A stretch of 61,134 bases of DNA from Armatimonadia bacterium (GTDB taxonomy: Bacteria > Armatimonadota > Zipacnadia > Zipacnadales > JABUFB01): NCBI GenBank assembly GCA_039679385.1, contig JBDKVB010000153.1, positions 1 through 61,134 on the forward strand, written 5' to 3'. Of this stretch, positions 1 through 61,134 are shown piece by piece (the stretch's first letter is position 1; every line of letters starts with the position of its first letter). The position numbers and the translations under genes were made by a program. The notes under the pieces were generated by a model that was not told the origin of the DNA, did not search any database, and was given only the letters and a program-made list of their open reading frames with translations.

Positions 1-145
1 CCACACTCCAGGTTGTCCCGACGTCGCTGGCAGGCACAGACCGCGTTTCTTGAGAAGTGCGAGCAGACCTCCTCGGTAACCTGGTTACGCGTGCCGCCAA
101 TGCTGTGCGTTAAAACCGATGCTCCTGTCGCCCGGGGGGTACTCC
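1..145. other. Unassigned non-coding sequence at window edge
   Basis: I see no coding region, tRNA or convincing terminator in this stretch upstream of the first promoter. It may be the 3' flank of a gene that lies outside the window. Confidence 0.4.
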
Positions 146-175
146 TTGACTCGGGCAGACCCCTGTTATTATAAT
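146..175 (+). promoter_or_regulatory. Sigma70-type promoter of the S1-domain gene
   Basis: A -35 box TTGACT (146-151) and a perfect -10 box TATAAT (170-175) are separated by 18 bp, upstream of the first gene. Transcription should start near 182, giving a leader of about 70 nt. The AT-rich -10 stands out in otherwise GC-rich DNA. Confidence 0.75.
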
Positions 176-252
176 GCCTCGTTGGGGCCGGTACGGGTCC
201 CGAACTAGACGTGCGATAACTTGTAAGGAGGACCAGCAAGGCTGGCCAGCAT

Positions 253-657
253 ATGCCCGTTGAGATCGGCGAAATATACGAGGGAACGGTTGTCAAGCTG
301 CTCAAGTACGGAGCGATCGTGCGGCTCCCGGATGGCACCAGTGGACTGGTACACATCTCGGAGATTGCCGACGCCTTTGTGCACGATGTTGCGGACTATG
401 TTCAGGAAGGCGAGAGCCTTAGGGTGAAGGTGACGGGCGAAAAGGAGGGCGGACGCCTGGAGATGTCTGCAAAGCAGGCGGAGCCGCTGTCGCCCCGCGA
501 AGGCACGCCTTCTGCAGCCGCCGCAAACCGTCCCCGCCCGCGACCGGTGCCCCAAGAGTTCGAAGAGCGACTGGGTGACTTCATCCGCAGCAGCAATCAG
601 CGCCTTAACGAGCTTCAGCGCTCCCGCAATGTACGGCGGCGTGGCGGACGTAAGTAG
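253..657 (+). CDS. S1 RNA-binding domain protein
   Basis: A 134-residue protein with one S1 (OB-fold) domain at about residues 3-76, including the typical G-x-V-x-x-L-x-x-G-A-I-V and S-G-L-V-H-I-S-E segments. The remaining 55 residues are Pro/Arg-rich, probably disordered, and end in a basic tail. Single-S1 proteins of this size (GSP13/YabR-like) bind RNA or ribosomes. The purine-rich AAGGAGG at 225-231 is unusually far (21 nt) from the ATG at 253, but no closer in-frame start exists and the S1 domain begins at the second residue. The specific role is unknown. Confidence 0.85.
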   Translation: MPVEIGEIYEGTVVKLLKYGAIVRLPDGTSGLVHISEIADAFVHDVADYVQEGESLRVKVTGEKEGGRLEMSAKQAEPLSPREGTPSAAAANRPRPRPVPQEFEERLGDFIRSSNQRLNELQRSRNVRRRGGRK

Positions 658-903
658 GTCGACTGGATCCGTCAGGCTCCCGGCGGTCTGTGTGAACTGA
701 GGGCGGGGCGTGGTTGCCCGGGAGTCTGGGCACGGGCGTGGCGCCCTATTGTGTCACCTGTGGAGAGTGTCCGTCCACACGAATACTGTCGTTCCGGGCA
801 TGCAGACAGCTTCGATCCCCAGAGAGCTGGAGGCGGGCTTCCTCTTCCCTCTTCACGGACCGTCAGGTTCTGTGTGCCTGGCTTGCCAGGAGGACCCCGA
901 TAG

Positions 904-2619
904 ATGCCTGATGACGCCAATGCCCCTGAGGACCCTAGGGCGATGCGCAAGGAACTGGAGCGCTACCGTCTTGTCGTCGGCGAACTCCAGGGGAAGATCA
1001 AAGAGCTCGAGGAAGAACTGAGCACCGCCGCCACCATGGCAGAGATGCCCATGGTGGTCGTTACGCGACCTGAGTTGCGCAAGACCCTCTCGCGACTCAT
1101 CAACAAGGTCGCAATGATCGTGCAGGCCGAAAAAGTCATGATCATGCTCTACCAGGCCGAGGCCGGGGAGCTGGTCGTGTTGCCGCCTGCCATGGGCGTC
1201 ACCGAGGAGCAGGCTACCGAGCTGCACGTCACCCCGGAGCAGGGAGTGAGTGGGCTCGTATATCGGACCGGTGAGTCGGCGATCTACAATGATGCCCTGA
1301 ACGACCCCCGTACCCTCGACTCCGAAGTCTCCCTGCTGCGCATCCGCAACGGTATCGTCGTGCCCTTGACGATCAAGCAGCGCGATGAGGAGGAGCGCAT
1401 CATCGATGAGCGCATCATCGGTGTCTTGCACGTCCTCAACAAGCGCTATGAGCAGCAGTTCAACGAGGACGACGTTCGCCTGCTCGAGATGCTTGCCGAC
1501 CAGGCGGCGGCCGTCATCTCCAACGCTCAGCTCTACATCGAGCTGACCGAGGAGAAGCAGCAACTCGAAGACACCTTCGAGAGCATCCACGCCGGCATGA
1601 TCGTGGTCACCACGAAGGGCCGCATCCGCCTCATCAACCCGGCTGCTTGCGCCATGCTCCACCTCCCCGCCAACGACTATCAGGGCAAGCTGCTCTCTGA
1701 CGTCGTCAACAACGAGTCCGTCCTCGGGATGCTCAGCAACCTCGACCAGGCTCAGCGGGGCGAGTCCAAAGAGATCGGCGTCGAGGAAGACAAGCGCATC
1801 TACAAGGCCGAAGCCACCGCGATTGCCGGCGACAACGGTGAGGTCCAGAGCATTGTCGCGATCTTCAACGACATCACGGAACTGCGCCAGGTCGAACGGA
1901 TGAAGACCGCCTTCGTCTCAACGGTCTCCCACGAGCTGCGCACGCCACTGACCTCCATCAAGGGCTTCGTCGCGACCCTGCTGGACGACAAAGACGGGAC
2001 GCTCTACGACGAAGAGACCCGCTACGAGTTCTACACAATCATTGACCAGGAGTGCGACCGTCTCACCCGCCTGATCAGTGACTTGCTCAACGTGTCGCGC
2101 ATTGAGTCCGGTCGCGCGCTGGACATGCAGATCAGCGAGGTCAACATCAACGAGTTGGCTTCCCGTGTGCTCGGACAGCAGCAGTCCTACACCGATCGGC
2201 ACCAGTTGGTGTGCGAGGTCCCGGCTGACATGCCGCCCATCGAGGCTGACGCAGACAAGATTCAGCAGATCCTCGACAACTTGGTCGGCAACGCCATTAA
2301 GTACTCGCCCAACGGTGGGACCGTGTCAATCAGCGCGGAAGACGAGGGAGACAAGGTCCGCATCGACATCCGCGATCAGGGCCTGGGCGTCCCCGACCGA
2401 CACCGCGAGAAGATCTTCGACCGCTTCCACATGGTTGATGATGACGTGGATCACAAGGCAATCAAGGGAACAGGCATCGGCCTGTACCTGGTAAGGCACC
2501 TTGCTCGGGCCCATGGCGGCGATGTGTGGCTGTCGTGGAGCGAGGTCGGCAAGGGTTCGTGTTTCTCGGTCCGCTTGCCGAAGGTCCAGCAAGCCCAGAA
2601 GGACATCGAGCAGGTCTAG
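904..2619 (+). CDS. Sensor histidine kinase (GAF-PAS-HisKA-HATPase)
   Basis: A 571-residue kinase with no predicted membrane segment, hence probably cytoplasmic. Order: short coiled coil (about 15-42), GAF domain (about 50-212), PAS domain (about 218-328), dimerisation box S-H-E-L-R-T-P-L-T with phospho-acceptor His343, and an ATPase domain with N-box D-N-L-V-G-N-A-I-K (458-466), G1 D-Q-G-L-G (491-495), F-box and G2 G-T-G-I-G-L (522-527). AGGAGG at 888-893 sits 10 nt before the ATG. No response regulator is adjacent; two unpaired regulators lie 33-36 kb away. The signal is unknown but should be a cytosolic ligand or redox cue read by GAF/PAS. Confidence 0.92.
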   Translation: MPDDANAPEDPRAMRKELERYRLVVGELQGKIKELEEELSTAATMAEMPMVVVTRPELRKTLSRLINKVAMIVQAEKVMIMLYQAEAGELVVLPPAMGVTEEQATELHVTPEQGVSGLVYRTGESAIYNDALNDPRTLDSEVSLLRIRNGIVVPLTIKQRDEEERIIDERIIGVLHVLNKRYEQQFNEDDVRLLEMLADQAAAVISNAQLYIELTEEKQQLEDTFESIHAGMIVVTTKGRIRLINPAACAMLHLPANDYQGKLLSDVVNNESVLGMLSNLDQAQRGESKEIGVEEDKRIYKAEATAIAGDNGEVQSIVAIFNDITELRQVERMKTAFVSTVSHELRTPLTSIKGFVATLLDDKDGTLYDEETRYEFYTIIDQECDRLTRLISDLLNVSRIESGRALDMQISEVNINELASRVLGQQQSYTDRHQLVCEVPADMPPIEADADKIQQILDNLVGNAIKYSPNGGTVSISAEDEGDKVRIDIRDQGLGVPDRHREKIFDRFHMVDDDVDHKAIKGTGIGLYLVRHLARAHGGDVWLSWSEVGKGSCFSVRLPKVQQAQKDIEQV

Positions 2620-2716
2620 TGGCATCTCGGTAGCGACGGGTTCGGCGCCTTCCTGGGCCATGATGGCTGTGCGCACGAGCAACGTCGTCCGAGAGCGTGG
2701 CCGCTACGGAAAGCGT

Positions 2717-2752
2717 GCCCCCTCTCCATGGGGGCCGTTTCTGTGAACGGCC
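2717..2752 (+). terminator. Overlapping hairpins after the kinase gene
   Basis: GCCCCC (2717-2722) can pair with GGGGGC (2730-2735), followed by CGTTTCT, which resembles a weak terminator. An alternative hairpin pairs GGCCGTT (2733-2739) with AACGGCC (2746-2752). They share three bases and exclude each other. Both lie between the kinase and rpiB. Confidence 0.4.
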
Positions 2753-2838
2753 ACAGGAAACCAGCACACCTCAGGCCCCTGCAACTCGACGGGCCGCAGA
2801 GACGGGCCGCGAGCACCGGGCGCAGCGAGGCAGAAACC

Positions 2839-3300
2839 ATGAAGATCATCCTTGGCTCAGACCACGCCGGCTATGAGATGAAAGAGGTCGTGCGCCAGTT
2901 TGTGGCCTCCGAGCTCGGGCATGAGGTCGAGGACGCCGGCACGCATAGCCAGGAGAGTTGTGACTTCCCCCGCTATGCCCAACGCGTTGGCCGAGCTGTG
3001 GTCCGCGGCGACGCAGACTTCGGGATCCTCGTCTGTGGCACCGGCATCGGCATGTGCATTGCAGCCAACAAGATACCTGGCGTCGCTGCAGCGCACTGCT
3101 GTGACAGCTACAGCGCCCGCATGACCCGGCTCCACAATGCCGCAAACGTGCTGTGCCTGGGCGGCCGCATCCTCGGCGTCGAAATCGCCAGGGACATCGT
3201 CCGCAACTTCCTGGCAGCGCCGGTCGACGACGGCGAGCGCTACGCCCGGCGTCGCGAACAGGTTCGAAGTATTGAGCGCAACGCAGAGGCGGAGCTGTGA
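2839..3300 (+). CDS. rpiB: Ribose-5-phosphate isomerase B
   Basis: A 153-residue RpiB/LacAB-family sugar-phosphate isomerase that interconverts ribose 5-phosphate and ribulose 5-phosphate in the non-oxidative pentose phosphate pathway. The start S-D-H-A-G-Y, catalytic Cys66 in V-C-G-T-G-I-G, Thr68 and His99 in L-H-N-A-A-N match the family. The ATG at 2839 follows a weak GAGG and gives normal family length; a reading frame extends further upstream but encodes no conserved sequence. The last codons overlap the dCMP deaminase gene. Some family members isomerise allose or galactose phosphates, which sequence alone cannot exclude. Confidence 0.92.
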
Positions 3301-3791
3301 TGGGCCCTGATGCCCCTCACCGTATACGCCCGGCATGGGACGACTACTTCATGGACATCGCCCATGTCGTGGCCACCCGTTCGACTTGTGAGCGCCGTCA
3401 GGTGGGCGCTTTGCTGGTGAAGGACCGGCGCATACTCTCCACCGGCTACAACGGGCCACCGAAGGGCCTGCAGCACTGCGCCGAGCTCGGTGGATGCTTC
3501 CGCCGACAGCAGGGCATTCCCAGTGGGCAGCGCATTGAGCTGTGCCGCGCCCTCCATGCCGAGCAGAACGCCATCATCCAGGCTGCGGTATACGGCGTCG
3601 GGCTGGAGGGTGACCTCATCTGCTACTGCACATGCCAGCCCTGCGTAACCTGCGCCAAGATGCTCATCAACGTCAGCGTCTCACGAATTGTCTATGAGGG
3701 CGAGTATCCTGATCCCTTGTCGCTGGACATGCTCAACGAGGCCGGAGTCGAACTCCACCGATGGCAGCGTGGCGGGGAGCGTGACGCCTAG
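3300..3791 (+). CDS. Deoxycytidylate (dCMP) deaminase family protein
   Basis: A 163-residue ComEB-type zinc deaminase, expected to convert dCMP to dUMP for thymidylate synthesis. The zinc and catalytic residues are visible as H86-A-E88 and P-C115-V-T-C118, and the substrate loop G-Y-N-G-P-P is present. The ATG at 3300 overlaps the rpiB stop as TGATG; a GTG one codon upstream is also possible. GGCGGAG lies just upstream. The same order (rpiB, dCMP deaminase, tagO/wecA, mnaA/wecB) recurs in Gram-positive relatives, suggesting a conserved operon. Confidence 0.92.
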
Positions 3792-3794
3792 CCC

Positions 3795-4751
3795 ATGGCT
3801 GTAGCCTATGCCGCGCTCGCCTCGCTCATTCTTGCCCTGGCGCTGACCCCCCTTTGGATTCGCCTCGCACCCCGTGTGGGTGCGGTTGATCGTCCGCGTG
3901 GGCGCCACAAACACAGGCATCCAACGCCCACCTCCGGCGGCCTTGCCATCTTCGTTGCCGTGTGGGCTGCCGTGCTTGCGGTCGAGGGCTGGCCGGTCCC
4001 CGACGTCGTGATCGGTCTGTTCATCGCCTCAGGCCTCCTTGTGCTGCTGAACGTCTACGACGACATCCACGGTCTCCCTCCCCTGGGTCGTCTCACAGCA
4101 CAGGTCATGCTGGCTATCGTCGCCTACGCCTGGGGTGTCCGCATTGAGGGCATCGGGAATCTGGGTGGCCTTCTGGGCTCTGAGAGCTGGGTCGAGCTCG
4201 GGGCGCTTTCCGGTCCAATCACCGTCTTCTGGATCGTGCTCATCACCAATGGCCTCAACTGGCTTGACGGTCTCGACGGTCTCGCGGCCGGTGTAGCAGG
4301 AATCTCGGCTCTGACCCTGACCATCATGTCGACCTTCTCCCCCATGTTCGCCGTGGTGCCCGTCATCGGTATCACCTCTGCCGCACTCGTCGGAGCCTGC
4401 CTCGGCTTCCTGCGCTACAACTTCGCACCGGCCCGCGTCTTCATGGGCGATACCGGGGCCATGTTCCTGGGCTTCATGCTGGCCTGCCTCTCCGTGGTCG
4501 GCGCCTACAAGAGCCCGACTGCCGTCGCAGTATTCCTGCCGATCCTCGTGCTGGGCGTTCCTTTGTTCGACTCAACCAGCGCGATCCTCAAACGCATCCT
4601 GAGCGGCAAGAACCCCCTCGTGGGGGATCGCACGCACATTCACCACCGGCTGATTGACCGTGGGCTGACCGTCCGTCAGGCGGTGCTTGTGATCTACGGC
4701 TTCGCCGGGATACTGTGCCTTGCTGCCCTCTGGATATGGTGGAAACAATGA
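3795..4751 (+). CDS. wecA: Undecaprenyl-phosphate sugar-1-phosphate transferase
   Basis: A 318-residue MraY/WecA/TagO-family polytopic membrane protein. It should transfer GlcNAc-1-phosphate, or a related sugar phosphate, from its UDP form to undecaprenyl phosphate, starting a surface polysaccharide. Visible signatures are D-D-I-H-G (about residue 91), N-W-L-D-G-L-D-G-L (about 155), F-M-G-D-T-G-A-M-F-L-G (about 215) and the C-terminal H-I-H-H loop. It starts 3 bp after the deaminase stop and overlaps wecB by ATGA, so translation is probably coupled. The exact sugar is inferred from the wecB neighbour. Confidence 0.92.
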   Translation: MAVAYAALASLILALALTPLWIRLAPRVGAVDRPRGRHKHRHPTPTSGGLAIFVAVWAAVLAVEGWPVPDVVIGLFIASGLLVLLNVYDDIHGLPPLGRLTAQVMLAIVAYAWGVRIEGIGNLGGLLGSESWVELGALSGPITVFWIVLITNGLNWLDGLDGLAAGVAGISALTLTIMSTFSPMFAVVPVIGITSAALVGACLGFLRYNFAPARVFMGDTGAMFLGFMLACLSVVGAYKSPTAVAVFLPILVLGVPLFDSTSAILKRILSGKNPLVGDRTHIHHRLIDRGLTVRQAVLVIYGFAGILCLAALWIWWKQ

Positions 4752-5935
4752 TGCCAACCAAGATTGCCCTGGTGTTTGGAACGCGTCCGGAAGCGGTCAA
4801 GCTCGCCCCGCTGTACCATGAACTGCGGCGTCGCGAGGGGCAGTTCCAGGTCGAGGCCATCGTCACGGCCCAGCATCGGGAGATGCTCGACCAGATGCTG
4901 CATGCCTTTGACATTGTGCCCAGTGTCGACCTCAACATCATGCAGCCGGAGCAGACGCTCGCGGACATCACCTCCCGGGCACTCACCTTGCTGCAACCCG
5001 CCTTCGCCAAGCGCAGTCCCGACATGGTGATCGTCCAGGGCGACACCTGCACTGCCTTCGCCGCAGGGCTGGCGGCTTACTATGAGAGGATTCCGGTCGG
5101 GCATGTCGAGGCCGGACTGCGGACCAACGACAAATACTCTCCCTTCCCCGAGGAGATCTACCGCCGGCTAGTCGGCGTCCTCGCCGACGTCCACTTCGCG
5201 GCGACGCGTCGGGCCCGGCACAACCTACTTGGGGAGGGCGTCAACGTCGAGAAGATCTACGTGACGGGCAACCCGGTCGTCGACTCCCTCTACACGGTCC
5301 TCGAACGCGGTAGCGGCCTTGCCGGCACCGAGCTTGCCTGGGTCGACGACCTCAAGGGTCGCGTCTGCCTGCTCACCGCCCATCGTCGCGAGAGCCTTGG
5401 AGTGCCACTAACCCGCATCTTCCTGGCGGTCAAGGAACTCATCGAACGGTTCTCCGACCTGCACGTGATCTTCCCGGTGCACAAGAACCCCAAGGTCCAG
5501 AGGGCCGCCGAGGAGATCCTCGGGTCCTCCGAGCGAGTGGTGCTGTGTGACCCGGTGGACTACCTCACCTTTGTTCCTCTGATGGCCCGCGCAGATATCA
5601 TCATCACCGACTCTGGTGGCGTCCAGGAAGAGGCGCCGGCGCTCGGAGTGCCGGTCATCGTCGTGCGGGACACTACCGAGCGTCCGGAGGGCGTGGCAGC
5701 CGGGGTAGCCAAGCTCGTGGGTACCGAGACCGAGCGTATCGTCGCCGAAGTCAGTCACCTGCTCAACAACCCCAACGAGTACCGCCGCATGGCCTCCCTT
5801 GGCTGCCCCTACGGCGACGGCAAGGCGTCTGCGCGAATCTGCGACGCCCTCGAGTTCTACTTCGGAATGCGTGACGCACGTCCCGCGGACTTCGACTGGC
5901 AGCCCGGCCAGCCGCCGGCTGAGACGAGCGAGTAG
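4748..5935 (+). CDS. wecB: UDP-N-acetylglucosamine 2-epimerase (non-hydrolysing)
   Basis: A 395-residue GT-B-fold epimerase that interconverts UDP-GlcNAc and UDP-ManNAc. Conserved segments include F-G-T-R-P-E-A near the start, H-V-E-A-G-L-R-T, T-A-H-R-R-E-S, H-K-N-P and D-S-G-G-V-Q-E-E-A. The start ATG at 4748 overlaps the wecA stop; a second ATG follows immediately. The wecA-wecB pair points to a ManNAc-containing surface polymer or linkage unit. No downstream ManNAc dehydrogenase or transferase is present in the window. Confidence 0.95.
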   Translation: MMPTKIALVFGTRPEAVKLAPLYHELRRREGQFQVEAIVTAQHREMLDQMLHAFDIVPSVDLNIMQPEQTLADITSRALTLLQPAFAKRSPDMVIVQGDTCTAFAAGLAAYYERIPVGHVEAGLRTNDKYSPFPEEIYRRLVGVLADVHFAATRRARHNLLGEGVNVEKIYVTGNPVVDSLYTVLERGSGLAGTELAWVDDLKGRVCLLTAHRRESLGVPLTRIFLAVKELIERFSDLHVIFPVHKNPKVQRAAEEILGSSERVVLCDPVDYLTFVPLMARADIIITDSGGVQEEAPALGVPVIVVRDTTERPEGVAAGVAKLVGTETERIVAEVSHLLNNPNEYRRMASLGCPYGDGKASARICDALEFYFGMRDARPADFDWQPGQPPAETSE

Positions 5936-5996
5936 GTCAACCGGCAGGCATCCCGCAGGGACCGCTGCTGGGCGTTCCCCCGGCCACGTGAGCGAC

Positions 5997-7145
5997 ATGG
6001 AACAGTGGACTACCCGACGCGTAGCGCTGTTGACACTTACCGTAGGCATCGTGCTGTACTTGGTGTACTACGTGCCGGGAGCGGTCGCACACTTCGTAGA
6101 TCGGGTCTGGGACGTCGTTGTCATCCTGATCCTCGCAACCGCCCTGGCCGTGTTGCTGTCACCCGCCGTCGGATTCCTGTGCCGTGTGCGCTTGCCCCTC
6201 CCGGCTCGACTGCAGCGCGTGGCGGCAACCCTTCTGGCTATGGTCGGTTGCGTGGCGTTGCTCTGGCTGGTAGTCTCTCTGATGGCCACGCAACTGTTCC
6301 ACGAGACAGAGGGCATCCTGCAGGTCTCCAAGACGTGGTTGGCGCAAGCGCCGACCCAGCTTCAGATGTGGCTGGATGCCCACTCCGCGGACTTCCCACC
6401 GGAAGTGGTCTCCCGCGTCGCGGGCGCTGCCACGCAGATGACCCAGAGTCTGCTTCAGTACCAGTTCGGCTTCGCCAAGGGTGCGCTCCTTCGAGGCTGG
6501 TACATCGTTGAGCTGCTGATTGTGCCTGTCCTCGCCTTCTACTTCCTCATCGACGGCGATGCCTTGCGCAACGGAACCATCGCCTCGGCCCCGAAGCGAT
6601 ACAGGCAGTTCGTACGCGATGCGCTCAGCGACGTCAGCGCTGTGCTTCACAGCTACGTCCGCGCCCAGGTGCTGCTATGTGGAGGCGTCGCGGTGGCAGT
6701 TGGACTGATCCTCAAGCTCTGCGGGGTCAGCACCTATCTGTCGCTGGCCGTGCTGGCGGGCGTGCTCCGTATGGCGCCGATTGTGGGGCCGATCGTCGGT
6801 GGCGTGTTCTGCGTAGGTCTGCCACTGATCCAGAATGGGGTGCATACGGGCCTCGTCGTGCTCCTTTGCTACTGGTTGCTGTTCGTGGTTGATGGGAAGT
6901 TGCTCACTCCCATCCTCCTCGCCGGTAGCGCCATGCTGCACCCGGTCCTCGTCATCATCAGCCTGCTCCTGGGATACGAGTTCTTCGGAGTACTGGGGCT
7001 GCTGGTGGCCGTGCCGGCCGCAGGAATCCTGCGGGCACTCTACCTGCGCTATCGGCAGGCCTTCGTCGACACAACAGACGACGCCGACGCCATCCCCACG
7101 CAGGGCGCAGACGCAGAAAGGACAGGCGCTGAGCCAGCCGTATGA
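5997..7145 (+). CDS. AI-2E family transporter (permease-like)
   Basis: A 382-residue integral membrane protein of the AI-2E/PerM/YtvI superfamily. It has three N-terminal hydrophobic segments, an amphipathic central region (about 85-165), then four or five C-terminal segments with the family pattern P-I-V-G-P-I-V-G-G and L-L-G-Y-E-F-F-G-V-L-G. Family members export varied small molecules or exchange ions, so the substrate is unknown. ATG 5997 or the in-frame GTG 5988 could start it; neither has a strong ribosome-binding site. It sits between wecB and uppP, overlapping uppP by ATGA, so a link to undecaprenyl-linked envelope synthesis is possible. Confidence 0.85.
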   Translation: MEQWTTRRVALLTLTVGIVLYLVYYVPGAVAHFVDRVWDVVVILILATALAVLLSPAVGFLCRVRLPLPARLQRVAATLLAMVGCVALLWLVVSLMATQLFHETEGILQVSKTWLAQAPTQLQMWLDAHSADFPPEVVSRVAGAATQMTQSLLQYQFGFAKGALLRGWYIVELLIVPVLAFYFLIDGDALRNGTIASAPKRYRQFVRDALSDVSAVLHSYVRAQVLLCGGVAVAVGLILKLCGVSTYLSLAVLAGVLRMAPIVGPIVGGVFCVGLPLIQNGVHTGLVVLLCYWLLFVVDGKLLTPILLAGSAMLHPVLVIISLLLGYEFFGVLGLLVAVPAAGILRALYLRYRQAFVDTTDDADAIPTQGADAERTGAEPAV

Positions 7146-7960
7146 ACCTCCTCACAGCAGTCTTGATCGCCGTCGTCCAGGGCGCGACAGAGTTCCTCCC
7201 GATATCCAGCAAGGCCCATGACGCTCTCGTTGGACGACTGCTCGGCGTGGAAGAGATGCCGGTCGCCTTCCTTATCACGATCCACCTGGGAACGCTTCTC
7301 GCCGTCTTCCTATACTATCGCCACGACCTGTGGGCGATGGTCCGCTCGCTGTTCCCAGCCGCTCGTGAAGAGAGCGAGACGGCACTTTCGCAGCGCTGCC
7401 AGTACCGACGGCTTTTCTGGCTACTGCTACTCGGAACGATCCCGGCGGCGGTTCTGGGCGCGCTGTTCGAAAGCAATATTGAGGCCGCACTGAACACACC
7501 AATCTACCACGGCTATGGCCTCCTCTTCACCGCGCTCATCCTCACCGTCGCGTCACGTCTTCAGGGCACCAGGGGCCTCAAGGAGACTGGTTGGCGGCAG
7601 GCCCTGGGCGTGGGGCTGGCCCAGTCGATGGCTCTTCTGCCCGGCGTGTCGCGCAGCGGCAGCACGATCACGGCCGGCCTCCTGTGCGGATTCGAGCGCG
7701 AGTTCGCGCCTCGTTTTGCCTTCCTGCTCTCGATCCCGGTCATCCTGGGTGGGTTCCTGTTCAAGGTCAAGGATATGGTCGAAGCCCACGTCTCCGGGGG
7801 CCTTGACCCGCTCACCTACCCACTCTCAGCGCTGGTTGCCGGGGTCACAGGATATTTCGCGATTGTGCTGGTAATCAATAGCGTCAAACGGGGAAATCTG
7901 CTATACTTTGCCGCGTACTGTCTGGCGGTCGGCCTGACAGTCATCCTTGTGTGCCGGTAA
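7142..7960 (+). CDS. uppP: Undecaprenyl-diphosphatase UppP/BacA
   Basis: A 272-residue polytopic membrane phosphatase that dephosphorylates undecaprenyl pyrophosphate to regenerate the lipid carrier, also giving bacitracin tolerance. The first motif is V-Q-G-A-T-E-F-L-P-I-S-S-K-A-H, which keeps the catalytic Glu and His although Lys-Ala replaces the usual Ser/Thr-Gly before the His. The second is P-G-V-S-R-S-G-S-T with the catalytic Arg. The ATGA overlap with the AI-2E gene suggests co-expression. Function complements the wecA step upstream, which uses the same carrier. Confidence 0.93.
   Translation: MNLLTAVLIAVVQGATEFLPISSKAHDALVGRLLGVEEMPVAFLITIHLGTLLAVFLYYRHDLWAMVRSLFPAAREESETALSQRCQYRRLFWLLLLGTIPAAVLGALFESNIEAALNTPIYHGYGLLFTALILTVASRLQGTRGLKETGWRQALGVGLAQSMALLPGVSRSGSTITAGLLCGFEREFAPRFAFLLSIPVILGGFLFKVKDMVEAHVSGGLDPLTYPLSALVAGVTGYFAIVLVINSVKRGNLLYFAAYCLAVGLTVILVCR
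7899..7907 (+). promoter_or_regulatory. Candidate extended -10 promoter for hppA
   Basis: TG-C-TATACT near the 3' end of uppP matches an extended -10 element. There is no good -35 box. Transcription from near 7914 would give a leader of about 270 nt before hppA. Confidence 0.4.
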
Positions 7961-8182
7961 GTGGGGGCTGAGGTCGGGGGATGGGAGCGCTCGCGCAGGG
8001 GTACCGAGCGCTCACGGCCAGAGGCAATCCTCTGAGGCTATGCCAATCCACCTGGTTGGCGCCCGGGTGATGGAGACCCCGGGCAAAGCCGTGATACTAA
8101 GGCACTAGGCCGGCTGTGGCCTCTCAGCACAGCCGGGCAATCATACGTGCACCAAACTGCAACACCTAGGGAGGAGATAGCT
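7961..8182 (+). promoter_or_regulatory. Structured 5' leader of hppA
   Basis: The 222-nt gap between uppP and hppA contains a chain of five local hairpins. The stems are GAGCGCTC (7985-7992 with 8006-8013), AGAGG/CCTCT (8020-8033), GCCAA/TTGGC (8042-8060), GCCCGGG/CCCGGGC (8061-8084, loop of 10) and CCGGCTGTG/CACAGCCGG (8110-8136). The last is not followed by a T-run, so it is not a standard terminator. The density of stems suggests a cis-regulatory RNA. I could not match it to a known riboswitch class. GGGAGGAG at 8169-8176 is the hppA ribosome-binding site. Confidence 0.5.
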
Positions 8183-10474
8183 GTGCAATCGATGACTCTG
8201 ACGGCCTTCGAGAATGGAGCGATTGTCTTCACTCTCGTGGCCGCAGCAATCGGCCTGATCTACGCACTCGTCCTCCGCACCCGGATCACAGCGCTCGATC
8301 AGGGTACGGAGAAGATGAAACAGATCGCCAGCCAGATTCAGGAAGGCGCCATGGCCTACCTCGGGCGCCAGTTCCGCACCATCGCTCTGCTGGTCGTCCT
8401 TCTGTTTGTCGCTCTGATCCTCAGCGCCGGGGGCAATTGGAACCTCGGTATCGCCCGCGGCGTTGCCTTCTTGCTCGGGTGTCTCGCCTCTGGCGTCACC
8501 GGCTACATGGGCATGACCCTCGCGGTCCGCGGCAATGTGCGGTGCGCGAATGCCGCCCGCACGAGCCTCAAGGACGCCTTCGCCGTCGCCTTCAACTCTG
8601 GCGCCGTCGCCGGCATGTTCACCGTCACCATGGGCCTCGTCGGTGCAACCCTTATCTTCTGGATCTACAAGGAACACGCCACTGACGTCTTGCTCGGCTT
8701 TGGCTTCGGCGGCTGTCTGCTCGCCCTCTTCATGCGGGTCGGCGGCGGCATCTACACCAAGGCTGCGGACGTAGGCGCCGACCTGGTCGGCAAGGTTGAG
8801 GCCGGCATCCCCGAAGACGACCCGCGCAACGCAGCCGTTATCGCTGACAACGTCGGCGACAACGTCGGTGACTGCGCAGGGATGGCTGCCGACATCTTCG
8901 AATCCTACGAGATCACGCTGGTCGCTTCGATGATCCTAGCTCTAGCTCACGTCGAGGGCGGTTCGCCCGAAGGCATGCGCAAGGCAACCGTGTGGATCAT
9001 CTTCCCGATCATCGTCCGCGCGATCGGCGTCTTGACCTCGATGTTCGGTATCGGCCTCGCCAGGATGAAGAGCGACGACGAACACCCGATCAAGGCCATC
9101 ACCCGCGGCTTTGTCTCCTCTGCCCTTCTCTCCGCAGTCGCCTTCTGGGCAGTGGCTCGCTTCTATGTCGGCGCCGTGGGCAACGACCCGGACAACTGGG
9201 CCAAGCTCTTCCTCGCCACCTTCTCCGGTCTCGTCCTCGCGGTCGCGATGTACAAGCTGACCGAGTACTACACTTCCACTGAGTTCTCCCCGGTCAAGTC
9301 CATCGCCCGATCCACCCAGACCGGTAGCGCAACGACGATCCTCACCGGTTTCTCCGAGGGTCTCGAAAGCGCCGTCTACGCCCTGTTCGTGATCTGCGGC
9401 TGTCTCGTCTTCTCGATGCTCGTGTTCGGTAGCGAGGCGACCGCCGTGGAGATCCTCTACGGTGTCTCCCTGTGCGGCCTCGGCATGCTGACCACAACCG
9501 GTGTCATCATCTCCATGGACACCTTCGGGCCTGTTGCCGACAACGCCCAGGGCATCTCCGAGATGGCCGGCCTCGAAGACAACACCCAGAACGTCGAACT
9601 GCTGGATTCTGTGGGCAACACCACCAAGGCAGCGACCAAGGGTATCGCTATCGCCTCGGCCGTTATCGCCGCGATCTCGCTCTTCGGCTCCTACCTGTCC
9701 AAGGTTGCCGCTGCAAGCGCCGGCACCGGTGGCGCCGCGGAGAGCATCAGTGGGGCCGCTCTCTCCCAGTACCACATCAACATCGACAAGCCGGCAGTCT
9801 TCATCGGCGCCCTAATCGGTGGCGCGATGCCCTTCCTGTTCAGCTCCATGACCATCCGTGCCGTCAGCCGCGCGGCCTTCAAGATCATCAACGAGGTGCG
9901 TCGGCAGTTCCGTGAGATCCCTGGTCTCATGGAGGGCAAGGAAGGCGTCATGCCCGAGTCCGGCAAGGTCGTCGACATCTGCACCGCCGCCGCAATCCGC
10001 GAGCTCGTCGCTCCCGGTCTGCTGGCTGTCCTTTCCCCGGTCATCATCGGCGCATGGTTCGGCTGGGAGGGCCTCGGCGGCTTCCTCGGCGGTATCATCA
10101 TCGTCGGGCAGCTCATGGCGGTTCTCATGTGCAACGCAGGTGGAGCCTGGGACAACGCCAAGAAGTCCATCGAAGATGGCGCCTACGGCGGCAAGGGCTC
10201 TGACGCCCACAAGGCCGCAGTCGTTGGCGACACCGTCGGTGACCCCTTCAAGGACACTGCCGGCCCCGCGCTGAACCCGCTCATCAAGGTCATGAACACC
10301 GTGGGTCTGCTCATCGCCCCGGCCATCGTTACCTATGCGGACAGCCTGGCACTCAAGCTCATCGGCGTCGTCCTCGCCGCCATCATCGCGGTTGCCCTCA
10401 TCGTGGCCAAGCGCGAGACCAAGGACGTCCAGGAAGCCGAAGAGGCTCTGGAGCACGCTGGCGGGAAGGGCTAA
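8183..10474 (+). CDS. hppA: Membrane-bound proton-translocating pyrophosphatase
   Basis: A 763-residue polytopic H+-PPase (about 16 membrane segments) that couples pyrophosphate hydrolysis to ion pumping. Signatures are D-V-G-A-D-L-V-G-K followed by [19 protein letters not shown], and the C-terminal [11 protein letters not shown]. The motif [10 protein letters not shown] carries Lys at the position that distinguishes K+-independent proton pumps from K+-dependent enzymes (family knowledge). The GTG at 8183 lies 6 nt after GGGAGGAG; an ATG three codons later is less well spaced. A strong terminator follows. Confidence 0.96.
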
Positions 10475-10512
10475 GCCTCAACACACCGCCGCCCTTACAC
10501 ACAGACCAAACA

Positions 10513-10545
10513 GCGAGGCCGGAGCATTGCTCCGGCCTCGCTTCC
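10513..10545 (+). terminator. Intrinsic terminator after hppA
   Basis: A perfect 13-bp stem GCGAGGCCGGAGC (10513-10525) with its complement at 10529-10541 and loop ATT, followed by TTCCTTTCC. It lies between convergent genes and may work both ways. Confidence 0.8.
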
Positions 10546-10582
10546 TTTCCGCCTCAGCCTCTGACCTATCGGCAGGGCCGCG

Positions 10583-11968
10583 TTACTCGTAACGCGCCAG
10601 CATCTCCCCCATTCCCTGCCTGTCCAGATACGCAGCCAGGTGTTCGCGCAGGGCTGACACCACTTCCGCGTGCTTGCTCACCACATTGCGACGAGTGTTC
10701 GGGTCCGCCTCGAGGTCATACAGGGCCGGCTTGCGTTGACCCCGCCACGTGCAGTACATCCACTCACGCGTCATCACCTGTGCGTGTCCCCCCGCAGCAC
10801 CGAGCACTGCCGCATCCTGCACGGACTTCGTCTTCCCCGTCAGCAGCGGCAGCAGCGACTGCCCCCACAACTCCGGCGCGATGTCGACCCCAAAGGCATC
10901 CAGCACCGTGGCGGTTATGTTCCAGGGCTGCGTGATCGCCTCGAAACGCCGTTCACCGGTCTGCCCCGGAAGCTTGATCATCAGGGGGATATGGCAAACG
11001 CCGCGGTAGTGCGGGAACCACTGATGGGGCTGCACAGCAGGCTTGCCCGCTGCCATCATCCGACCGTCCGCACCCAGCATGTGCCCCTTCTGAAGCATCC
11101 CGTTGTCATCCGGATAGCCCATGCAGGTGCCATGGTCGGTTGTGAAGATCAGCAGCACCTCGTCCTTGATCCCAAGCCGCTCCAGGGCCGCCAGCAGCCG
11201 CCCGAAGGAGGCATCGACCATCGACACCTCGCCGGCGTACCTCGCCCGGATGCTCTTCAGCTCCCGGGCGGTGATCCCCAGGGACTTGAGCAGGCCGTAG
11301 GTCGGCGCCTCAAACCGGCGGCCATGGAAGCCGGTGTCGTACATCTCCTCGTACCATACCGGCGGGTCCCAGGGCTCGTGTGGGTCGAAGGTGTCCAGGT
11401 ACAGGAAGAAGTCGGGCCGCGTGTAGTTGCGCTCAAGCCACTCGATCGCCTTTGAGTAGGTCTTCGGCGCGAACCAATCCTCCTCAACCCGTCGATGCGC
11501 GCGTGTCTGCAGGATCTGGTGCCACCAGTCAGCCCCGTAACGTATCAGCTCGGGGTCGACCGGGAACTCTAGAGGGACGCCGGCGTCCATGCAGCAGGGA
11601 TCGGCCTCCTGGCCACGGTTGCAGACCCAGGCGGTGAAGCCCTTGTACAGGTTGATCCCCCGCGTCACCGTGTTCTGAACATCGGTCACCATCATGGAAG
11701 GCACACCGGCCTGCGCCAGTCGCTCCGGCAGCGTCACCTCGTCCCCATCGATCATCTTCCAGCGGTTGAAGGGGACGCCCTTGTCCCCGCGTCCCAGGAA
11801 CAGGTCGCGGCGCGTCGGCACCGTCGGAAAGGACCCGATGTAGGCGTGGTCAAAGACGTTGGCCTGCGCCGCCAGTCTATCGAAGTTCGGCGTGTGGATC
11901 CAGGGGTTCCCGTAGGCGCCGAGATGGTCACGGCGAAGCGAGTCGGTGACGACGAGGATGACCTTCAT
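10583..11968 (-). CDS. Sulfatase-fold hydrolase with Thr nucleophile position
   Basis: A 461-residue cytoplasmic (no signal peptide) member of the alkaline phosphatase/sulfatase superfamily. Metal-site residues are seen in V-T-D-S (Asp9) and T-T-D-H-G. The position that holds Cys or Ser in sulfatases (C/S-x-P-x-R) reads T49-V-P-T-R53, so it cannot form formylglycine. Thr is the nucleophile in nucleotide pyrophosphatase/phosphodiesterase relatives, so a phosphate- or phosphonate-ester substrate is plausible. The ATG at 11968 follows GAGGAAGAGG; an in-frame extension upstream lacks conserved sequence. It is unlike the two other sulfatases in the window, which keep Cys. Confidence 0.85.
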   Translation of the reverse strand: MKVILVVTDSLRRDHLGAYGNPWIHTPNFDRLAAQANVFDHAYIGSFPTVPTRRDLFLGRGDKGVPFNRWKMIDGDEVTLPERLAQAGVPSMMVTDVQNTVTRGINLYKGFTAWVCNRGQEADPCCMDAGVPLEFPVDPELIRYGADWWHQILQTRAHRRVEEDWFAPKTYSKAIEWLERNYTRPDFFLYLDTFDPHEPWDPPVWYEEMYDTGFHGRRFEAPTYGLLKSLGITARELKSIRARYAGEVSMVDASFGRLLAALERLGIKDEVLLIFTTDHGTCMGYPDDNGMLQKGHMLGADGRMMAAGKPAVQPHQWFPHYRGVCHIPLMIKLPGQTGERRFEAITQPWNITATVLDAFGVDIAPELWGQSLLPLLTGKTKSVQDAAVLGAAGGHAQVMTREWMYCTWRGQRKPALYDLEADPNTRRNVVSKHAEVVSALREHLAAYLDRQGMGEMLARYE

Positions 11969-12073
11969 GGCAGCCTCTTCCTCTCGGAGTGGTGATCGGA
12001 GGGCCACGGCAGAAGACTACGACCTATGGGGGTGCTTCGGCAGGAGGCGCCACAGGACCTTCAGGGGGATACG

Positions 12074-12104
12074 AAAAGGGCCCCGGAACAAGTCCGGGGC
12101 CCTT
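12074..12104 (-). terminator. Terminator of the FadL-like gene
   Basis: On the minus strand a 12-bp perfect stem (12093-12104 with 12076-12087, loop 12088-12092) ends in a TTTT run (12074-12077), just after the stop of the outer-membrane protein gene. Confidence 0.8.
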
Positions 12105-12126
12105 GGTTACGACGGTAAGGGGCTGC

Positions 12127-12993
12127 CTACCAGGAGGAGCCGTAGCGGATGCCGAAGACCTGGATGTCCATGTCGTCATCTTCGCCCTGCACGGTACCGA
12201 AGTCCAAGGCGAGGCGGTTGTACTGCGCGCTGGCGCCCCAGGTGAAGTCGCTGTCGAGGGAGCCGACGCGGCCGGTGAGGTACTTGCACAGCTTGTACTC
12301 GCCACCGAAGTTGGTGGTGCTGCCATCGTAGGTGTCATCGTTCAGGTCGATGAGGTCGACGGCGAGCTTGGCGCGGCCGGTCTGGAAGGCAAGGCCGGCG
12401 TTGTAGTAGCGCTGGAACTCGTCGGCAACATCAACGCAGGTCGCCCCGAAGGACCAGGTGCCGGGGAAGCCAAGCAGATCGATCTGGTTCTGGTACTGCA
12501 GGCCGAGATCGACAGTCACACGAGAGACGGTGTGGACGCCGAGAACCGTCGGATACACGGGTTCGATGAACTTGTTCTGGCTGAGAAGAACGCCCCAGGC
12601 GAAGCCCTTGTCGGCCGTTTTCGAGAACCCCTGGCCGAAGCCTGCGAACCAGGACTTGTCGCCTTCAAGCCAATTGTAGCCGGCGCCAACACCCCAGTTC
12701 TCATTCTGGCGGCGCATGGAAGCCTGCAGCGCCCAGACGTCCATCTGACTGCCATTGGAGTCGCTCATGTAGCCAACCTGCCCGACCCAGTTGTCGGACG
12801 CGTTGGTGGTGAAGCCATTGTCGGTAAGGCGCGCAAGACCCGCGGGGTTGACATACGCGGTGGCATCCTCGTTGGTCATTGCCAGACCAGCGCCGCCGCG
12901 CCCCAGCCACGCCGCGTTCTGCGCGAAAGCCGGGCACAGACTGGCGGCCATTGCGGCGATGAGTACTGCTGCGAACAGGCCGACACTCCTCAT
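12127..12993 (-). CDS. Outer-membrane beta-barrel protein, FadL/OmpP1-like
   Basis: A 288-residue exported protein. Residues 1-24 form a signal peptide ending A-F-A. The mature N-terminus G-G-A-G-L-A-M-T-N-E-D-A-T-A with N-P-A-G-L-A-R-L matches the start of FadL/PorV-type barrels. The rest alternates hydrophobic and polar residues, rich in Gly, Tyr and Trp, and ends in a terminal Trp as barrels often do. The ATG at 12993 follows GGGAGG by 7 nt and is driven by a near-consensus promoter, so it is probably abundant. It implies an outer membrane. The ligand is unknown. Confidence 0.75.
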   Translation of the reverse strand: MRSVGLFAAVLIAAMAASLCPAFAQNAAWLGRGGAGLAMTNEDATAYVNPAGLARLTDNGFTTNASDNWVGQVGYMSDSNGSQMDVWALQASMRRQNENWGVGAGYNWLEGDKSWFAGFGQGFSKTADKGFAWGVLLSQNKFIEPVYPTVLGVHTVSRVTVDLGLQYQNQIDLLGFPGTWSFGATCVDVADEFQRYYNAGLAFQTGRAKLAVDLIDLNDDTYDGSTTNFGGEYKLCKYLTGRVGSLDSDFTWGASAQYNRLALDFGTVQGEDDDMDIQVFGIRYGSSW

Positions 12994-13060
12994 TGTGTTA
13001 CCTCCCATTGATGTAGTGCTGCTTCCGCCCGGCTTTCCCGGGGGGACACACTTCTGCGCC

Positions 13061-13088
13061 ATTATAGCGGCGTGCCCCGCGATGTCAA
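13061..13088 (-). promoter_or_regulatory. Consensus promoter of the FadL-like gene
   Basis: On the minus strand TTGACA (13083-13088) and TATAAT (13061-13066) are separated by 16 bp. Both hexamers are perfect matches. Predicted start is near 13054, about 60 nt upstream of the ATG. Confidence 0.85.
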
Positions 13089-13202
13089 GGATGGCCCTTC
13101 CGCTACGCTGCCCTGGACACGCTAGCAGTCCTGCCGTTCTCACCCCTGTAGTAGGGCCGAGCTGCGCACGTGACCGAACCCCCAGCACTGTCCGCCGCAG
13201 CC

Positions 13203-13231
13203 TTGACGGATACATGAAGGCAGGTTATCCT
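13203..13231 (+). promoter_or_regulatory. Promoter of the GT4 glycosyltransferase gene
   Basis: TTGACG (13203-13208) and TATCCT (13226-13231) with a 17-bp spacer, divergent from the FadL-like promoter. A 7-bp hairpin CTCGCAA/TTGCGAG (13233-13249, loop GCC) lies at the predicted transcript start. The 338-bp gap 12994-13331 contains nothing else I can assign. Confidence 0.65.
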
Positions 13232-13331
13232 TCTCGCAAGCCTTGCGAGGGGCCGCGACGATCCGCGCTCGAAGACCGTAGGATTGCTTCACCCATGAAG
13301 TGGCCTGGTCACGGGAAGGGAGAGGCTCAGC

Positions 13332-14630
13332 TTGCGCATCCTCCATCTGGCGGCCGGAGCCGGACCGATGTACTGCGGCGCCTGTGCACGTGACCTGGCC
13401 CTTGCCCGAGGGCTCATCGGCCGCGGGCATGACTTCCAGATCATCCCGCTGTACACGCCTCTCAAGACCGAGGGCGACGACCCCTTCCCCACTCAACCTG
13501 TCTTCCTCGGCGGCATCAACGCCTATCTGCAACAGTATTCAGGCCTGTTCCGTCGCCTGCCGCCCTTCCTCGACCGCATACTTGACAGCCCTGCACTCCT
13601 CCGCTGGGCCTCCCGGTTCGCGCTGAGTACCGAAGCCGCAGACCTCGGCGCCACGACGGTCTCCGTCCTGGCTGGCCGCGAGGGCAACCAGGTCAAGGAG
13701 TTCGCCCGCCTTCTGGACTACCTCCTCTCCCAGGATCGTCCCCACCTGTTCAGCATCACGAACACGCTCCTGTCGGGCGTAGCGCCGGAGCTAAAGGCAC
13801 GCTTCGGTCTGCCGATCACCTGCGGCCTCCAGGGCGAAGACGGCTTCGTCCGCTCGATGACCGAGCCCCATCGAACCCAGGCCCAGGACCTCATGCGCCG
13901 CAACGCCAGGGCCATCGACCTGTTCATTGCTCCGACCCACGCCTATGCGCAGGAGATGGCCGACTACCTGGCCCTGCCCGCTGAGAAGGTCAAGGTCGTC
14001 CACACTGGGCTAGAGGTCGACCCCTATCGTCGCATCGCGATGGGACGCTCGGCTCGCCTGGCCGACGCGCCCTTCACTCTTGGCTACCTGTCCTCCATCA
14101 CCCCCGGCAAGGGGCTTGACCTGCTGGTGGAGGCGCTGCGAGTGCTCTTGCGCGATGCGGGCCGTGACGTGCGGCTTCGCGTGGCTGGCCTCGTACTCGA
14201 CGCAGGCTACTGGAGGAGCCTCCAGGCATCGGTGAAGCGATCGGGGCTCGCTGATCGGATCGAATATCTGGGGGAGGTCGGTCTCGAGGGGAAGCTTGGC
14301 CTGCTGTCCGGCGTCGACGCTTTCTCCGTCCCCAGCAGGTTCAGTGAGGCTCGCGGCGTTGCCGTCATGGAAGCCCTGGCCGCCGGGGTGCCGGTCGTCG
14401 TGCCAAACGCCGGTGCATACCCCGAACTGCTCGCCCTCTGTGGCGGCGGAACGCTGTTCCCACCGGGTGACGCTGCGGCCCTGGCCTCTCAACTCGCACA
14501 GGTCATGGACGACCCCGCGGGAGCGCATCAGAGGGCCCAGGCAGGCTCGGAGGCTCTGGCCACGCTCTACTCCCATGAACGGACCGCCGCCGAGTACGAG
14601 AAGGCGCTGGAACCCCTGCTCCCGACCTGA
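13332..14630 (+). CDS. GT4-family glycosyltransferase
   Basis: A 432-residue GT-B glycosyltransferase, expected to be cytosolic or membrane-associated. The N-terminal Rossmann domain opens R-I-L-H-L-A-A-G-A-G-P. The C-terminal domain has L-G-Y-L-S-S-I-T-P-G-K-G-L-D-L-L, S-R-F-S-E-A-R-G-V-A-V-M-E-A-L-A-A-G-V-P and P-G-D-A-A-A-L-A, the usual nucleotide-sugar binding segments with the E-x7-E pair. It starts at TTG 13332, 6 nt after GGGAGAGG; the protein aligns with the family from that residue. It is monocistronic. Acceptor and donor are unknown. Confidence 0.88.
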   Translation: MRILHLAAGAGPMYCGACARDLALARGLIGRGHDFQIIPLYTPLKTEGDDPFPTQPVFLGGINAYLQQYSGLFRRLPPFLDRILDSPALLRWASRFALSTEAADLGATTVSVLAGREGNQVKEFARLLDYLLSQDRPHLFSITNTLLSGVAPELKARFGLPITCGLQGEDGFVRSMTEPHRTQAQDLMRRNARAIDLFIAPTHAYAQEMADYLALPAEKVKVVHTGLEVDPYRRIAMGRSARLADAPFTLGYLSSITPGKGLDLLVEALRVLLRDAGRDVRLRVAGLVLDAGYWRSLQASVKRSGLADRIEYLGEVGLEGKLGLLSGVDAFSVPSRFSEARGVAVMEALAAGVPVVVPNAGAYPELLALCGGGTLFPPGDAAALASQLAQVMDDPAGAHQRAQAGSEALATLYSHERTAAEYEKALEPLLPT

Positions 14631-14672
14631 GCAGCTTCCCCGAAGTCGCCTCGGCCAGAGCACCGGCCGGCT

Positions 14673-16124
14673 CTACTCCTCCGCGATGAAGGGGTTGGCC
14701 GGTAGCCCGCGCGGGTCACGCTCAAAGGGCGTCACGTCACTCGTCTGCAGGTACCAGTCCAGCAGCCGCGACTCCAGGTCTGCCCTCACCTCAGAGCAGT
14801 CCGAACAGTCGTAGAGGTTGTTCAACTCGCGCGGGTCCGCGGTCAGATCATACAGCTCACTGACGCCCTCCACCCGCCGAATCAGCTTGTGCGTGGCTGT
14901 GCGGATCATCGCCGCTCGGCAGACGCTGTTCGGGTGTTCCTGCTGGAGCTTGCCCTTCGGGTAGTAGATGGCTTTCCGGTCGGTCCAGGTGGCCTCCTGG
15001 CCCGGAGTGCCCTCGAAGCACAGCGGCTCGTGGCGTGCGTATCCTCCCTCGGCGAAGACGGCGCGGTCTGGGTCGCCGCAAGCTCCCTGCAACTGCGGCA
15101 CCAGGCTCCGCGCGAAGTGTGTGTGCTGGGCCTCAATCCCCGCGAGCTCAAGCACCGTCGCCATCATGTCGAAGCACTCAATGGGCTCCTCGACCACATG
15201 CCCGCTGACCCCTCCGGGAGTGTGCACCACGAAGGGAACCCGGGTCATGCAGTCGTCGAGGCCGCTGGGCCACTTCTCCACCAGGCCAAAGTCGCCGGCC
15301 CAGTCTCCATGATCCGAGAAGAACACCACTGTCGTGTCCTCGGCAAGGCCCGTCTCCTCAAGGGTCGCCAGCAGCCTTCCGACCAACTCGTCGGTGAACC
15401 CGGTCATCCCCAGGTACACGGCCTGGATCTTGCGCAGCAGCTCCTCGGAGACCTCGGTCAGCCTTCGCGTCTCGCGGATCAGGCTGTGGAAGTCAGGCTT
15501 GCCCGGAAGATCCGCCGGTCGAAGCGCAGGCACCTCTGCCGGGTCGAAGCGGTCGTGCCAGTGCACCGGCGCTGAATACGGGCAGTGCGGGAAGGTCAGC
15601 GGTAGGTATACCGCAAAGGGCTCCTTCGGCTTTGAGCGCAGGAAGTCGATGGCCGACGAGACGTTCGCGTAATCGCCGTGCTCCTCCAGCGAACCCTTGT
15701 AGGGCTCGTACAGGAAGCTGTAGTACTCGGGGTCGTCCAGCGAGTAGGGATTGGCACCATGCATTCCGCCGCGGCGTCGGGTCTCCGCAGAGGTCACGCT
15801 GAGCGCAAAGCTCTCCGGCGAGAGCAGATCATTCTTGCCGTACCATCGCACCTGGTACCCCGACTGCTTGAGATAGCGCAGCAGGTTCGGCTCCTCCGGT
15901 CGCAGGCAGTGCCACAGCGTTCGGTGGCCCCGCACATGCGGGTACCACCCGGTCATGAAGCTCGCCCGCGACGGCGTGCAGACGGGGTGCTGCACATGGC
16001 ATTGCTCGAAGCGTGTGCCCTGGGCGGCGAGCGCGTCGATGTTCGGCGTCTCGACGAGCAGATGCCCGTAGCAGCGCACGCTCTCGGCACGCAGTTCATC
16101 CGGGTTGATGAGCAGGAAGTTCAT
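14673..16124 (-). CDS. Sulfatase (formylglycine type)
   Basis: A 483-residue type I sulfatase. The modification site C49-T-P-S-R53 is complete, so Cys should be converted to formylglycine by a maturase encoded elsewhere. Metal-binding Asp and Glu (N-P-D-E near residue 9) and F-F-S-D-H-G-D are present, and the C-terminal sub-domain ends with the L-Y-D-L-T-A-D-P-R-E-L-N-N-L-Y motif typical of carbohydrate sulfatases. No signal peptide is evident. ATG 16124 sits 8 nt after GAGG; a GTG three codons upstream is an alternative. It lies downstream of the GH50-like gene on the same strand, so it may desulfate products of that enzyme. Confidence 0.92.
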   Translation of the reverse strand: MNFLLINPDELRAESVRCYGHLLVETPNIDALAAQGTRFEQCHVQHPVCTPSRASFMTGWYPHVRGHRTLWHCLRPEEPNLLRYLKQSGYQVRWYGKNDLLSPESFALSVTSAETRRRGGMHGANPYSLDDPEYYSFLYEPYKGSLEEHGDYANVSSAIDFLRSKPKEPFAVYLPLTFPHCPYSAPVHWHDRFDPAEVPALRPADLPGKPDFHSLIRETRRLTEVSEELLRKIQAVYLGMTGFTDELVGRLLATLEETGLAEDTTVVFFSDHGDWAGDFGLVEKWPSGLDDCMTRVPFVVHTPGGVSGHVVEEPIECFDMMATVLELAGIEAQHTHFARSLVPQLQGACGDPDRAVFAEGGYARHEPLCFEGTPGQEATWTDRKAIYYPKGKLQQEHPNSVCRAAMIRTATHKLIRRVEGVSELYDLTADPRELNNLYDCSDCSEVRADLESRLLDWYLQTSDVTPFERDPRGLPANPFIAEE

Positions 16125-16164
16125 GGATCGCACCTCAGCGGAGGGTCTGGGGTAGGAGTCACGA

Positions 16165-16194
16165 GCCGCTGCCCCCGGAACTGGAGGCAGCGGC
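16165..16194 (-). terminator. Hairpin between GH50-like and sulfatase genes
   Basis: A 9-bp perfect stem, GCCGCTGCC (16165-16173) with GGCAGCGGC (16186-16194), in the 93-bp gap. No T-run follows, so it may be a weak terminator or an mRNA-stability element. Confidence 0.4.
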
Positions 16195-16217
16195 CCTCAA
16201 GGCTAGCGTCACAATCC

Positions 16218-18353
16218 TCACTTCACCAGACCGAGACGGACCTCATACATATCTGCCCCGACCTCGCGCGAGGCAGCGATGGTCTCCGGGTAGGGCGTGT
16301 CGCAGCAGTCGACGAAGCCGATCTGGTAGTTCTCGCCATCCAGCCCGCGACCCGTGGTCGGCTCATCCTGGTACTTGAACCAGCCGGTGCCGACGAAAGT
16401 GGGATTCAGCAGGGCGCCACGCAGGTAGCTTCGGTACACGTCGGCACGCTCCGCCTGGTCCTTCACCTTCACGAGACCGGTGTGGAACATCCCCCGATCG
16501 AGGGCGCCGAAGTGGAACTCACCGATGATCCTCGGCACGTCACCGAGACCGGCGAAGTCCAGGTCGGCCACAGAGCGCCGGTACAGGTTGTAGCTCACCA
16601 CGTCACAGTACTTCGCGGCGGCCTGCGCGGCGGCGTTGTTGGTCCAGGCGAAACGGCACCCGAGATACAGGTTGTCCGGCGCGACTTCCTTCACGCAGTC
16701 CCGCACGGTCTTGAAGTAGGTCTCGGCGAGCTTGGAGTAGAAGGCGCGAAGGTCCTCGCCTGCCTTCTGCTTGTCCGGTGCGGCACGACTCTCGAGCAGC
16801 GCCTCCCAGGAGGCGCAGGTGGTTCCCCAGATGGCATTGAGCTTGTCGATGGTACCGTACTTCGCCTTGAGGTCCTCGAGGAACACGCGCTTTGCCGCCT
16901 GATCGGCCGGTGACTGGAGAGCCGCCAGGGCCAGAGAAGTGTCGTCGCCCCACGAGAGCTCATTGTCGACGAAGTAGCCCAGGCACCAGGGGTCCCCTGC
17001 GCTCTTGCCGACCTCCTGGGCCATGCGCTTCTGTGTGGCCTCCTTGAAGCTGGGGTCGAAGACATCCCGGAACTGCCCCCAGTAGCCGGTGCTACCCGCG
17101 ATGTTCTTGCCCCCGGTCCCTGCGGCGACCGTGTAGGGAGTCTGATGCATGAGGTACACGTTCTGGTCCGACCAGTTGGCGATCGTGTTCATGCCCCAGC
17201 TTGCGAGACGCCGGTGTGCCTGCTGCGCGGAAAGGTCCCGCCAGCTATCCCCGTACTTGCGCTTGAGGTTGGCGTTGGTGAAGTTGAAGACCTTGGGCTG
17301 CTTGCCCGCATAGTAGCCATTCACAACGTGCCCCTGGACGCCCCAGAACTCCTGGAACTCCGGCTTGTCCCCCCCGAAGTCCTGGAACCACGTCTTCCGG
17401 TCATCGGTCGGCGTGTAGTCGCCGCTACGCACGCAGTCCATTCCGTGGGCCCAGAAGAGCTTGCCGTCGGGATCGACCAGCCACCACTTGCCGTCGTACT
17501 TCTCCGTGCGGAAGAACCCCGTGGCCTTCAGCGTCGGCCCCTTGGCGTAGCCGCCCCACTTGTCCCAGGTTGCCGGACGGGGATGGTCGGCCAGGTCCTT
17601 AGCCTCCTCGGTCACGCGCTGAGTCATCTCCGCCACCGAATGGGTCTTGCCCGGCCACTCGCGATGCACGTACTGGCCGAAGGTGTCGATGAAGGGGAAG
17701 AAGGTCTCCGCCGTCACCGTGTCCGGCGGTGGCGGGGTGTAGGTTCCACCGGCGCGCACGTTGTCGATCTCATAGGAGTGGTCGGCCGTGGGCTTGCCGA
17801 CGAAAACCACAAGCTGCGTAACCTTCGCCGGGTCGATGGTGTGGGTGGTGTCGGCCTGCTGGGTCGGGTAGCCCCTCATGCCAAAGAGCTTGATACCGGG
17901 GATCCCCTGCGGCTTGCGGCTGAAGGTCACCTGCAGCACTCCGCTCTCGCCGGGCTTGAGGGCGATGTTGCCTGTGTTGCAGTTGTTGACACCGTCGGCG
18001 CCGGCGTTGTCAACGCGGCAGTTGACCTGCACGTCCTTGGTGCCGACGTTCCGCACATCAAGGGCGATGTAGTCGCACTTCGATAGGTCCCAGGTGCCGC
18101 CGGGAGCGACCAGAGTGATGCCCGGCCAGTCCACACCGTGACCGCTATCCACCCGAAGAGCGGAACCGCCCTCGGTCTTGGCCTGGGAGACCTTCACGTC
18201 GGAGGTCGGGACCTTCGAGAAGTCAAAGCCGCCCTCGAAATCGAAGAGCATGAGGTCTGCTGCTGCGCAGTGGACGGGCACGGTGAAGGCCAGACAGGCC
18301 AGCGCCGGGAGAGCCAACGCGCCGATGGACAAGAAGGACAGATACCTGTTCAT
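16218..18353 (-). CDS. GH50-like glycoside hydrolase (agarase relative), secreted
   Basis: A 711-residue exported enzyme. A signal peptide covers about residues 1-31. An N-terminal beta-sandwich, carbohydrate-binding-like region (about 35-195) precedes a TIM-barrel domain. That domain opens with F-P-F-I-D-T-F-G-Q-Y and R-E-W-P-G-K-T-H, then G-K-W-W-L-V-D-P-D-G-K-L-F-W-A-H-G, which are characteristic of GH50 beta-agarases and relatives. Likely acid/base is Glu in D-N-E-L-S-W (about 464) and nucleophile Glu in I-G-E-F-H-F-G (about 612). The substrate is probably a beta-linked galactan or similar glycan. ATG 18353 follows an AGGAGG with long spacing. A sulfatase is downstream and a fucosidase is divergent. 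Confidence 0.82.
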   Translation of the reverse strand: MNRYLSFLSIGALALPALACLAFTVPVHCAAADLMLFDFEGGFDFSKVPTSDVKVSQAKTEGGSALRVDSGHGVDWPGITLVAPGGTWDLSKCDYIALDVRNVGTKDVQVNCRVDNAGADGVNNCNTGNIALKPGESGVLQVTFSRKPQGIPGIKLFGMRGYPTQQADTTHTIDPAKVTQLVVFVGKPTADHSYEIDNVRAGGTYTPPPPDTVTAETFFPFIDTFGQYVHREWPGKTHSVAEMTQRVTEEAKDLADHPRPATWDKWGGYAKGPTLKATGFFRTEKYDGKWWLVDPDGKLFWAHGMDCVRSGDYTPTDDRKTWFQDFGGDKPEFQEFWGVQGHVVNGYYAGKQPKVFNFTNANLKRKYGDSWRDLSAQQAHRRLASWGMNTIANWSDQNVYLMHQTPYTVAAGTGGKNIAGSTGYWGQFRDVFDPSFKEATQKRMAQEVGKSAGDPWCLGYFVDNELSWGDDTSLALAALQSPADQAAKRVFLEDLKAKYGTIDKLNAIWGTTCASWEALLESRAAPDKQKAGEDLRAFYSKLAETYFKTVRDCVKEVAPDNLYLGCRFAWTNNAAAQAAAKYCDVVSYNLYRRSVADLDFAGLGDVPRIIGEFHFGALDRGMFHTGLVKVKDQAERADVYRSYLRGALLNPTFVGTGWFKYQDEPTTGRGLDGENYQIGFVDCCDTPYPETIAASREVGADMYEVRLGLVK

Positions 18354-18594
18354 GGTGTCGGGATGACCTCCTGGGTCACGACAGAGATGCGTGGGATGAC
18401 ACATGAGAGCACACAGTCAAAAGTCTACGCCGACTGCGGGGCACGACAGAGAGCCGCTACAAGTCGCTTCGCCCGGCGAGGCACAACTTCCTTCCACCTC
18501 CCCATGAGGAATCAGCAGGGCCTGTGGCGAAGCTTCCCGCTGCGTCGACCACACTGGGAGCTTACCAGCCTCAATGAGGAAGGGAAGTGCTGGA

Positions 18595-19848
18595 ATGTCG
18601 CCCGCCAACAAACCAACATCAGAAGAGCAGGATCGCGCACGACGTCTTGAGTGGTTCCGCAAAGCTCGCTTCGGCATGTTCATCCACTGGGGCCTGTACG
18701 CCCAGTTGGGCCGCCACGAGTGGGTCATGAACCGCGAACGGATTCCGCTGGAGGAGTACGAGCCACTGGCAGATTCCTGGAAACCGGGACCCTGGCCCGC
18801 TCGGAAGTGGGCGAAGCTCGCAAGGCAAGCCGGTCAGCGCTACATGGTCATGACGACCAAGCATCATGAGGGGTTCTGCCTCTTCAACTCCGAGCTGACC
18901 GACTACAACGCCGTGAAACGCGGTCCCAAGCGCGACCTGGTGGCGGAGTACGTTGAGGCGGCCCGTGACGAGGGGCTCAAGGTCGGCTTCTACTACTCTC
19001 TCATGGACTGGCACCACCCCGACGGGGCCAAGTGCGCGAAAAACGAGAAGTCGCGTCGCCGCTTCGTCGACTACATCCACGGGCAGATCCGCGAGCTGCT
19101 GAGCAACTACGGCAAGATCGACATCCTGTGGTATGACGTGTCCTGGCCCCTCGACGCCGAGGGCTGGGAGTCCGAGAAGATGAACCGTATGGCGCTCGAA
19201 CTGCAGCCCGACATCATCATCAACAACCGTAACCAGCTACCCGGCGACTTCGGCACACCCGAGCAGCACATCCGGGCGGAGGAAGGCGGCCGAATGTGGG
19301 AAGCCTGCATGACCTTCAACAACGCCTGGGGCTACACTCCGATTGACACCGACTGGAAGGACGCCGGGGCGGTTGCAGGGATGCTGCGCCAGGTTGCAGC
19401 CGGCGGCGGCAACCTCCTGCTGAACATCGGCCCGGCACCGGACGGCAGTGTTCCGGCACCGTGCCCGAAGGTCCTCAAGCAGGTCGGCGAGTGGCTCGAC
19501 AAGTACGGCGACGCGATCTACGACGCCACGGACGCGATGCAGCAGGAGTGGTCGCCCATCGGCGCCTTCACCCGCAAGGGAGACACACTGTACTACCACG
19601 TCAACCGCTGGCCGGGCTCGCAGATCGCTATCGGCGGGCTACAGTGCGAGGTGAAGGAAGCGCATCTGATGGGTGGCCCGGAAGTGGCCTTCACGCAGAA
19701 GCTGGACCGCCTGGTGCTGACCGGCTTGCCCGAGCAGGCACCCGATCCGGTGACGACAGTCCTTGAGCTGAAGGTATCGGGAGAACCGCGCCAGACCCTC
19801 GGCGCCGGCTGCGTAATGCTCCCCAAGGACCCCTGGAAGAAGCTCTAG
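18595..19848 (+). CDS. Alpha-L-fucosidase, GH29
   Basis: A 417-residue GH29 enzyme that removes alpha-linked L-fucose with retention. The start of the barrel W-F-R-K-A-R-F-G-M-F-I-H-W-G and the M-T-T-K-H-H-E-G-F-C-L-F segment are family hallmarks. The nucleophile is Asp181 in L-W-Y-D-V. N-L-L-L-N-I-G-P-A-P-D-G-S follows late in the barrel, then a short C-terminal beta-sandwich. No signal peptide is seen, so it should act on imported oligosaccharides. ATG 18595 is preferred because GGAAGGGA precedes it; an ATG 7 codons upstream would overlap that site. It is divergent from the GH50-like gene and ends at a strong terminator. Confidence 0.93.
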   Translation: MSPANKPTSEEQDRARRLEWFRKARFGMFIHWGLYAQLGRHEWVMNRERIPLEEYEPLADSWKPGPWPARKWAKLARQAGQRYMVMTTKHHEGFCLFNSELTDYNAVKRGPKRDLVAEYVEAARDEGLKVGFYYSLMDWHHPDGAKCAKNEKSRRRFVDYIHGQIRELLSNYGKIDILWYDVSWPLDAEGWESEKMNRMALELQPDIIINNRNQLPGDFGTPEQHIRAEEGGRMWEACMTFNNAWGYTPIDTDWKDAGAVAGMLRQVAAGGGNLLLNIGPAPDGSVPAPCPKVLKQVGEWLDKYGDAIYDATDAMQQEWSPIGAFTRKGDTLYYHVNRWPGSQIAIGGLQCEVKEAHLMGGPEVAFTQKLDRLVLTGLPEQAPDPVTTVLELKVSGEPRQTLGAGCVMLPKDPWKKL

Positions 19849-19883
19849 GCCCGACTCAGGCAGTCCCCTTCGCTGTGCCATCG

Positions 19884-19916
19884 AGAGGGGCGCCGCCAGA
19901 TCGGCGCCCCTCTTCC
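19884..19916 (+). terminator. Terminator after the GH29 gene
   Basis: A 12-bp stem AGAGGGGCGCCG (19884-19895) pairs with CGGCGCCCCTCT (19902-19913), loop of 6, followed by TCCGTTG. Confidence 0.75.
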
Positions 19917-20073
19917 GTTGCTGGATGTCCTCTTTGTCGCCCGGGTCCCCTCTGGACCCGTCGGAGGTTCCGGCAAAGGTCAGAGAAGGGGACTGTTGAC
20001 AAGGTGGTGAACAGACAGGCCGAGACTGGAACTCAGATCATGCGCCGCCCGCCAGGGGTACAGGAGGACGTCG

Positions 20074-22257
20074 ATGGGACGCAAAGCTGCGTGGGTGACT
20101 GTCGCTCTGGTGATTGTCTCGCAGATGGCGTGGGCGCAGCCGACTTCCCCGGCTGCTACCGAGGCAAGCCTCCTCGGGACGTGGTTGGTGCGTACCCAGG
20201 AACTCGAAGTCCAGTTGGTGCTGCGGGTGGATGGCACCTTCACCCGCACCGCCAGGGGAATCGGACAGGATGGCACTTTTACCGGTCGCTACACGGTAAG
20301 CGGGGCGAAGATCACCTTCCGCGACGAGGGCTCGGCGGAGAGCACTACCCTCAACTACAAGCTTGCCGGCGACCTGCTGACCGTGACCGACGACGACGGC
20401 AACGGGTTTCAGCTTGCGCGCCAACCGGTACCGGGAACCGTACCGGCACCGACGGTCACCAGCCTAGAGCGCCTGTGCGGCAAGTGGGTGCGGCAGGACG
20501 GACAGCCTGCAGTCACCTATGAGTTCTCTGCCGATGGCTCCTACGTGATGACCGTCAAGTCAGCCCTTGCCGATGCGCGAGGAACCGGCAAGTACCGACT
20601 CCAGGGCAACGTACTGGAGACGACACCGGACAGCGGCACCCCGCTTCGCAGATACCAGTACCGCCTTGCCGATCCCAACACGCTCGAACTGACCGATCCT
20701 GCCGGTCCCCCGATGCGCTTCGCTCGTGACGCTGCGGCACAGGCGCCCGCAAACATCGCTCAGCCGGCTACCGCAGCACCGACCCTTGTGCCCCCAGTCG
20801 GCGACCTCAAGGTCCCCCTGCCGCTGCCCCGCGTCGCAGGCGGGCACCTCGTGTACACCCGTTGGGTGCCCGCGGTCGCAGCCGCCGGCGGCTTGCAGGC
20901 AACCGGGATCGTGCCGAAGCTGTTCGTCATGAACTCCGACGGCAGCGCAAAGCAGCCCTTCCTGACCGGTGAGCCCTTCACTTCCTTCAAGCAGGCACGG
21001 TGGTCGCCGAAGTACGACCGCCTCGCCTTCTGCTCTGACTGGATGATGGCCAGGTCTGCCTGCATGGAGGACATCTTCATCGCCCGCGCGGATGGTCTCG
21101 GGGTCCTCCGCGTCACAGGCAACGAGCTGCGCGCACCAGCTCCCGAGGGCTACGGGATCGTCACCGGCCTGGTGGAGGACAACACCCGAGCTGAGTTCGT
21201 CGCCGCCACCTCGCCCACCGAGATCAGCGTGACCGCCCAGGGCTCTGACGGCACGGTCTTCCACCCCGGCCAGAAGGTCGATGTGGATGTCGTCAACCAG
21301 AAGAACGAGAAGCTGCGCGACGCCCAGGTTCACCGCTTCATCCTGCCCCGGGTGATGGCAGGCAAGCAAGTCTGGCTGAAGCTGTGGAAGACGCCGGACA
21401 ACGGCAGCGTTCACCTCATCGAGGTAAAGCCGAACCAGGTGAACGATGTTGGGCCCCTTCAGGTCTCGGGGGCCACCCTCAAAGCCTGGCAGCCCAGCCT
21501 GAGCGATGACCAGCGCTATGTGGTCGGCATGGGGAGCATGACCTGGCTGGAGTACCGGACGAACCGCGCCGAGATGGGGATCGCCGCCACCCTCCCCGGG
21601 GGGTACGATCCGCAGTTCCGCAAGGAGCGCGAAGGCGCAGACAACGTGAGCCTGTATGACATCACCAGGGGCGGCATCCCGATCGCCATGTTCGAGCCCA
21701 CTCGCGCCCTCGGAGAGAACGCCAAAGACCCGGCTCTCTCCCCCGATGGCCAGTGGATCGCCGTCGCCTGGGGTCGCGCTCTGAGCGAAAACCTCGCGTT
21801 GGTCAGCGTTGCCGACCTCATCGCAAACCACCCCAACCCGCGGGTTCTGGTGCAGGGCCAGATGATCCTGCCCAACGCTGTGACGACCTTTCAGAGCCTC
21901 AGTCACGGTGCCGGCTCTCCGGCCTGGTCCTCAGATGGCCGAAGCATCGCCTTCGCCTACGGCTCCTGTACGACCGACTACAACAGCGCACAGATTGCTG
22001 TGGTGAAGGCGGACGGCTCCGGCCTGCGTCAACTGACCAACTTCCCCATTAACCAGTTAGCCTGTCAGCCCTGCTTCTCCCCCGACGGCACGCAGATCGC
22101 TTTCACAGTCCTCACCGGCAAGGTGGGGCCCATGCGCATGGAGAACTTGATCGCGATGCAGTTCACCTCCGACATCTACGTCATCGGCGTCGATGGCACA
22201 GGGCTGCGACGCCTTACAGACGACGGCGCCTCCAGTGAGCCCGCCTGGGGACCCTGA
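20074..22257 (+). CDS. Exported lipocalin-like/TolB-type propeller protein
   Basis: A 727-residue exported protein. Signal peptide about 1-22 (A-W-A-Q). Two tandem small beta-domains of about 90 residues follow (L-L-G-T-W-L at about 33, L-C-G-K-W-V at about 134), each with the G-x-Y-x-x-x-G and L-x-L-T-D pattern of lipocalin-like calycin domains. The rest (about 240-727) has PD40/TolB-type repeats such as S-P-D-G-Q-W-I-A, S-S-D-G-R-S-I-A-F and S-P-D-G-T-Q-I-A-F, forming a beta-propeller. Probably periplasmic; it may bind a ligand or partner protein. No enzymatic motif is seen. AGGAGG lies 6 nt before the ATG. Confidence 0.8.
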   Translation: MGRKAAWVTVALVIVSQMAWAQPTSPAATEASLLGTWLVRTQELEVQLVLRVDGTFTRTARGIGQDGTFTGRYTVSGAKITFRDEGSAESTTLNYKLAGDLLTVTDDDGNGFQLARQPVPGTVPAPTVTSLERLCGKWVRQDGQPAVTYEFSADGSYVMTVKSALADARGTGKYRLQGNVLETTPDSGTPLRRYQYRLADPNTLELTDPAGPPMRFARDAAAQAPANIAQPATAAPTLVPPVGDLKVPLPLPRVAGGHLVYTRWVPAVAAAGGLQATGIVPKLFVMNSDGSAKQPFLTGEPFTSFKQARWSPKYDRLAFCSDWMMARSACMEDIFIARADGLGVLRVTGNELRAPAPEGYGIVTGLVEDNTRAEFVAATSPTEISVTAQGSDGTVFHPGQKVDVDVVNQKNEKLRDAQVHRFILPRVMAGKQVWLKLWKTPDNGSVHLIEVKPNQVNDVGPLQVSGATLKAWQPSLSDDQRYVVGMGSMTWLEYRTNRAEMGIAATLPGGYDPQFRKEREGADNVSLYDITRGGIPIAMFEPTRALGENAKDPALSPDGQWIAVAWGRALSENLALVSVADLIANHPNPRVLVQGQMILPNAVTTFQSLSHGAGSPAWSSDGRSIAFAYGSCTTDYNSAQIAVVKADGSGLRQLTNFPINQLACQPCFSPDGTQIAFTVLTGKVGPMRMENLIAMQFTSDIYVIGVDGTGLRRLTDDGASSEPAWGP

Positions 22258-22289
22258 ACACATGTCCGGCGACCACTCGACACAGCATA

Positions 22290-22322
22290 ACAGGCCGGGC
22301 AGCGCAGAGCTGCTCGGCCTGT
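22290..22322. terminator. Bidirectional terminator between convergent genes
   Basis: A 14-bp stem, ACAGGCCGGGCAGC (22290-22303) with 22309-22322, containing one G-U pair and a 5-nt loop. It is placed midway between the convergent propeller and DUF3604 genes. Confidence 0.65.
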
Positions 22323-22351
22323 AGCTTCGTGCTTCGACCCGTCTGGCCGGC

Positions 22352-25222
22352 CTAACCGCCGTAGCTGATCCACATCGGCGAGGACCAGGCCATCTGCTCA
22401 TCGACCTGCATGACCCGCAGGTAGTAGTAGCTCGTACCGGTCGGCGCCGTGTTGTCCTGCCACGAGAACTCCGCGTCCTTCGCCTCTCCCGTGGGCCGGT
22501 AGGTGTACACGATCTTGGCGTCCTTGATGATCTCCATCACCTGGATCGGCGCGGTCCCCTGCACCTTCGCCTGCATCACCGGCGGCGTCTGGGCCTTGAA
22601 CTCGTCGCCCATCATCTGATTCCCCGCACCGAACCACACCACGAGATTGTCCGTGGCGCCGAAGCAGTGACGCTTGCAGAAGGCGTCGAAGATCGCCTGG
22701 CGTGAGAACTCCGGCGCCCAGACTCCGGCGTAGGAGAGGTGGGTGGAGCCGTGGTCCGACGAGGCCATGAAGCCTAGCCGGTAGCCCTTGGCGAGAGCGT
22801 TCCAGACGAACCCGGCCGGACGGTACCCGCCGATCTGCAGGTCTACGCGGTCAGCCGTCGCCGACTTCGGCGCTCCCTCGTACTCGTAGTTCGTCCGGCA
22901 GCCCTGGTAGATCTCCACGGCAGGCTCACGTTCCGGGTCATTGTCGCGCCAGTCGGTGCCCATGTCCGTCGCCGAGGTATGGGAGAAGCAGATGCCGTTG
23001 TTGACCCTCAGGTAGTCATACAGCTTCTTTGTGTCGTCGGGAGACAGGACATACCTCTGCCGGGCGGGAGCGTTCGGCCTCGCGTTAGGGTTCGGAATCC
23101 GGACCCGCTCAAAGCAGCGAACACCCCGCTTGAGGAAGGTCACATTGCGGTGCCCGTCCGGGTAGTTCTGGCTTCGCTCATATCCGTACAGGGGCTCGAA
23201 GACATCCTCGATGTAGAACAGGTCAGCCAGCTTCTGCGAACGCCACCAGGAGTAGTCCTGGCCGCCTCCGTTGTCGTGGTCCCAGGCGGCGAGGAACTCC
23301 TGCCGCGCCGCATCCACCTCATACCGCATCATGTCGTACATGCTGCCGTCGCCGCCGCCATCGAAGGACACGTCGGTATGCCGATGCGTCTCCCCGCACA
23401 GGGCCCGGTAGACCACACCGGCCACGGTCCAGCGTGCCGACTGCCGACGCATCACATCGGCGAACTCGTTGGGGTGCAGGTTCGTCGGGAGCGGTAAGGT
23501 CGCTGTCGGCACATAGGGCACCAGGGGTGGCGTGCCCGGCGTTCCCTGATCGGCCACCAACTGCGTCACATAGGCGTTGTTCGTCCCCGAGTTCGTGTAG
23601 TTGCCCGGAATCGGGTTGCGCCAGGGCCGCTCGTCTACCGCCCAGGCCACTACCAGTCCACCGTCAGGCGCAGCGACGACCTGCGGATCGACATCCTCGC
23701 GCCCGTTGGTGTAGGGAATCCAGACGTCACTGCGCCAGGTGGTGCCATCCCAGTAAGCCGCGTAGTTGTACCAGGTGGTAAAGGGGTTGCCTCCGCTCTG
23801 CTTGGCCTCCTGACGGCGGTAGATCATCCACAGCCGACCTTCACCGTCGAAGCATACCTGGGGCAGCTCATTCATCCTGCGCGATCCGACGGTGAAACTA
23901 TCGGGCAGGTTCGCCTCCGGCTGCTTCAGCGTCCCGTTCTCGAGGCACACCAGACGCGGGATGCGGTTACTGTGCAGGCGGCTGAAGGCGCGCTCCTTGA
24001 CCAGGAAGCCCTGGTCCTTACCCCACAGCACTCCACCTTCCTCCCAGGCGATCCACAGGCGGTCCTGCTTGTCTATCGCCAGCGATGCATGGGCCTCGAA
24101 CTCCGGTGCGGAGGTGATGGCACGGACTGGGCTCAGCGTCCCGCCCTCGTAAGTGCGCAGGCAGACGTCGTAGTTGCCATTCCGGTAAGTATCCCAGGCG
24201 ATGTAGACACGCCCCGAGCTGTCGGCGGCCACGGCGGGTTCCCAGTCGTTGGCCCGTTCGTCACTGACCCGAATCTCAGCTCCCCAGGCACCGTTCTCAT
24301 AGGGCTTCAGGAAGATGTCATATTGCCCATCGCGTGCTGCCTGCCAGACCAGCCATAGACGTCCCTGCTTGTCGGCGCAGACCGCATGGTAGAACTCGGC
24401 CCCCGGGTCAGAGGTCAACCGTTCGAGTTTCCCAGGCTGTCCCCCATCGATCCGCCGTCCCCACAGGTCCCAGTTCAGCCCGTCGCGTGCCGACCAGATG
24501 GCCCATACCGCACCATCACCCGCGGCAGCGACCCGAGTGTCGTAACAGTCCCCCGGTTGCGGCGCGAGCTTGAGCGGCGCGCCCCAGACGCCACCAATCC
24601 GGCACCGCGCAAAGGGCTGGTCGGCGTCGGGCTCCCAGCCCAGGTATACCAGGTACTGGTTGCCGGCGGCGTCCAGGGCAATCGAGGCATAGTCGTTCAT
24701 GGCCGGCCCCTGCGTCAGTCGATCGCTGACGGGAATCCGGTCTGCCTGAACGCGCTGGGGGAGCTTGAGCGGCTGGCCGAACTTCAGCTCCGCCAGCTTT
24801 ACCTCATAGGTCGCCTCGCCTGCTTTCACCTGTGCCGTAGCAGTCAGCGGCGCGTCGAGGTACACAAGGACACCGACCGGCTGCGGGACACCGGTCCGCT
24901 CCCGTATCCCGCGGGCAACCTCATCCGGGGAGAGCTGCTTCGGCCGCGACATGGCCGCCTTGCAGGTCCACGAGGCAGGCCCGGTGACCTTGTCCGCCGC
25001 CTCGAAGTGATAGCCCTCGACCTTCACCACCGTCCCCGAAGACACGCTCACACTGCCGCTGTAGTCGAGGGCCTCCGTGGCCCCGGTGCCGAAGACGATC
25101 CGGAAGGCGAAGCTGGGCGTTCCAGTGTAGGGAAGCCACTCGGGTGCATCAGTGTTCTGGGCAAGGGCGAAGGCGGGGAGAACCAGGCACACCACCGCAA
25201 CGAGAAGGACCGGCCTCGTCAT
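22352..25222 (-). CDS. Secreted beta-propeller fused to DUF3604 PHP-like hydrolase
   Basis: A 956-residue exported protein. Signal peptide about 1-22. Residues about 170-560 hold repeats of about 50 residues with the pattern D-x-x-G-R-x-Y-I-A-W-D-x-x-x-x-G-N-Y-D, a beta-propeller. From about 600 the sequence matches DUF3604: G-E-T-H-R-H-T-D (about 607), W-D-H-D (about 646), C-F-S-H-T-S-A and S-S-D-H-G-S-T-H (about 821) provide the His/Asp metal ligands of a PHP-type metallohydrolase. A short beta-domain closes the protein. Substrate unknown, perhaps a phosphate or other ester on a glycan bound by the propeller. ATG 25222 follows GAGGCGAGG. Confidence 0.85.
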   Translation of the reverse strand: MTRPVLLVAVVCLVLPAFALAQNTDAPEWLPYTGTPSFAFRIVFGTGATEALDYSGSVSVSSGTVVKVEGYHFEAADKVTGPASWTCKAAMSRPKQLSPDEVARGIRERTGVPQPVGVLVYLDAPLTATAQVKAGEATYEVKLAELKFGQPLKLPQRVQADRIPVSDRLTQGPAMNDYASIALDAAGNQYLVYLGWEPDADQPFARCRIGGVWGAPLKLAPQPGDCYDTRVAAAGDGAVWAIWSARDGLNWDLWGRRIDGGQPGKLERLTSDPGAEFYHAVCADKQGRLWLVWQAARDGQYDIFLKPYENGAWGAEIRVSDERANDWEPAVAADSSGRVYIAWDTYRNGNYDVCLRTYEGGTLSPVRAITSAPEFEAHASLAIDKQDRLWIAWEEGGVLWGKDQGFLVKERAFSRLHSNRIPRLVCLENGTLKQPEANLPDSFTVGSRRMNELPQVCFDGEGRLWMIYRRQEAKQSGGNPFTTWYNYAAYWDGTTWRSDVWIPYTNGREDVDPQVVAAPDGGLVVAWAVDERPWRNPIPGNYTNSGTNNAYVTQLVADQGTPGTPPLVPYVPTATLPLPTNLHPNEFADVMRRQSARWTVAGVVYRALCGETHRHTDVSFDGGGDGSMYDMMRYEVDAARQEFLAAWDHDNGGGQDYSWWRSQKLADLFYIEDVFEPLYGYERSQNYPDGHRNVTFLKRGVRCFERVRIPNPNARPNAPARQRYVLSPDDTKKLYDYLRVNNGICFSHTSATDMGTDWRDNDPEREPAVEIYQGCRTNYEYEGAPKSATADRVDLQIGGYRPAGFVWNALAKGYRLGFMASSDHGSTHLSYAGVWAPEFSRQAIFDAFCKRHCFGATDNLVVWFGAGNQMMGDEFKAQTPPVMQAKVQGTAPIQVMEIIKDAKIVYTYRPTGEAKDAEFSWQDNTAPTGTSYYYLRVMQVDEQMAWSSPMWISYGG

Positions 25223-25443
25223 GGGACCTCGCCTCACTTTGCTGGACGGCAACTGTGCGTCCGCGAACCACCACGCGACGAGGAGCGAACCGGATGCGAA
25301 CACTTTCGACGGCCCTGACGGGACTCCTGCCACGAAGGTTGGGCCCCAGGAAGGAGAGCGGCCCTCGAACGCGGAAATGGATCAGTTCACTGACTTTGCG
25401 ACAACAGAGCCGTGTCAGATAACCCAAAAGGACGTGAGGACAA

Positions 25444-26502
25444 GTGGCCAAGACGCTCAAGGTTGGCGTGATCGGTGTTGGCGGGATCGCGCGGTCGCAT
25501 TTCCCCGGCTGGAAGGAAAGCCCGATCGCGGAGATGATCGCCTTCGCCGACATCAACCCGACGGTGCTCAAGCAGCAAAGTGAGGCGCACGGAGTCGAGC
25601 GGCAGTACGAGGACTGGAAGGACCTCATCAACGACAAGGACATCGACATCGTTGATGTGTGCACCCCGAACATGTACCACACCGAGGCAACCGTCGCTGC
25701 GCTGAACGCGGGCAAGCACGTGATCTGCGAGAAGCCCCTGGCGCCCACGCCGGCCGACATCAAGAAGATGATCGCCGCCCGTGACAAGAGCGGCAAGCTG
25801 CTCATGACGGCCCAGCACTTCCGCTTCCAGGGCACCGCCCAGGCGCTCAAAGCCGAGATCGACACCGGCGCCCTCGGCGACGTGTACCATGCACGAAGCT
25901 GGATGCTCCGCCGGGGCTGGTACCCGGTCCGGCCGGGCTTCATCTACAAGAAGAACTCCGGCGGTGGCCCGTGCATCGACATCGGTGTGCACATCCTCGA
26001 CCTCACCCTGTTCATGATGGGCAACCCGCGTCCGGTCACGGTCTCCGGCGTCACCGGCGACAAGCTCTCCAGGATGCCCGGTGCCTTCTCACAGTGGCAG
26101 CTCGCCCCCATCCCCAAGGATGTTGACGTCGAGGAGTTCGCAGCCGCCTTCGTGCGGTTCGACAACGGCGCTACCCTCATCCTCGAGGTCAGTTGGCTGC
26201 TGCACCACAAGACCCCCGGCGAAGACATGCAGATGTGGCTGTACGGGACCAAGGCGGGCGTCCAGTGGCCCACCAACGAGTTCGTCATGTCCAACAACGA
26301 GACGCGCCAGATCATGAATATGCAGATCTTCAACGCGGCTCAGGGCGAGCCCCATGCGAAGGAGTGCGTCGCCTTCGCCGAGGCAGTCGCTAACAACGCT
26401 CCGTCGCCCGTACCGGCCGAGCAGTCCATGGATGTCATCGCCATCCTCAACGGCCTCTACAAGAGCGCCGCTGCCGGTAAGGAAGTCACGCTGAAGTACT
26501 AG
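25444..26502 (+). CDS. Gfo/Idh/MocA-family oxidoreductase
   Basis: A 352-residue NAD(P)-dependent sugar or inositol dehydrogenase-like protein. N-terminal Rossmann fold with G-V-I-G-V-G-G-I-A, then C-E-K-P-L-A containing the catalytic Lys, and the C-terminal domain motif G-G-G-P-C-I-D-I-G-V-H-I-L-D with the usual Asp and His. Start is GTG 25444, 5 nt after GAGG. It is divergent from the DUF3604 gene and precedes the sialidase-like gene by 152 bp, so it may process a sugar released by neighbouring hydrolases. The substrate cannot be read from sequence. Confidence 0.9.
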   Translation: MAKTLKVGVIGVGGIARSHFPGWKESPIAEMIAFADINPTVLKQQSEAHGVERQYEDWKDLINDKDIDIVDVCTPNMYHTEATVAALNAGKHVICEKPLAPTPADIKKMIAARDKSGKLLMTAQHFRFQGTAQALKAEIDTGALGDVYHARSWMLRRGWYPVRPGFIYKKNSGGGPCIDIGVHILDLTLFMMGNPRPVTVSGVTGDKLSRMPGAFSQWQLAPIPKDVDVEEFAAAFVRFDNGATLILEVSWLLHHKTPGEDMQMWLYGTKAGVQWPTNEFVMSNNETRQIMNMQIFNAAQGEPHAKECVAFAEAVANNAPSPVPAEQSMDVIAILNGLYKSAAAGKEVTLKY

Positions 26503-26654
26503 AGCCTCACCTCGCTCCGGCACGAGTCGTGCAGGCTGGAGCCTGGCAGGTTCGCGCTTCCTCGGGTCCCGTCCGGGCCTGGTCGCCTGGACGGGACCGG
26601 TGCTATCCGCAACTCACTCTCCACTCGCCCTACCCGGGGAGGCCGGTCAGACCC

Positions 26655-28313
26655 ATGCCCAGGTCCTGCGTGCTGATCGCGTCGCTTCTCGTCATCACCG
26701 CTTGCGTGGGTTCTCAGCCCGCCCTTGCCCAAGGAGCTGTCACCATGCCCGATACCCAGGACTTCACCAGCGATCCGGCCCTCGCACCACCGACAGTGAA
26801 CACCACTCCCGGCCCCGAGTACGCAGATACCGCCCGCCTCTGGCAGGGCATCCCCGGCATCGAGCGCACTCCGGGAGGGCGACTGTGGGCCACCTGGTAC
26901 AGCGGCGGCACCACCGAGGGCCCGTACAACTACGTCGTGTTGGTGACCAGCGACGACGACGGCAAGTCTTGGAGCGGTCCGCAGTTGGTGATCGATCCGC
27001 CGGGCTTCGTCCGCGCCTTCGACCCCTGCCTCTGGACAGACCCTTCGGGACGGCTCTGGCTGTTCTGGGCTCAGGCTCTCGGACATTGGGATGGTCGTGC
27101 CGGGCTGTTCGCCATCACCTGCAGCAACCCGGAGGCGTCGTCGCCCGTCTGGACCGAACCACGGCGGCTGTGTAACGGGATCATGATGAACAAGCCGCTG
27201 GTGCTCACCACCGGCGAGTGGCTTCTTCCCGTGGCAATCTGGCGCTGGGGCTCCGGCCTCGGCAAAACGAACGCGGACCTGAAGCTGGGACTCACTCCCG
27301 AGCAGGTGAAGGCCGGCAGTCATGATATGGGGACGGAACGCGGGTCGAACGTGGTCGTCTCCGAGGACCAGGGCAAGACCTTCCGCCTTCTGGGGCAAGC
27401 CCATGACCCTCGCAGCAACTGCGACGAGCACATGATCGTCGAGCGCAAGGACGGCAGCCTCTGGATGCTGATCCGGACGGACTACGGCATCGGCGAGAGC
27501 ACCTCTACCGACGCCGGAAAGACCTGGACACCGGGGCAGCCTTCAGGCATCCAGCATCCCGTGACGCGCTTCTTCGTACGCCGCCTGGCCTCAGGCAGGC
27601 TGCTCATGGTCCGCCACGGCGAGCAGGCCGGGACGCATCGCTCACACTTGACGGCCTACCTCTCCGACGACGATGGGAAGACCTGGGTTGGTGGCCTGCT
27701 CCTCGACGCCCGCAACGGCGTCAGCTACCCCGATGGCACCCAGGGGCCTGATGGCACGATCTACCTCATCTACGACTACGACCGGGGTGGCGACCGCGAA
27801 ATCCTGCTGGCGACCTTCAAGGAGGAGGACGTCCTCGCGGGCAAGCCGGTGACGGAAGCGGTCCGTCTGCGCAACCTCGTGAACCGGCCGCCGCTGGTGA
27901 TGCGCAGCAATGCCGACGGTGAGCCACTCGCCGGTCCCGGAGCACGCCTGACCTCCGCGGCCGAGCTCGACGTGGCCAAGTATGGCGCGCTGCTCTTCAC
28001 CGACCGCACCTACCGCTTCGAGCACCTTCCCGAGGAGCTGGTCGGCAAGGCCTTCCTGCGGTCCTCGATCGGCGCCTGCGAGGCACGGTGCACCGCTGAC
28101 GGCTACGTCTGGGTCCTGACGCCCTCCGAGGGCCGCAACCGTGACAGCCTCGAGAAGCCTCTGCTTCAGCAGGGCTTCACGAAGGTGGTGCTTCGCGAGT
28201 TCCGCATCTTCGACGGCATGGCTAACGCCTGCTCGGTCTTCCAGAAGAAGCTTGCAGCCGGTGACAAGCTGCAACTGGGCAAGTGGTCGGTCGTGCTGTT
28301 CGACCCGCAGTAG
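26655..28313 (+). CDS. Sialidase-like (BNR repeat) lipoprotein
   Basis: A 552-residue exported protein with a six-bladed sialidase-type propeller. Asp-box repeats are visible as S-D-D-D-G-K-S-W, S-E-D-Q-G-K-T-F, S-T-D-A-G-K-T-W and S-D-D-D-G-K-T-W. The N-terminus has a lipobox I-T-A-C (Cys about 17), suggesting a lipid anchor; a later A-L-A-Q could be a signal peptidase I site instead. The C-terminal 100 residues (Y-G-A-L-L-F-T-D onward) are an extra domain without Asp-boxes. Whether it cleaves sialic acid is uncertain, as many BNR proteins act on other sugars. ATG 26655 follows GGGGAGG. Confidence 0.82.
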   Translation: MPRSCVLIASLLVITACVGSQPALAQGAVTMPDTQDFTSDPALAPPTVNTTPGPEYADTARLWQGIPGIERTPGGRLWATWYSGGTTEGPYNYVVLVTSDDDGKSWSGPQLVIDPPGFVRAFDPCLWTDPSGRLWLFWAQALGHWDGRAGLFAITCSNPEASSPVWTEPRRLCNGIMMNKPLVLTTGEWLLPVAIWRWGSGLGKTNADLKLGLTPEQVKAGSHDMGTERGSNVVVSEDQGKTFRLLGQAHDPRSNCDEHMIVERKDGSLWMLIRTDYGIGESTSTDAGKTWTPGQPSGIQHPVTRFFVRRLASGRLLMVRHGEQAGTHRSHLTAYLSDDDGKTWVGGLLLDARNGVSYPDGTQGPDGTIYLIYDYDRGGDREILLATFKEEDVLAGKPVTEAVRLRNLVNRPPLVMRSNADGEPLAGPGARLTSAAELDVAKYGALLFTDRTYRFEHLPEELVGKAFLRSSIGACEARCTADGYVWVLTPSEGRNRDSLEKPLLQQGFTKVVLREFRIFDGMANACSVFQKKLAAGDKLQLGKWSVVLFDPQ

Positions 28314-28316
28314 CCA

Positions 28317-28367
28317 CGGGCTTGCTAGACCACCGGGCTTGCTAGACCACCGGGCTTGTTAGACCAC
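28317..28367. repeat. Three tandem 17-bp repeats over a stop codon
   Basis: The unit CGGGCTTGCTAGACCAC occurs three times in a row (28317-28333, 28334-28350, 28351-28367); the third copy has one C-to-T change. The rightmost copy contains the TAA stop of the minus-strand Gfo/Idh gene and the others repeat the same V-V-stop context as TAG. This looks like slippage duplication of the gene's 3' end. Confidence 0.95.
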
Positions 28368-29486
28368 CGGAAGCACCTTCGAGCCTGGCACGTACTGCCG
28401 GAAGTCCGGCACCCGAATCGGCGCACCTTCCAGGGCTATCGACTGCTCGCTGATAAGCCCCGGGACTGTGATGTCCAGCGCGAAGTGGACGTCCAGCGCC
28501 GGTGGACGCTGCTCGAGGGCCGCCTCGGCGAAATCGCGGGCAACCCAGAAGTCCGTGCCGCCGTGGCCGGCTGAGGCGACCTCCTCCGGCGGCGTCTGCA
28601 TCTCGGAGGGCAGAAACTCCTCCGCGAAGTCCGTCAGCGGGAGCCAGGTGGAGTTGTCCGGCGAGCGCCCCTTGAGCCACACCTTCGCCGTCTCCTGAGG
28701 GCTCCGTGCCGACTCGTAGCAGCCTTCCGTCCCCTGCAGGCTGTAGGCGCAGGTGATGTGCGGACGCTCCGAGAGGATGTCCTGGCGCACCTTGACCATC
28801 CCGCCACGGGCCGTCCGGCAGGTCATCAGGATGCAGTCCTCCTGCTCGTAGGGCTTGCCCTCGGTGTCCAGGTAGTGGTGGCCGCTGCCGAGGCACGCCA
28901 CCGAGGTGATCCGGTCCTCGATCCACTGCAGAACGGGGCCCAGTTGATGCGTCGGATAGGTCACGCCATTGCGCCCGGACTGCCAGCGCCGTCGCCAGGG
29001 CGTCGTCACGTAGAGCTCGCGCAGAGCATGGATGTACTCGCCCTCGGAGAAGTACAAGTCGCCGAACAGTCCCCGGTGCGCCATCTCTCGCACGAGCACA
29101 TTCGGGGTCATGTAGCAGCAGTTCTCGCTGATCATGTAGGTGCCGCGGCTGTCCCTGACGGCGTCCAGCAACTCGCAGCACTGCATCAGGTCGGTCGCAG
29201 CCGGTACCTCGCTGAGGACGTGGAGGTCGCGCCGCAGTGCCTCGACAGCCTGCGGAGCATGCAGAAACTGAGGCGTAGCGATCACAACGGCATTCACGGT
29301 GCCGCTGTCCAGCATGGCGGCATAGTCGCTGAATTGGTGGGGAATCTCGTACTCCTGGGCCACCTGTGCACACCGTTCGGGCAGCAGATCACAGACCGCC
29401 GTCACCTGGCAGCCCGCAACCGAGCGCACGCCCTGGATCAGCGAAAGCCCGCGCCGGGCACCGACAAGACCAATACGCAAGGACAT
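28359..29486 (-). CDS. Gfo/Idh/MocA-family protein, divergent
   Basis: A 375-residue oxidoreductase-like protein with N-terminal Rossmann fold (I-G-L-V-G-A-R-R-G). The conserved E-K-P motif is S-E-V-P-A-A, so the usual catalytic Lys is missing. The C-terminal domain is recognisable (Y-F-S-E-G-E-Y-I-H, T-H-Q-L-G-P-V). ATG 29486 lies 8 nt after AGGTGG; a GTG four codons upstream overlaps that site. The last codons fall in the tandem repeat. It faces away from the PagL-like gene. Activity is uncertain because of the motif change. Confidence 0.82.
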   Translation of the reverse strand: MSLRIGLVGARRGLSLIQGVRSVAGCQVTAVCDLLPERCAQVAQEYEIPHQFSDYAAMLDSGTVNAVVIATPQFLHAPQAVEALRRDLHVLSEVPAATDLMQCCELLDAVRDSRGTYMISENCCYMTPNVLVREMAHRGLFGDLYFSEGEYIHALRELYVTTPWRRRWQSGRNGVTYPTHQLGPVLQWIEDRITSVACLGSGHHYLDTEGKPYEQEDCILMTCRTARGGMVKVRQDILSERPHITCAYSLQGTEGCYESARSPQETAKVWLKGRSPDNSTWLPLTDFAEEFLPSEMQTPPEEVASAGHGGTDFWVARDFAEAALEQRPPALDVHFALDITVPGLISEQSIALEGAPIRVPDFRQYVPGSKVLPVV

Positions 29487-29621
29487 GGTCAAAACCACCT
29501 ATGGAGAGTGAGAGGAGGCGTCGAGCGCGCCTTTCGCGGGTGCCTCGGCGAATCCTCCTCGAACCTGCGAGAGACGGCGACCCAACACCACGGAGCGCAA
29601 GCCCCCCAGGGAGGACGAAAC

Positions 29622-30221
29622 GTGTTCGGATTGCTCTGTGCGATAGCTGTGGCAGTCATGCTGGTTGCTGTCATCAGCCCGGCGTCATGCCAGCAGGTGA
29701 CGCCCGACGACACGAGGATGAACATGGAGGAGCTCATGCAACCGGGGCTCCAGGCGTGGACCATCTCGGCCGGCGCCGGCTTCCAGCATAACCTCCCGAC
29801 GGGCCCGCGCAGCGACCTCATCGCCGACGGATTGGAGGTCCGCTGGGAGCGCTACGACCATCCTGACCGCGCCCTCGGGCTCACCCTCGGTTACGCCAAG
29901 CTCCGCAATATCCCCGAGTACATCAACACGGTCGGCTTCGTCGGGAGCTACCGGCAGTACTGCTCCATCAAGCCCCGGCGAGCCATCTACTGGGAAGGCG
30001 CTGTCGGATTGGTCCACTTCGACTCGCTGGTGCGCGAACTCGCGACCCACACCAACTTCACCGAGCACGTCGGCTTCGGTGTGCAGTGGCCCCGTGGGGA
30101 GGCAGGCGCCTGGACCCTCGGCTACCGCTTCCAGCATGTCTCCAACGCAGGCCGCAAACGCCCCAACATCGGGCTCAACGCCAGCGACCTCCAGATTGGC
30201 TACACCACGTACCTGCGGTGA
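29622..30221 (+). CDS. PagL-type acyloxyacyl hydrolase (lipid A deacylase)
   Basis: A 199-residue exported barrel protein. Signal peptide about 1-25. The C-terminal signature Y-R-F-Q-H-V-S-N-A-G matches PagL/PF09411 with catalytic His and Ser. The third catalytic residue of Pseudomonas PagL (Glu) aligns with Asn in N-I-G-L-N-A; many homologues outside Proteobacteria seem to share that change. It should sit in the outer membrane and remove a 3-linked acyl chain from lipid A or a related lipid. Start is GTG 29622, 7 nt after AGGGAGG; a much longer in-frame reading upstream has no conserved content. It converges with the secretin gene. Confidence 0.8.
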   Translation: MFGLLCAIAVAVMLVAVISPASCQQVTPDDTRMNMEELMQPGLQAWTISAGAGFQHNLPTGPRSDLIADGLEVRWERYDHPDRALGLTLGYAKLRNIPEYINTVGFVGSYRQYCSIKPRRAIYWEGAVGLVHFDSLVRELATHTNFTEHVGFGVQWPRGEAGAWTLGYRFQHVSNAGRKRPNIGLNASDLQIGYTTYLR

Positions 30222-30242
30222 GGCCCCTCCACCGGGGCGATG

Positions 30243-32264
30243 CTACTGCGACCCACCGGAGTCGGCCACCGGCGTCTTGCGCTCGTACTCGGAGATCAGC
30301 TCTCTCGCCTTCTTGTCGCCGCCCTCGGTCGTCGGGATACCTGGAAAGGCCTTCACACTGAACCCGCTGCCCTTGGGGTGCAGTCGTCCCAGTTCTGAGG
30401 CGCCCGGCAGAATCGTCGAACTAATGAGCAGCACGCTCTGGTGATGCACGACGGCCGGTGACCGCTTGAACCGGAAGATCTGGCCGAGGTACGGAATCTG
30501 ACCCAGTATCGGAATCTCGGCGTCCGGACGCCGGTGGCTCGTCTGCACCGAGAAGGTCGAGACGGGAAACAGGTCAAGGGACTGTACCCGGAACTCCACC
30601 TGCTCCGTCTCCGACTTCCCGATCGTGTGATCTGCGATCCGGTTCAGCGGGTCCTTCGCCGCGCTATCGGCCGAACCAGACACCCGCGGCGCCTCCCGGG
30701 AGACCTTCGCATACAGAGAGAGCTCTGCCGCGTCGCCATTGGGCCCCACATGCGGCGTCACGGTCAGCGATATCCCGTCCTCAAGCTCCGACCACACCTG
30801 CCCTCGCTGCTGAGACGCCGCCATCAAGACGGCCAGCTTCTGCGCAACAGACAACTCCCCGCTCGCAGCCTGGATCACCTCGCCGGTCGTGCTCGCCTGA
30901 CTGCTCGTAGCGGTGTCGGTGCCCTTCAGGTACTCCGCGATCTGCGGCTGAAGCGCCTCGGCGGTCTCCAGCGCCTCCTTGAGCGAGGTCGGTGGCGTGA
31001 TGTCGAAGTAGCTCATTGCCTTCCCCGAGACGGTCGCCGATGACCCGTCCAGGGTCGTGATACTCGTGTTCCCGACCAGCCCCACAACGCGGCTGCCCGA
31101 GCTGCGAGCGAGGACGCGGAGGTCCTCCAACAGCGGATCCAGGTACAGGTTCTGCACGTCGTCGTGCAGTGCCCTCAGACAGGTCCGCACGACCTCGTCA
31201 AGAGCGCTCGCGGAGGCCATGAACTCTTCGGCACTGAGCTCCGGCGTCTCCTGCACGGCACGGCTCGCAATCGCGTACTGCAGGAAGGCGATTCGCGCCC
31301 GGTTCGTCGTCATGCCGGACCGAACGGCGATCCACCTGTGCGCGGAGGCATCGTAAGCGCCACCGAGGCTGGTGAGGAACCGCTCGAAGCTCCGGTCCTT
31401 TTGCTCCTCGGTCAGCCACGCACAGCCGTGGGTCACAGACTGTAGCCGTGAGGCCAGTGACTGCACAGTGGCGGCCGGGTCCTGGGCGGCTGTGAGGAAC
31501 AACAGGGCATCGAAGAGCCCCTGCACGCGTCCGGGCGTGAGCGCAATCTCATAGCCAAGCTGCTCCTTGTCCGTCATGGCCTTCGAGAAGCGGTCATCAG
31601 GGCGAACCAGGGCTGCTGCGTCCAGAATCGTCTGCACTGCATCATGGATGGCCACACGCCGGGCCCCAACCAGTGTGCTGATCTCGGCCACAGCGCGAGA
31701 CACCGCGTTTGGACTGCTCCCACTCACCTGCACTCCCCACAGATCAAGCCGGACCTCCGGCCGCGGCAGGTCGATCTGGGCGATGATCCCGCGCATCCGC
31801 AGCAGGTCGGTGTCGTTGTCCGCGCTCACCGCGATGGCACTGGTCCCGCAGGGCGTCACCGACACCGACTTGGGGATCAGCGAGAGGGTGCGCAGGATGC
31901 CGACGACCGCTGTCGCGTCGCGCAGGTAGTACAGGCGCACCACCTGGACGCGAAACCTGGCCGAGTCGTCCGCTGGCTCCTCGACCCCGGCGATCATCCG
32001 GATCATCTCTTCGACGTCTGCGACAGCGCTGTCGTCCGCGGCACTGACCATGATGCGGTTGTCGCCGATGGCCTTCAGCTTGGTGCCGGGCGCCACCAGG
32101 TCCTCCAACGCAGAGACGACCTTCTCCGCATCACTGGGCGGCTTGAGGGTGATGACGCGCAGCACGCCGGTGTCACTGGTCTCTTCCTGCGCCCTCAGCG
32201 GACCGGCGAGCATCCCCACCAGCAGCACCACCACAGCAAGCGACAGCAGAATCCGTGTACCCAC
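30243..32264 (-). CDS. Secretin-like outer-membrane protein
   Basis: A 673-residue exported protein, signal peptide about 1-25. Two N-type subdomains follow (about 35-95 and 100-185), the second containing V-Q-V-V-R-L-Y-Y-L-R-D-A and I-A-V-S-A-D-N-D-T. A long, mostly helical insert (about 200-450) is not typical. The C-terminal secretin core is visible as S-L-T-V-T-P-H-V, the E-I-P-I-L-G-Q-I-P-Y-L-G-Q-I-F motif and S-V-L-L-I-S-S-T-I. Secretins form outer-membrane channels for type II secretion or type IV pili, but no other secretion gene is nearby. It ends 21 bp from the convergent PagL gene, separated by a small GCCCC/GGGGC hairpin. Confidence 0.82.
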   Translation of the reverse strand: MGTRILLSLAVVVLLVGMLAGPLRAQEETSDTGVLRVITLKPPSDAEKVVSALEDLVAPGTKLKAIGDNRIMVSAADDSAVADVEEMIRMIAGVEEPADDSARFRVQVVRLYYLRDATAVVGILRTLSLIPKSVSVTPCGTSAIAVSADNDTDLLRMRGIIAQIDLPRPEVRLDLWGVQVSGSSPNAVSRAVAEISTLVGARRVAIHDAVQTILDAAALVRPDDRFSKAMTDKEQLGYEIALTPGRVQGLFDALLFLTAAQDPAATVQSLASRLQSVTHGCAWLTEEQKDRSFERFLTSLGGAYDASAHRWIAVRSGMTTNRARIAFLQYAIASRAVQETPELSAEEFMASASALDEVVRTCLRALHDDVQNLYLDPLLEDLRVLARSSGSRVVGLVGNTSITTLDGSSATVSGKAMSYFDITPPTSLKEALETAEALQPQIAEYLKGTDTATSSQASTTGEVIQAASGELSVAQKLAVLMAASQQRGQVWSELEDGISLTVTPHVGPNGDAAELSLYAKVSREAPRVSGSADSAAKDPLNRIADHTIGKSETEQVEFRVQSLDLFPVSTFSVQTSHRRPDAEIPILGQIPYLGQIFRFKRSPAVVHHQSVLLISSTILPGASELGRLHPKGSGFSVKAFPGIPTTEGGDKKARELISEYERKTPVADSGGSQ

Positions 32265-32326
32265 GGTAGCCCTCCCTCTCTACTCTTGACCGCGTCCGGT
32301 GTTGCAACTCAGTCCCCGACGTGACT

Positions 32327-33499
32327 TCAGGCCCCTTGGCCTGGACGTGCTCCACCACGGCTACTCAAGGGGCTCAGGTAGCCGCACCAGCGCTCCCACA
32401 GCTTCTCGCGTCCTTCCGGCGAGACCCGTTCACGAAGCTCGTCGCTGGAGGCCCCGCGATCGACCATCTCCTTGGCCTCCCGTGCCGCACGGACAAAAGC
32501 GAGCACCTTGGGGACGGTCTTCGTGTTGCACATTCCCTCCGCAACAGTCGTCGTCACTCCGCAGGCGCCATCGGCCGCCGACTGGAACACAAAGTCCTCC
32601 ACCTCCTGGCAGGTCATCTCCGTGTAGTGGAAGCTCCCTAGCCGCCAGACGAAGGGCACGCGGCACTCCCGCGCGATGATCTGTGGGGTCAGACGCGGCG
32701 AGATCGACGGATCGTAGCGCACCAGGCCGATGTCCTCAAGGAAGCGAAGCTGCTCCGGTCGCAGGTCCTCGACATGCGCATGGCGAGCGCCGGTGGTGAT
32801 CCCACGGTAGTACTGCTCCCAGGCGGGCAGCACAAGGTCGGCAAACAGATGGGGCGGAATGAAGCTGGAGATGTCGTCGGCCATTCCGCCGCCCGTGGGG
32901 TTCACGGCCGGGACTCCGCGCACAGTGCTCGCGAACCGGTGGAAGTCCAGGACGCTCCGCACCATGGCCGTCAGGAACTCCCGCACCAGCTCCGGCGCGT
33001 CCATCACCTCCATGAAGAACCCGTCGCCACGAAGCTCATAGGCCGTTGTGATCGGCCCCTCTTCGCCGAATCCAAAGCCCACTTGCTCGCCGGCAAAGGC
33101 CTCTCGCATCTTCTCCAGGAAGTCCAGGTAGAAGGGGACCATACCGGCTGTTGCGAAGTCCACGCTCTCCTTGAGCGCCCCGATCCCCTCCTGAAGCGAC
33201 CCATACACGTGCGTATGGGCGACCTCTCCCCCTTCCGGAAACAGCAGCTGCGACCCCAGGCAGTTGACGTGCCCGTAGCTGATCGCCGGGGTCGCGGGGG
33301 CCGGCAGGCTCACTTGCCCTTCGAACATCTCGCGCAGGATCGGCCGACCCTTGCGGTAGGCCTCGATGCACGCCGAGGGGTCCAGGTTGAAGTCCCGAAT
33401 CCCGATCGCACAGACTTCCCGCAGGGCTCCCTGACTGCCACTGGCGGACCAACTGAAACCCGCCTTCTCGCGGGCAACCTCGTAATCGGGTCTCGCCAT
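32327..33499 (-). CDS. Uroporphyrinogen decarboxylase family protein
   Basis: A 390-residue URO-D/MtaA-superfamily TIM-barrel protein, probably cytosolic. It has the family's S-F-I-P-P-H-L-F-A and G-A-R-H-A-H-V-E-D-L-R segments (His pair about 239-241) and P-S-I-S-P. It lacks the Arg-rich start of true HemE and there is no heme biosynthesis gene nearby, so a methyltransferase-type or unknown role is more likely. Divergent from the GH4 gene. A second family member lies 4 kb away. Confidence 0.8.
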   Translation of the reverse strand: MARPDYEVAREKAGFSWSASGSQGALREVCAIGIRDFNLDPSACIEAYRKGRPILREMFEGQVSLPAPATPAISYGHVNCLGSQLLFPEGGEVAHTHVYGSLQEGIGALKESVDFATAGMVPFYLDFLEKMREAFAGEQVGFGFGEEGPITTAYELRGDGFFMEVMDAPELVREFLTAMVRSVLDFHRFASTVRGVPAVNPTGGGMADDISSFIPPHLFADLVLPAWEQYYRGITTGARHAHVEDLRPEQLRFLEDIGLVRYDPSISPRLTPQIIARECRVPFVWRLGSFHYTEMTCQEVEDFVFQSAADGACGVTTTVAEGMCNTKTVPKVLAFVRAAREAKEMVDRGASSDELRERVSPEGREKLWERWCGYLSPLSSRGGARPGQGA

Positions 33500-33663
33500 C
33501 GATCAGTTCCTCTCATGCTTCAGCGTCTCGTCTAGAACCTTCTCCGGCGCTTCCCCAGGGTCCTTCAGACGGCCCTGCGAAGGTCTGCGTGCTGCCGGCG
33601 AGGAACAGGGCCATCGGTCACAAGCCCCAACACCTGCAATCATCCCCTGGGAGGGATCGTCAC

Positions 33664-34986
33664 ATGCCCAAGATCGTACTCATCGGAGCGGGCAGCGGCT
33701 TCGGCAGCCGGCTCTCTGTGGACATCCTCTCGTACCCCGAGCTTCAGGACAGCGACCTGTGCCTGGTCGATATCGAGCAGGCCCGCGTCGACGGCGTCGC
33801 CGACTTCGTCCGTAAGGTGGTCGACCGCCACAAGCTACCCACCCGTGTCTACGCAACCACCGACCGCCGCGCGGTCCTCGAAGGCGCCGACTACGTGGTT
33901 GTGGCCATCGCCGTCGGCGGACCAGCCTACAACGGTGTGCCCTACTACTGGGAGATCGAGATCCCCAAGAAGTACGGCGTCAGTCAGCAAGTCGCAGATA
34001 CCGTCGGCGTCGGTGGCGTGTTCCGCACACTGCGCACGGCTCCTGAGATGCTGCGTATCTGCCGCGACATGGAGGAGCTCTGCCCCAAAGCCTGGCTCAT
34101 CAACTACACCAATCCCATGTCCATGCTCTGCTGGGCCATGTACAAGGCCACCAAGATCAGGGGCGTCGGCCTCTGTCACAGCGTCCAGGGAACCCACAAC
34201 CAGCTCTGCGGCTTCCTCGGCCTTCAGGCCAATCAGGCCACCAGTTGGGTCGCGGGCATCAACCACCAGTCGTGGTTCTTGCGCTTCGAGAAGCGTGGCA
34301 GTGCCTGGAGCCAGGGCGAGGACCTCTACCCGGCTCTCTTCGAGGCCGCTAAGAACCCCGAGATCTTCAACAAGGAAGCCGTGCGCTTCGAGATGATGAA
34401 GCACTTCGGCTACTTCGTCACCGAGTCCAGCGGCCACAACTCCGAGTACGTTCCCTACTTCCGCAAGCGCCCCGAGCTCTTCGAGCAGTTCAACCTCAAG
34501 CACCGCGAGCCGACCAAGGATGGCGATCGAGCCAAGCGCTTCTGGGAGCAGGACGTCCCCGGCGCGGGCAAGATCGATGACGACGCCTTGGCCCTCAAGC
34601 GCTCCCAGGAGTACGCCTCGGGCATCATGTACGCTATTGAGACCAACGGTCTGTTCCGCTTCAACGGAAACGTGCGCAACGATGGCCTCATCAGCAATCT
34701 TCCCGACGGCTGCTGCGTCGAGGTGCCCTGCATGGTCGATGGCACCGGCATCCGCCCCTGCGGAATCGGCGCTCTTCCCGTGCAGGTTGCAGCTCTGAAC
34801 CAGGTCCACGTCGCCGTGCAGCAGCTTACCGTCGAGGCTGTGCTGGAGAAGGACCTCAACAAGGCCTTCATGGCTTGCGCCCTTGATCCGCTAACAGCGG
34901 CGATCTGCTCCCTGGCCGACATCCGCTCGATGTTCGATGAGTTGGTCGAGGCCGACCGGCCCTGGCTCGGCGACATGTTTGCCTGA
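33664..34986 (+). CDS. GH4-family glycosidase (MelA-like)
   Basis: A 440-residue NAD+- and metal-dependent GH4 enzyme, which cleaves glycosides by an oxidation-elimination mechanism. N-terminal I-V-L-I-G-A-G-S-G-F-G dinucleotide fold, then N-Y-T-N-P-M-S-M, C-H-S-V-Q-G-T (Cys about 171) and G-I-N-H-Q-S-W-F (His about 200), the metal-binding residues. These resemble alpha-galactosidase and alpha-glucuronidase members more than phospho-glycosidases, and no PTS genes are present. ATG 33664 follows GGGAGGG by 9 nt. A formylglycine sulfatase follows on the same strand 71 bp later. Confidence 0.9.
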   Translation: MPKIVLIGAGSGFGSRLSVDILSYPELQDSDLCLVDIEQARVDGVADFVRKVVDRHKLPTRVYATTDRRAVLEGADYVVVAIAVGGPAYNGVPYYWEIEIPKKYGVSQQVADTVGVGGVFRTLRTAPEMLRICRDMEELCPKAWLINYTNPMSMLCWAMYKATKIRGVGLCHSVQGTHNQLCGFLGLQANQATSWVAGINHQSWFLRFEKRGSAWSQGEDLYPALFEAAKNPEIFNKEAVRFEMMKHFGYFVTESSGHNSEYVPYFRKRPELFEQFNLKHREPTKDGDRAKRFWEQDVPGAGKIDDDALALKRSQEYASGIMYAIETNGLFRFNGNVRNDGLISNLPDGCCVEVPCMVDGTGIRPCGIGALPVQVAALNQVHVAVQQLTVEAVLEKDLNKAFMACALDPLTAAICSLADIRSMFDELVEADRPWLGDMFA

Positions 34987-35057
34987 GCCCCTGAGGTAGA
35001 CCCAGAATCGCACAGACGGTCCTTCTGACCTTGCCAAGCGCGAGAGGAGTGCAGGCC

Positions 35058-36359
35058 ATGCCCAGGCCCAATGTGATCTACATCAACTCCCATGACACGG
35101 GGCGGTACCTCCAGCCCTATGGGTATGCCGTGCGAACACCGAACCTGCAGCGTCTGGCCGAGCAGGGCGTTCTGTTCCGCCAGGCCTACAATGCCGGGCC
35201 AACCTGCTCTCCTAGTCGCGCAGCCCTGGTCACCGGGCAATGCCCGCATAGCTGCGGGATGACCGGCCTTGCGCACCGCGGCTTCGCCCTGAAGGACTAC
35301 AGCCACCACCTGCAGCACACCCTTCAGCGCAACGGGTACCGCACCTACTTCACCGGGGCCCAGCATGTCGCAGGAGGCCCGGGGAAGCCCCCCTGGGAGA
35401 CCATCGGCTACGACAAGTGGCTGGGTCATCAGGGCCATCTCGCGGCGCGGGACTTCCTAGACTCCCGTCCAACCGAGCCCTTCTACCTGGAGGTGGGCTT
35501 CAACAACACCCACCGGGAGTTCGAGGCGCCGCAGGACCCGCGAGACGACCCTCGCTACACGATGCCGCCTTCCTGTCTGCCCGATGTCCCTGAGGTCCGG
35601 CGCGACTTCGCACGCTTCAGGTCCGATGCCGCGCTCCTGGACGCGAAGATGGGCATGGTGTTCGAGGCCCTCGACCGCAACGGGCTCGCGGACAACACGC
35701 TGGTCATCTGCACCACCGACCACGGGATCGCCTTCCCGCGGATGAAGTGCCAGCTCACCGACCACGGAATGGGCGTCATGCTGATCCTCCGTGGCCCCGG
35801 TGACTTCACCGGTGGCAAGGTGATCGACGGGATGGTCTCGCACATGGACCTCTTCCCGACCCTGTGCGAGTACCTGGGTCTTGAGGCCCCGGACTGGCTG
35901 GAGGGCGTATCCTTCCTGCCGCTGGTGCGCGGGGAAGCGGAGCAGGTCCGCGAGTACCTGACCTCCGAGGTCACCTACCACGCCGCCTATGAGCCGATGC
36001 GCTGCCTGCGCACACCGCGCTACAAGTACATACGGCGCTTCGATGAGCGCAGCAGCATGGTCTTCCCAAACACCGACGACGGCTCCAGCAAAGCCTTCCT
36101 CATGCACAACGGCTGGGCCTCACAGCCACGGGAGCAGGAGATGCTGTACGACCTGATCTTCGATCCCTGCGAGACCAACAACCTCGTCGACCGCACCGAC
36201 CTGCACTCGACCCTCTTGGACCTGCGGCAGAAGCTCGAGCAGTGGATGCGCGACACAAAGGACCCTCTCCTCGACGGTCCGGTCCCGCTTCCCGAGGGCG
36301 CCGTGGCAAATGACCCCGACGGCTTCACCCCGAGGGACCGCCCGGACGCACGGTCCTAA
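35058..36359 (+). CDS. Sulfatase (formylglycine type)
   Basis: A 433-residue sulfatase of the heparan/N-sulfoglucosamine-like type, with opening N-V-I-Y-I-N-S-H-D-T-G and complete modification motif C50-S-P-S-R54. T-T-D-H-G carries metal ligands, and the C-terminal L-Y-D-L-I-F-D-P-C-E-T-N-N-L segment is conserved. No signal peptide, so probably cytosolic or exported by another route. ATG 35058 follows GAGAGGAG; an upstream in-frame ATG lacks conserved residues. Probably co-transcribed with the GH4 gene, implying desulfation together with removal of a terminal sugar. Confidence 0.92.
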   Translation: MPRPNVIYINSHDTGRYLQPYGYAVRTPNLQRLAEQGVLFRQAYNAGPTCSPSRAALVTGQCPHSCGMTGLAHRGFALKDYSHHLQHTLQRNGYRTYFTGAQHVAGGPGKPPWETIGYDKWLGHQGHLAARDFLDSRPTEPFYLEVGFNNTHREFEAPQDPRDDPRYTMPPSCLPDVPEVRRDFARFRSDAALLDAKMGMVFEALDRNGLADNTLVICTTDHGIAFPRMKCQLTDHGMGVMLILRGPGDFTGGKVIDGMVSHMDLFPTLCEYLGLEAPDWLEGVSFLPLVRGEAEQVREYLTSEVTYHAAYEPMRCLRTPRYKYIRRFDERSSMVFPNTDDGSSKAFLMHNGWASQPREQEMLYDLIFDPCETNNLVDRTDLHSTLLDLRQKLEQWMRDTKDPLLDGPVPLPEGAVANDPDGFTPRDRPDARS

Positions 36360-36391
36360 CAGTCGCACGCTCTGCCCTTCCCAAGCACACA

Positions 36392-36424
36392 GAAGGCTGA
36401 CCCAGCTCCATCGGGTCAGCCTTC
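36392..36424 (+). terminator. Terminator after the GH4-sulfatase unit
   Basis: A perfect 12-bp stem GAAGGCTGACCC (36392-36403) with 36413-36424 and a 9-nt loop; the following T content is weak (GTGATT). Confidence 0.65.
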
Positions 36425-36566
36425 GTGATTCCGCGGGCGTACAATGGCAACGAAGCGTAGCGCAGGTCTTCTCGACGTCCGATACGTGATCCAGATAACA
36501 GCACCCTCGGGAGAACCCTTCCGGCGCTCAGTCGTCTGTATCCAGGACCTTTTCCACGTTTCTGCG

Positions 36567-36580
36567 TAACCTTTAGGTTA
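36567..36580. promoter_or_regulatory. Palindrome A upstream of the -35 box
   Basis: TAACCT-TT-AGGTTA, a perfect 6-bp inverted repeat with a TT centre at 36573.5, located just upstream of the -35 box. A candidate operator or activator site. Confidence 0.55.
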
Positions 36581-36586
36581 TCTTAA

Positions 36587-36615
36587 TTGACAATCCGGCT
36601 ACCACTGCTTAGCAT
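36587..36615 (+). promoter_or_regulatory. Promoter of the response regulator gene
   Basis: Perfect -35 TTGACA (36587-36592), 17-bp spacer and -10 TAGCAT (36610-36615), in a locally AT-rich patch. The leader would be about 290 nt. Confidence 0.65.
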
Positions 36616-36622
36616 TTGCTAA
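36609..36622. promoter_or_regulatory. Palindrome B overlapping the -10 box
   Basis: TTAGCA-TT-TGCTAA, a perfect 6-bp inverted repeat with TT centre at 36615.5, covering the -10 box. Its centre is 42 bp (four helical turns) from palindrome A. A repressor bound here would block the promoter. Confidence 0.55.
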
Positions 36623-36912
36623 TGTAGAACGACGCGTCCTTTCCTATAGCCATGGCAGGTATGGGGACACAGATATAGGCCCGGCCCAGCCTGCACGTGC
36701 CAAGGGTGAACAGCTTTGCCGGACACAGTGCGCAGGGGCTTGCGCCATGGTGACCACAAGGCTTTGGAGACCGCCAGTTGTCAAGCCCCAGACCTCGACC
36801 GTACCAGCCGTGAACACCGTAACGCACGCGTCGACGTGAGCGCCCTAAAGCGTGAACTGCTCCAGTCGGCAGTACTGCGCAGACTCCTTAACCCTGATAG
36901 GGGGAACCACCC
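36623..36912 (+). other. Long leader of the response regulator gene
   Basis: About 290 nt between the promoter and the GTG start contain no gene I can support. A short open frame (36716-36916) overlapping the regulator start by GTGA has no recognisable sequence. The 553-bp gap 36360-36912 otherwise holds only the terminator, the promoter and the two palindromes. Confidence 0.4.
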
Positions 36913-37611
36913 GTGAGTAGAGCGAGGGTTCTGGTCGTCGGAAGCAGCACCGACACACAGGAAGTGATGGAGCGCAAACTGCAGGAAGCAGGCTTCGACG
37001 TGCTGGTCTGTCCGGCAGGCAGCGACCTGCAGGAGGCCTTGCACGAGCATAAGCCTGATCTGGTGGTGCTGGACCTCGAACTGGCGGACCGACACGGTCT
37101 CGACGTCTGCCGTGAGGTTGCCGCCGCCCGTGGACGTGGAGTGATTGCCCTCGCGCCCGAAGGGGACAGCGTCAGCGGCATCGTGAGCCTCGAACTGGGC
37201 GCAGATGACTTCATCTGCAAGCCCGTGGACATGCGCGAGCTCAGTGCCCGCGCGAAGGCGGTGCTACGCCGGCTGCAGAGCGGAGGAGTCGAGGCCGAAC
37301 CCGGATCGCTCCGCGTCGGGGGGCTGGAAGTCGACGAGCGGACCCATCTTGTGCGCGTGAACGGTCGCTCGCTATCCCTCGGACCGATCGACTGCATGAT
37401 CCTCTCGACCCTGATGCGCCGCGTAGGCCACGTCTGCACTCGCGAGGAGCTGTGCGAGGCCGCCTGGGGCCAGGCACATCAGCCCGCCCACAAGCTCACC
37501 ATGCACATCAACAACCTGCGCAACAAGATTGAGCCCGATCCGCGTCGACCGCGCTACCTCCTCACGGTCCGCGGCGTCGGCTACAAAATATCCGACCGAC
37601 CGGAAACCTAG
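36913..37611 (+). CDS. Atypical OmpR-family response regulator
   Basis: A 232-residue regulator: receiver domain (about 4-118) and winged-helix DNA-binding domain (about 130-228, ending R-Y-L-L-T-V-R-G-V-G-Y-K). The receiver keeps Asp54 (V-L-D-L-E) and Lys103 (C-K-P-V-D), but the acidic pocket that binds Mg2+ reads V-V-G10-S-S instead of V-D-D-x, and the switch Thr/Ser is Ala81. Phosphorylation is therefore unlikely to control it as usual. Start is GTG 36913 after a GGGGG stretch. No kinase is adjacent. It may autoregulate through the palindromes at its promoter. Confidence 0.9.
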   Translation: MSRARVLVVGSSTDTQEVMERKLQEAGFDVLVCPAGSDLQEALHEHKPDLVVLDLELADRHGLDVCREVAAARGRGVIALAPEGDSVSGIVSLELGADDFICKPVDMRELSARAKAVLRRLQSGGVEAEPGSLRVGGLEVDERTHLVRVNGRSLSLGPIDCMILSTLMRRVGHVCTREELCEAAWGQAHQPAHKLTMHINNLRNKIEPDPRRPRYLLTVRGVGYKISDRPET

Positions 37612-37678
37612 CGCAAACCGACGCAGAACGTCCCCTCTGATCCTGTCGCCGGACGTTCTTCCTCTACCAAGGCCTCGC

Positions 37679-37712
37679 AAACAGCCGCCCGCTACTCAAG
37701 GGGCGGCTGTTT
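37679..37712 (+). terminator. Terminator after the response regulator
   Basis: A 12-bp stem, AAACAGCCGCCC (37679-37690) with GGGCGGCTGTTT (37701-37712), with a 10-nt loop and terminal TTT. Confidence 0.75.
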
Positions 37713-37836
37713 GCTTGCGTCGCGGAAGGTCAACGGCAGCCCGGGCGGGAAAGACAGCAGTCACTCGCAGCCAGGGCAGCACCGACCACCAGGTCGGCCT
37801 GATTCCTGGCGCAATGCAGAAGCTGAGGACCCTCGG

Positions 37837-38925
37837 ATGACTGAACTCACGAGCCGCGAACGCATCGACAACATACTGCACAGAAGGCCGGTCGACCGCA
37901 TCGGAGTGTTTGAGCACTTTTGGGGTGACACCCAGCGGGTGTGGATGGAGCAGGGGCATCTGAAGCCGGGCGAGAACCTCGCCGAGCACTTCGGCTTCGA
38001 TCTGGAGCTGTGCTGGCCCTTCAAGATGGTGGCCGACCTCGACTTCGTCGACGAGGTCGTCGAGGAGACTGACGAGACCCGGCTGGTGCGGAACGGCAAC
38101 TACACGCTGATGCGCAGCCACAAGCTCCATTCCTCCACGCCCGAGCACGTCGACTTCCTCGTCAAGGACCGCGCGGGCTGGGAGGAGCACCTCAAGCCGA
38201 AGCTGGTCGCCGACCGGCGGCGCGTGAACTTCGAGGCCTACCGGCGGGTGCGGCAACACGCAGCCGAGACCAACCGCTTCTTCGCCTGGTCCGGCGTCAA
38301 CGTCTTCGAACTCATCAAGGACGTCTGCGGCCATCAGTGGATGCTCATCGGCATGGCCGAGGACCCCGACTGGGTCATCGACATGGCCCAGACCTATGCC
38401 CGTCTGACCGTCGACTTGCAGGACATGCTCTTCGCCGAGGAGGGTCTGCCTGACGGGATCTGGTACTACGAGGACCTGGGGTTCAAGCAGCGCCCCTTCA
38501 TGTCGCCGACAATGTACCGCGAGATACTCCAGCCTGCGCACACCTACACCATCGACCGAGCCAAACGCGACAACCTGCCCGTCGTCATGCACTCCTGCGG
38601 GTATGTCGAGCCGCTGCTGCCCGGCATCGTCGAGGCGGGCGTGGACTGCCTGCAGGTCATCGAGGTCAAGGCCGGCATGGACCTGCTCAAGCTGTACCAC
38701 GAGTGGGGGGATCGGCTATCCTTCATGGGCGGCATCGACGTGCGCGTACTGTACACCAACGATCTCGCCAGGATCGATGCCGAGTTGGAGGCCAAGATCC
38801 CGGTGGTCATGGGCAACAACGGCTACGTCCTGCACAGCGACCACTCCATCCCCAACACCGTGGACTACGCCTCCTACCGGCACTTCGTCCAGAGAGGGCT
38901 TGAGCTCGGAACCTACCGAGACTGA
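37837..38925 (+). CDS. Uroporphyrinogen decarboxylase family protein (MtaA-like motif)
   Basis: A 362-residue URO-D-superfamily protein. It contains H252-S-C254-G, the H-x-C half of the zinc site used by corrinoid:thiol methyltransferases such as MtaA, but the later Cys of that site is replaced in H-S-D-H-S-I-P-N. It lacks HemE-specific residues. A methyl-transfer or demethylation role is possible but not proven. ATG 37837 follows a GAGG. The nucleoside hydrolase gene starts 58 bp downstream on the same strand. Confidence 0.8.
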   Translation: MTELTSRERIDNILHRRPVDRIGVFEHFWGDTQRVWMEQGHLKPGENLAEHFGFDLELCWPFKMVADLDFVDEVVEETDETRLVRNGNYTLMRSHKLHSSTPEHVDFLVKDRAGWEEHLKPKLVADRRRVNFEAYRRVRQHAAETNRFFAWSGVNVFELIKDVCGHQWMLIGMAEDPDWVIDMAQTYARLTVDLQDMLFAEEGLPDGIWYYEDLGFKQRPFMSPTMYREILQPAHTYTIDRAKRDNLPVVMHSCGYVEPLLPGIVEAGVDCLQVIEVKAGMDLLKLYHEWGDRLSFMGGIDVRVLYTNDLARIDAELEAKIPVVMGNNGYVLHSDHSIPNTVDYASYRHFVQRGLELGTYRD

Positions 38926-38983
38926 GCCGCTCGGCCCTGTCGGCGACGGCTGCAGGTGAGACAACAAGCAAAGGTGAGTCACC

Positions 38984-39937
38984 ATGACTGATGCCCTTGA
39001 CCGAGCACCGCGACGCGTCCTTCTCGACACCGACATGGGCGGTGACTGTGACGATGCGGGTGCTCTGGCGATCCTACACGCGATGTGCGACCTGGGCGAG
39101 GCAGCCCTACTGGGTGTCGTGTGCTGCACCTCAGCGCGCTACACGCCCGGGTGCATCGACGCCATCAACCACTACTACGGGCGTCCCGAGATCCCCGTCG
39201 GCACAATCGAGGTCGAGGGGTTCATGGCCGATACCGATCGTGCCTACAGCCGCCAGGTGGCCGAGACCTTCCCCAACAAGATCAGGAACCGTGACAACGC
39301 CGAGAGGTCCGTCAAGCTCTTCCGCCGGGTCCTGGCCGCACAGCCCACGGCAAGTGTGGACCTCGTGGCGATCGGGCCACTCCCGAACCTCGCCCACCTG
39401 ATGGACTCGGAGCCGGACGAGATCAGCTCGCTGAACGGGCGCAGCCTTGTGGCGCAGAAGGTGCGGGAGCTCACGATCATGGGAGGGTTCTTCGGGGAGA
39501 GCAAGCCGCATCCGGGAGCCGGCGAGTACAACTTCGCCAACGATGCCCCGGCCGCTGCGGCCGTTGCGAAGGACTGGCCGACACCGATCCTCTACTGCGG
39601 TTGGGAGATCGGCAACGCCTGTCCGACCGGCTCGAAGCTCACCGGGCACACACCGGAGACGAACCCGGTGCGCAAAGCCTATGAGCTGTACCTACACGGA
39701 CCCGACCGGGCCCGACCCAGCTTCGACCTGGCCACGGTGTATGCCGCCGTGCGGGGTTGTGAGCCCCTGTGGAAGGAGAGCGCTCCAGGCCGCTGCATCG
39801 TTGACCCCAAGACCGGGCAGAACACGTGGGAGGACCTGCCCACAGGCAAGGACCGCTACATGATCCCACTCGCAGAGACTTCCGTCGTTGCTGAGCGGAT
39901 CGAGGAACTGCTGATCAAGGCGCCAGCCAGACAGTAG
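38984..39937 (+). CDS. Inosine-uridine nucleoside hydrolase family protein
   Basis: A 317-residue Ca2+-dependent N-ribosidase-fold protein. D15-T-D-M-G-G-D-C-D-D-A is the family's metal-binding motif, followed by I-M-G-G-F-F-G, N-F-A-N-D-A-P-A-A and a C-terminal D-L-A-T. These enzymes hydrolyse ribonucleosides or related N-glycosides; many environmental members have unknown substrates. AGGTGA lies 7 nt before the ATG. The URO-D-like gene upstream is probably in the same transcript. Confidence 0.88.
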   Translation: MTDALDRAPRRVLLDTDMGGDCDDAGALAILHAMCDLGEAALLGVVCCTSARYTPGCIDAINHYYGRPEIPVGTIEVEGFMADTDRAYSRQVAETFPNKIRNRDNAERSVKLFRRVLAAQPTASVDLVAIGPLPNLAHLMDSEPDEISSLNGRSLVAQKVRELTIMGGFFGESKPHPGAGEYNFANDAPAAAAVAKDWPTPILYCGWEIGNACPTGSKLTGHTPETNPVRKAYELYLHGPDRARPSFDLATVYAAVRGCEPLWKESAPGRCIVDPKTGQNTWEDLPTGKDRYMIPLAETSVVAERIEELLIKAPARQ

Positions 39938-39942
39938 GCGTC

Positions 39943-40332
39943 TCAGTCGCCGCTCTCAAGCACGCGCTTGACGACCTCGCCGACGGTGTCGATGAAGCCG
40001 GCGCGCTTCTCAACGAACACCCCATCGAACTCGATGATCCGCATGAGGTCGCTCGGGCTGTCGGCGAAGCCGCTGATCACAACGACCTTCATGGCTTCCC
40101 ACAGAGGGTTGTTCTTGATCGCTTTGAGAACGTGCCAGCCGTCGATATCCGGCATGCTGATGTCGACGATCACCACGTCGTAGAGCCGGTCGGCGCAGGT
40201 CCGTTCGCAGATCTTGCGGAGAGCCGACCGCCCACTGTTGGCGGTGTCGGACTCAATGCCCATCGTCTGCAGGCGCACCGCCACAGTCTCCACAATGCCG
40301 GGGTCATCGTCGGCGATGAGAACTCGGGGCAT
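39943..40332 (-). CDS. Single-domain response regulator (CheY-like)
   Basis: A 129-residue receiver with no output domain. All phosphorylation residues are present: A-D8-D9-D10, phospho-acceptor Asp57 in V-I-V-D-I-S, Ser in V-V-I-S-G-F and Lys in V-E-K-R-A. ATG 40332 follows GAGGAG by 6 nt. Such proteins relay phosphate or bind partner proteins; no kinase or chemotaxis gene is near. Its stop is 5 bp from the convergent nucleoside hydrolase stop. Confidence 0.9.
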   Translation of the reverse strand: MPRVLIADDDPGIVETVAVRLQTMGIESDTANSGRSALRKICERTCADRLYDVVIVDISMPDIDGWHVLKAIKNNPLWEAMKVVVISGFADSPSDLMRIIEFDGVFVEKRAGFIDTVGEVVKRVLESGD

Positions 40333-40374
40333 GGCGTCTCCTCTCAGGTCGACGGCATGCCACACACAGGCGGT

Positions 40375-40860
40375 CTAGTGCCCCCGTTGGTGCTCAGCCA
40401 GGGCCCTCTGCTTGCGGCGCTCGAACTCCCGCTCTGCGATGGCTTCCCGTTTGTCGTACTGGCGCTTCCCACGACACAGGCCCAGCTCAATCTTCGCATA
40501 CCCACGGCTGTTGAAGTACAGCCTGAGCGGAATCAGGGTGTAGCCCTTCTCGCGCAGCGCACGCTCAAGGCGCCGGATCTCCCGCGTCTTCAGCAGCAGC
40601 TTGCGATCACGCGTCGGCTCGGCATTGTCCCGCGCCGGATCATAGGCCGAAATGCGCATCCCGCGGAGCCACACCTGACCGCCCTCGACGGTCGCATACG
40701 CCTCCGTGATGCTGACATGGTGTGAGCGTACCGACTTGACCTCGGAACCGGCCAGCACCAGGCCCGCCTCCAGGGACTCGTCGACGAAGTAGTCATGTCG
40801 CGCACGACGGTTGCTCGCCACCAGGGTTCCGGAACTCTTGTCGCCGCTCTCCGCAGGCAT
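40375..40860 (-). CDS. smpB: SsrA-binding protein SmpB
   Basis: A 161-residue SmpB, which delivers tmRNA to stalled ribosomes in trans-translation. Typical segments are N-R-R-A-R-H-D-Y-F, E-A-G-L-V-L-A-G-S-E-V-K-S-V-R, R-D-R-K-L-L-L, and the basic tail G-K-R-Q-Y-D-K-R-E. ATG 40860 is 8 nt after GGGAGG. No tmRNA (ssrA) gene was recognised nearby. Confidence 0.97.
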   Translation of the reverse strand: MPAESGDKSSGTLVASNRRARHDYFVDESLEAGLVLAGSEVKSVRSHHVSITEAYATVEGGQVWLRGMRISAYDPARDNAEPTRDRKLLLKTREIRRLERALREKGYTLIPLRLYFNSRGYAKIELGLCRGKRQYDKREAIAEREFERRKQRALAEHQRGH

Positions 40861-40938
40861 TCGTTGCACCTCCCACCACTACGACCCAGGATCGTTTCCA
40901 GCCCGACCGAACGTGGTCGGCGGCCGGTGTCTACAGAC

Positions 40939-40967
40939 GAAAGGAGCGACCCCATACGGGTCGCTCC
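40939..40967 (-). terminator. Terminator after lepB
   Basis: A 10-bp stem, GGAGCGACCC (40943-40952) with GGGTCGCTCC (40958-40967), loop of 5, followed on the minus strand by TTTCGTC. It ends the ffh-to-lepB gene run. Confidence 0.75.
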
Positions 40968-41013
40968 GACGTTTCAGCGGCCGGTATCGCGCCTCTCCCC
41001 AGGAGCCGAGGCC

Positions 41014-41694
41014 CTAGTGAAGCAGCCCGACCCGATACCAGGGCCAGAAGATGACCATTGCCTTGCCCAGAACGTTCGGCCGCGGCAGTTCGGGCTTCGC
41101 TGCCTCCATCCCGTCGGTCCCGATAAGGTGCCAGCGGTGGCCGTCGTTGGAGTCGTTACGGTTGTCCCCGAACACCAGCAGACAGCCTGGTGGAACAGTG
41201 AACTCCGCTCCCGTCTCCGCCCCTTCCGGCCACGTGTACAGCGGCGCTTCCTTGATATACCGCTCACTCACAGGTCTGCCGTTCCGATAGAGCTGGTTGT
41301 TGTACACGGCAATCCGGTCGCCCTCAACGCCCACGACGCGCTTGATGAAGTCCTTCTTGGCCGCGTCGCCATCCAGCGCCTGCGGAGGCGCATCGAAGAC
41401 CACAATGTCGCCCACCTGCGGCTTCTGGAAGTAGTAGGTGAACTTGTTGACCAGGATCCGGTCCTTCGCCTGCAGGGTCGGCTCCATCGATCCCGACGGA
41501 ATGTAGAAGGCCTGTATCACAAAGGGCCGAAGCACAAGAAACACGAGCAGCACGGCGATCAGCGCCGAGTCGATGAACTCGAGCGCTGCCGGCCGATGGT
41601 TGCGCAGAGCCGCCACATAGGCCACCGCCACCCGTGCCAGGACGATAGCACCGACCAAAGCGACGACGTGCCAGGTGTTCTCAAAGGCATACAT
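41014..41694 (-). CDS. lepB: Signal peptidase I
   Basis: A 226-residue membrane serine protease that cleaves signal peptides of exported proteins. Two N-terminal membrane segments (about 8-28 and 42-62), nucleophile Ser69 in P-S-G-S-M-E-P-T, catalytic Lys118 in F-I-K-R-V-V-G and the G-D-N-R-N-D-S-N-D-G box. The second membrane segment ends right before the catalytic Ser, as is usual. It lies downstream of rplS, a placement seen in many Terrabacteria. The ribosome-binding site is weak. Confidence 0.95.
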   Translation of the reverse strand: MYAFENTWHVVALVGAIVLARVAVAYVAALRNHRPAALEFIDSALIAVLLVFLVLRPFVIQAFYIPSGSMEPTLQAKDRILVNKFTYYFQKPQVGDIVVFDAPPQALDGDAAKKDFIKRVVGVEGDRIAVYNNQLYRNGRPVSERYIKEAPLYTWPEGAETGAEFTVPPGCLLVFGDNRNDSNDGHRWHLIGTDGMEAAKPELPRPNVLGKAMVIFWPWYRVGLLH

Positions 41695-41722
41695 TGCTTC
41701 GGGCTCACACGATAGCAGAATG

Positions 41723-41747
41723 GGTAGGCGCCGGTCAGGCGCCTACC
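41723..41747 (-). terminator. Hairpin between rplS and lepB
   Basis: A perfect 10-bp stem GGTAGGCGCC/GGCGCCTACC (41723-41732 with 41738-41747), loop GGTCA. There is no T-run, so it may only attenuate or process the transcript. Confidence 0.5.
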
Positions 41748-41785
41748 AGATACGCACAACAGCTAACAGACCCGGCGGGCACAGT

Positions 41786-42250
41786 CTACTCGGCGGGTGC
41801 CTGCTCCTGGGCAGCCGCAGCCTCGGCAGCGATCGCTGCAGCCTCGGCCTCGCGGCGCTCCTTGCTCGCCTTCTCGCGCGCCACAACGACGTCGCGCTCC
41901 TGCTCCTTCACGCGAGCCTTCTTGCCCACGCGATCTCGCAGGTAGTACAGCTTGGAGCGGCGGACCTTGCCGTGGCGGACGGTGAGAACGTCGGCAACGA
42001 TCGGGGAGTGCAGCGGGAACAGACGCTCCACGCCGATCCCGTGGGTCACGCGGCGAACGCGAAGGGCTTCGTCGATGCCGCCGCCGCTGCGCCCGATCAC
42101 AACGCCCTCGAAGGCCTGCAGGCGGACACGCTCTTCCTTCCCGGTGCCTTCCTTGACCCTCACCATGACTCGGACGGTGTCGCCAACACGGCAGTCCGGC
42201 GTGCTGCGCTTCATGTGCTTGGCCTGAACATACTTCAGGAGTTCGTGCAT
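41786..42250 (-). CDS. rplS: Ribosomal protein L19
   Basis: A 154-residue bL19 of the 50S subunit. Core features [29 protein letters not shown] and [10 protein letters not shown]. About 35 extra C-terminal residues, rich in Ala, Glu and Arg, go beyond the usual length. ATG 42250 follows GAGGGA. Confidence 0.97.
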
Positions 42251-42339
42251 TTTCCGTGTCCCTCGCTCAGATGTTACAACGTGCCAGTTGACGGCGCGGT
42301 TCCCGCGCCGGGAAATGCGCCTGTACAAACCTTCTAGTG

Positions 42340-43068
42340 CTACTCGCCCCGGACTATCTCCGCCAGCAGCCGCTGATCCTCTTTGCTCAGACCTACCTGC
42401 GCCAGCAGCTCCGGCCGGCGCTCATAGGTGCGGCGCAGCGACTCCTTGCGACGCCACCGATTCACCTGCGCATGGTGCCCGCTCACCAACTCCCGGGGCG
42501 CTTCAAGACCCCGAAAGTCCGCTGGACGCGTGTACTGCGGGTGCTCAAGCAACCCCTCTGAGAAGGAGTCCTCCAGCGGTGACTGCTCATTCCCGACAGC
42601 ACCCGGCAGGAGACGCACCACTGCATCAATCAGGATCAGCCCCGGCAGCTCTCCCCCACTGAGCACGTAGTCGCCAACCGAGACCTCCTCCGTGACCAGC
42701 GCATCACAGACCCGCTGATCGATGCCCTCATAGCGCCCGCAGATCATGATCAGCCGCGGCGACCGCGCTAACTGCTGCACCTTGCGTTGCGTCAGCACCT
42801 CCCCGGTCGGTGTGAAGGACACCACCGGAACCGGCTCCCCGCCACGCAACTCCTCAACGGCGGCGAACAGGGGCTCCGGCTTCATCACCATCCCGGGACC
42901 GCCACCATAGGGAGCGTCGTCCACCGTTCGGTGCGCGTCGGTGGTCCAGTCGCGCAGGTCGTGGCAACGGATCTCGACCACTCCGGCGGCTTGTGCCCGG
43001 CCCACGATGCTCAGCTCCAGCGGGCCGGCAAAGAACTCCGGGAAGATCGTCACCACGTCGATGCGCAT
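42340..43068 (-). CDS. trmD: tRNA (guanine37-N1)-methyltransferase
   Basis: A 242-residue SPOUT (trefoil-knot) enzyme that uses SAM to methylate G37 of tRNAs to prevent frameshifting. Conserved [35 protein letters not shown] and D-Y-V-L-S-G-G-E-L. Its ATG overlaps the rimM stop by one base. Confidence 0.98.
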
Positions 43069-43595
43069 TATTCCTCTTCTTCAAGGAGCCCGGGAATCGG
43101 CTCGATAACAACCTTCCCGCCGGCGATGTCGATCGACTTCACCACATCCGCGATGGCGGGGATCAGGCAGACCGGCGTCACGTAGACATCGTTGGCGCCT
43201 GTGCGCAGAATGTCTTCTATCCGCCCCAGGTCGCGCCCATCGGTGGTCACAACCTGCAGCCCCAGAATGTCGTGCTCGAAGTAGGTGTCCTGCGGCAGTT
43301 CCACAACGTCCTCGGCGTCAATCTCCAGGATCCCGCCGATCAGCTTCGCGGCCGACTGCCGGTCCTTCACCCCACCCAGCCCCAGGATCATGAGTGACTT
43401 GCTCGTGTGATGCTTGACCGAGCTGACGGTGTAGCGCACCGCCTCACCCTTTGGCATGCGGACCCACAACTGCTTGAGTTCGGCAAAACGCTCGGGGAAG
43501 TCGGTCAGTGGCTGCACCCTGACCTCCCCGTACAGCCCGTGGATGGCGACGATCTCGCCGATCACGAACCGCTCGTCACTGGTTGCTGCCAACAC
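43068..43595 (-). CDS. rimM: Ribosome maturation factor RimM
   Basis: A 175-residue 30S assembly factor with an N-terminal RimM domain ([15 protein letters not shown]) and C-terminal PRC-barrel (residues about 95-170, [15 protein letters not shown]). Start GTG 43595 with an AGGAG 8 nt upstream, overlapping the ylqD 3' end by 20 bp. Confidence 0.95.
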
Positions 43596-44067
43596 TCTGG
43601 CTCCTGACTTCCTGGATGAGCTGAGCGACGCTCTCTTCGCCCTCGTCCACGGTCTGGCGCTGGCGTACCTCCACCACGAGGTCGTCCTTGGTGACGATCT
43701 CGATGCCGCCCAGAACCTCGGCGATGTTGTCCCCGACCGATAGCTCGACGTAGCTCTCGAGGGTGCCGCGAACGACCTCGGCCCCGTCTTCCAGCTCCTC
43801 TACCTGGGCCTTGCGCTCGAGGAGGGCGTCCCGCAGCTCCTGCTGCCGGTGCTTCTCGGCCTCAATCTGCTTGCGAACCGCCATTGCCTGCTGCAGATTG
43901 GTGCGCTGCAGGTCGGTGATGTAGGCACGGGTCTGGAAGTCGAGCTGCTGCACACGCTGGTCGACTTCGTCGGCCGCGTTCTGCAGCTCTTCGGCAAGCT
44001 CCTTGCGAAGCTTCTCGGTGACGATGGAACGAAGAAGAACGTTGCGCCTGATGGTTACTGACGACAT
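43576..44067 (-). CDS. ylqD: YlqD family protein
   Basis: A 163-residue, highly charged protein with a long central coiled coil (about 20-110) and a short C-terminal beta-part (G-D-N-I-A-E-V-L-G-G-I-E-I-V-T-K-D-D). The order KH-ylqD-rimM-trmD-rplS is the same as in Bacillus, which supports the assignment more than sequence alone. Function unknown, possibly ribosome-related. ATG 44067 is 8 nt after AGGAGGG. Confidence 0.8.
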   Translation of the reverse strand: MSSVTIRRNVLLRSIVTEKLRKELAEELQNAADEVDQRVQQLDFQTRAYITDLQRTNLQQAMAVRKQIEAEKHRQQELRDALLERKAQVEELEDGAEVVRGTLESYVELSVGDNIAEVLGGIEIVTKDDLVVEVRQRQTVDEGEESVAQLIQEVRSQSVGSNQ

Positions 44068-44180
44068 GCTCTTGCCCTCCTGGGGCATCGGAAGAGTAGC
44101 CGATCCAACGAGACGGAAACCTCGTCACGACCGGGTCAGGCCCTTGGCCTGTTCCCGAACGGGACGCGATTCGCCGCACG

Positions 44181-44198
44181 GCCCCGTCGAGACGGGGC
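44181..44198 (-). other. Hairpin in the KH-ylqD gap
   Basis: GCCCCGTC (44181-44188) pairs with GACGGGGC (44191-44198), at most a 7-bp stem with a tetraloop. No T-run; it lies inside the ribosomal operon and may be a stability or processing element. Confidence 0.35.
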
Positions 44199-44211
44199 TT
44201 CGGTCACACTC

Positions 44212-44442
44212 TTAGGATATGATCTCGACGGTGTGCCGGCGACCATCCGGGCAGGCGACAGCCCGTACGATGGTGCGCAGCGCTTCGGCGATCCGTCCGC
44301 CACGGCCGATGACTTTGCCGAGGTCCTCCTGCGCAACGCTGACCTCGTGCACGACCAGGCTTCCACTCTCGACGGTGTTCACATGCACCTGCTCAGGAGT
44401 GTCAACCAGGCCTTTGACCAGATATGTGACAAGTTCATCCAT
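44212..44442 (-). CDS. khpA: KH-domain RNA-binding protein (KhpA/YlqC)
   Basis: A 76-residue single KH domain with the G-K-V-I-G-R-G-G-R loop that contacts RNA. This size and position between rpsP and ylqD identify the KhpA/YlqC family, which pairs with KhpB in other bacteria to influence cell shape and RNA metabolism. ATG 44442 is 6 nt after AGGAGGG. The 178-bp gap upstream (44443-44620) holds no gene or RNA I can identify. Confidence 0.93.
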   Translation of the reverse strand: MDELVTYLVKGLVDTPEQVHVNTVESGSLVVHEVSVAQEDLGKVIGRGGRIAEALRTIVRAVACPDGRRHTVEIIS

Positions 44443-44620
44443 GGTGCCCTCCTGATCGGGCGCGTCACTCCAGTGACCTTGCATGACTGCACGACGGTCC
44501 TGTGGACCCTTGCCCAGACTCTTGTCGTGGCGCCCTCCGGGCAAGCCTGCAGTCGCCTGCAAGGCAGAGTGGCTCTCGCCTTCCGGTCCCCGCGAGGCTC
44601 ACTGGCGCCGCTAAGGGAAC

Positions 44621-44908
44621 CTACTGACCGGCCTCGGGAGCCGCCGCGTCCTTCGCATCCTTGGAGATCACGATGCCGGCACGCTTGAACAGGTGGTTCA
44701 CGGTGTCAGTGGGGACGGCACCCGTCATGAGCCAGTATAGCGCGCGGTCCTTATTGATCTCGACCGTGGCCGGATCCGTGTTCGGATCGTAGTAGCCGAT
44801 CTCCTCTACCGCTCGCCCGTCCCGCGGCTTGTGCTGGTCCATGATCACTAGGCGATAGTGCGCGTTGTGCTTCGCACCAGTCCTCTTCAAGCGGATTCTT
44901 GTTGCCAA
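44621..44908 (-). CDS. rpsP: Ribosomal protein S16
   Basis: A 95-residue bS16 of the 30S subunit: T-R-I-R-L-K-R-T-G-A-K-H-N-A-H-Y-R-L-V, E-E-I-G-Y-Y-D-P-N-T and W-L-M-T-G-A-V-P-T-D-T-V. The protein must start at TTG 44908, as no ATG or GTG lies at the conserved N-terminus; GGGAG is about 11 nt upstream. A short Ala-rich tail is extra. Confidence 0.95.
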   Translation of the reverse strand: MATRIRLKRTGAKHNAHYRLVIMDQHKPRDGRAVEEIGYYDPNTDPATVEINKDRALYWLMTGAVPTDTVNHLFKRAGIVISKDAKDAAAPEAGQ

Positions 44909-44996
44909 GACCGAACGTCTCCCTTCCAGTGTCACTGCATACCAAAATGATGACGCGACCAATCGCGTCAGTGCTTCTCCGTACCAGGGACCGGGA

Positions 44997-46331
44997 CTAT
45001 CTCATCGGGCCGAAGCGCAGGCCACCTATCTGGAAGCCCTTACCCTTCGCCATCGCACCCATCATCTGCGAGAGCTGGCGGTACTCCTTGAGCAGGATGT
45101 TCACATCCTGAACCGTCGTGCCGCTTCCTCGAGCTATCCGACGCTTGCGACTGGCGTTCAACACGTCCGGGTAGGCGCGCTCGTCCTTCGTCATGGAGGA
45201 GATGATCGCGTCGACCATGTCGAGCTCTCTCTCATCCAGGTCATCCGGCATTGCCGCACCCATCTGCGCGGCACCGGGAATCATCTTCATCAGCTGGTCC
45301 AGCGGCCCCATACTGCGCACCCGCTTGAGGTGCTGGCGGAAGTCCTCCAGGTCGAACTCGGCCTTCAGCAGCTTCTGCTGCAGCTTGGCGGCTTCCTCAG
45401 CATCTACCGCGGACTGGGCACGCTCGATGAGCGTAAGCACGTCGCCCATTCCCAGGATGCGCTGTGCCATCCGGTCGGGATGAAAGACCTCGAGCCCGTC
45501 CATCCGCTCGCTGACGGTCACGAACTTGATGGGCACGCCGGTCACAGACCGCAGCGAAAGGGCTGCACCACCCCGGGCGTCACTGTCCAACTTGGTAAGG
45601 ATCAAACCATCAAGGTGCAGCTTCGTGTTGAACCCGTTGGCGACGTTGACGGCATCCTGACCGGTCATCGAGTCGACGACGAGGAGCGTCTCGACCTCCG
45701 GGAAACTCGCCTCAATGTCAGCGGCTTCCTGCATCATCGCTTCGTCGATCTGCAAGCGACCGGCGGTGTCGATGATCATCGGGTCCATAGCCCGCTCAAC
45801 TGCGTAGGAATGGGCCGCGCGAGCGATCGACACCGGGTTGCTCTCGCCCATCGAGAAGACTTCGACCCCGACCTGGCCTCCGACCTGTTTCAACTGCTCA
45901 ATCGCAGCCGGACGGTAGATGTCGGTCGCGCACAGCAGGGGTCGGGCGCCCTCACGCTTGTAGCTGGCAGCGAGCTTGCCCGCAGTTGTCGTCTTGCCTG
46001 CGCCCTGAAGGCCACACAGCAGGATCACCGTAGGCGGCTTGTCTGCCCGCTTGACCGGAACGGCCGCATCACCCAGCAGGTGAACAAGGTGCCCGTGGAC
46101 GATCTTGACGATCTGCTGCGCCGGGTTCAGCCCCTTGAGGATGTCTTCCCCAAGGGCGGCGTTCTGAATCTCCCGCTGGAAATCCTTAACGACCTGGTAG
46201 TGGACGTCCGCCTCAAGCAGCGCAAGGCGGATTTCCTTGAGCCCCTCCCGAATGTCCTTCTGGCCCAGCTTGCCGTGGCCGCTGAGGCGTTTGAACGCCT
46301 TCTGTAGTCTCTCGGTCAGGGTATCAAACAT
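44997..46331 (-). CDS. ffh: Signal recognition particle protein Ffh
   Basis: A 444-residue SRP54-type GTPase that binds signal sequences and SRP RNA. N domain (about 1-90), G domain with L-Q-G-A-G-K-T-T (G1), D-T-A-G-R-L (G3), T-K-L-D (G4), and Met-rich M domain with S-R-K-R-R-I-A-R-G-S-G-T. The ATG at 46331 matches family length; it has no clear ribosome-binding site. It heads the operon and is followed 88 bp later by rpsP. Confidence 0.97.
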   Translation of the reverse strand: MFDTLTERLQKAFKRLSGHGKLGQKDIREGLKEIRLALLEADVHYQVVKDFQREIQNAALGEDILKGLNPAQQIVKIVHGHLVHLLGDAAVPVKRADKPPTVILLCGLQGAGKTTTAGKLAASYKREGARPLLCATDIYRPAAIEQLKQVGGQVGVEVFSMGESNPVSIARAAHSYAVERAMDPMIIDTAGRLQIDEAMMQEAADIEASFPEVETLLVVDSMTGQDAVNVANGFNTKLHLDGLILTKLDSDARGGAALSLRSVTGVPIKFVTVSERMDGLEVFHPDRMAQRILGMGDVLTLIERAQSAVDAEEAAKLQQKLLKAEFDLEDFRQHLKRVRSMGPLDQLMKMIPGAAQMGAAMPDDLDERELDMVDAIISSMTKDERAYPDVLNASRKRRIARGSGTTVQDVNILLKEYRQLSQMMGAMAKGKGFQIGGLRFGPMR

Positions 46332-46434
46332 TGGTGTATGCCGGGGCGTCCGGCCTCGCGTATTCCTCCCGAAGAGGCCGTGGAACGCCGGCCTCCAGGA
46401 CCTGTCGAAAGCAGTATCAACGGGTAGGCACAAC

Positions 46435-46463
46435 AAAAATGGCCGCCTGCTGAAGCCGGCGGC
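46435..46463 (-). terminator. Terminator-like hairpin in the ffh leader
   Basis: On the minus strand GCCGCC and GGCGGC (46458-46463 and 46442-46447), extended by a GC/GC pair closing TTCA, are followed by CATTTTTG. It lies downstream of the ffh promoter, so it may attenuate the operon or end ychF-like read-through. Confidence 0.55.
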
Positions 46464-46503
46464 ATTCCGGCCCACTCGGACACTCCAGCCCCGCGCGCAG
46501 CTT

Positions 46504-46532
46504 AGTATATTGTAACACCCTGGGGTTGTCAA
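46504..46532 (-). promoter_or_regulatory. Promoter of the ffh operon
   Basis: On the minus strand a perfect TTGACA (46527-46532), 17-bp spacer and TATACT (46504-46509). Predicted start near 46497 gives a leader of about 165 nt. Confidence 0.8.
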
Positions 46533-46607
46533 CCGCGACCCAGAGGTGTCTACAAGCGGTCCACGTGCCACCTGCGCGACGGCTTGTCCGCTTGCGGGCC
46601 CTCACGG

Positions 46608-47657
46608 CTAGCGGCTGAACCGAACCTGGAGAACGTCACCGTCCTGCACGACGTAGTCCTTGCCTTCGACCCGCGTGAACCCCTTCTCCTTGCACGCGTG
46701 CAGCGACCCACCTTCTGCCAGAGCGCCGAAGGGCGTGATCTCAGCCCGGACAAACCCGGCCTGCAGGTCACTATGCACCCTTCCGGCTGCTTCATAGGCC
46801 GTCGAACCGCGCCGCAGCGTCCATCCCCTCGCTTCCGCCTGATTGACTGTGTAGAAGACGAGAAGGTCGAGCAGCGCGAAGCATGCCTGCACAAACCGGT
46901 CACGAGCAGCCGCTTCCAGTCCGTAGTCCTCAAGAAAAGCCTGCTGCTCGTCGGCCGGGAGCTGAGACAGCTCCTCCTCCAACTCCGCGCACAGGACCAG
47001 ATGGGGCAGCCCCAGGGCCGAAGCGCCCTTCACCGTCGAGGAGGCCTTCGCCCCCTTCAGGTCATCCTCGGCCACGTTGCAGACCACCAGGATCGGCATC
47101 AGGCTCAGCGGGCGGAACCCGCTCAGATACCGACGCTCCTCAGAGGTGAAGCGCGACTGCCGCAGGGGCTTGCCTGCGCTGAGCTGGTCACGGCAGCGGT
47201 GCATCAGGTCCATCCGCTGCGGCGTTCGTTCGGCTCTTGGCCCCTTGTTCAGACTCTCCAGATGCTTCTCGATAATGGCCAGGTCGCTCAGCACCATGGC
47301 CAGCATGAGGGTATCCAGATCATCGGCCGGATCGAAGGGGTTGCCTTCGCGGTCGACGCTCCCAAAGCACTGCACGATCAGCGCGAAGGCGTCCACATCC
47401 CCCGACACGGTGTGCAGGGCGAGTTCCTTGCCACCCGGACGGTTCGCACGCAGTGCCTCGAAGTCGACGAAGGTCACATCGGCATAGGTATGCGTCCGGG
47501 GCTTCTCCAGGCGGGCGATCTCGTCGAGACGGGAATCCGGCAGCGGAACTGTCGCCACGGTGCTTCCATGGTGCGTGTCGGCATGGTGACGGCCGCTAAG
47601 CACACGAAAGCAGGTCGTCTTGCCACTACCCGGGAGGCCAACCAGTCCGATCTTCAT
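46608..47657 (-). CDS. YchF/Obg-like GTPase, divergent
   Basis: A 349-residue member of the YchF (OLA1) family of translation-associated ATPases/GTPases. P-loop G-L-P-G-S-G-K-T-T differs from the usual G-L-P-N-V-G-K-S-T. The C-terminal TGS-like part R-G-S-T-A-Y-E-A-A-G-R-V-H-S-D with E-G-K-D-Y-V-V-Q-D-G-D-V follows the family closely. Slightly shorter than canonical YchF (about 363), so it could be a paralogue. ATG follows GGGGGAG. Same strand as sua5 upstream. Confidence 0.85.
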   Translation of the reverse strand: MKIGLVGLPGSGKTTCFRVLSGRHHADTHHGSTVATVPLPDSRLDEIARLEKPRTHTYADVTFVDFEALRANRPGGKELALHTVSGDVDAFALIVQCFGSVDREGNPFDPADDLDTLMLAMVLSDLAIIEKHLESLNKGPRAERTPQRMDLMHRCRDQLSAGKPLRQSRFTSEERRYLSGFRPLSLMPILVVCNVAEDDLKGAKASSTVKGASALGLPHLVLCAELEEELSQLPADEQQAFLEDYGLEAAARDRFVQACFALLDLLVFYTVNQAEARGWTLRRGSTAYEAAGRVHSDLQAGFVRAEITPFGALAEGGSLHACKEKGFTRVEGKDYVVQDGDVLQVRFSR

Positions 47658-47750
47658 GACTCACTCCCCCTGGGGCGCCAGCCTGAGTTGTCTCTTCCGC
47701 GATCACCTGACCTGGTCGATGCCGACCTCCGGCACGTCCAAAACTGGCGG

Positions 47751-48398
47751 CTATCCCTTCTCCAACTGCTTAAGCACGGCCTGGACGTGTGACCAGGGCA
47801 CTGCGCCGCCACGGACCATCCGGGGCTCGTCGCCGCTCATATCCACGACGGTCGAGGGGACCCCTCCCGGACAGCGGTCGGCGGCGAGTATCAGCTCTAT
47901 CTTCCCCGAGAAGTCGCGCCGGACCTCCTGGTGCTCCCGTGCAGCGCGACCGGCGGACGGGTTCGCACTCGTGACCACTACCAGGAAATCGCAGGCCGCG
48001 AGAACCGCCCTGGCAATCGGGTGGTCGGGTACCCGCAAGCCAACCGTCGGACGCCCGGCAGTCACCAGGTCGCTGATCTCAGGCACCTTGGGCAGCACGA
48101 TCGTCAGCGGGCCGGGCCAGTACTTGTCTGCCAGTACCTGGGCAGCCGCAGGCACCCGTGCTGCCGCTCGTTTCAGACTCTCGGCATCCGGCAGCAGGAT
48201 CGGCAGCGGGTTGTCCTCTCGCCGCCCCTTGACCCCGAAGAGCTTGTGAACCGCGGCATCACTGTCGGCACGGGCCGCCAGACCGTACACGGTATCCGTG
48301 GGCATCGCCACGATCCCGCCGGTCGCCAGGACGTGCGAGGCCTCCCGGGCCACCTCCGCCAGATCTCGTTTGAGTGTATCCGCAATGCGTGTGATCAT
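47751..48398 (-). CDS. L-threonylcarbamoyladenylate synthase (Sua5/YrdC)
   Basis: A 215-residue YrdC-domain enzyme that makes threonylcarbamoyl-AMP from Thr, bicarbonate and ATP for t6A37 tRNA modification. Motifs are P-T-D-T-V-Y-G-L, F-G-V-K-G-R, N-P-L-P-I-L, T-S-A-N-P-S-A-G and V-D-M-S-G-D. No C-terminal Sua5 domain. ATG 48398 overlaps the stop of the upstream gene by ATGA. Confidence 0.92.
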   Translation of the reverse strand: MITRIADTLKRDLAEVAREASHVLATGGIVAMPTDTVYGLAARADSDAAVHKLFGVKGRREDNPLPILLPDAESLKRAAARVPAAAQVLADKYWPGPLTIVLPKVPEISDLVTAGRPTVGLRVPDHPIARAVLAACDFLVVVTSANPSAGRAAREHQEVRRDFSGKIELILAADRCPGGVPSTVVDMSGDEPRMVRGGAVPWSHVQAVLKQLEKG

Positions 48399-49504
48399 CC
48401 TGAGTTGCTGCGCCGCCTCTGCTGTATCTTCCCCGTGAAGGGGTCGTAGTCGAGCTCTTCGCAACTGGTACGCGCATCGACCCCTCCCTTGAAGTGGTCG
48501 ATGGTGATGGTCATGTGCCCCCGGGCAGCGTCGTCGACGACGCTGCAGCGACAGCGCTTCTCCGTGCCCTGCCAGACACACACTGCCGTGGCCGCCCCTG
48601 GTGAATCCGGCTCCAACACGAACTCCTCGTCACCAGGCCCCTTGCGAAGCGCAAGCCCGCCGGAAGCCGTGATCTTCAGCTCAAGCCCCACCTTCCCGTG
48701 CAGGTCCACCATCGAGCACCACTCTCCCGGGCCGAAGATGCGACCCGAGCCGGGTATGCCCAGTCCCACGAAGGAGTTGCGCTGCACTCGGCCCTGCTCG
48801 TCCAGGTAGAAGTGGGGCACTTGCGCACCGGGGATGTAGCCGGGCGGGTAGAGCATGATGTGGAAGTGCGGCGGGAAGTCCATGTGCCCGCGTGTCGCGG
48901 CGGTTTCATGGCCTTCGAGCACTATCCGCCCGTCGAAGGGGTTCTCGCTGTTCCGGGGGCTGAAGCCTCCCAGAAGCTTCAGTGCTTCCCGGGCCGCGAA
49001 CAGGAAGTTGTTGTGCGCAGCGATCTGCTTGGCCGGCCAGGGGACCGTCTTGTACTCCCGCTCGCGCCGCATCTCCCAGTTGTGGTGCAAGTCGATAGGC
49101 AGCCCGCCCTCAGGGTCGTCCAGGACCGTCTGGAGGAGCTGTCCGCGACTGGTGTCGGGCACGAGCCGAAACCTGACCTCCTCGCCCGTGGCCCCGAAGG
49201 GGATATCGGTTCGTCCAACCAGGACACGGCTCACCTTCACACCCGGGCAGGTCACCCGTACTTCGGGCAACGCAGTCGGCAGGGCTGCCGTCTCCAGGTT
49301 CCAGTACGCTTCCCACTCGTTCTCGCCGCGGAAGGTCTCCTCGTCGAGTGACTTCCACGCCTGAGCCTGCTCGAGCACTTCCAGCTTCGGCGTCGTCGAG
49401 CAGCGCCCCGACTGAGCCTTGACGATCTTGACGGAGACCACGACGGGCGACGCCGCCAGGGAGACGGTCGCGCAGACCAGCGCGATGGTGAAGGGACCTT
49501 TCAT
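48395..49504 (-). CDS. Exported protein of unknown function with H-F-H motif
   Basis: A 369-residue protein I do not recognise. N-terminal signal peptide (about 1-25). The central part contains R-G-H-M-D-F-P-P-H-F-H-I-M-L-Y-P-P-G-Y, a His cluster that could bind a metal, and G-H-E in an earlier segment; a C-terminal Cys pair C-R-C-S is present. Composition is soluble and beta-rich. GGAGGAG lies 7 nt before the ATG. It ends inside the sua5 start codon and is preceded by the GH95-like gene, so it may act on glycan or be a bystander. Confidence 0.7.
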   Translation of the reverse strand: MKGPFTIALVCATVSLAASPVVVSVKIVKAQSGRCSTTPKLEVLEQAQAWKSLDEETFRGENEWEAYWNLETAALPTALPEVRVTCPGVKVSRVLVGRTDIPFGATGEEVRFRLVPDTSRGQLLQTVLDDPEGGLPIDLHHNWEMRREREYKTVPWPAKQIAAHNNFLFAAREALKLLGGFSPRNSENPFDGRIVLEGHETAATRGHMDFPPHFHIMLYPPGYIPGAQVPHFYLDEQGRVQRNSFVGLGIPGSGRIFGPGEWCSMVDLHGKVGLELKITASGGLALRKGPGDEEFVLEPDSPGAATAVCVWQGTEKRCRCSVVDDAARGHMTITIDHFKGGVDARTSCEELDYDPFTGKIQQRRRSNSG

Positions 49505-49553
49505 GGTCGGTCTCCTCCGATGCGTCGCAGGAATCTCCGTCACCCGGCCAGGT

Positions 49554-51785
49554 CTACTCGGCACCCGGCGATATCACGATCTCCTCGGCCGGTGCGGTGT
49601 CCAGCTCCAGGACCTCGCCGCTGAACTGGAAGGTCTTGCCGTCCCCGCAGCCGACGGTGCAGGTAGCCTCGCCGAAGGGGTTCGCCAGCCGCAGGTGAGA
49701 GCCGGCCTCGCTGACGATGCGCACCAGTTGCAGGCGACCGTTCTCCCGGCGAGCCGAAACCATGAAGGCACCCTCGGCCCGAAGGCCCTCAAAAGACACG
49801 TCACGCCACCACCAGGGAACAGCCGGCAGTATCCGCAGCGTCCCGTGCGAGCACTGCACAAGCAACTCCAGGACCGCTGCACCGGCGGCCATCGTGGCCT
49901 CGATCTGCATGATCCGCGGACGGCCGGCCATGGTGGTGAAGCCCCGAAACTGGGAGTCGTGCGAGCTGTTGTACCCGCGTCCCATGAAGCAGCGACGGTA
50001 GATACCCAGGAGCACGTCCGCCATTTCGGCGTTCCCCGTCCGTGCCTGCAGGATCGCCGCCCAGGGCATGCACCAGCCGGTCCAGCGCCCCATTCCTTGG
50101 CTGGTCCAGGTGCCGAAGGACGCGTCGATCAGGGCCCGGTCCTTCTCGCTGCCATGGTAGTCAAAGACGTCAAAGGGGTACAGACCGGCCAGGTGCGAGT
50201 GATGCCGGTGGCTTTCCGACAGCGACTGCCCCTCCCACAGGTAGATCTCGCGTCCGTCGGGATCCGTCGCCGCGAGCGGAAGCCGAGCGTCGATGTCACG
50301 CCACCGAGCACAGTTCTCCTCGTCGATCGCCAGAACCTCCGAGGCTTCCACAAGCGCCCGGCACAGGAAGTGGATATTCGCCAACTGGAAGCTCGCGTTC
50401 TTGCCCCAGGCGTGCTTGCCTGCCCCGCCGAACTCCGGCGACACGCTGACCGGCAGCGACCAGTGCTCGCCGTCGTCCTCGAGCATGGCCTCGTAGACCC
50501 GCATGGCCCCCTTCATGAAGGGGTAGGCCGTATCGCGCAGGAATCGCTCATCCATCGTGTAGCGCCACTGCATCCACATCAGTTGACCCGTCCAGGCCGT
50601 CGACCCGTGGTCGATCGAACCTGTCCAGAACCCGCCCATGCAGGTGCAGCGGTCGTCCACAGCATGGGGCAGTTGCAGACCATCCTCCACGCCGGCGAAG
50701 ATGCGGGCGTTCTCCCGCAGACGCGGCTCCCAGCCACGGACCATTTCCCACAGCGGCTCCAGGGCCGGGATGTAGTTCCCGGCGAAGACCGGCCAGTAGC
50801 ACTCCTGTACGTTGATGTTGAAGTGATAGTCGCACTGCCATGGTGGGAGGCAGTATTCCTCGACCCACGGGCCCTGTAGCGACGCAGCAGGCCCACCAGG
50901 CACCGAGAGCCCCGCCAGCTTGTACATCGCCAGGTAGTACAGCAGCTCGCGGTCACGGTCGGGCAGGGCCAGGGCAGCAACGCGAGACCAGTAGCCGGCC
51001 CACCAGGAGGCTGTGCGGTCGGAGAGCTGCGCATACCCCGCCTCGGCATGCTCACTCAGGGTCTGCAGCGCCTCCTCACGGGCAGCCTCAGGGGTCTCAC
51101 CGTAGACGCTGGTGATCAGGATCTCCGTGCCTGCCTCGCTGCGCTTCGCCTGCCAGGCGACACACATGGCCGGCTCGCCCGGGCACTCCTGAACCCACCC
51201 GCCGACTTCCTCCCCGTCAAACACCTGGGCCGGCGGGAATCCGTACTTGCGGAAGTGCTCCAGCACTTCGGGAGCGTCCGGCGGCTGCGAGTGGACCTCT
51301 ACTTCGGTCCCCTCTACCAGAATCGCCAGAACCGGGTCATGCCGCATCAGGGCTGCTCTGAGGGTCGCATCACCCTCAACCTCGATCTCGGCCTCCGAGC
51401 TGCCCAGGTCCAGATAGCCGGTGCGAAGCACCTTGCCCTCCGGCAGGCGCAGGTCCACACGTCCCATCGGCAGACGCGTCGGACGAGACGGCCACGACTC
51501 ATCGCCAGTCCGAGTGCCCTCAAAAGCTCGCCGCAGGCTCTCCTCGTCGTCCTCCTCCAGCCAGCGCTTGAGGTTGCGGTAACTGGCCTCTTCGTTCCAG
51601 GTGATCCCGCCGCGGTGATCCCAGTAGTCCTGGCGGTTGATAGTGATGCAGACCTCCCGCTCGCCGCCCCAGAGGAGTGCGCCAAAGGTGCCGTTGCCTA
51701 GCGGAACCCCGTAATGCGTCTGCGTCAGAGGGAAATGCCACACCAGTCTCTGAAGCAGGAACGGGTGACGCGATGTCGGACTCAT
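49554..51785 (-). CDS. GH95-like glycoside hydrolase
   Basis: A 743-residue enzyme related to GH95 alpha-L-fucosidases/galactosidases. N-terminal beta-sandwich opens with P-L-G-N-G-T-F-G-A-L-L-W-G-G. The alpha/alpha-barrel shows N-I-N-V-Q-E-C-Y-W-P (about 322, the two Asn of the active site), S-P-E-F-G-G (about 450, acid Glu), H-R-H-H-S-H-L-A-G-L-Y-P (about 527). The late D-A-N-F-G motif is Q-I-E-A-T-M, so the usual Asp is Glu. No signal peptide. ATG follows GGAGG by 6 nt. Together with GH29 it suggests fucose-containing substrates. Confidence 0.8.
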   Translation of the reverse strand: MSPTSRHPFLLQRLVWHFPLTQTHYGVPLGNGTFGALLWGGEREVCITINRQDYWDHRGGITWNEEASYRNLKRWLEEDDEESLRRAFEGTRTGDESWPSRPTRLPMGRVDLRLPEGKVLRTGYLDLGSSEAEIEVEGDATLRAALMRHDPVLAILVEGTEVEVHSQPPDAPEVLEHFRKYGFPPAQVFDGEEVGGWVQECPGEPAMCVAWQAKRSEAGTEILITSVYGETPEAAREEALQTLSEHAEAGYAQLSDRTASWWAGYWSRVAALALPDRDRELLYYLAMYKLAGLSVPGGPAASLQGPWVEEYCLPPWQCDYHFNINVQECYWPVFAGNYIPALEPLWEMVRGWEPRLRENARIFAGVEDGLQLPHAVDDRCTCMGGFWTGSIDHGSTAWTGQLMWMQWRYTMDERFLRDTAYPFMKGAMRVYEAMLEDDGEHWSLPVSVSPEFGGAGKHAWGKNASFQLANIHFLCRALVEASEVLAIDEENCARWRDIDARLPLAATDPDGREIYLWEGQSLSESHRHHSHLAGLYPFDVFDYHGSEKDRALIDASFGTWTSQGMGRWTGWCMPWAAILQARTGNAEMADVLLGIYRRCFMGRGYNSSHDSQFRGFTTMAGRPRIMQIEATMAAGAAVLELLVQCSHGTLRILPAVPWWWRDVSFEGLRAEGAFMVSARRENGRLQLVRIVSEAGSHLRLANPFGEATCTVGCGDGKTFQFSGEVLELDTAPAEEIVISPGAE

Positions 51786-51828
51786 TCAATGCCTCCTGTA
51801 CGGACCAATCGAAAGACCAGAGGAGCGT

Positions 51829-52605
51829 TCACGGCTCCGGGCGTGGCAGAGGCTTGGTCTCGCACCTCGGACAGTACACCCGTGTCAGCGCCAGGGCCGT
51901 GTCGATGACGTCCTTCGCCTTCATCAGGTGCACCGGCGCATCGCCGATCCGGCCGTCGGTAATCCTGTTTCGTGCCCGCATCGCGCTCTCGAGTGGAGCC
52001 CACTCGATCTTGCACGGGCCATTGCGCCACAGCACACTCCAGGCCTCTTGCACCGAGCCGTCCCCAGCGAGGACCTTGCGCGGAAACTGCCGGTACCCCA
52101 GGCAGTGTACACGCGCCATGGTCTCCCCGATGTGCGCGGCGGTGTTACGGTCCATCCCCACTCCCAGCAGCAGCACCTTCCCGCCCATATCCGCGAGCTT
52201 ACCCAGGGGCGACCGACGGTCAAAGGTCAAGAGCTCCAGGTGCTCACGAGTCAGCTCCTCTGCCAGAGGGCCTATCGCTGCATAGGGATGTGTCGGATGC
52301 ACGCTGCGATGCGCCTGCGGTCTCTTCCGCAGGGCCTCCGTGATCGCGCCATTGTACGAGGGCGTGGTGCGGACATCGAAGACTTCTGCCCGCCCATGGT
52401 TGAAGGTCGGGACCATCACGGTGCCGCTCGGACCGACAACCTCCAGCAGTGCATCCACCACAGCCTCTGCCCCACCCTCGACGTAGCCGAAGGCGCTCAG
52501 GGAACTGTGGACTTGGAGCAGCTCGCCCTCACAAAGGCCTAGTTCACCTAGGCCGCGCACGATCATCGCCCGGGAGACAACGGCCTTCCCCACCGGATCA
52601 TACAA
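51829..52605 (-). CDS. AAC(3)-family N-acetyltransferase
   Basis: A 258-residue acetyl-CoA-dependent acyltransferase of the aminoglycoside 3-N-acetyltransferase fold: L-Q-V-H-S-S-L-S-A-F-G-Y-V-E-G-G, G-T-V-M-V-P-T-F, H-P-T-H-P-Y-A-A-I-G. A short C-terminal C-P-R-C may bind zinc. In glycan clusters such proteins may acetylate amino sugars, and antibiotic resistance is not implied. TTG 52605 is the most likely start; an in-frame ATG at 52566 is an alternative, but would trim conserved helix. Confidence 0.85.
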   Translation of the reverse strand: MYDPVGKAVVSRAMIVRGLGELGLCEGELLQVHSSLSAFGYVEGGAEAVVDALLEVVGPSGTVMVPTFNHGRAEVFDVRTTPSYNGAITEALRKRPQAHRSVHPTHPYAAIGPLAEELTREHLELLTFDRRSPLGKLADMGGKVLLLGVGMDRNTAAHIGETMARVHCLGYRQFPRKVLAGDGSVQEAWSVLWRNGPCKIEWAPLESAMRARNRITDGRIGDAPVHLMKAKDVIDTALALTRVYCPRCETKPLPRPEP

Positions 52606-52630
52606 AATGTCATCGCTCCCAAGAGGGGGG

Positions 52631-52660
52631 AGTGTACTCGCTTCTTGATAGGTTATGCAA
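52631..52660 (-). promoter_or_regulatory. Candidate promoter of the AAC(3)-like gene
   Basis: TTGCAT (52655-52660) and TACACT (52631-52636) on the minus strand with an 18-bp spacer. Moderate match. Confidence 0.4.
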
Positions 52661-52825
52661 GCGCGAGCGAATTCCTCCCCGTCCGGAAACCCTCTGGAGA
52701 CTGCCTGATAGGCTCAAGAACACGGGCCTTCCCCACTCCTTGTCTGAGCCGGGCAGGTTGTAGCCGCAGGACCGGGGAAGTAGCCGCCACGGACGGCCCA
52801 CCTGCACTTGACGTGAGGTTCGCTG

Positions 52826-54958
52826 ATGGCGTCTCATGAATTGAACGGTCTGTGGCCAGTACCCCGTGAAGTCCGTCGCTTCCCAGGATCCCTGTACATC
52901 GGTACCGGCGTCGCCGGTCCTCATCCCCAGGCCTGTGTGGTGGATGCCGACCATACCTTCGCCGGCCAACTACTCTCCCAACGTCTGCACGCCCCGGTGC
53001 AGGTGACGTCTCCTGCTGGGAGGGTCGCAGTGCGTCTGGTCGTCGACGCCGACCTTCCCGCAGCACGGCTTCTGCACCCGAACCAGCGCGTCGAGGCTTA
53101 CACCCTCGCGGTCGACACCCAGGGCATCACTCTCGTCGCCGCCTCAACCGAAGGACTACTGCGAGGCGTCTCAACGCTCCTGCAGCTCTTCCGGGACGAG
53201 GGTGACGCTCTCCTCTGCCCGTGTCTGCAGATTACCGACTGGCCCCACTTCCGCTATCGCTGCGCTTCCGATTGGCTGCTGAACGCCGAGATCAACCGCT
53301 GGGGCTACGACTGGGGTGACGGTGTCGAGGCCTTCTGCCGCCGCGCCGAGCGCAAGCTCGACTTCTGCTTCGAGCACAAGATCAACCAGGTCTGGTTCGA
53401 CGGCCTCGGGTGGTCCACTGACCGCACACCCCGCTACGCCGACCTGATGCGACACCTGAACCGCTACGCCCGGCAGCGGGGAATCAGCCTCGTCTTCGCC
53501 GGCTACGGTGGCGGCTACGGCACGTCATACCAGGTCTCGGAACTCTACCGCTGCGGGTACCAGGGCCAGGTCTTCCTGAACCGCGAGAGCTACCCGGACG
53601 GCCCCGAGTACTTCTGCTGCGGACTGCCGGGCGCTGCCGGAGCCCGACGCTACGGCACCTGCCTCACCAACGACGACCTCCAGGACCTCAAGCTGCGTGA
53701 GATGGAGCACTTCGTCGCCACCGTCCAGCCCGGCGCGATGTACCTCCACGACATCGACACCGGCTATCTGTCCGAGAGCCACGAAGCCTGGCTGATGCGT
53801 TGCCCCAAGTGCCGCGAGCGCTTCCCCAGCGACGAGATGGCAGACCCTCGGGGCCAGGCAGGAGCCGTCGCCGCGTGGTTCCGCAAGGTCTGCGATCGAC
53901 TGTCCCAGATCCCGCCGACCTCGGACTACCGCCCTGCCGAGGATCTCTGTCTCCTCTTCACTTCGCCGGTCTACACCCACTTCCGCGAGCCTGGGCAACC
54001 CGAGGTCTGGCGCGAGGAAGTCGAGTACTTCCGTGTCCTCAGTTCCCTCCTGGGGCCCGCGCCGCAGGTGCAGTTCGGTATCCGCGAGCAGTTCCTGGAG
54101 CCCGACGGCAGCAAGCGCATCGCCCAGTTGGCAGACGCCCTGGAGGCGGTCGGCAACGGTCACGGGGTCTATGTCATCTCCTTCTGCGGCGGCGACAACT
54201 ACCTCAGCGACGACCTGGTCAATGCCTCCTGCGTCTTCGCCCACCTTTTCGAGGGTGCGCGCTCAGTCTGTCTCTCCAATGGCGGCGTCCACGAGGAGCC
54301 GACCCAGCTCCTCAACGCCCGCGCGCTCTGGAGTGGCCCGGAATCGGGCTACGCAGACCAACCGGCTGACGCTTCCCAGGCCCAGTCTCTCGTGGACCAG
54401 GTGATTGCCGGGACCTATCGCGCCGCCTCCGTGTTTGGTTCTCAGGGAGCGCTTCACGAGGCTTGCTGTCATCTGTGGGGCCCGGAGGCCGGGGAGCATA
54501 TGTTCCGCGCCTACACCTGCGAGCCCGACGGTATGCGTGGACCGGTATCCCGCGTCTGGTGGGCCATCACTCGCGAGGTCCGCCGCTTCCGAGGCGATCT
54601 GAACGCCCACGGCTGGACCTGGGAGAGCCTGCGCGAGCTCTGGCAGACCCGGGTTCAGGTCACCGCAGAGGCTCTTGAGCACGCCCAGAAGGCCTTGCAG
54701 GCCCGCGAGGACCCCGACCTCCGCTGGTTCGTCACTTGCCTGGGTGTCGGCCTGCGCTTCGCCCGAATCGTCCTGGCAGCCGTCGAGGTCCGTTGCGGCG
54801 AGGCCAACGCAGGCACTGTCCTGACCGCCTCCCTCGAGGAACTCGAAGCCTACCTGTCGGCCCTTCCTCTCAGTGGCCGCGCCGACATCCTCGGCGGCGA
54901 CCCGGGATGCTGGCAGGAGACTCTCGAACTCTTGCGCGAGGTGACTTCCGCCTCCTGA
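52826..54958 (+). CDS. GH20-like glycoside hydrolase protein
   Basis: A 710-residue protein. Residues about 5-135 resemble the GH20b domain that precedes beta-hexosaminidase barrels (Y-T-L-A-V-D-T-Q-G-I-T-L-V-A-A-S-T-E-G-L-L-R-G). The barrel begins with I-T-D-W-P-H-F-R-Y-R. The paired Asp-Glu of GH20 is not evident; Y-L-H-D-I-D-T-G-Y at about 306 occupies a likely active-site strand. The C-terminal 200 residues are helical. No signal peptide. Activity on GlcNAc is therefore uncertain. Start ATG 52826 follows GTGAGG. Followed by the secreted protein gene 54 bp downstream. Confidence 0.72.
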   Translation: MASHELNGLWPVPREVRRFPGSLYIGTGVAGPHPQACVVDADHTFAGQLLSQRLHAPVQVTSPAGRVAVRLVVDADLPAARLLHPNQRVEAYTLAVDTQGITLVAASTEGLLRGVSTLLQLFRDEGDALLCPCLQITDWPHFRYRCASDWLLNAEINRWGYDWGDGVEAFCRRAERKLDFCFEHKINQVWFDGLGWSTDRTPRYADLMRHLNRYARQRGISLVFAGYGGGYGTSYQVSELYRCGYQGQVFLNRESYPDGPEYFCCGLPGAAGARRYGTCLTNDDLQDLKLREMEHFVATVQPGAMYLHDIDTGYLSESHEAWLMRCPKCRERFPSDEMADPRGQAGAVAAWFRKVCDRLSQIPPTSDYRPAEDLCLLFTSPVYTHFREPGQPEVWREEVEYFRVLSSLLGPAPQVQFGIREQFLEPDGSKRIAQLADALEAVGNGHGVYVISFCGGDNYLSDDLVNASCVFAHLFEGARSVCLSNGGVHEEPTQLLNARALWSGPESGYADQPADASQAQSLVDQVIAGTYRAASVFGSQGALHEACCHLWGPEAGEHMFRAYTCEPDGMRGPVSRVWWAITREVRRFRGDLNAHGWTWESLRELWQTRVQVTAEALEHAQKALQAREDPDLRWFVTCLGVGLRFARIVLAAVEVRCGEANAGTVLTASLEELEAYLSALPLSGRADILGGDPGCWQETLELLREVTSAS

Positions 54959-55012
54959 CCCAGACGCACTAGACATGACGCGACGCAGCATCAAGCCTGA
55001 AGGAGATGTGAC

Positions 55013-57163
55013 ATGTACGCAACGGTCTCACTGGCACTCATGCTCCTCCTGCTGTTCGCTCTCGTCCTTCCCGCCGGCGCGGCTGAGCTTCCTCAATGGC
55101 CGCCGCGGGACTACCTGCTCACGAGCCTCGTCGACGGCATCGAGCCGATCCTCAAGAGCCAGGACCTCGCGACCGGCCGCTTCGGCAGCCAGCCCTGGAT
55201 CTGCTCCGACCAGAACGTCCTCATCACCCTTGCCGCAGCCTGGTCCATCCAAGACGCGAACAACCCCTGGTACCACAGCGACCGCGTGCTGAACGCCATC
55301 GCAAAAGGTGGCGAGGCGCTGGTGGACGATCAGGACGCGAAGGGGATGTGGATCTTCCGCAAGAAGGACAACTCCACCTGGGGCCAGATCCACATGCCCT
55401 GGACCTATAGCCGTTGGATCAGAACCTACCTCATCGTCAAGGACGCTCTTCCCGCCGAGTCGCGGGCCAAGTGGGAGAAGGGCCTGCTCCTCGGGTTCAA
55501 GGGCATCCGCAGCTACGCCGACGGTGGCATCCACAACATCCCGACGCACCATGCAATGGCGCTGTACATCGCGGGCATCGCCTTCAACAATGAGGAGTGG
55601 AAGGAGGCCGCCCGCAAGTTCATGGCGCGAGTAGTCGAGAAGCAGGACCCGTCCGGGTTCTGGTCGGAGAACTTCGGGCCGGTCGTCGGCTACAACGAGG
55701 TCTACGTCGAGGCCCTCGGCGTCTACTACACCTTCTCCAAGGACCCTGTGGTCCTTGAGGCACTGCGCCGTTCCGCCAGGTTCCACTCCAGCATGCTGTG
55801 GCCCAACGGCTCTCCCGTTCCCTGCATTGACGAGCGGCAGATCTACCACTCGGGCATCGACGCCGGGAACGTGGGCTTCACCTGGACCCCGGAGGGTCGG
55901 GGCTACCTGCGGCAGCAGATCGGCCTGGTCATGGCCGCCGGCCGCCTGACCAGTTCCGAGTACGCCGCGAACATGCTTCTGTACGGAGGCACCGGCGACA
56001 GCATCCTGCCCGCAGCCTCAGGCGACAAGGCTACCGTCTACCTCGGCAACAAGGACGCCGTCGTCACTCGCAGCAAGCCCTGGCAGTGGGCGATGTCGGC
56101 CTACGCCTGTCCCGTTCCGACCAGCCGCTGGATCCAGGACCGGCACAACCTCGTCGACGTCTACTACGACGACTTCGGACTGGTCGCCGGCGGCGGCAAT
56201 ACCAAGCTGCAGCCCTACTGGTCCACCTTCACCGTCGGCGATCCCGAGCTGCTCAAGCAGAAGGCGGGCGACGAGAGCCCCAACTTCGCCCCCGCCATCG
56301 ACCTGAAGTGGACGCCGGACAAGGCCACCCTATCTGACGCGGGCGACGGACAGAAGCTGAGCCTGCAGTACGGTAGCCAGAGCTGCAGCGTCTCTGTCCT
56401 CCCCGAGAACGGCAACCTCAAGCTCCTCTACGAGGCACCCGCGGATCAGCGCGTCGAGGCACACCTGCCGCTGATGAACCGGGCCAAGCGCATCGTCCTT
56501 GCGGATGGCACCAAGCTCCCTCTGGGCGAGTCGCTGACACTCACTTCCGAGCAGGTCGGCCCGTGGTTCGCCTACGGCGACCTGAAGGTCACCATGCCCA
56601 CAGGCGCGCGCCTGCTGTGGCCTGCCATGCAGCATGATCCGTACACGAAGGACGGTCACTCCGGGCTGTCCGTCGCCAAGCTCGTCCTGGCAATGCCCTT
56701 CACAAAGGGCGTCTCCCGGCAGGAAGTCGTTCTCTCCCGCGTACCGGTCGAGAAGTTCGACGGCACCGTCTTCGAGGCCCGCGATCTGAAGTTCGCCGTC
56801 GCTGGCGATGCCTACACAAAGCGCCTCGATGACCTGGGGTCGCAGTTGCTGGGTGGCAGGAACCTCGGCGCGTCGCTCGCCTTCACCGTGCCGGTTGAGA
56901 AGACGGGACGCTACGAACTCCTCGGCGACTTCGTGATCGCGCCCATGTATGCCATCGTCCAGGTCAGCGTCGACGGGAAGCCCGTCGGCGCGCCCTACGA
57001 TGCCTGGTACCAGGATGTGGACTCCGGGGATCGCACGTCCTTCGGGGTAGTCGACTTGTCTGCGGGCGACCACGAGGTCAAGATCACGGTTCAGGGCAGG
57101 AACGAAAAGTCCACGGGCTACCTGGTCAGCGTCAAGCGCTGGCTGCTCAGGAACGCCAAGTAG
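55013..57163 (+). CDS. Secreted alpha/alpha-toroid protein, putative polysaccharide lyase
   Basis: A 716-residue exported protein with a strong signal peptide (about 1-23, A-G-A-A). Residues about 40-330 look like an alpha/alpha toroid (repeated helical segments with W-I-R-T-Y-L-I-V, N-I-P-T-H-H-A-M-A-L-Y). The middle is a beta-sandwich (about 340-560), similar in layout to heparinase/alginate lyases, and the last 140 residues form a carbohydrate-binding-like beta-domain with W-Y-Q-D-V-D-S-G-D. No lyase catalytic motif can be assigned with certainty. GGAG is 8 nt before the ATG. It probably works with the upstream GH20-like protein. Confidence 0.6.
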   Translation: MYATVSLALMLLLLFALVLPAGAAELPQWPPRDYLLTSLVDGIEPILKSQDLATGRFGSQPWICSDQNVLITLAAAWSIQDANNPWYHSDRVLNAIAKGGEALVDDQDAKGMWIFRKKDNSTWGQIHMPWTYSRWIRTYLIVKDALPAESRAKWEKGLLLGFKGIRSYADGGIHNIPTHHAMALYIAGIAFNNEEWKEAARKFMARVVEKQDPSGFWSENFGPVVGYNEVYVEALGVYYTFSKDPVVLEALRRSARFHSSMLWPNGSPVPCIDERQIYHSGIDAGNVGFTWTPEGRGYLRQQIGLVMAAGRLTSSEYAANMLLYGGTGDSILPAASGDKATVYLGNKDAVVTRSKPWQWAMSAYACPVPTSRWIQDRHNLVDVYYDDFGLVAGGGNTKLQPYWSTFTVGDPELLKQKAGDESPNFAPAIDLKWTPDKATLSDAGDGQKLSLQYGSQSCSVSVLPENGNLKLLYEAPADQRVEAHLPLMNRAKRIVLADGTKLPLGESLTLTSEQVGPWFAYGDLKVTMPTGARLLWPAMQHDPYTKDGHSGLSVAKLVLAMPFTKGVSRQEVVLSRVPVEKFDGTVFEARDLKFAVAGDAYTKRLDDLGSQLLGGRNLGASLAFTVPVEKTGRYELLGDFVIAPMYAIVQVSVDGKPVGAPYDAWYQDVDSGDRTSFGVVDLSAGDHEVKITVQGRNEKSTGYLVSVKRWLLRNAK

Positions 57164-57264
57164 CTCTCTGGCTGGTCCGGTTCCACTGGGGCCGGGCCAG
57201 CCCTTCCACCAGTGGCGACTTGGGGACTGTGGCCAACGCCCTCGAGCCGGTTCCGCGCGACCTC

Positions 57265-58602
57265 TTACTCTGAGGTCGCAGGAGGCACAGCTTCGGACGG
57301 CTCAACCGCGCAGAATTGGTTGTGCCGTCCGGCGATCCCTGTCAGGATTGCCGCTGCCACCATTCCCACCGGCCACAGGTGCCAGACGGTTCGCCAGGCC
57401 GCCGCGGAGCCCCGTACCTGTCCAACACGGTCCATGATGTGACCCGAGGCCCAACCCGAGGTCGCGGAGCCGACATAGCCCATGGCATCCACGAGTCCGG
57501 CAGCGGTACCTGCCGAAGCGCTCCCGGCGATGTTAGTCGGCATGGCGCAGGCGATCAGCGCCGCCGGTCCGGCTGAGAACATGCCAAGAGCCATGAGCCC
57601 CAGGGGCAGGAGACCCGGCATGCGCTCCATGAGCGCGGGGAAGTTGTAGGTCAGTACGGCCAGCACCAGCAGCGGTGCCGGAACCACCCACCAGGGCAGG
57701 CTGCGGCGGGTTCGCCGAGCCAGGTAGGTAAGCAGCGCGCAGCCGATCGCCCCGCCCAAGGGCAGCAGGAAAGCCTTCCGAGCCGCCTCCTCGGCAGAGC
57801 ATCCGCCGGCCTCGGCCAGGAAGTGCGGTGTCCAGTCCAGCAACCCGTGCCAGCCGAAGCACAGGCAGGTACTCCCCAGGGCCACCATCCACAGCCACGG
57901 ACTCGCCAGGCTTCGCAGCACCGTAACCAGGGGCATCTCCTGCTCCCCTGCTCCTCCCGCAGTTGCCGCCTCCCCCTCCTCGTCCGGCAACCCCAGGTCA
58001 CCCGGGCCCTCACGCACCACCAGCAGGAACAGCCCCACAACCGCGAGGCAGACCCAGCCGGGGATCCAGAAAGCGTAGCGCCAACCGTGCTCACCCGTCG
58101 CATAGCCCGACAGAAGCCAGCTCAGACCGCTGCCGAGGATGTAGGCCGTACCAATCGCGCCCGAACTGACATCGCGCAGGCGCGGCGGGAACCAGTTGGC
58201 GAGGATGCGCACGATGGGCGTCCATCCCAGGGCCTGCAAGTACCCGTTGAGCGCCCACACCGCCGCCATCCACGGGTAGCTGTCGAGGTGTGAGAACACG
58301 AGGTTGAGAAGGGCCGAACCGGTGAGCCCGATTGCGATCATCCGACGCGGACGCAGGTGGTCGGCCAGTACCCCGTTCACCAGCTGTCCCGTCGCGTAGA
58401 AGCTCTTAAGCAGTGCCAACATCAACCCGAGTTGGTTCTTGGAGACACCACGGTCACGAGCAAGCTGCCCCTGGGCGGCCGCCAGGTTCACGCGGCACAG
58501 ATAGAAAGCTGCGTAGGTGACCCAGAGCGCCCCGAGTATCCCTTTGCGCCATCGGGACAGCGCAACACGAGCGTCATCGTAGTAGGTCGTCGGCGAAGGC
58601 AT
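57265..58602 (-). CDS. MFS transporter, OPA (GlpT/UhpT-like) family
   Basis: A 445-residue 12-segment major facilitator of the organophosphate:phosphate antiporter type, with Y-A-A-F-Y-L-C-R-V-N-L in the first helix, G-V-L-A-D-H-L-R-P-R-R between helices 2 and 3, and R-Y-A-F-W-I-P-G. The Arg of the R-V-N motif matches the position that binds phosphate in GlpT. The central loop (about 205-225) is acidic and Gly-rich. Substrate could be a sugar phosphate or phosphonate. It converges with the lyase-like gene; the 101-bp gap contains a weak 7-bp hairpin. Confidence 0.85.
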   Translation of the reverse strand: MPSPTTYYDDARVALSRWRKGILGALWVTYAAFYLCRVNLAAAQGQLARDRGVSKNQLGLMLALLKSFYATGQLVNGVLADHLRPRRMIAIGLTGSALLNLVFSHLDSYPWMAAVWALNGYLQALGWTPIVRILANWFPPRLRDVSSGAIGTAYILGSGLSWLLSGYATGEHGWRYAFWIPGWVCLAVVGLFLLVVREGPGDLGLPDEEGEAATAGGAGEQEMPLVTVLRSLASPWLWMVALGSTCLCFGWHGLLDWTPHFLAEAGGCSAEEAARKAFLLPLGGAIGCALLTYLARRTRRSLPWWVVPAPLLVLAVLTYNFPALMERMPGLLPLGLMALGMFSAGPAALIACAMPTNIAGSASAGTAAGLVDAMGYVGSATSGWASGHIMDRVGQVRGSAAAWRTVWHLWPVGMVAAAILTGIAGRHNQFCAVEPSEAVPPATSE

Positions 58603-58726
58603 GGCCGGTGGTTCGGCAGCCCCCCCGAGGTGACCTCTTGCCGACCTTTCACGCAGGGGAGGTCCTGTACACTTCGCGAGGAATTGTCTAGCCAGTCGAG
58701 CTCAACAATCGTCTCTGGAGGACCGC

Positions 58727-59920
58727 ATGGACAGCGCCCGCAGAAAGCAGCTTCTCGCAGATCACAAACCTCCCGTGGTATGGCCCGGTGAGCCACTCCT
58801 CGGAGGCTGGTATGGAGAGGAAGAGATCGAGGTCGTCGTCAACACCATCCGGACCGCCATGGACTGGACGGTGGGTTTCGGCTTCATCTGCAAAGAGATC
58901 GAAGACTTCGAGCGTGCCTTCGCCGACTACTGCGGCGTAGGCGATTCCGTCTCCATCAACGGAGCCGGAACCGGCCTCGATATGGCCCTCATGTGCCTTG
59001 ACCTGCAGCCCGGCGACGAGGTCATCGCCCCATCAGTCAACTTCCGCGCTGCTCCCGTGGCAATCATCGGCCAGGGCGCAACCTGGGTGCCCGGCGAGAT
59101 CGACCCGCGCACCTTCCAGCTTGACCCGGCAGACGTCGAGCGCAAGATGACCGCCAACACCCGCGCGATCCTGCCGACCCACATGAACGGCATGTCGGCG
59201 CCGATCGACGACTACCTTGAGATCGCCAGCCGTCACCCGCATCCCAAGTACGGTCCGGCCAAGGTCATCGGCGACGCAGCACGGTCCTGCGGTGGCGGCT
59301 ACAAGGGCCACAAGATCGGTTACGGAGCCTGGATGACGGTCTTCAGCTTCCACACTCAGAAGCTCATGACCACCCTCGGCGAGGGCGGAGCAGTCACCTG
59401 TGACGATCCCGAGGTCGCCCGACGTCTCCGAGCCATTCGCCAGTGGGGCGGCAACGAGTGGTGGGGCAGTAACTACAAGATGACCAAGGTCCAGGCCGCC
59501 GTTGGCATGGTCCAGCTCCGCAAGCTCGACGAGATGACCGCCAAGCGCGTAGCCCTGGCTCACAAGCGCACCGAGATGCTGTCCGAGGTCCCCGAACTCA
59601 CACTCCCCTACGAGCCGCCGGAGTGCGACCACACCTTCTACCTGTACACCTGTCTCGTACCGAAGGACTGGGCCGGGGAGAAGCGCGACGAGCTCCTCCG
59701 CATCATGCGAGAGGACTACAACGTCGGCTGCTGCGTTGCCAACCCACCGGTACACAACAGCAGCGACTTCCTGCGCCGACACGTCGGCAACCTCAGCCTA
59801 CCGGTGTCCGAGGAGACCTCCGCACGTCTCTTCTGCCCATCTTTGCACCCCCTGATGACCGATGAGGACAACGAGTACATCTGCGCCGCCCTCATGGAGA
59901 CGGTCGAGCGCCTGCGTTAG
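58727..59920 (+). CDS. DegT/DnrJ/EryC1/StrS aminotransferase family protein
   Basis: A 397-residue PLP-dependent sugar aminotransferase or dehydratase. Conserved: S-I-N-G-A-G-T-G-L-D near the start, G-D-E-V-I-A-P-S-V-N-F, G-D-A-A-R-S, and the PLP site F-S-F-H-T-Q-K212 followed by G-E-G-G-A-V. Members transaminate keto-sugars for nucleotide-linked amino sugars. GGAGG is 5 nt before the ATG. It is divergent from the MFS gene and ends at a strong terminator. No other sugar-nucleotide gene is adjacent. Confidence 0.92.
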   Translation: MDSARRKQLLADHKPPVVWPGEPLLGGWYGEEEIEVVVNTIRTAMDWTVGFGFICKEIEDFERAFADYCGVGDSVSINGAGTGLDMALMCLDLQPGDEVIAPSVNFRAAPVAIIGQGATWVPGEIDPRTFQLDPADVERKMTANTRAILPTHMNGMSAPIDDYLEIASRHPHPKYGPAKVIGDAARSCGGGYKGHKIGYGAWMTVFSFHTQKLMTTLGEGGAVTCDDPEVARRLRAIRQWGGNEWWGSNYKMTKVQAAVGMVQLRKLDEMTAKRVALAHKRTEMLSEVPELTLPYEPPECDHTFYLYTCLVPKDWAGEKRDELLRIMREDYNVGCCVANPPVHNSSDFLRRHVGNLSLPVSEETSARLFCPSLHPLMTDEDNEYICAALMETVERLR

Positions 59921-59955
59921 CCCTTCGCACCGGTCACTGATCCTGCACAAACCTT

Positions 59956-60000
59956 GGGGCCCCGCATCCAAACCCTTCCGGGGAAGCTGCGGGGCCCCTT
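59956..60000 (+). terminator. Terminator after the DegT gene
   Basis: An 11-bp stem GGGGCCCCGCA (59956-59966) with TGCGGGGCCCC (59988-59998); the 21-nt loop holds a second small hairpin. TTCGTCTTCT follows. Confidence 0.75.
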
Positions 60001-60036
60001 CGTCTTCTCCTGGACTATCACTCGTCCGCACCGGAA

Positions 60037-61134
60037 TCAGGCCAGGAATCTCCGCGCCCCTTGCTCGACGAGCTCCTTCTTCGCCCTCGCTACCACCTCT
60101 TCGATCGCACCCACTTCCGGACGCGAGACGGGTTGGTAGGACGCCACGAGCTCCTTCCAGCGCTGATTCGCCCGTGTCGCTACCTGCCTCTCCAGGTCCT
60201 CGCCACCCGGCGGGTAGTTGGCGGCTCGGTCCATGAACTGCGGCAGCCACAACTCGCCCCGGAGGTGATGAGCGGTGTGCTCAAGCCCGATGAAGCTCGA
60301 GCCATACTCCGCCGTCGCCTCGAAGATCGTATCGAGGGCGACTTCGTCCTCTGTCACCTCGAGCCCCTTGTACAGATGCCCCAGCGCCTGGTCCATCTCC
60401 ACGTCCAGCAGGTACTGCACGGGCGAGAAGGCACGCCCGGCATCCAGCAGCCCCGGGTTGCCGATCCGAGGCGCGCCTCCGCGTGCATAGGCCACGTAGA
60501 GCGCCTTCGTCACCTTCTCAAAGGTCACCTGGAGACCGGGCACCTTCCCATCCACATACCCGCGTCCGGCGACTCCAACCCCTCCACCGAAGCAGTGGTC
60601 AAACAGCTCGCAGATCGCCACATCCTGCTTTGCCGCCTCAGGTCCGCCGAAGCATCCGCGCGACGTGCGAGGATCGAGAACCCCCGTTGCTGCGGACCCC
60701 GAGAACCCAGTGATCAGTGGCTGCAGGGCCAACGCGCCGACCCAGGGGCCAAGAATCTCGGCCGCACCAACGACGATGGCCCCGGCGCGGGTGACCGGAC
60801 CAGACAGCCCGGCGATGACCATACTGCCCGCTCCGGCGATGGTCTTCCCATACTCCGGCCCCAGGCGGATCAGCTCTCCCGCCCGCTCACTGATACAAAG
60901 CGGCGAGGTCATCCAGCCACCACACCCAACGTAGCGCGAGCGGTCGCCGCCCAGAATCTCACCAAACTCCCCGAAGTAGGGGTTGTGCGCAGGGATGAGC
61001 GAGACCGCACTGATCGGCTTGTCCGTCAGACGCGCGACCGTCAGGAAGCTCTCCAGCGGTTCGAACAGGGCACTGCTCCCGACCAGCGTCAGCGGAGCCC
61101 CAACCGTGGTGACCTCGGGCAGCCTCTGGGCCAG
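60037..61134 (-). CDS. Trimethylamine methyltransferase (MttB) family protein, partial
   Basis: The C-terminal 365 residues of an MttB-superfamily TIM-barrel protein; the frame stays open to the window end, so the N-terminus is missing. Conserved pieces are A-G-L-S-G-P-V-T-R-A-G-A-I-V, A-E-I-L-G-P-W, and the C-terminal R-W-K-E-L-V-A-S-Y with a terminal helix. No in-frame TAG is seen, so it belongs to the non-pyrrolysine type, which demethylates glycine betaine or other methylated amines with a corrinoid protein. It may work with the URO-D/MtaA-like proteins of this window; no corrinoid protein is present. Confidence 0.85.
   Translation of the reverse strand: MAQRLPEVTTVGAPLTLVGSSALFEPLESFLTVARLTDKPISAVSLIPAHNPYFGEFGEILGGDRSRYVGCGGWMTSPLCISERAGELIRLGPEYGKTIAGAGSMVIAGLSGPVTRAGAIVVGAAEILGPWVGALALQPLITGFSGSAATGVLDPRTSRGCFGGPEAAKQDVAICELFDHCFGGGVGVAGRGYVDGKVPGLQVTFEKVTKALYVAYARGGAPRIGNPGLLDAGRAFSPVQYLLDVEMDQALGHLYKGLEVTEDEVALDTIFEATAEYGSSFIGLEHTAHHLRGELWLPQFMDRAANYPPGGEDLERQVATRANQRWKELVASYQPVSRPEVGAIEEVVARAKKELVEQGARRFLA

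Follow-up and report, generated by a model that had tools for sequence, protein, structure and literature searches.

Response regulators are called atypical, and their receivers pseudo-receivers, when at least one of the conserved DD, D, T and K positions is missing (PMC12632262). The direct analysis described there puts pseudo-receivers at about 6% of bacterial receivers, and an earlier inference put them at 13%. GlnR of actinomycetes lacks most of the receiver pocket, and its unphosphorylated Asp50 is reported to be needed for the homodimer (PMC4977719; PMC12632262). In VirS of Rhodococcus equi, Asp13 is replaced by Arg, and Asp57 is kept yet described as dispensable (PMC4190465). ChxR of Chlamydia and HP1043 of Helicobacter, OmpR-type like the regulator analyzed here, are also described as functional without phosphorylation (PMC12632262).

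The regulator gene lies at 36913‒37611 (+ strand) of the window, by which we mean the whole stretch of DNA that was analyzed, a contig of 61,134 nt. It encodes 232 residues from a GTG start, and a ribosome-binding-like AGGGGG is located just upstream of the start (36899‒36904, +). By the published definition, the residues of its pocket place the protein among the atypical response regulators with a pseudo-receiver, with DD and T replaced and D and K kept. It is not an aspartate-less receiver (ALR), since D54 is present, nor a canonical phosphorylatable response regulator, since it has G10-S11 and A81.

Like GlnR, the protein is an orphan of the OmpR type that has lost the acidic pair and kept the Asp. 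However, GlnR is described as keeping Asp50 and Thr79 of six pocket residues, whereas in the regulator the Thr is lost and Asp54, Lys103 and the aromatic residue remain. GlnR is not the nearest relative, with its entry 8hih in 38th place by fold and far under MtrA by sequence. VirS is likewise an orphan OmpR/PhoB regulator with a lost Mg2+ ligand and a kept Asp; as reported, a single acidic residue is changed in VirS and most critical residues are kept, whereas both acids and the Thr are absent here. VirS is thus a direct precedent for the loss of a Mg2+ ligand together with a dispensable Asp, and it shows that retention of the Asp does not by itself imply a function. The receivers of ChxR and HP1043 are degenerate in other ways than that of the regulator. 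Among proteins of solved structure, MtrA and RegX3 are the closest in sequence. MtrA has the same two-domain fold and is the best sequence match (2gwr, E 7.8e-43; 38% identity in the fold comparison), but the acidic pair and the switch Thr are present in MtrA. Identity with MtrA itself was rejected, with 164.4 bits for NCBIfam NF040689 against an equivalog cut-off of 300. Regulators of this atypical kind are already known, and the regulator and its paralogue add one more, apparently lineage-restricted, case.

Domain organization and receiver pocket

Response_reg (PF00072, 63.1 bits) followed by Trans_reg_C (PF00486, 67.7 bits), each over its cut-off, and a predicted fold that matches OmpR-type chains assign the protein to the OmpR/PhoB family. 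The pseudo-receiver domain covers residues 6‒114 (36928‒37254, +; C153:36928-37254 in the genome search) and the winged-helix DNA-binding domain residues 152‒225 (37366‒37587, +). Both domains are seen in the AlphaFold2 model (mean pLDDT 83.8, pTM 0.59), for which the 33-row alignment consisted of the window protein and 32 of 80 contig loci. A second structural comparison matched mainly the receiver; since active and inactive chains were listed there at similar Z, the state of the receiver cannot be read from it.

The original prediction was that the regulator keeps Asp54 and Lys103, has G-S-S in place of the acidic residues and carries Ala at the switch Thr, and alignments to MtrA, RegX3, KdpE and 49 other loci bear out all three points. 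The Mg2+-binding acidic pair is replaced by G10-S11, followed by S12 (codons 36940‒36948, +), and the switch Thr/Ser by Ala81 (codon 37153‒37155, +). The phospho-acceptor position Asp54 (codon 37072‒37074, +) and the catalytic Lys103 (codon 37219‒37221, +) are kept, as are Pro104 and the switch aromatic Phe100. Neither a frameshift nor a wrong start explains why the acids are missing, since the alignment runs through the site without gaps and the start is preceded by the ribosome-binding-like site.

These losses are not random noise, being rare among related proteins. We counted 140 distinct OmpR-type rows, after dropping matches with E > 1e-30 or with at least 70 gap columns. Of these, 137 have DD or ED as the pair and 137 have T or S as the switch residue; the Asp and the Lys are each found in 139. 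All three exceptions come from this genome, namely the regulator, L002, which is its paralogue, and L010, which is fully degenerate, and the five catalytic positions are intact in all 137 other rows (with DD or ED as the pair). Since 81 of the 137 rows came from contig loci that were fetched with patterns including LELGADDF, K-3 is biased toward Phe in this set; in the 56 rows from genome searches alone, K-3 is Tyr in every one, and it is Phe in the regulator and the paralogue. DD/ED and T/S are intact in all of these 56 rows, and K+2 is Phe in 53.

The changes extend to further pocket positions. K+2 is Val105 (codon 37225‒37227, +), where 131 of the 137 relatives have Phe. At T+1 the regulator has Pro82 (A/G in 133 of 137) and at D+4 it has Ala58 (P in 136 of 137). 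T+2 is Glu83, and Asp in the paralogue, against K/R in 131 of the 137 relatives. As a class, pseudo-receivers are reported to depart from receivers at these same extra positions, K+2, T+2, T+1 and D+4, and A, I, L or V at K+2 is described as favoring active CheY conformations (PMC12632262).

A paralogue with the same losses

A second copy of the gene, L002, lies in the same genome (G000, C39:9686-10369) and is 48% identical to the regulator. As a check, the original prediction proposed a search for the same substitutions in close homologues; in L002 the same positions are lost, but to other residues, namely Ser-Ala for the acidic pair and Val for the switch Thr, and it retains D54, F100 and K103. 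Its K+2 is Leu and its D+4 is the usual Pro. In a tree of 70 of the 140 rows, the two proteins form a clade with support of 99/99 on branches of 0.64 and 1.11, and the tree tool marked L002 as a long branch whose position is uncertain.

Four residues, G89, G157, T196 and M197, are common to both paralogues and occur in none of the 137 others. The recognition-helix stretches of the pair agree at 10 of 15 positions, as compared with a mean of 5.3 and maxima of 9 and 8 against the 137 others. Since the paralogues are sisters with common residues and similar recognition helices, the loss of the pocket is old and inherited rather than a sequencing slip. The pocket state has persisted across a long divergence (48% identity) with both reading frames open. 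Elsewhere in the winged-helix domain, the near-invariant Glu at residue 160 is Asp in the regulator and Gly in L002.

For the dimer face we rely on the PhoB numbering and contact roles (D101, E96, R122, I/V92, L95 and A114), which we take to apply here. Both paralogues have identical residues at these six positions, and the positions of PhoB R115 and K117 are kept or R/K-exchanged in both. At the position of PhoB Lys/Arg91, both have Gly (G89 here), a residue that all 137 others lack there. Glu111, the partner of PhoB residue 91, is kept in the regulator as E109 and is Leu in L002. Most of the usual α4-β5-α5 dimer face is thus present, but one salt bridge is lost, and dimerization may differ from the usual mode.

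Phosphorylation and mode of action

We consider it probable that the regulator acts as a phosphorylation-independent DNA-binding dimer controlled mainly by its level, very probably without normal Mg2+-dependent phosphotransfer, and that L002 is alike. Phosphorylation independence is the best reading since the Mg2+ ligands, the switch Thr and the K+2 Phe are lost in both paralogues, and the searches made revealed neither a kinase near either of them nor an orthologue that carries the acidic pair. The regulator would dimerize and bind DNA as made. D54 and K103 would serve a structural charge contact that stabilizes the active or dimeric form, comparable to the role of Asp50 in GlnR, and V105 would tilt the receiver to active-like states. 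The output would then be set by the amount of protein, through the gene's own promoter, and L002 would work in the same way. Against this reading stand the weakened contact in the dimer face, the change at residue 160, the shortness of the motifs common to the two upstream regions and the presence of palindromes in place of the usual direct repeats. Having lost the Thr and the metal site yet retained the Asp and the Lys, among OmpR-type rows that are otherwise nearly all canonical, the pair offers a clean natural test of the role of the retained residues.

The original prediction, that the protein is probably independent of phosphorylation, accordingly stands as the best reading, but residual, inefficient phosphorylation at Asp54 is possible. 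In a stronger form of this idea, the receiver would be weak but genuine, with D54 slowly phosphorylated by a kinase elsewhere in the genome, the metal held otherwise or absent, and activity modulated by this modification. The retention of D54, K103 and F100 in both paralogues fits such a receiver, and the genome has 42 HATPase_c matches, in which kinases and other ATPases are pooled. Substitutions at DD or T are also reported not always to abolish phosphorylation fully; on the other hand, the Y-T coupling as described requires Thr or Ser (PMC12632262). We regard a weak but genuine receiver as unlikely, given the joint loss of the two acidic ligands and the switch Thr in two proteins and the acidic T+2 of both.

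The original prediction also noted that no kinase lies nearby, and this is correct when judged by HATPase_c. The single HATPase_c match of the 61-kb contig is at 2248‒2583, more than 34 kb from the regulator, and none was found on the 12.8-kb contig of the paralogue, in a search from which kinases without a recognizable HATPase_c would escape. By itself, the absence of a kinase is a weak argument, because most orphan response regulators are described as typical ones (PMC12632262).

Returning to the phosphorylation-independent dimer, a more elaborate version is conceivable, in which the two paralogues form one phosphorylation-free control unit, homo- and heterodimers of differing strength act on the same sites, and the relative expression of the two switches carbohydrate-use genes. 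Dimers of both kinds on the same sites can be envisaged because the recognition helix is similar and the dimer face is changed (Gly at 91 in both, Glu111 lost in one). As a whole, we think this arrangement quite improbable.

Gene neighborhood

A GH4 enzyme and a sulfatase are encoded upstream of the regulator and a URO-D-like protein and a nucleoside hydrolase downstream; a BNR-repeat protein is also among the neighbors. The genes upstream of L002 encode a rhamnosidase, an epimerase-type protein and a third product whose beta-helix match falls under the family cut-off. A stand-alone receiver, which the original prediction does not mention, is present at 39943‒40365 on the opposite (-) strand, 2.3 kb downstream of the regulator. 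Its DD, D and Ser are intact; its Lys position is unaligned to the profile, and a K-R is visible by eye.

The carbohydrate-related genes at both paralogues raise the question of control by a small molecule, such as a sugar breakdown product of the neighboring genes, or by a cysteine pair, either of which could gate dimerization. Precedents are described in JadR1 and RedZ and in RitR and HP1021, respectively (PMC12632262). Cys181 is common to both paralogues, at a position that is Leu in 127 of the 137 relatives, and Cys102 adjoins K103 in the regulator. However, nothing positive points to the ligand that the original prediction also suggested, and the carbohydrate-related neighbors may just reflect a genome with many such genes. 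Cys181 sits in the DNA-binding domain, whereas RitR uses the linker and HP1021 the DD+19 position, and only cysteines 66 and 181 are common to both paralogues. Gating by a ligand or by redox is therefore an unlikely explanation in our judgment.

Promoter region and transcript

The original prediction further suggested control by abundance. This is plausible, given that the gene has a promoter-like site of its own, that two palindromes accompany this site and that the gene is flanked by hairpins. The promoter-like site, TTGACA-17-TAGCAT, is at 36587‒36615 (+) and was the one site found by a consensus scan of 36300‒37900, against a mean of 0.3 in shuffled sequences. The palindromes noticed in the original prediction are both present around it: TAACCTTTAGGTTA (36567‒36580) lies immediately upstream of the -35-like hexamer, and TTAGCATTTGCTAA (36609‒36622) overlaps the -10-like hexamer. 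Autoregulation would probably proceed through these palindromes.

When the 553-nt intergenic region was simulated 5000 times with a Markov model, 0.8% of the runs gave two or more perfect 6-2-6 palindromes, a figure for a shape that was chosen after it had been seen. With any gap of 0‒10 allowed, the three palindromes observed in the intergenic region are unremarkable (mean 1.6, P 0.24). TTAGCA-N2-TGCTAA has one site in the genome (36609‒36622), which is the sole match at up to one mismatch, and TAACCT-N2-AGGTTA has one exact site (36567‒36580) and two one-mismatch sites. Control patterns, the palindromes read backwards, also have one genome site per strand. A palindrome-defined regulon was thus not seen, and exact copies occur only at the gene's own promoter. 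The palindromes may belong to another regulator, since OmpR-type proteins usually bind direct repeats.

Upstream of the paralogue, at 9269‒9282 of its locus (L165), is the perfect 6-2-6 palindrome ACTTGTTGACAAGT, which contains a TTGACA hexamer; the arrangement resembles that at 36567‒36622 but the letters differ. Motifs common to the two upstream regions did not exceed 9-mers (E 1.1).

A perfect 12-bp hairpin with no T run after it lies between the sulfatase gene and the regulator (36392‒36424, +), and a strong terminator-like hairpin follows the regulator (37677‒37714, +; fold z-score -5.5 for 37670‒37720, terminator-like match 37689‒37706). Since hairpins flank it on both sides, the gene looks like a stand-alone, monocistronic unit. 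If transcription begins at the promoter-like site, the leader would be about 290 nt long. A structured leader was rejected, with the 290 nt before the start folding no better than shuffled sequences (z 0.83), and an Rfam search for one gave nothing at the gathering score.

Distribution and other receivers of the genome

Orthologues that carry the acidic pair in the same gene context, which the original prediction had named as contrary evidence, were found neither in the order (40 further genomes) nor in the phylum (290 further genomes), nor among the GTDB matches listed. In the 40 genomes of the order, for which every candidate was scored, the best non-self match is a canonical protein of 42% identity. 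No orthologue was found in the 290 genomes of the phylum, with up to nine candidates scored per genome, and no match scored there was better than the canonical protein. The scan of GTDB contigs (at least 590 stretches, 80 loci kept) gave a best identity of 40% among the matches listed, from which very near records may be absent. Since the candidates were limited in the 290 genomes and the GTDB scan covers the matches listed, it is possible that an orthologue was missed.

The gene neighborhood was also compared through the downstream URO-D-like gene, whose best matches in three other genomes of the family have 52‒56% identity. No receiver was found near them in stretches of 16.0, 10.3 and 4.4 kb; because the 4.4-kb contig ends on the 5' side of the gene, just two of the three stretches inform on the place of the regulator. 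Judged by these comparisons, the pair seems to be lineage-restricted.

That the regulator has lost its kinase and is drifting without a present function would agree with its orphan status, the lack of an orthologue in the search of 290 other genomes of the phylum, the long branches and changes of residues conserved at 95% or more beyond the pocket (P58A and E160D in the regulator; L7V, P48A, E109L, R113K and E160G in L002), but is very unlikely given two full-length reading frames with ribosome-binding-like sites, a loss pattern common to both paralogues, the likeness of their recognition helices and the retention in both of near-invariant residues, among them D98, D99, P104, R120, G223 and Y224.

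Within the genome, six of the 47 receivers that are readable at all five positions break the five-residue rule. This count sets four partial receivers aside, includes L183, which was added separately because the PF00072 matches in the genome do not contain it, and leaves out the second receiver of the window (39943‒40365). The six are the regulator, L002, L146, L183, L179 and L180. L146 is a receiver within a larger ORF (residues 245‒361). L183 is the same gene as L010 (G000:C26, about 11056‒11616); it is of the OmpR type, has His at the Asp position and is without the acidic pair, the Thr and the Lys, and its winged-helix-like C-terminal part still aligns. L179, L180 and L181 (G000:C141, C138 and C148), which we take to be CpaE-like, have a degenerate receiver in which His occupies the Asp position, and a P-loop-like motif comes after it. 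The motif is KGGVGKT in L179 and L180 and RDGVGKS in L181, which is one of the partial receivers in the count.
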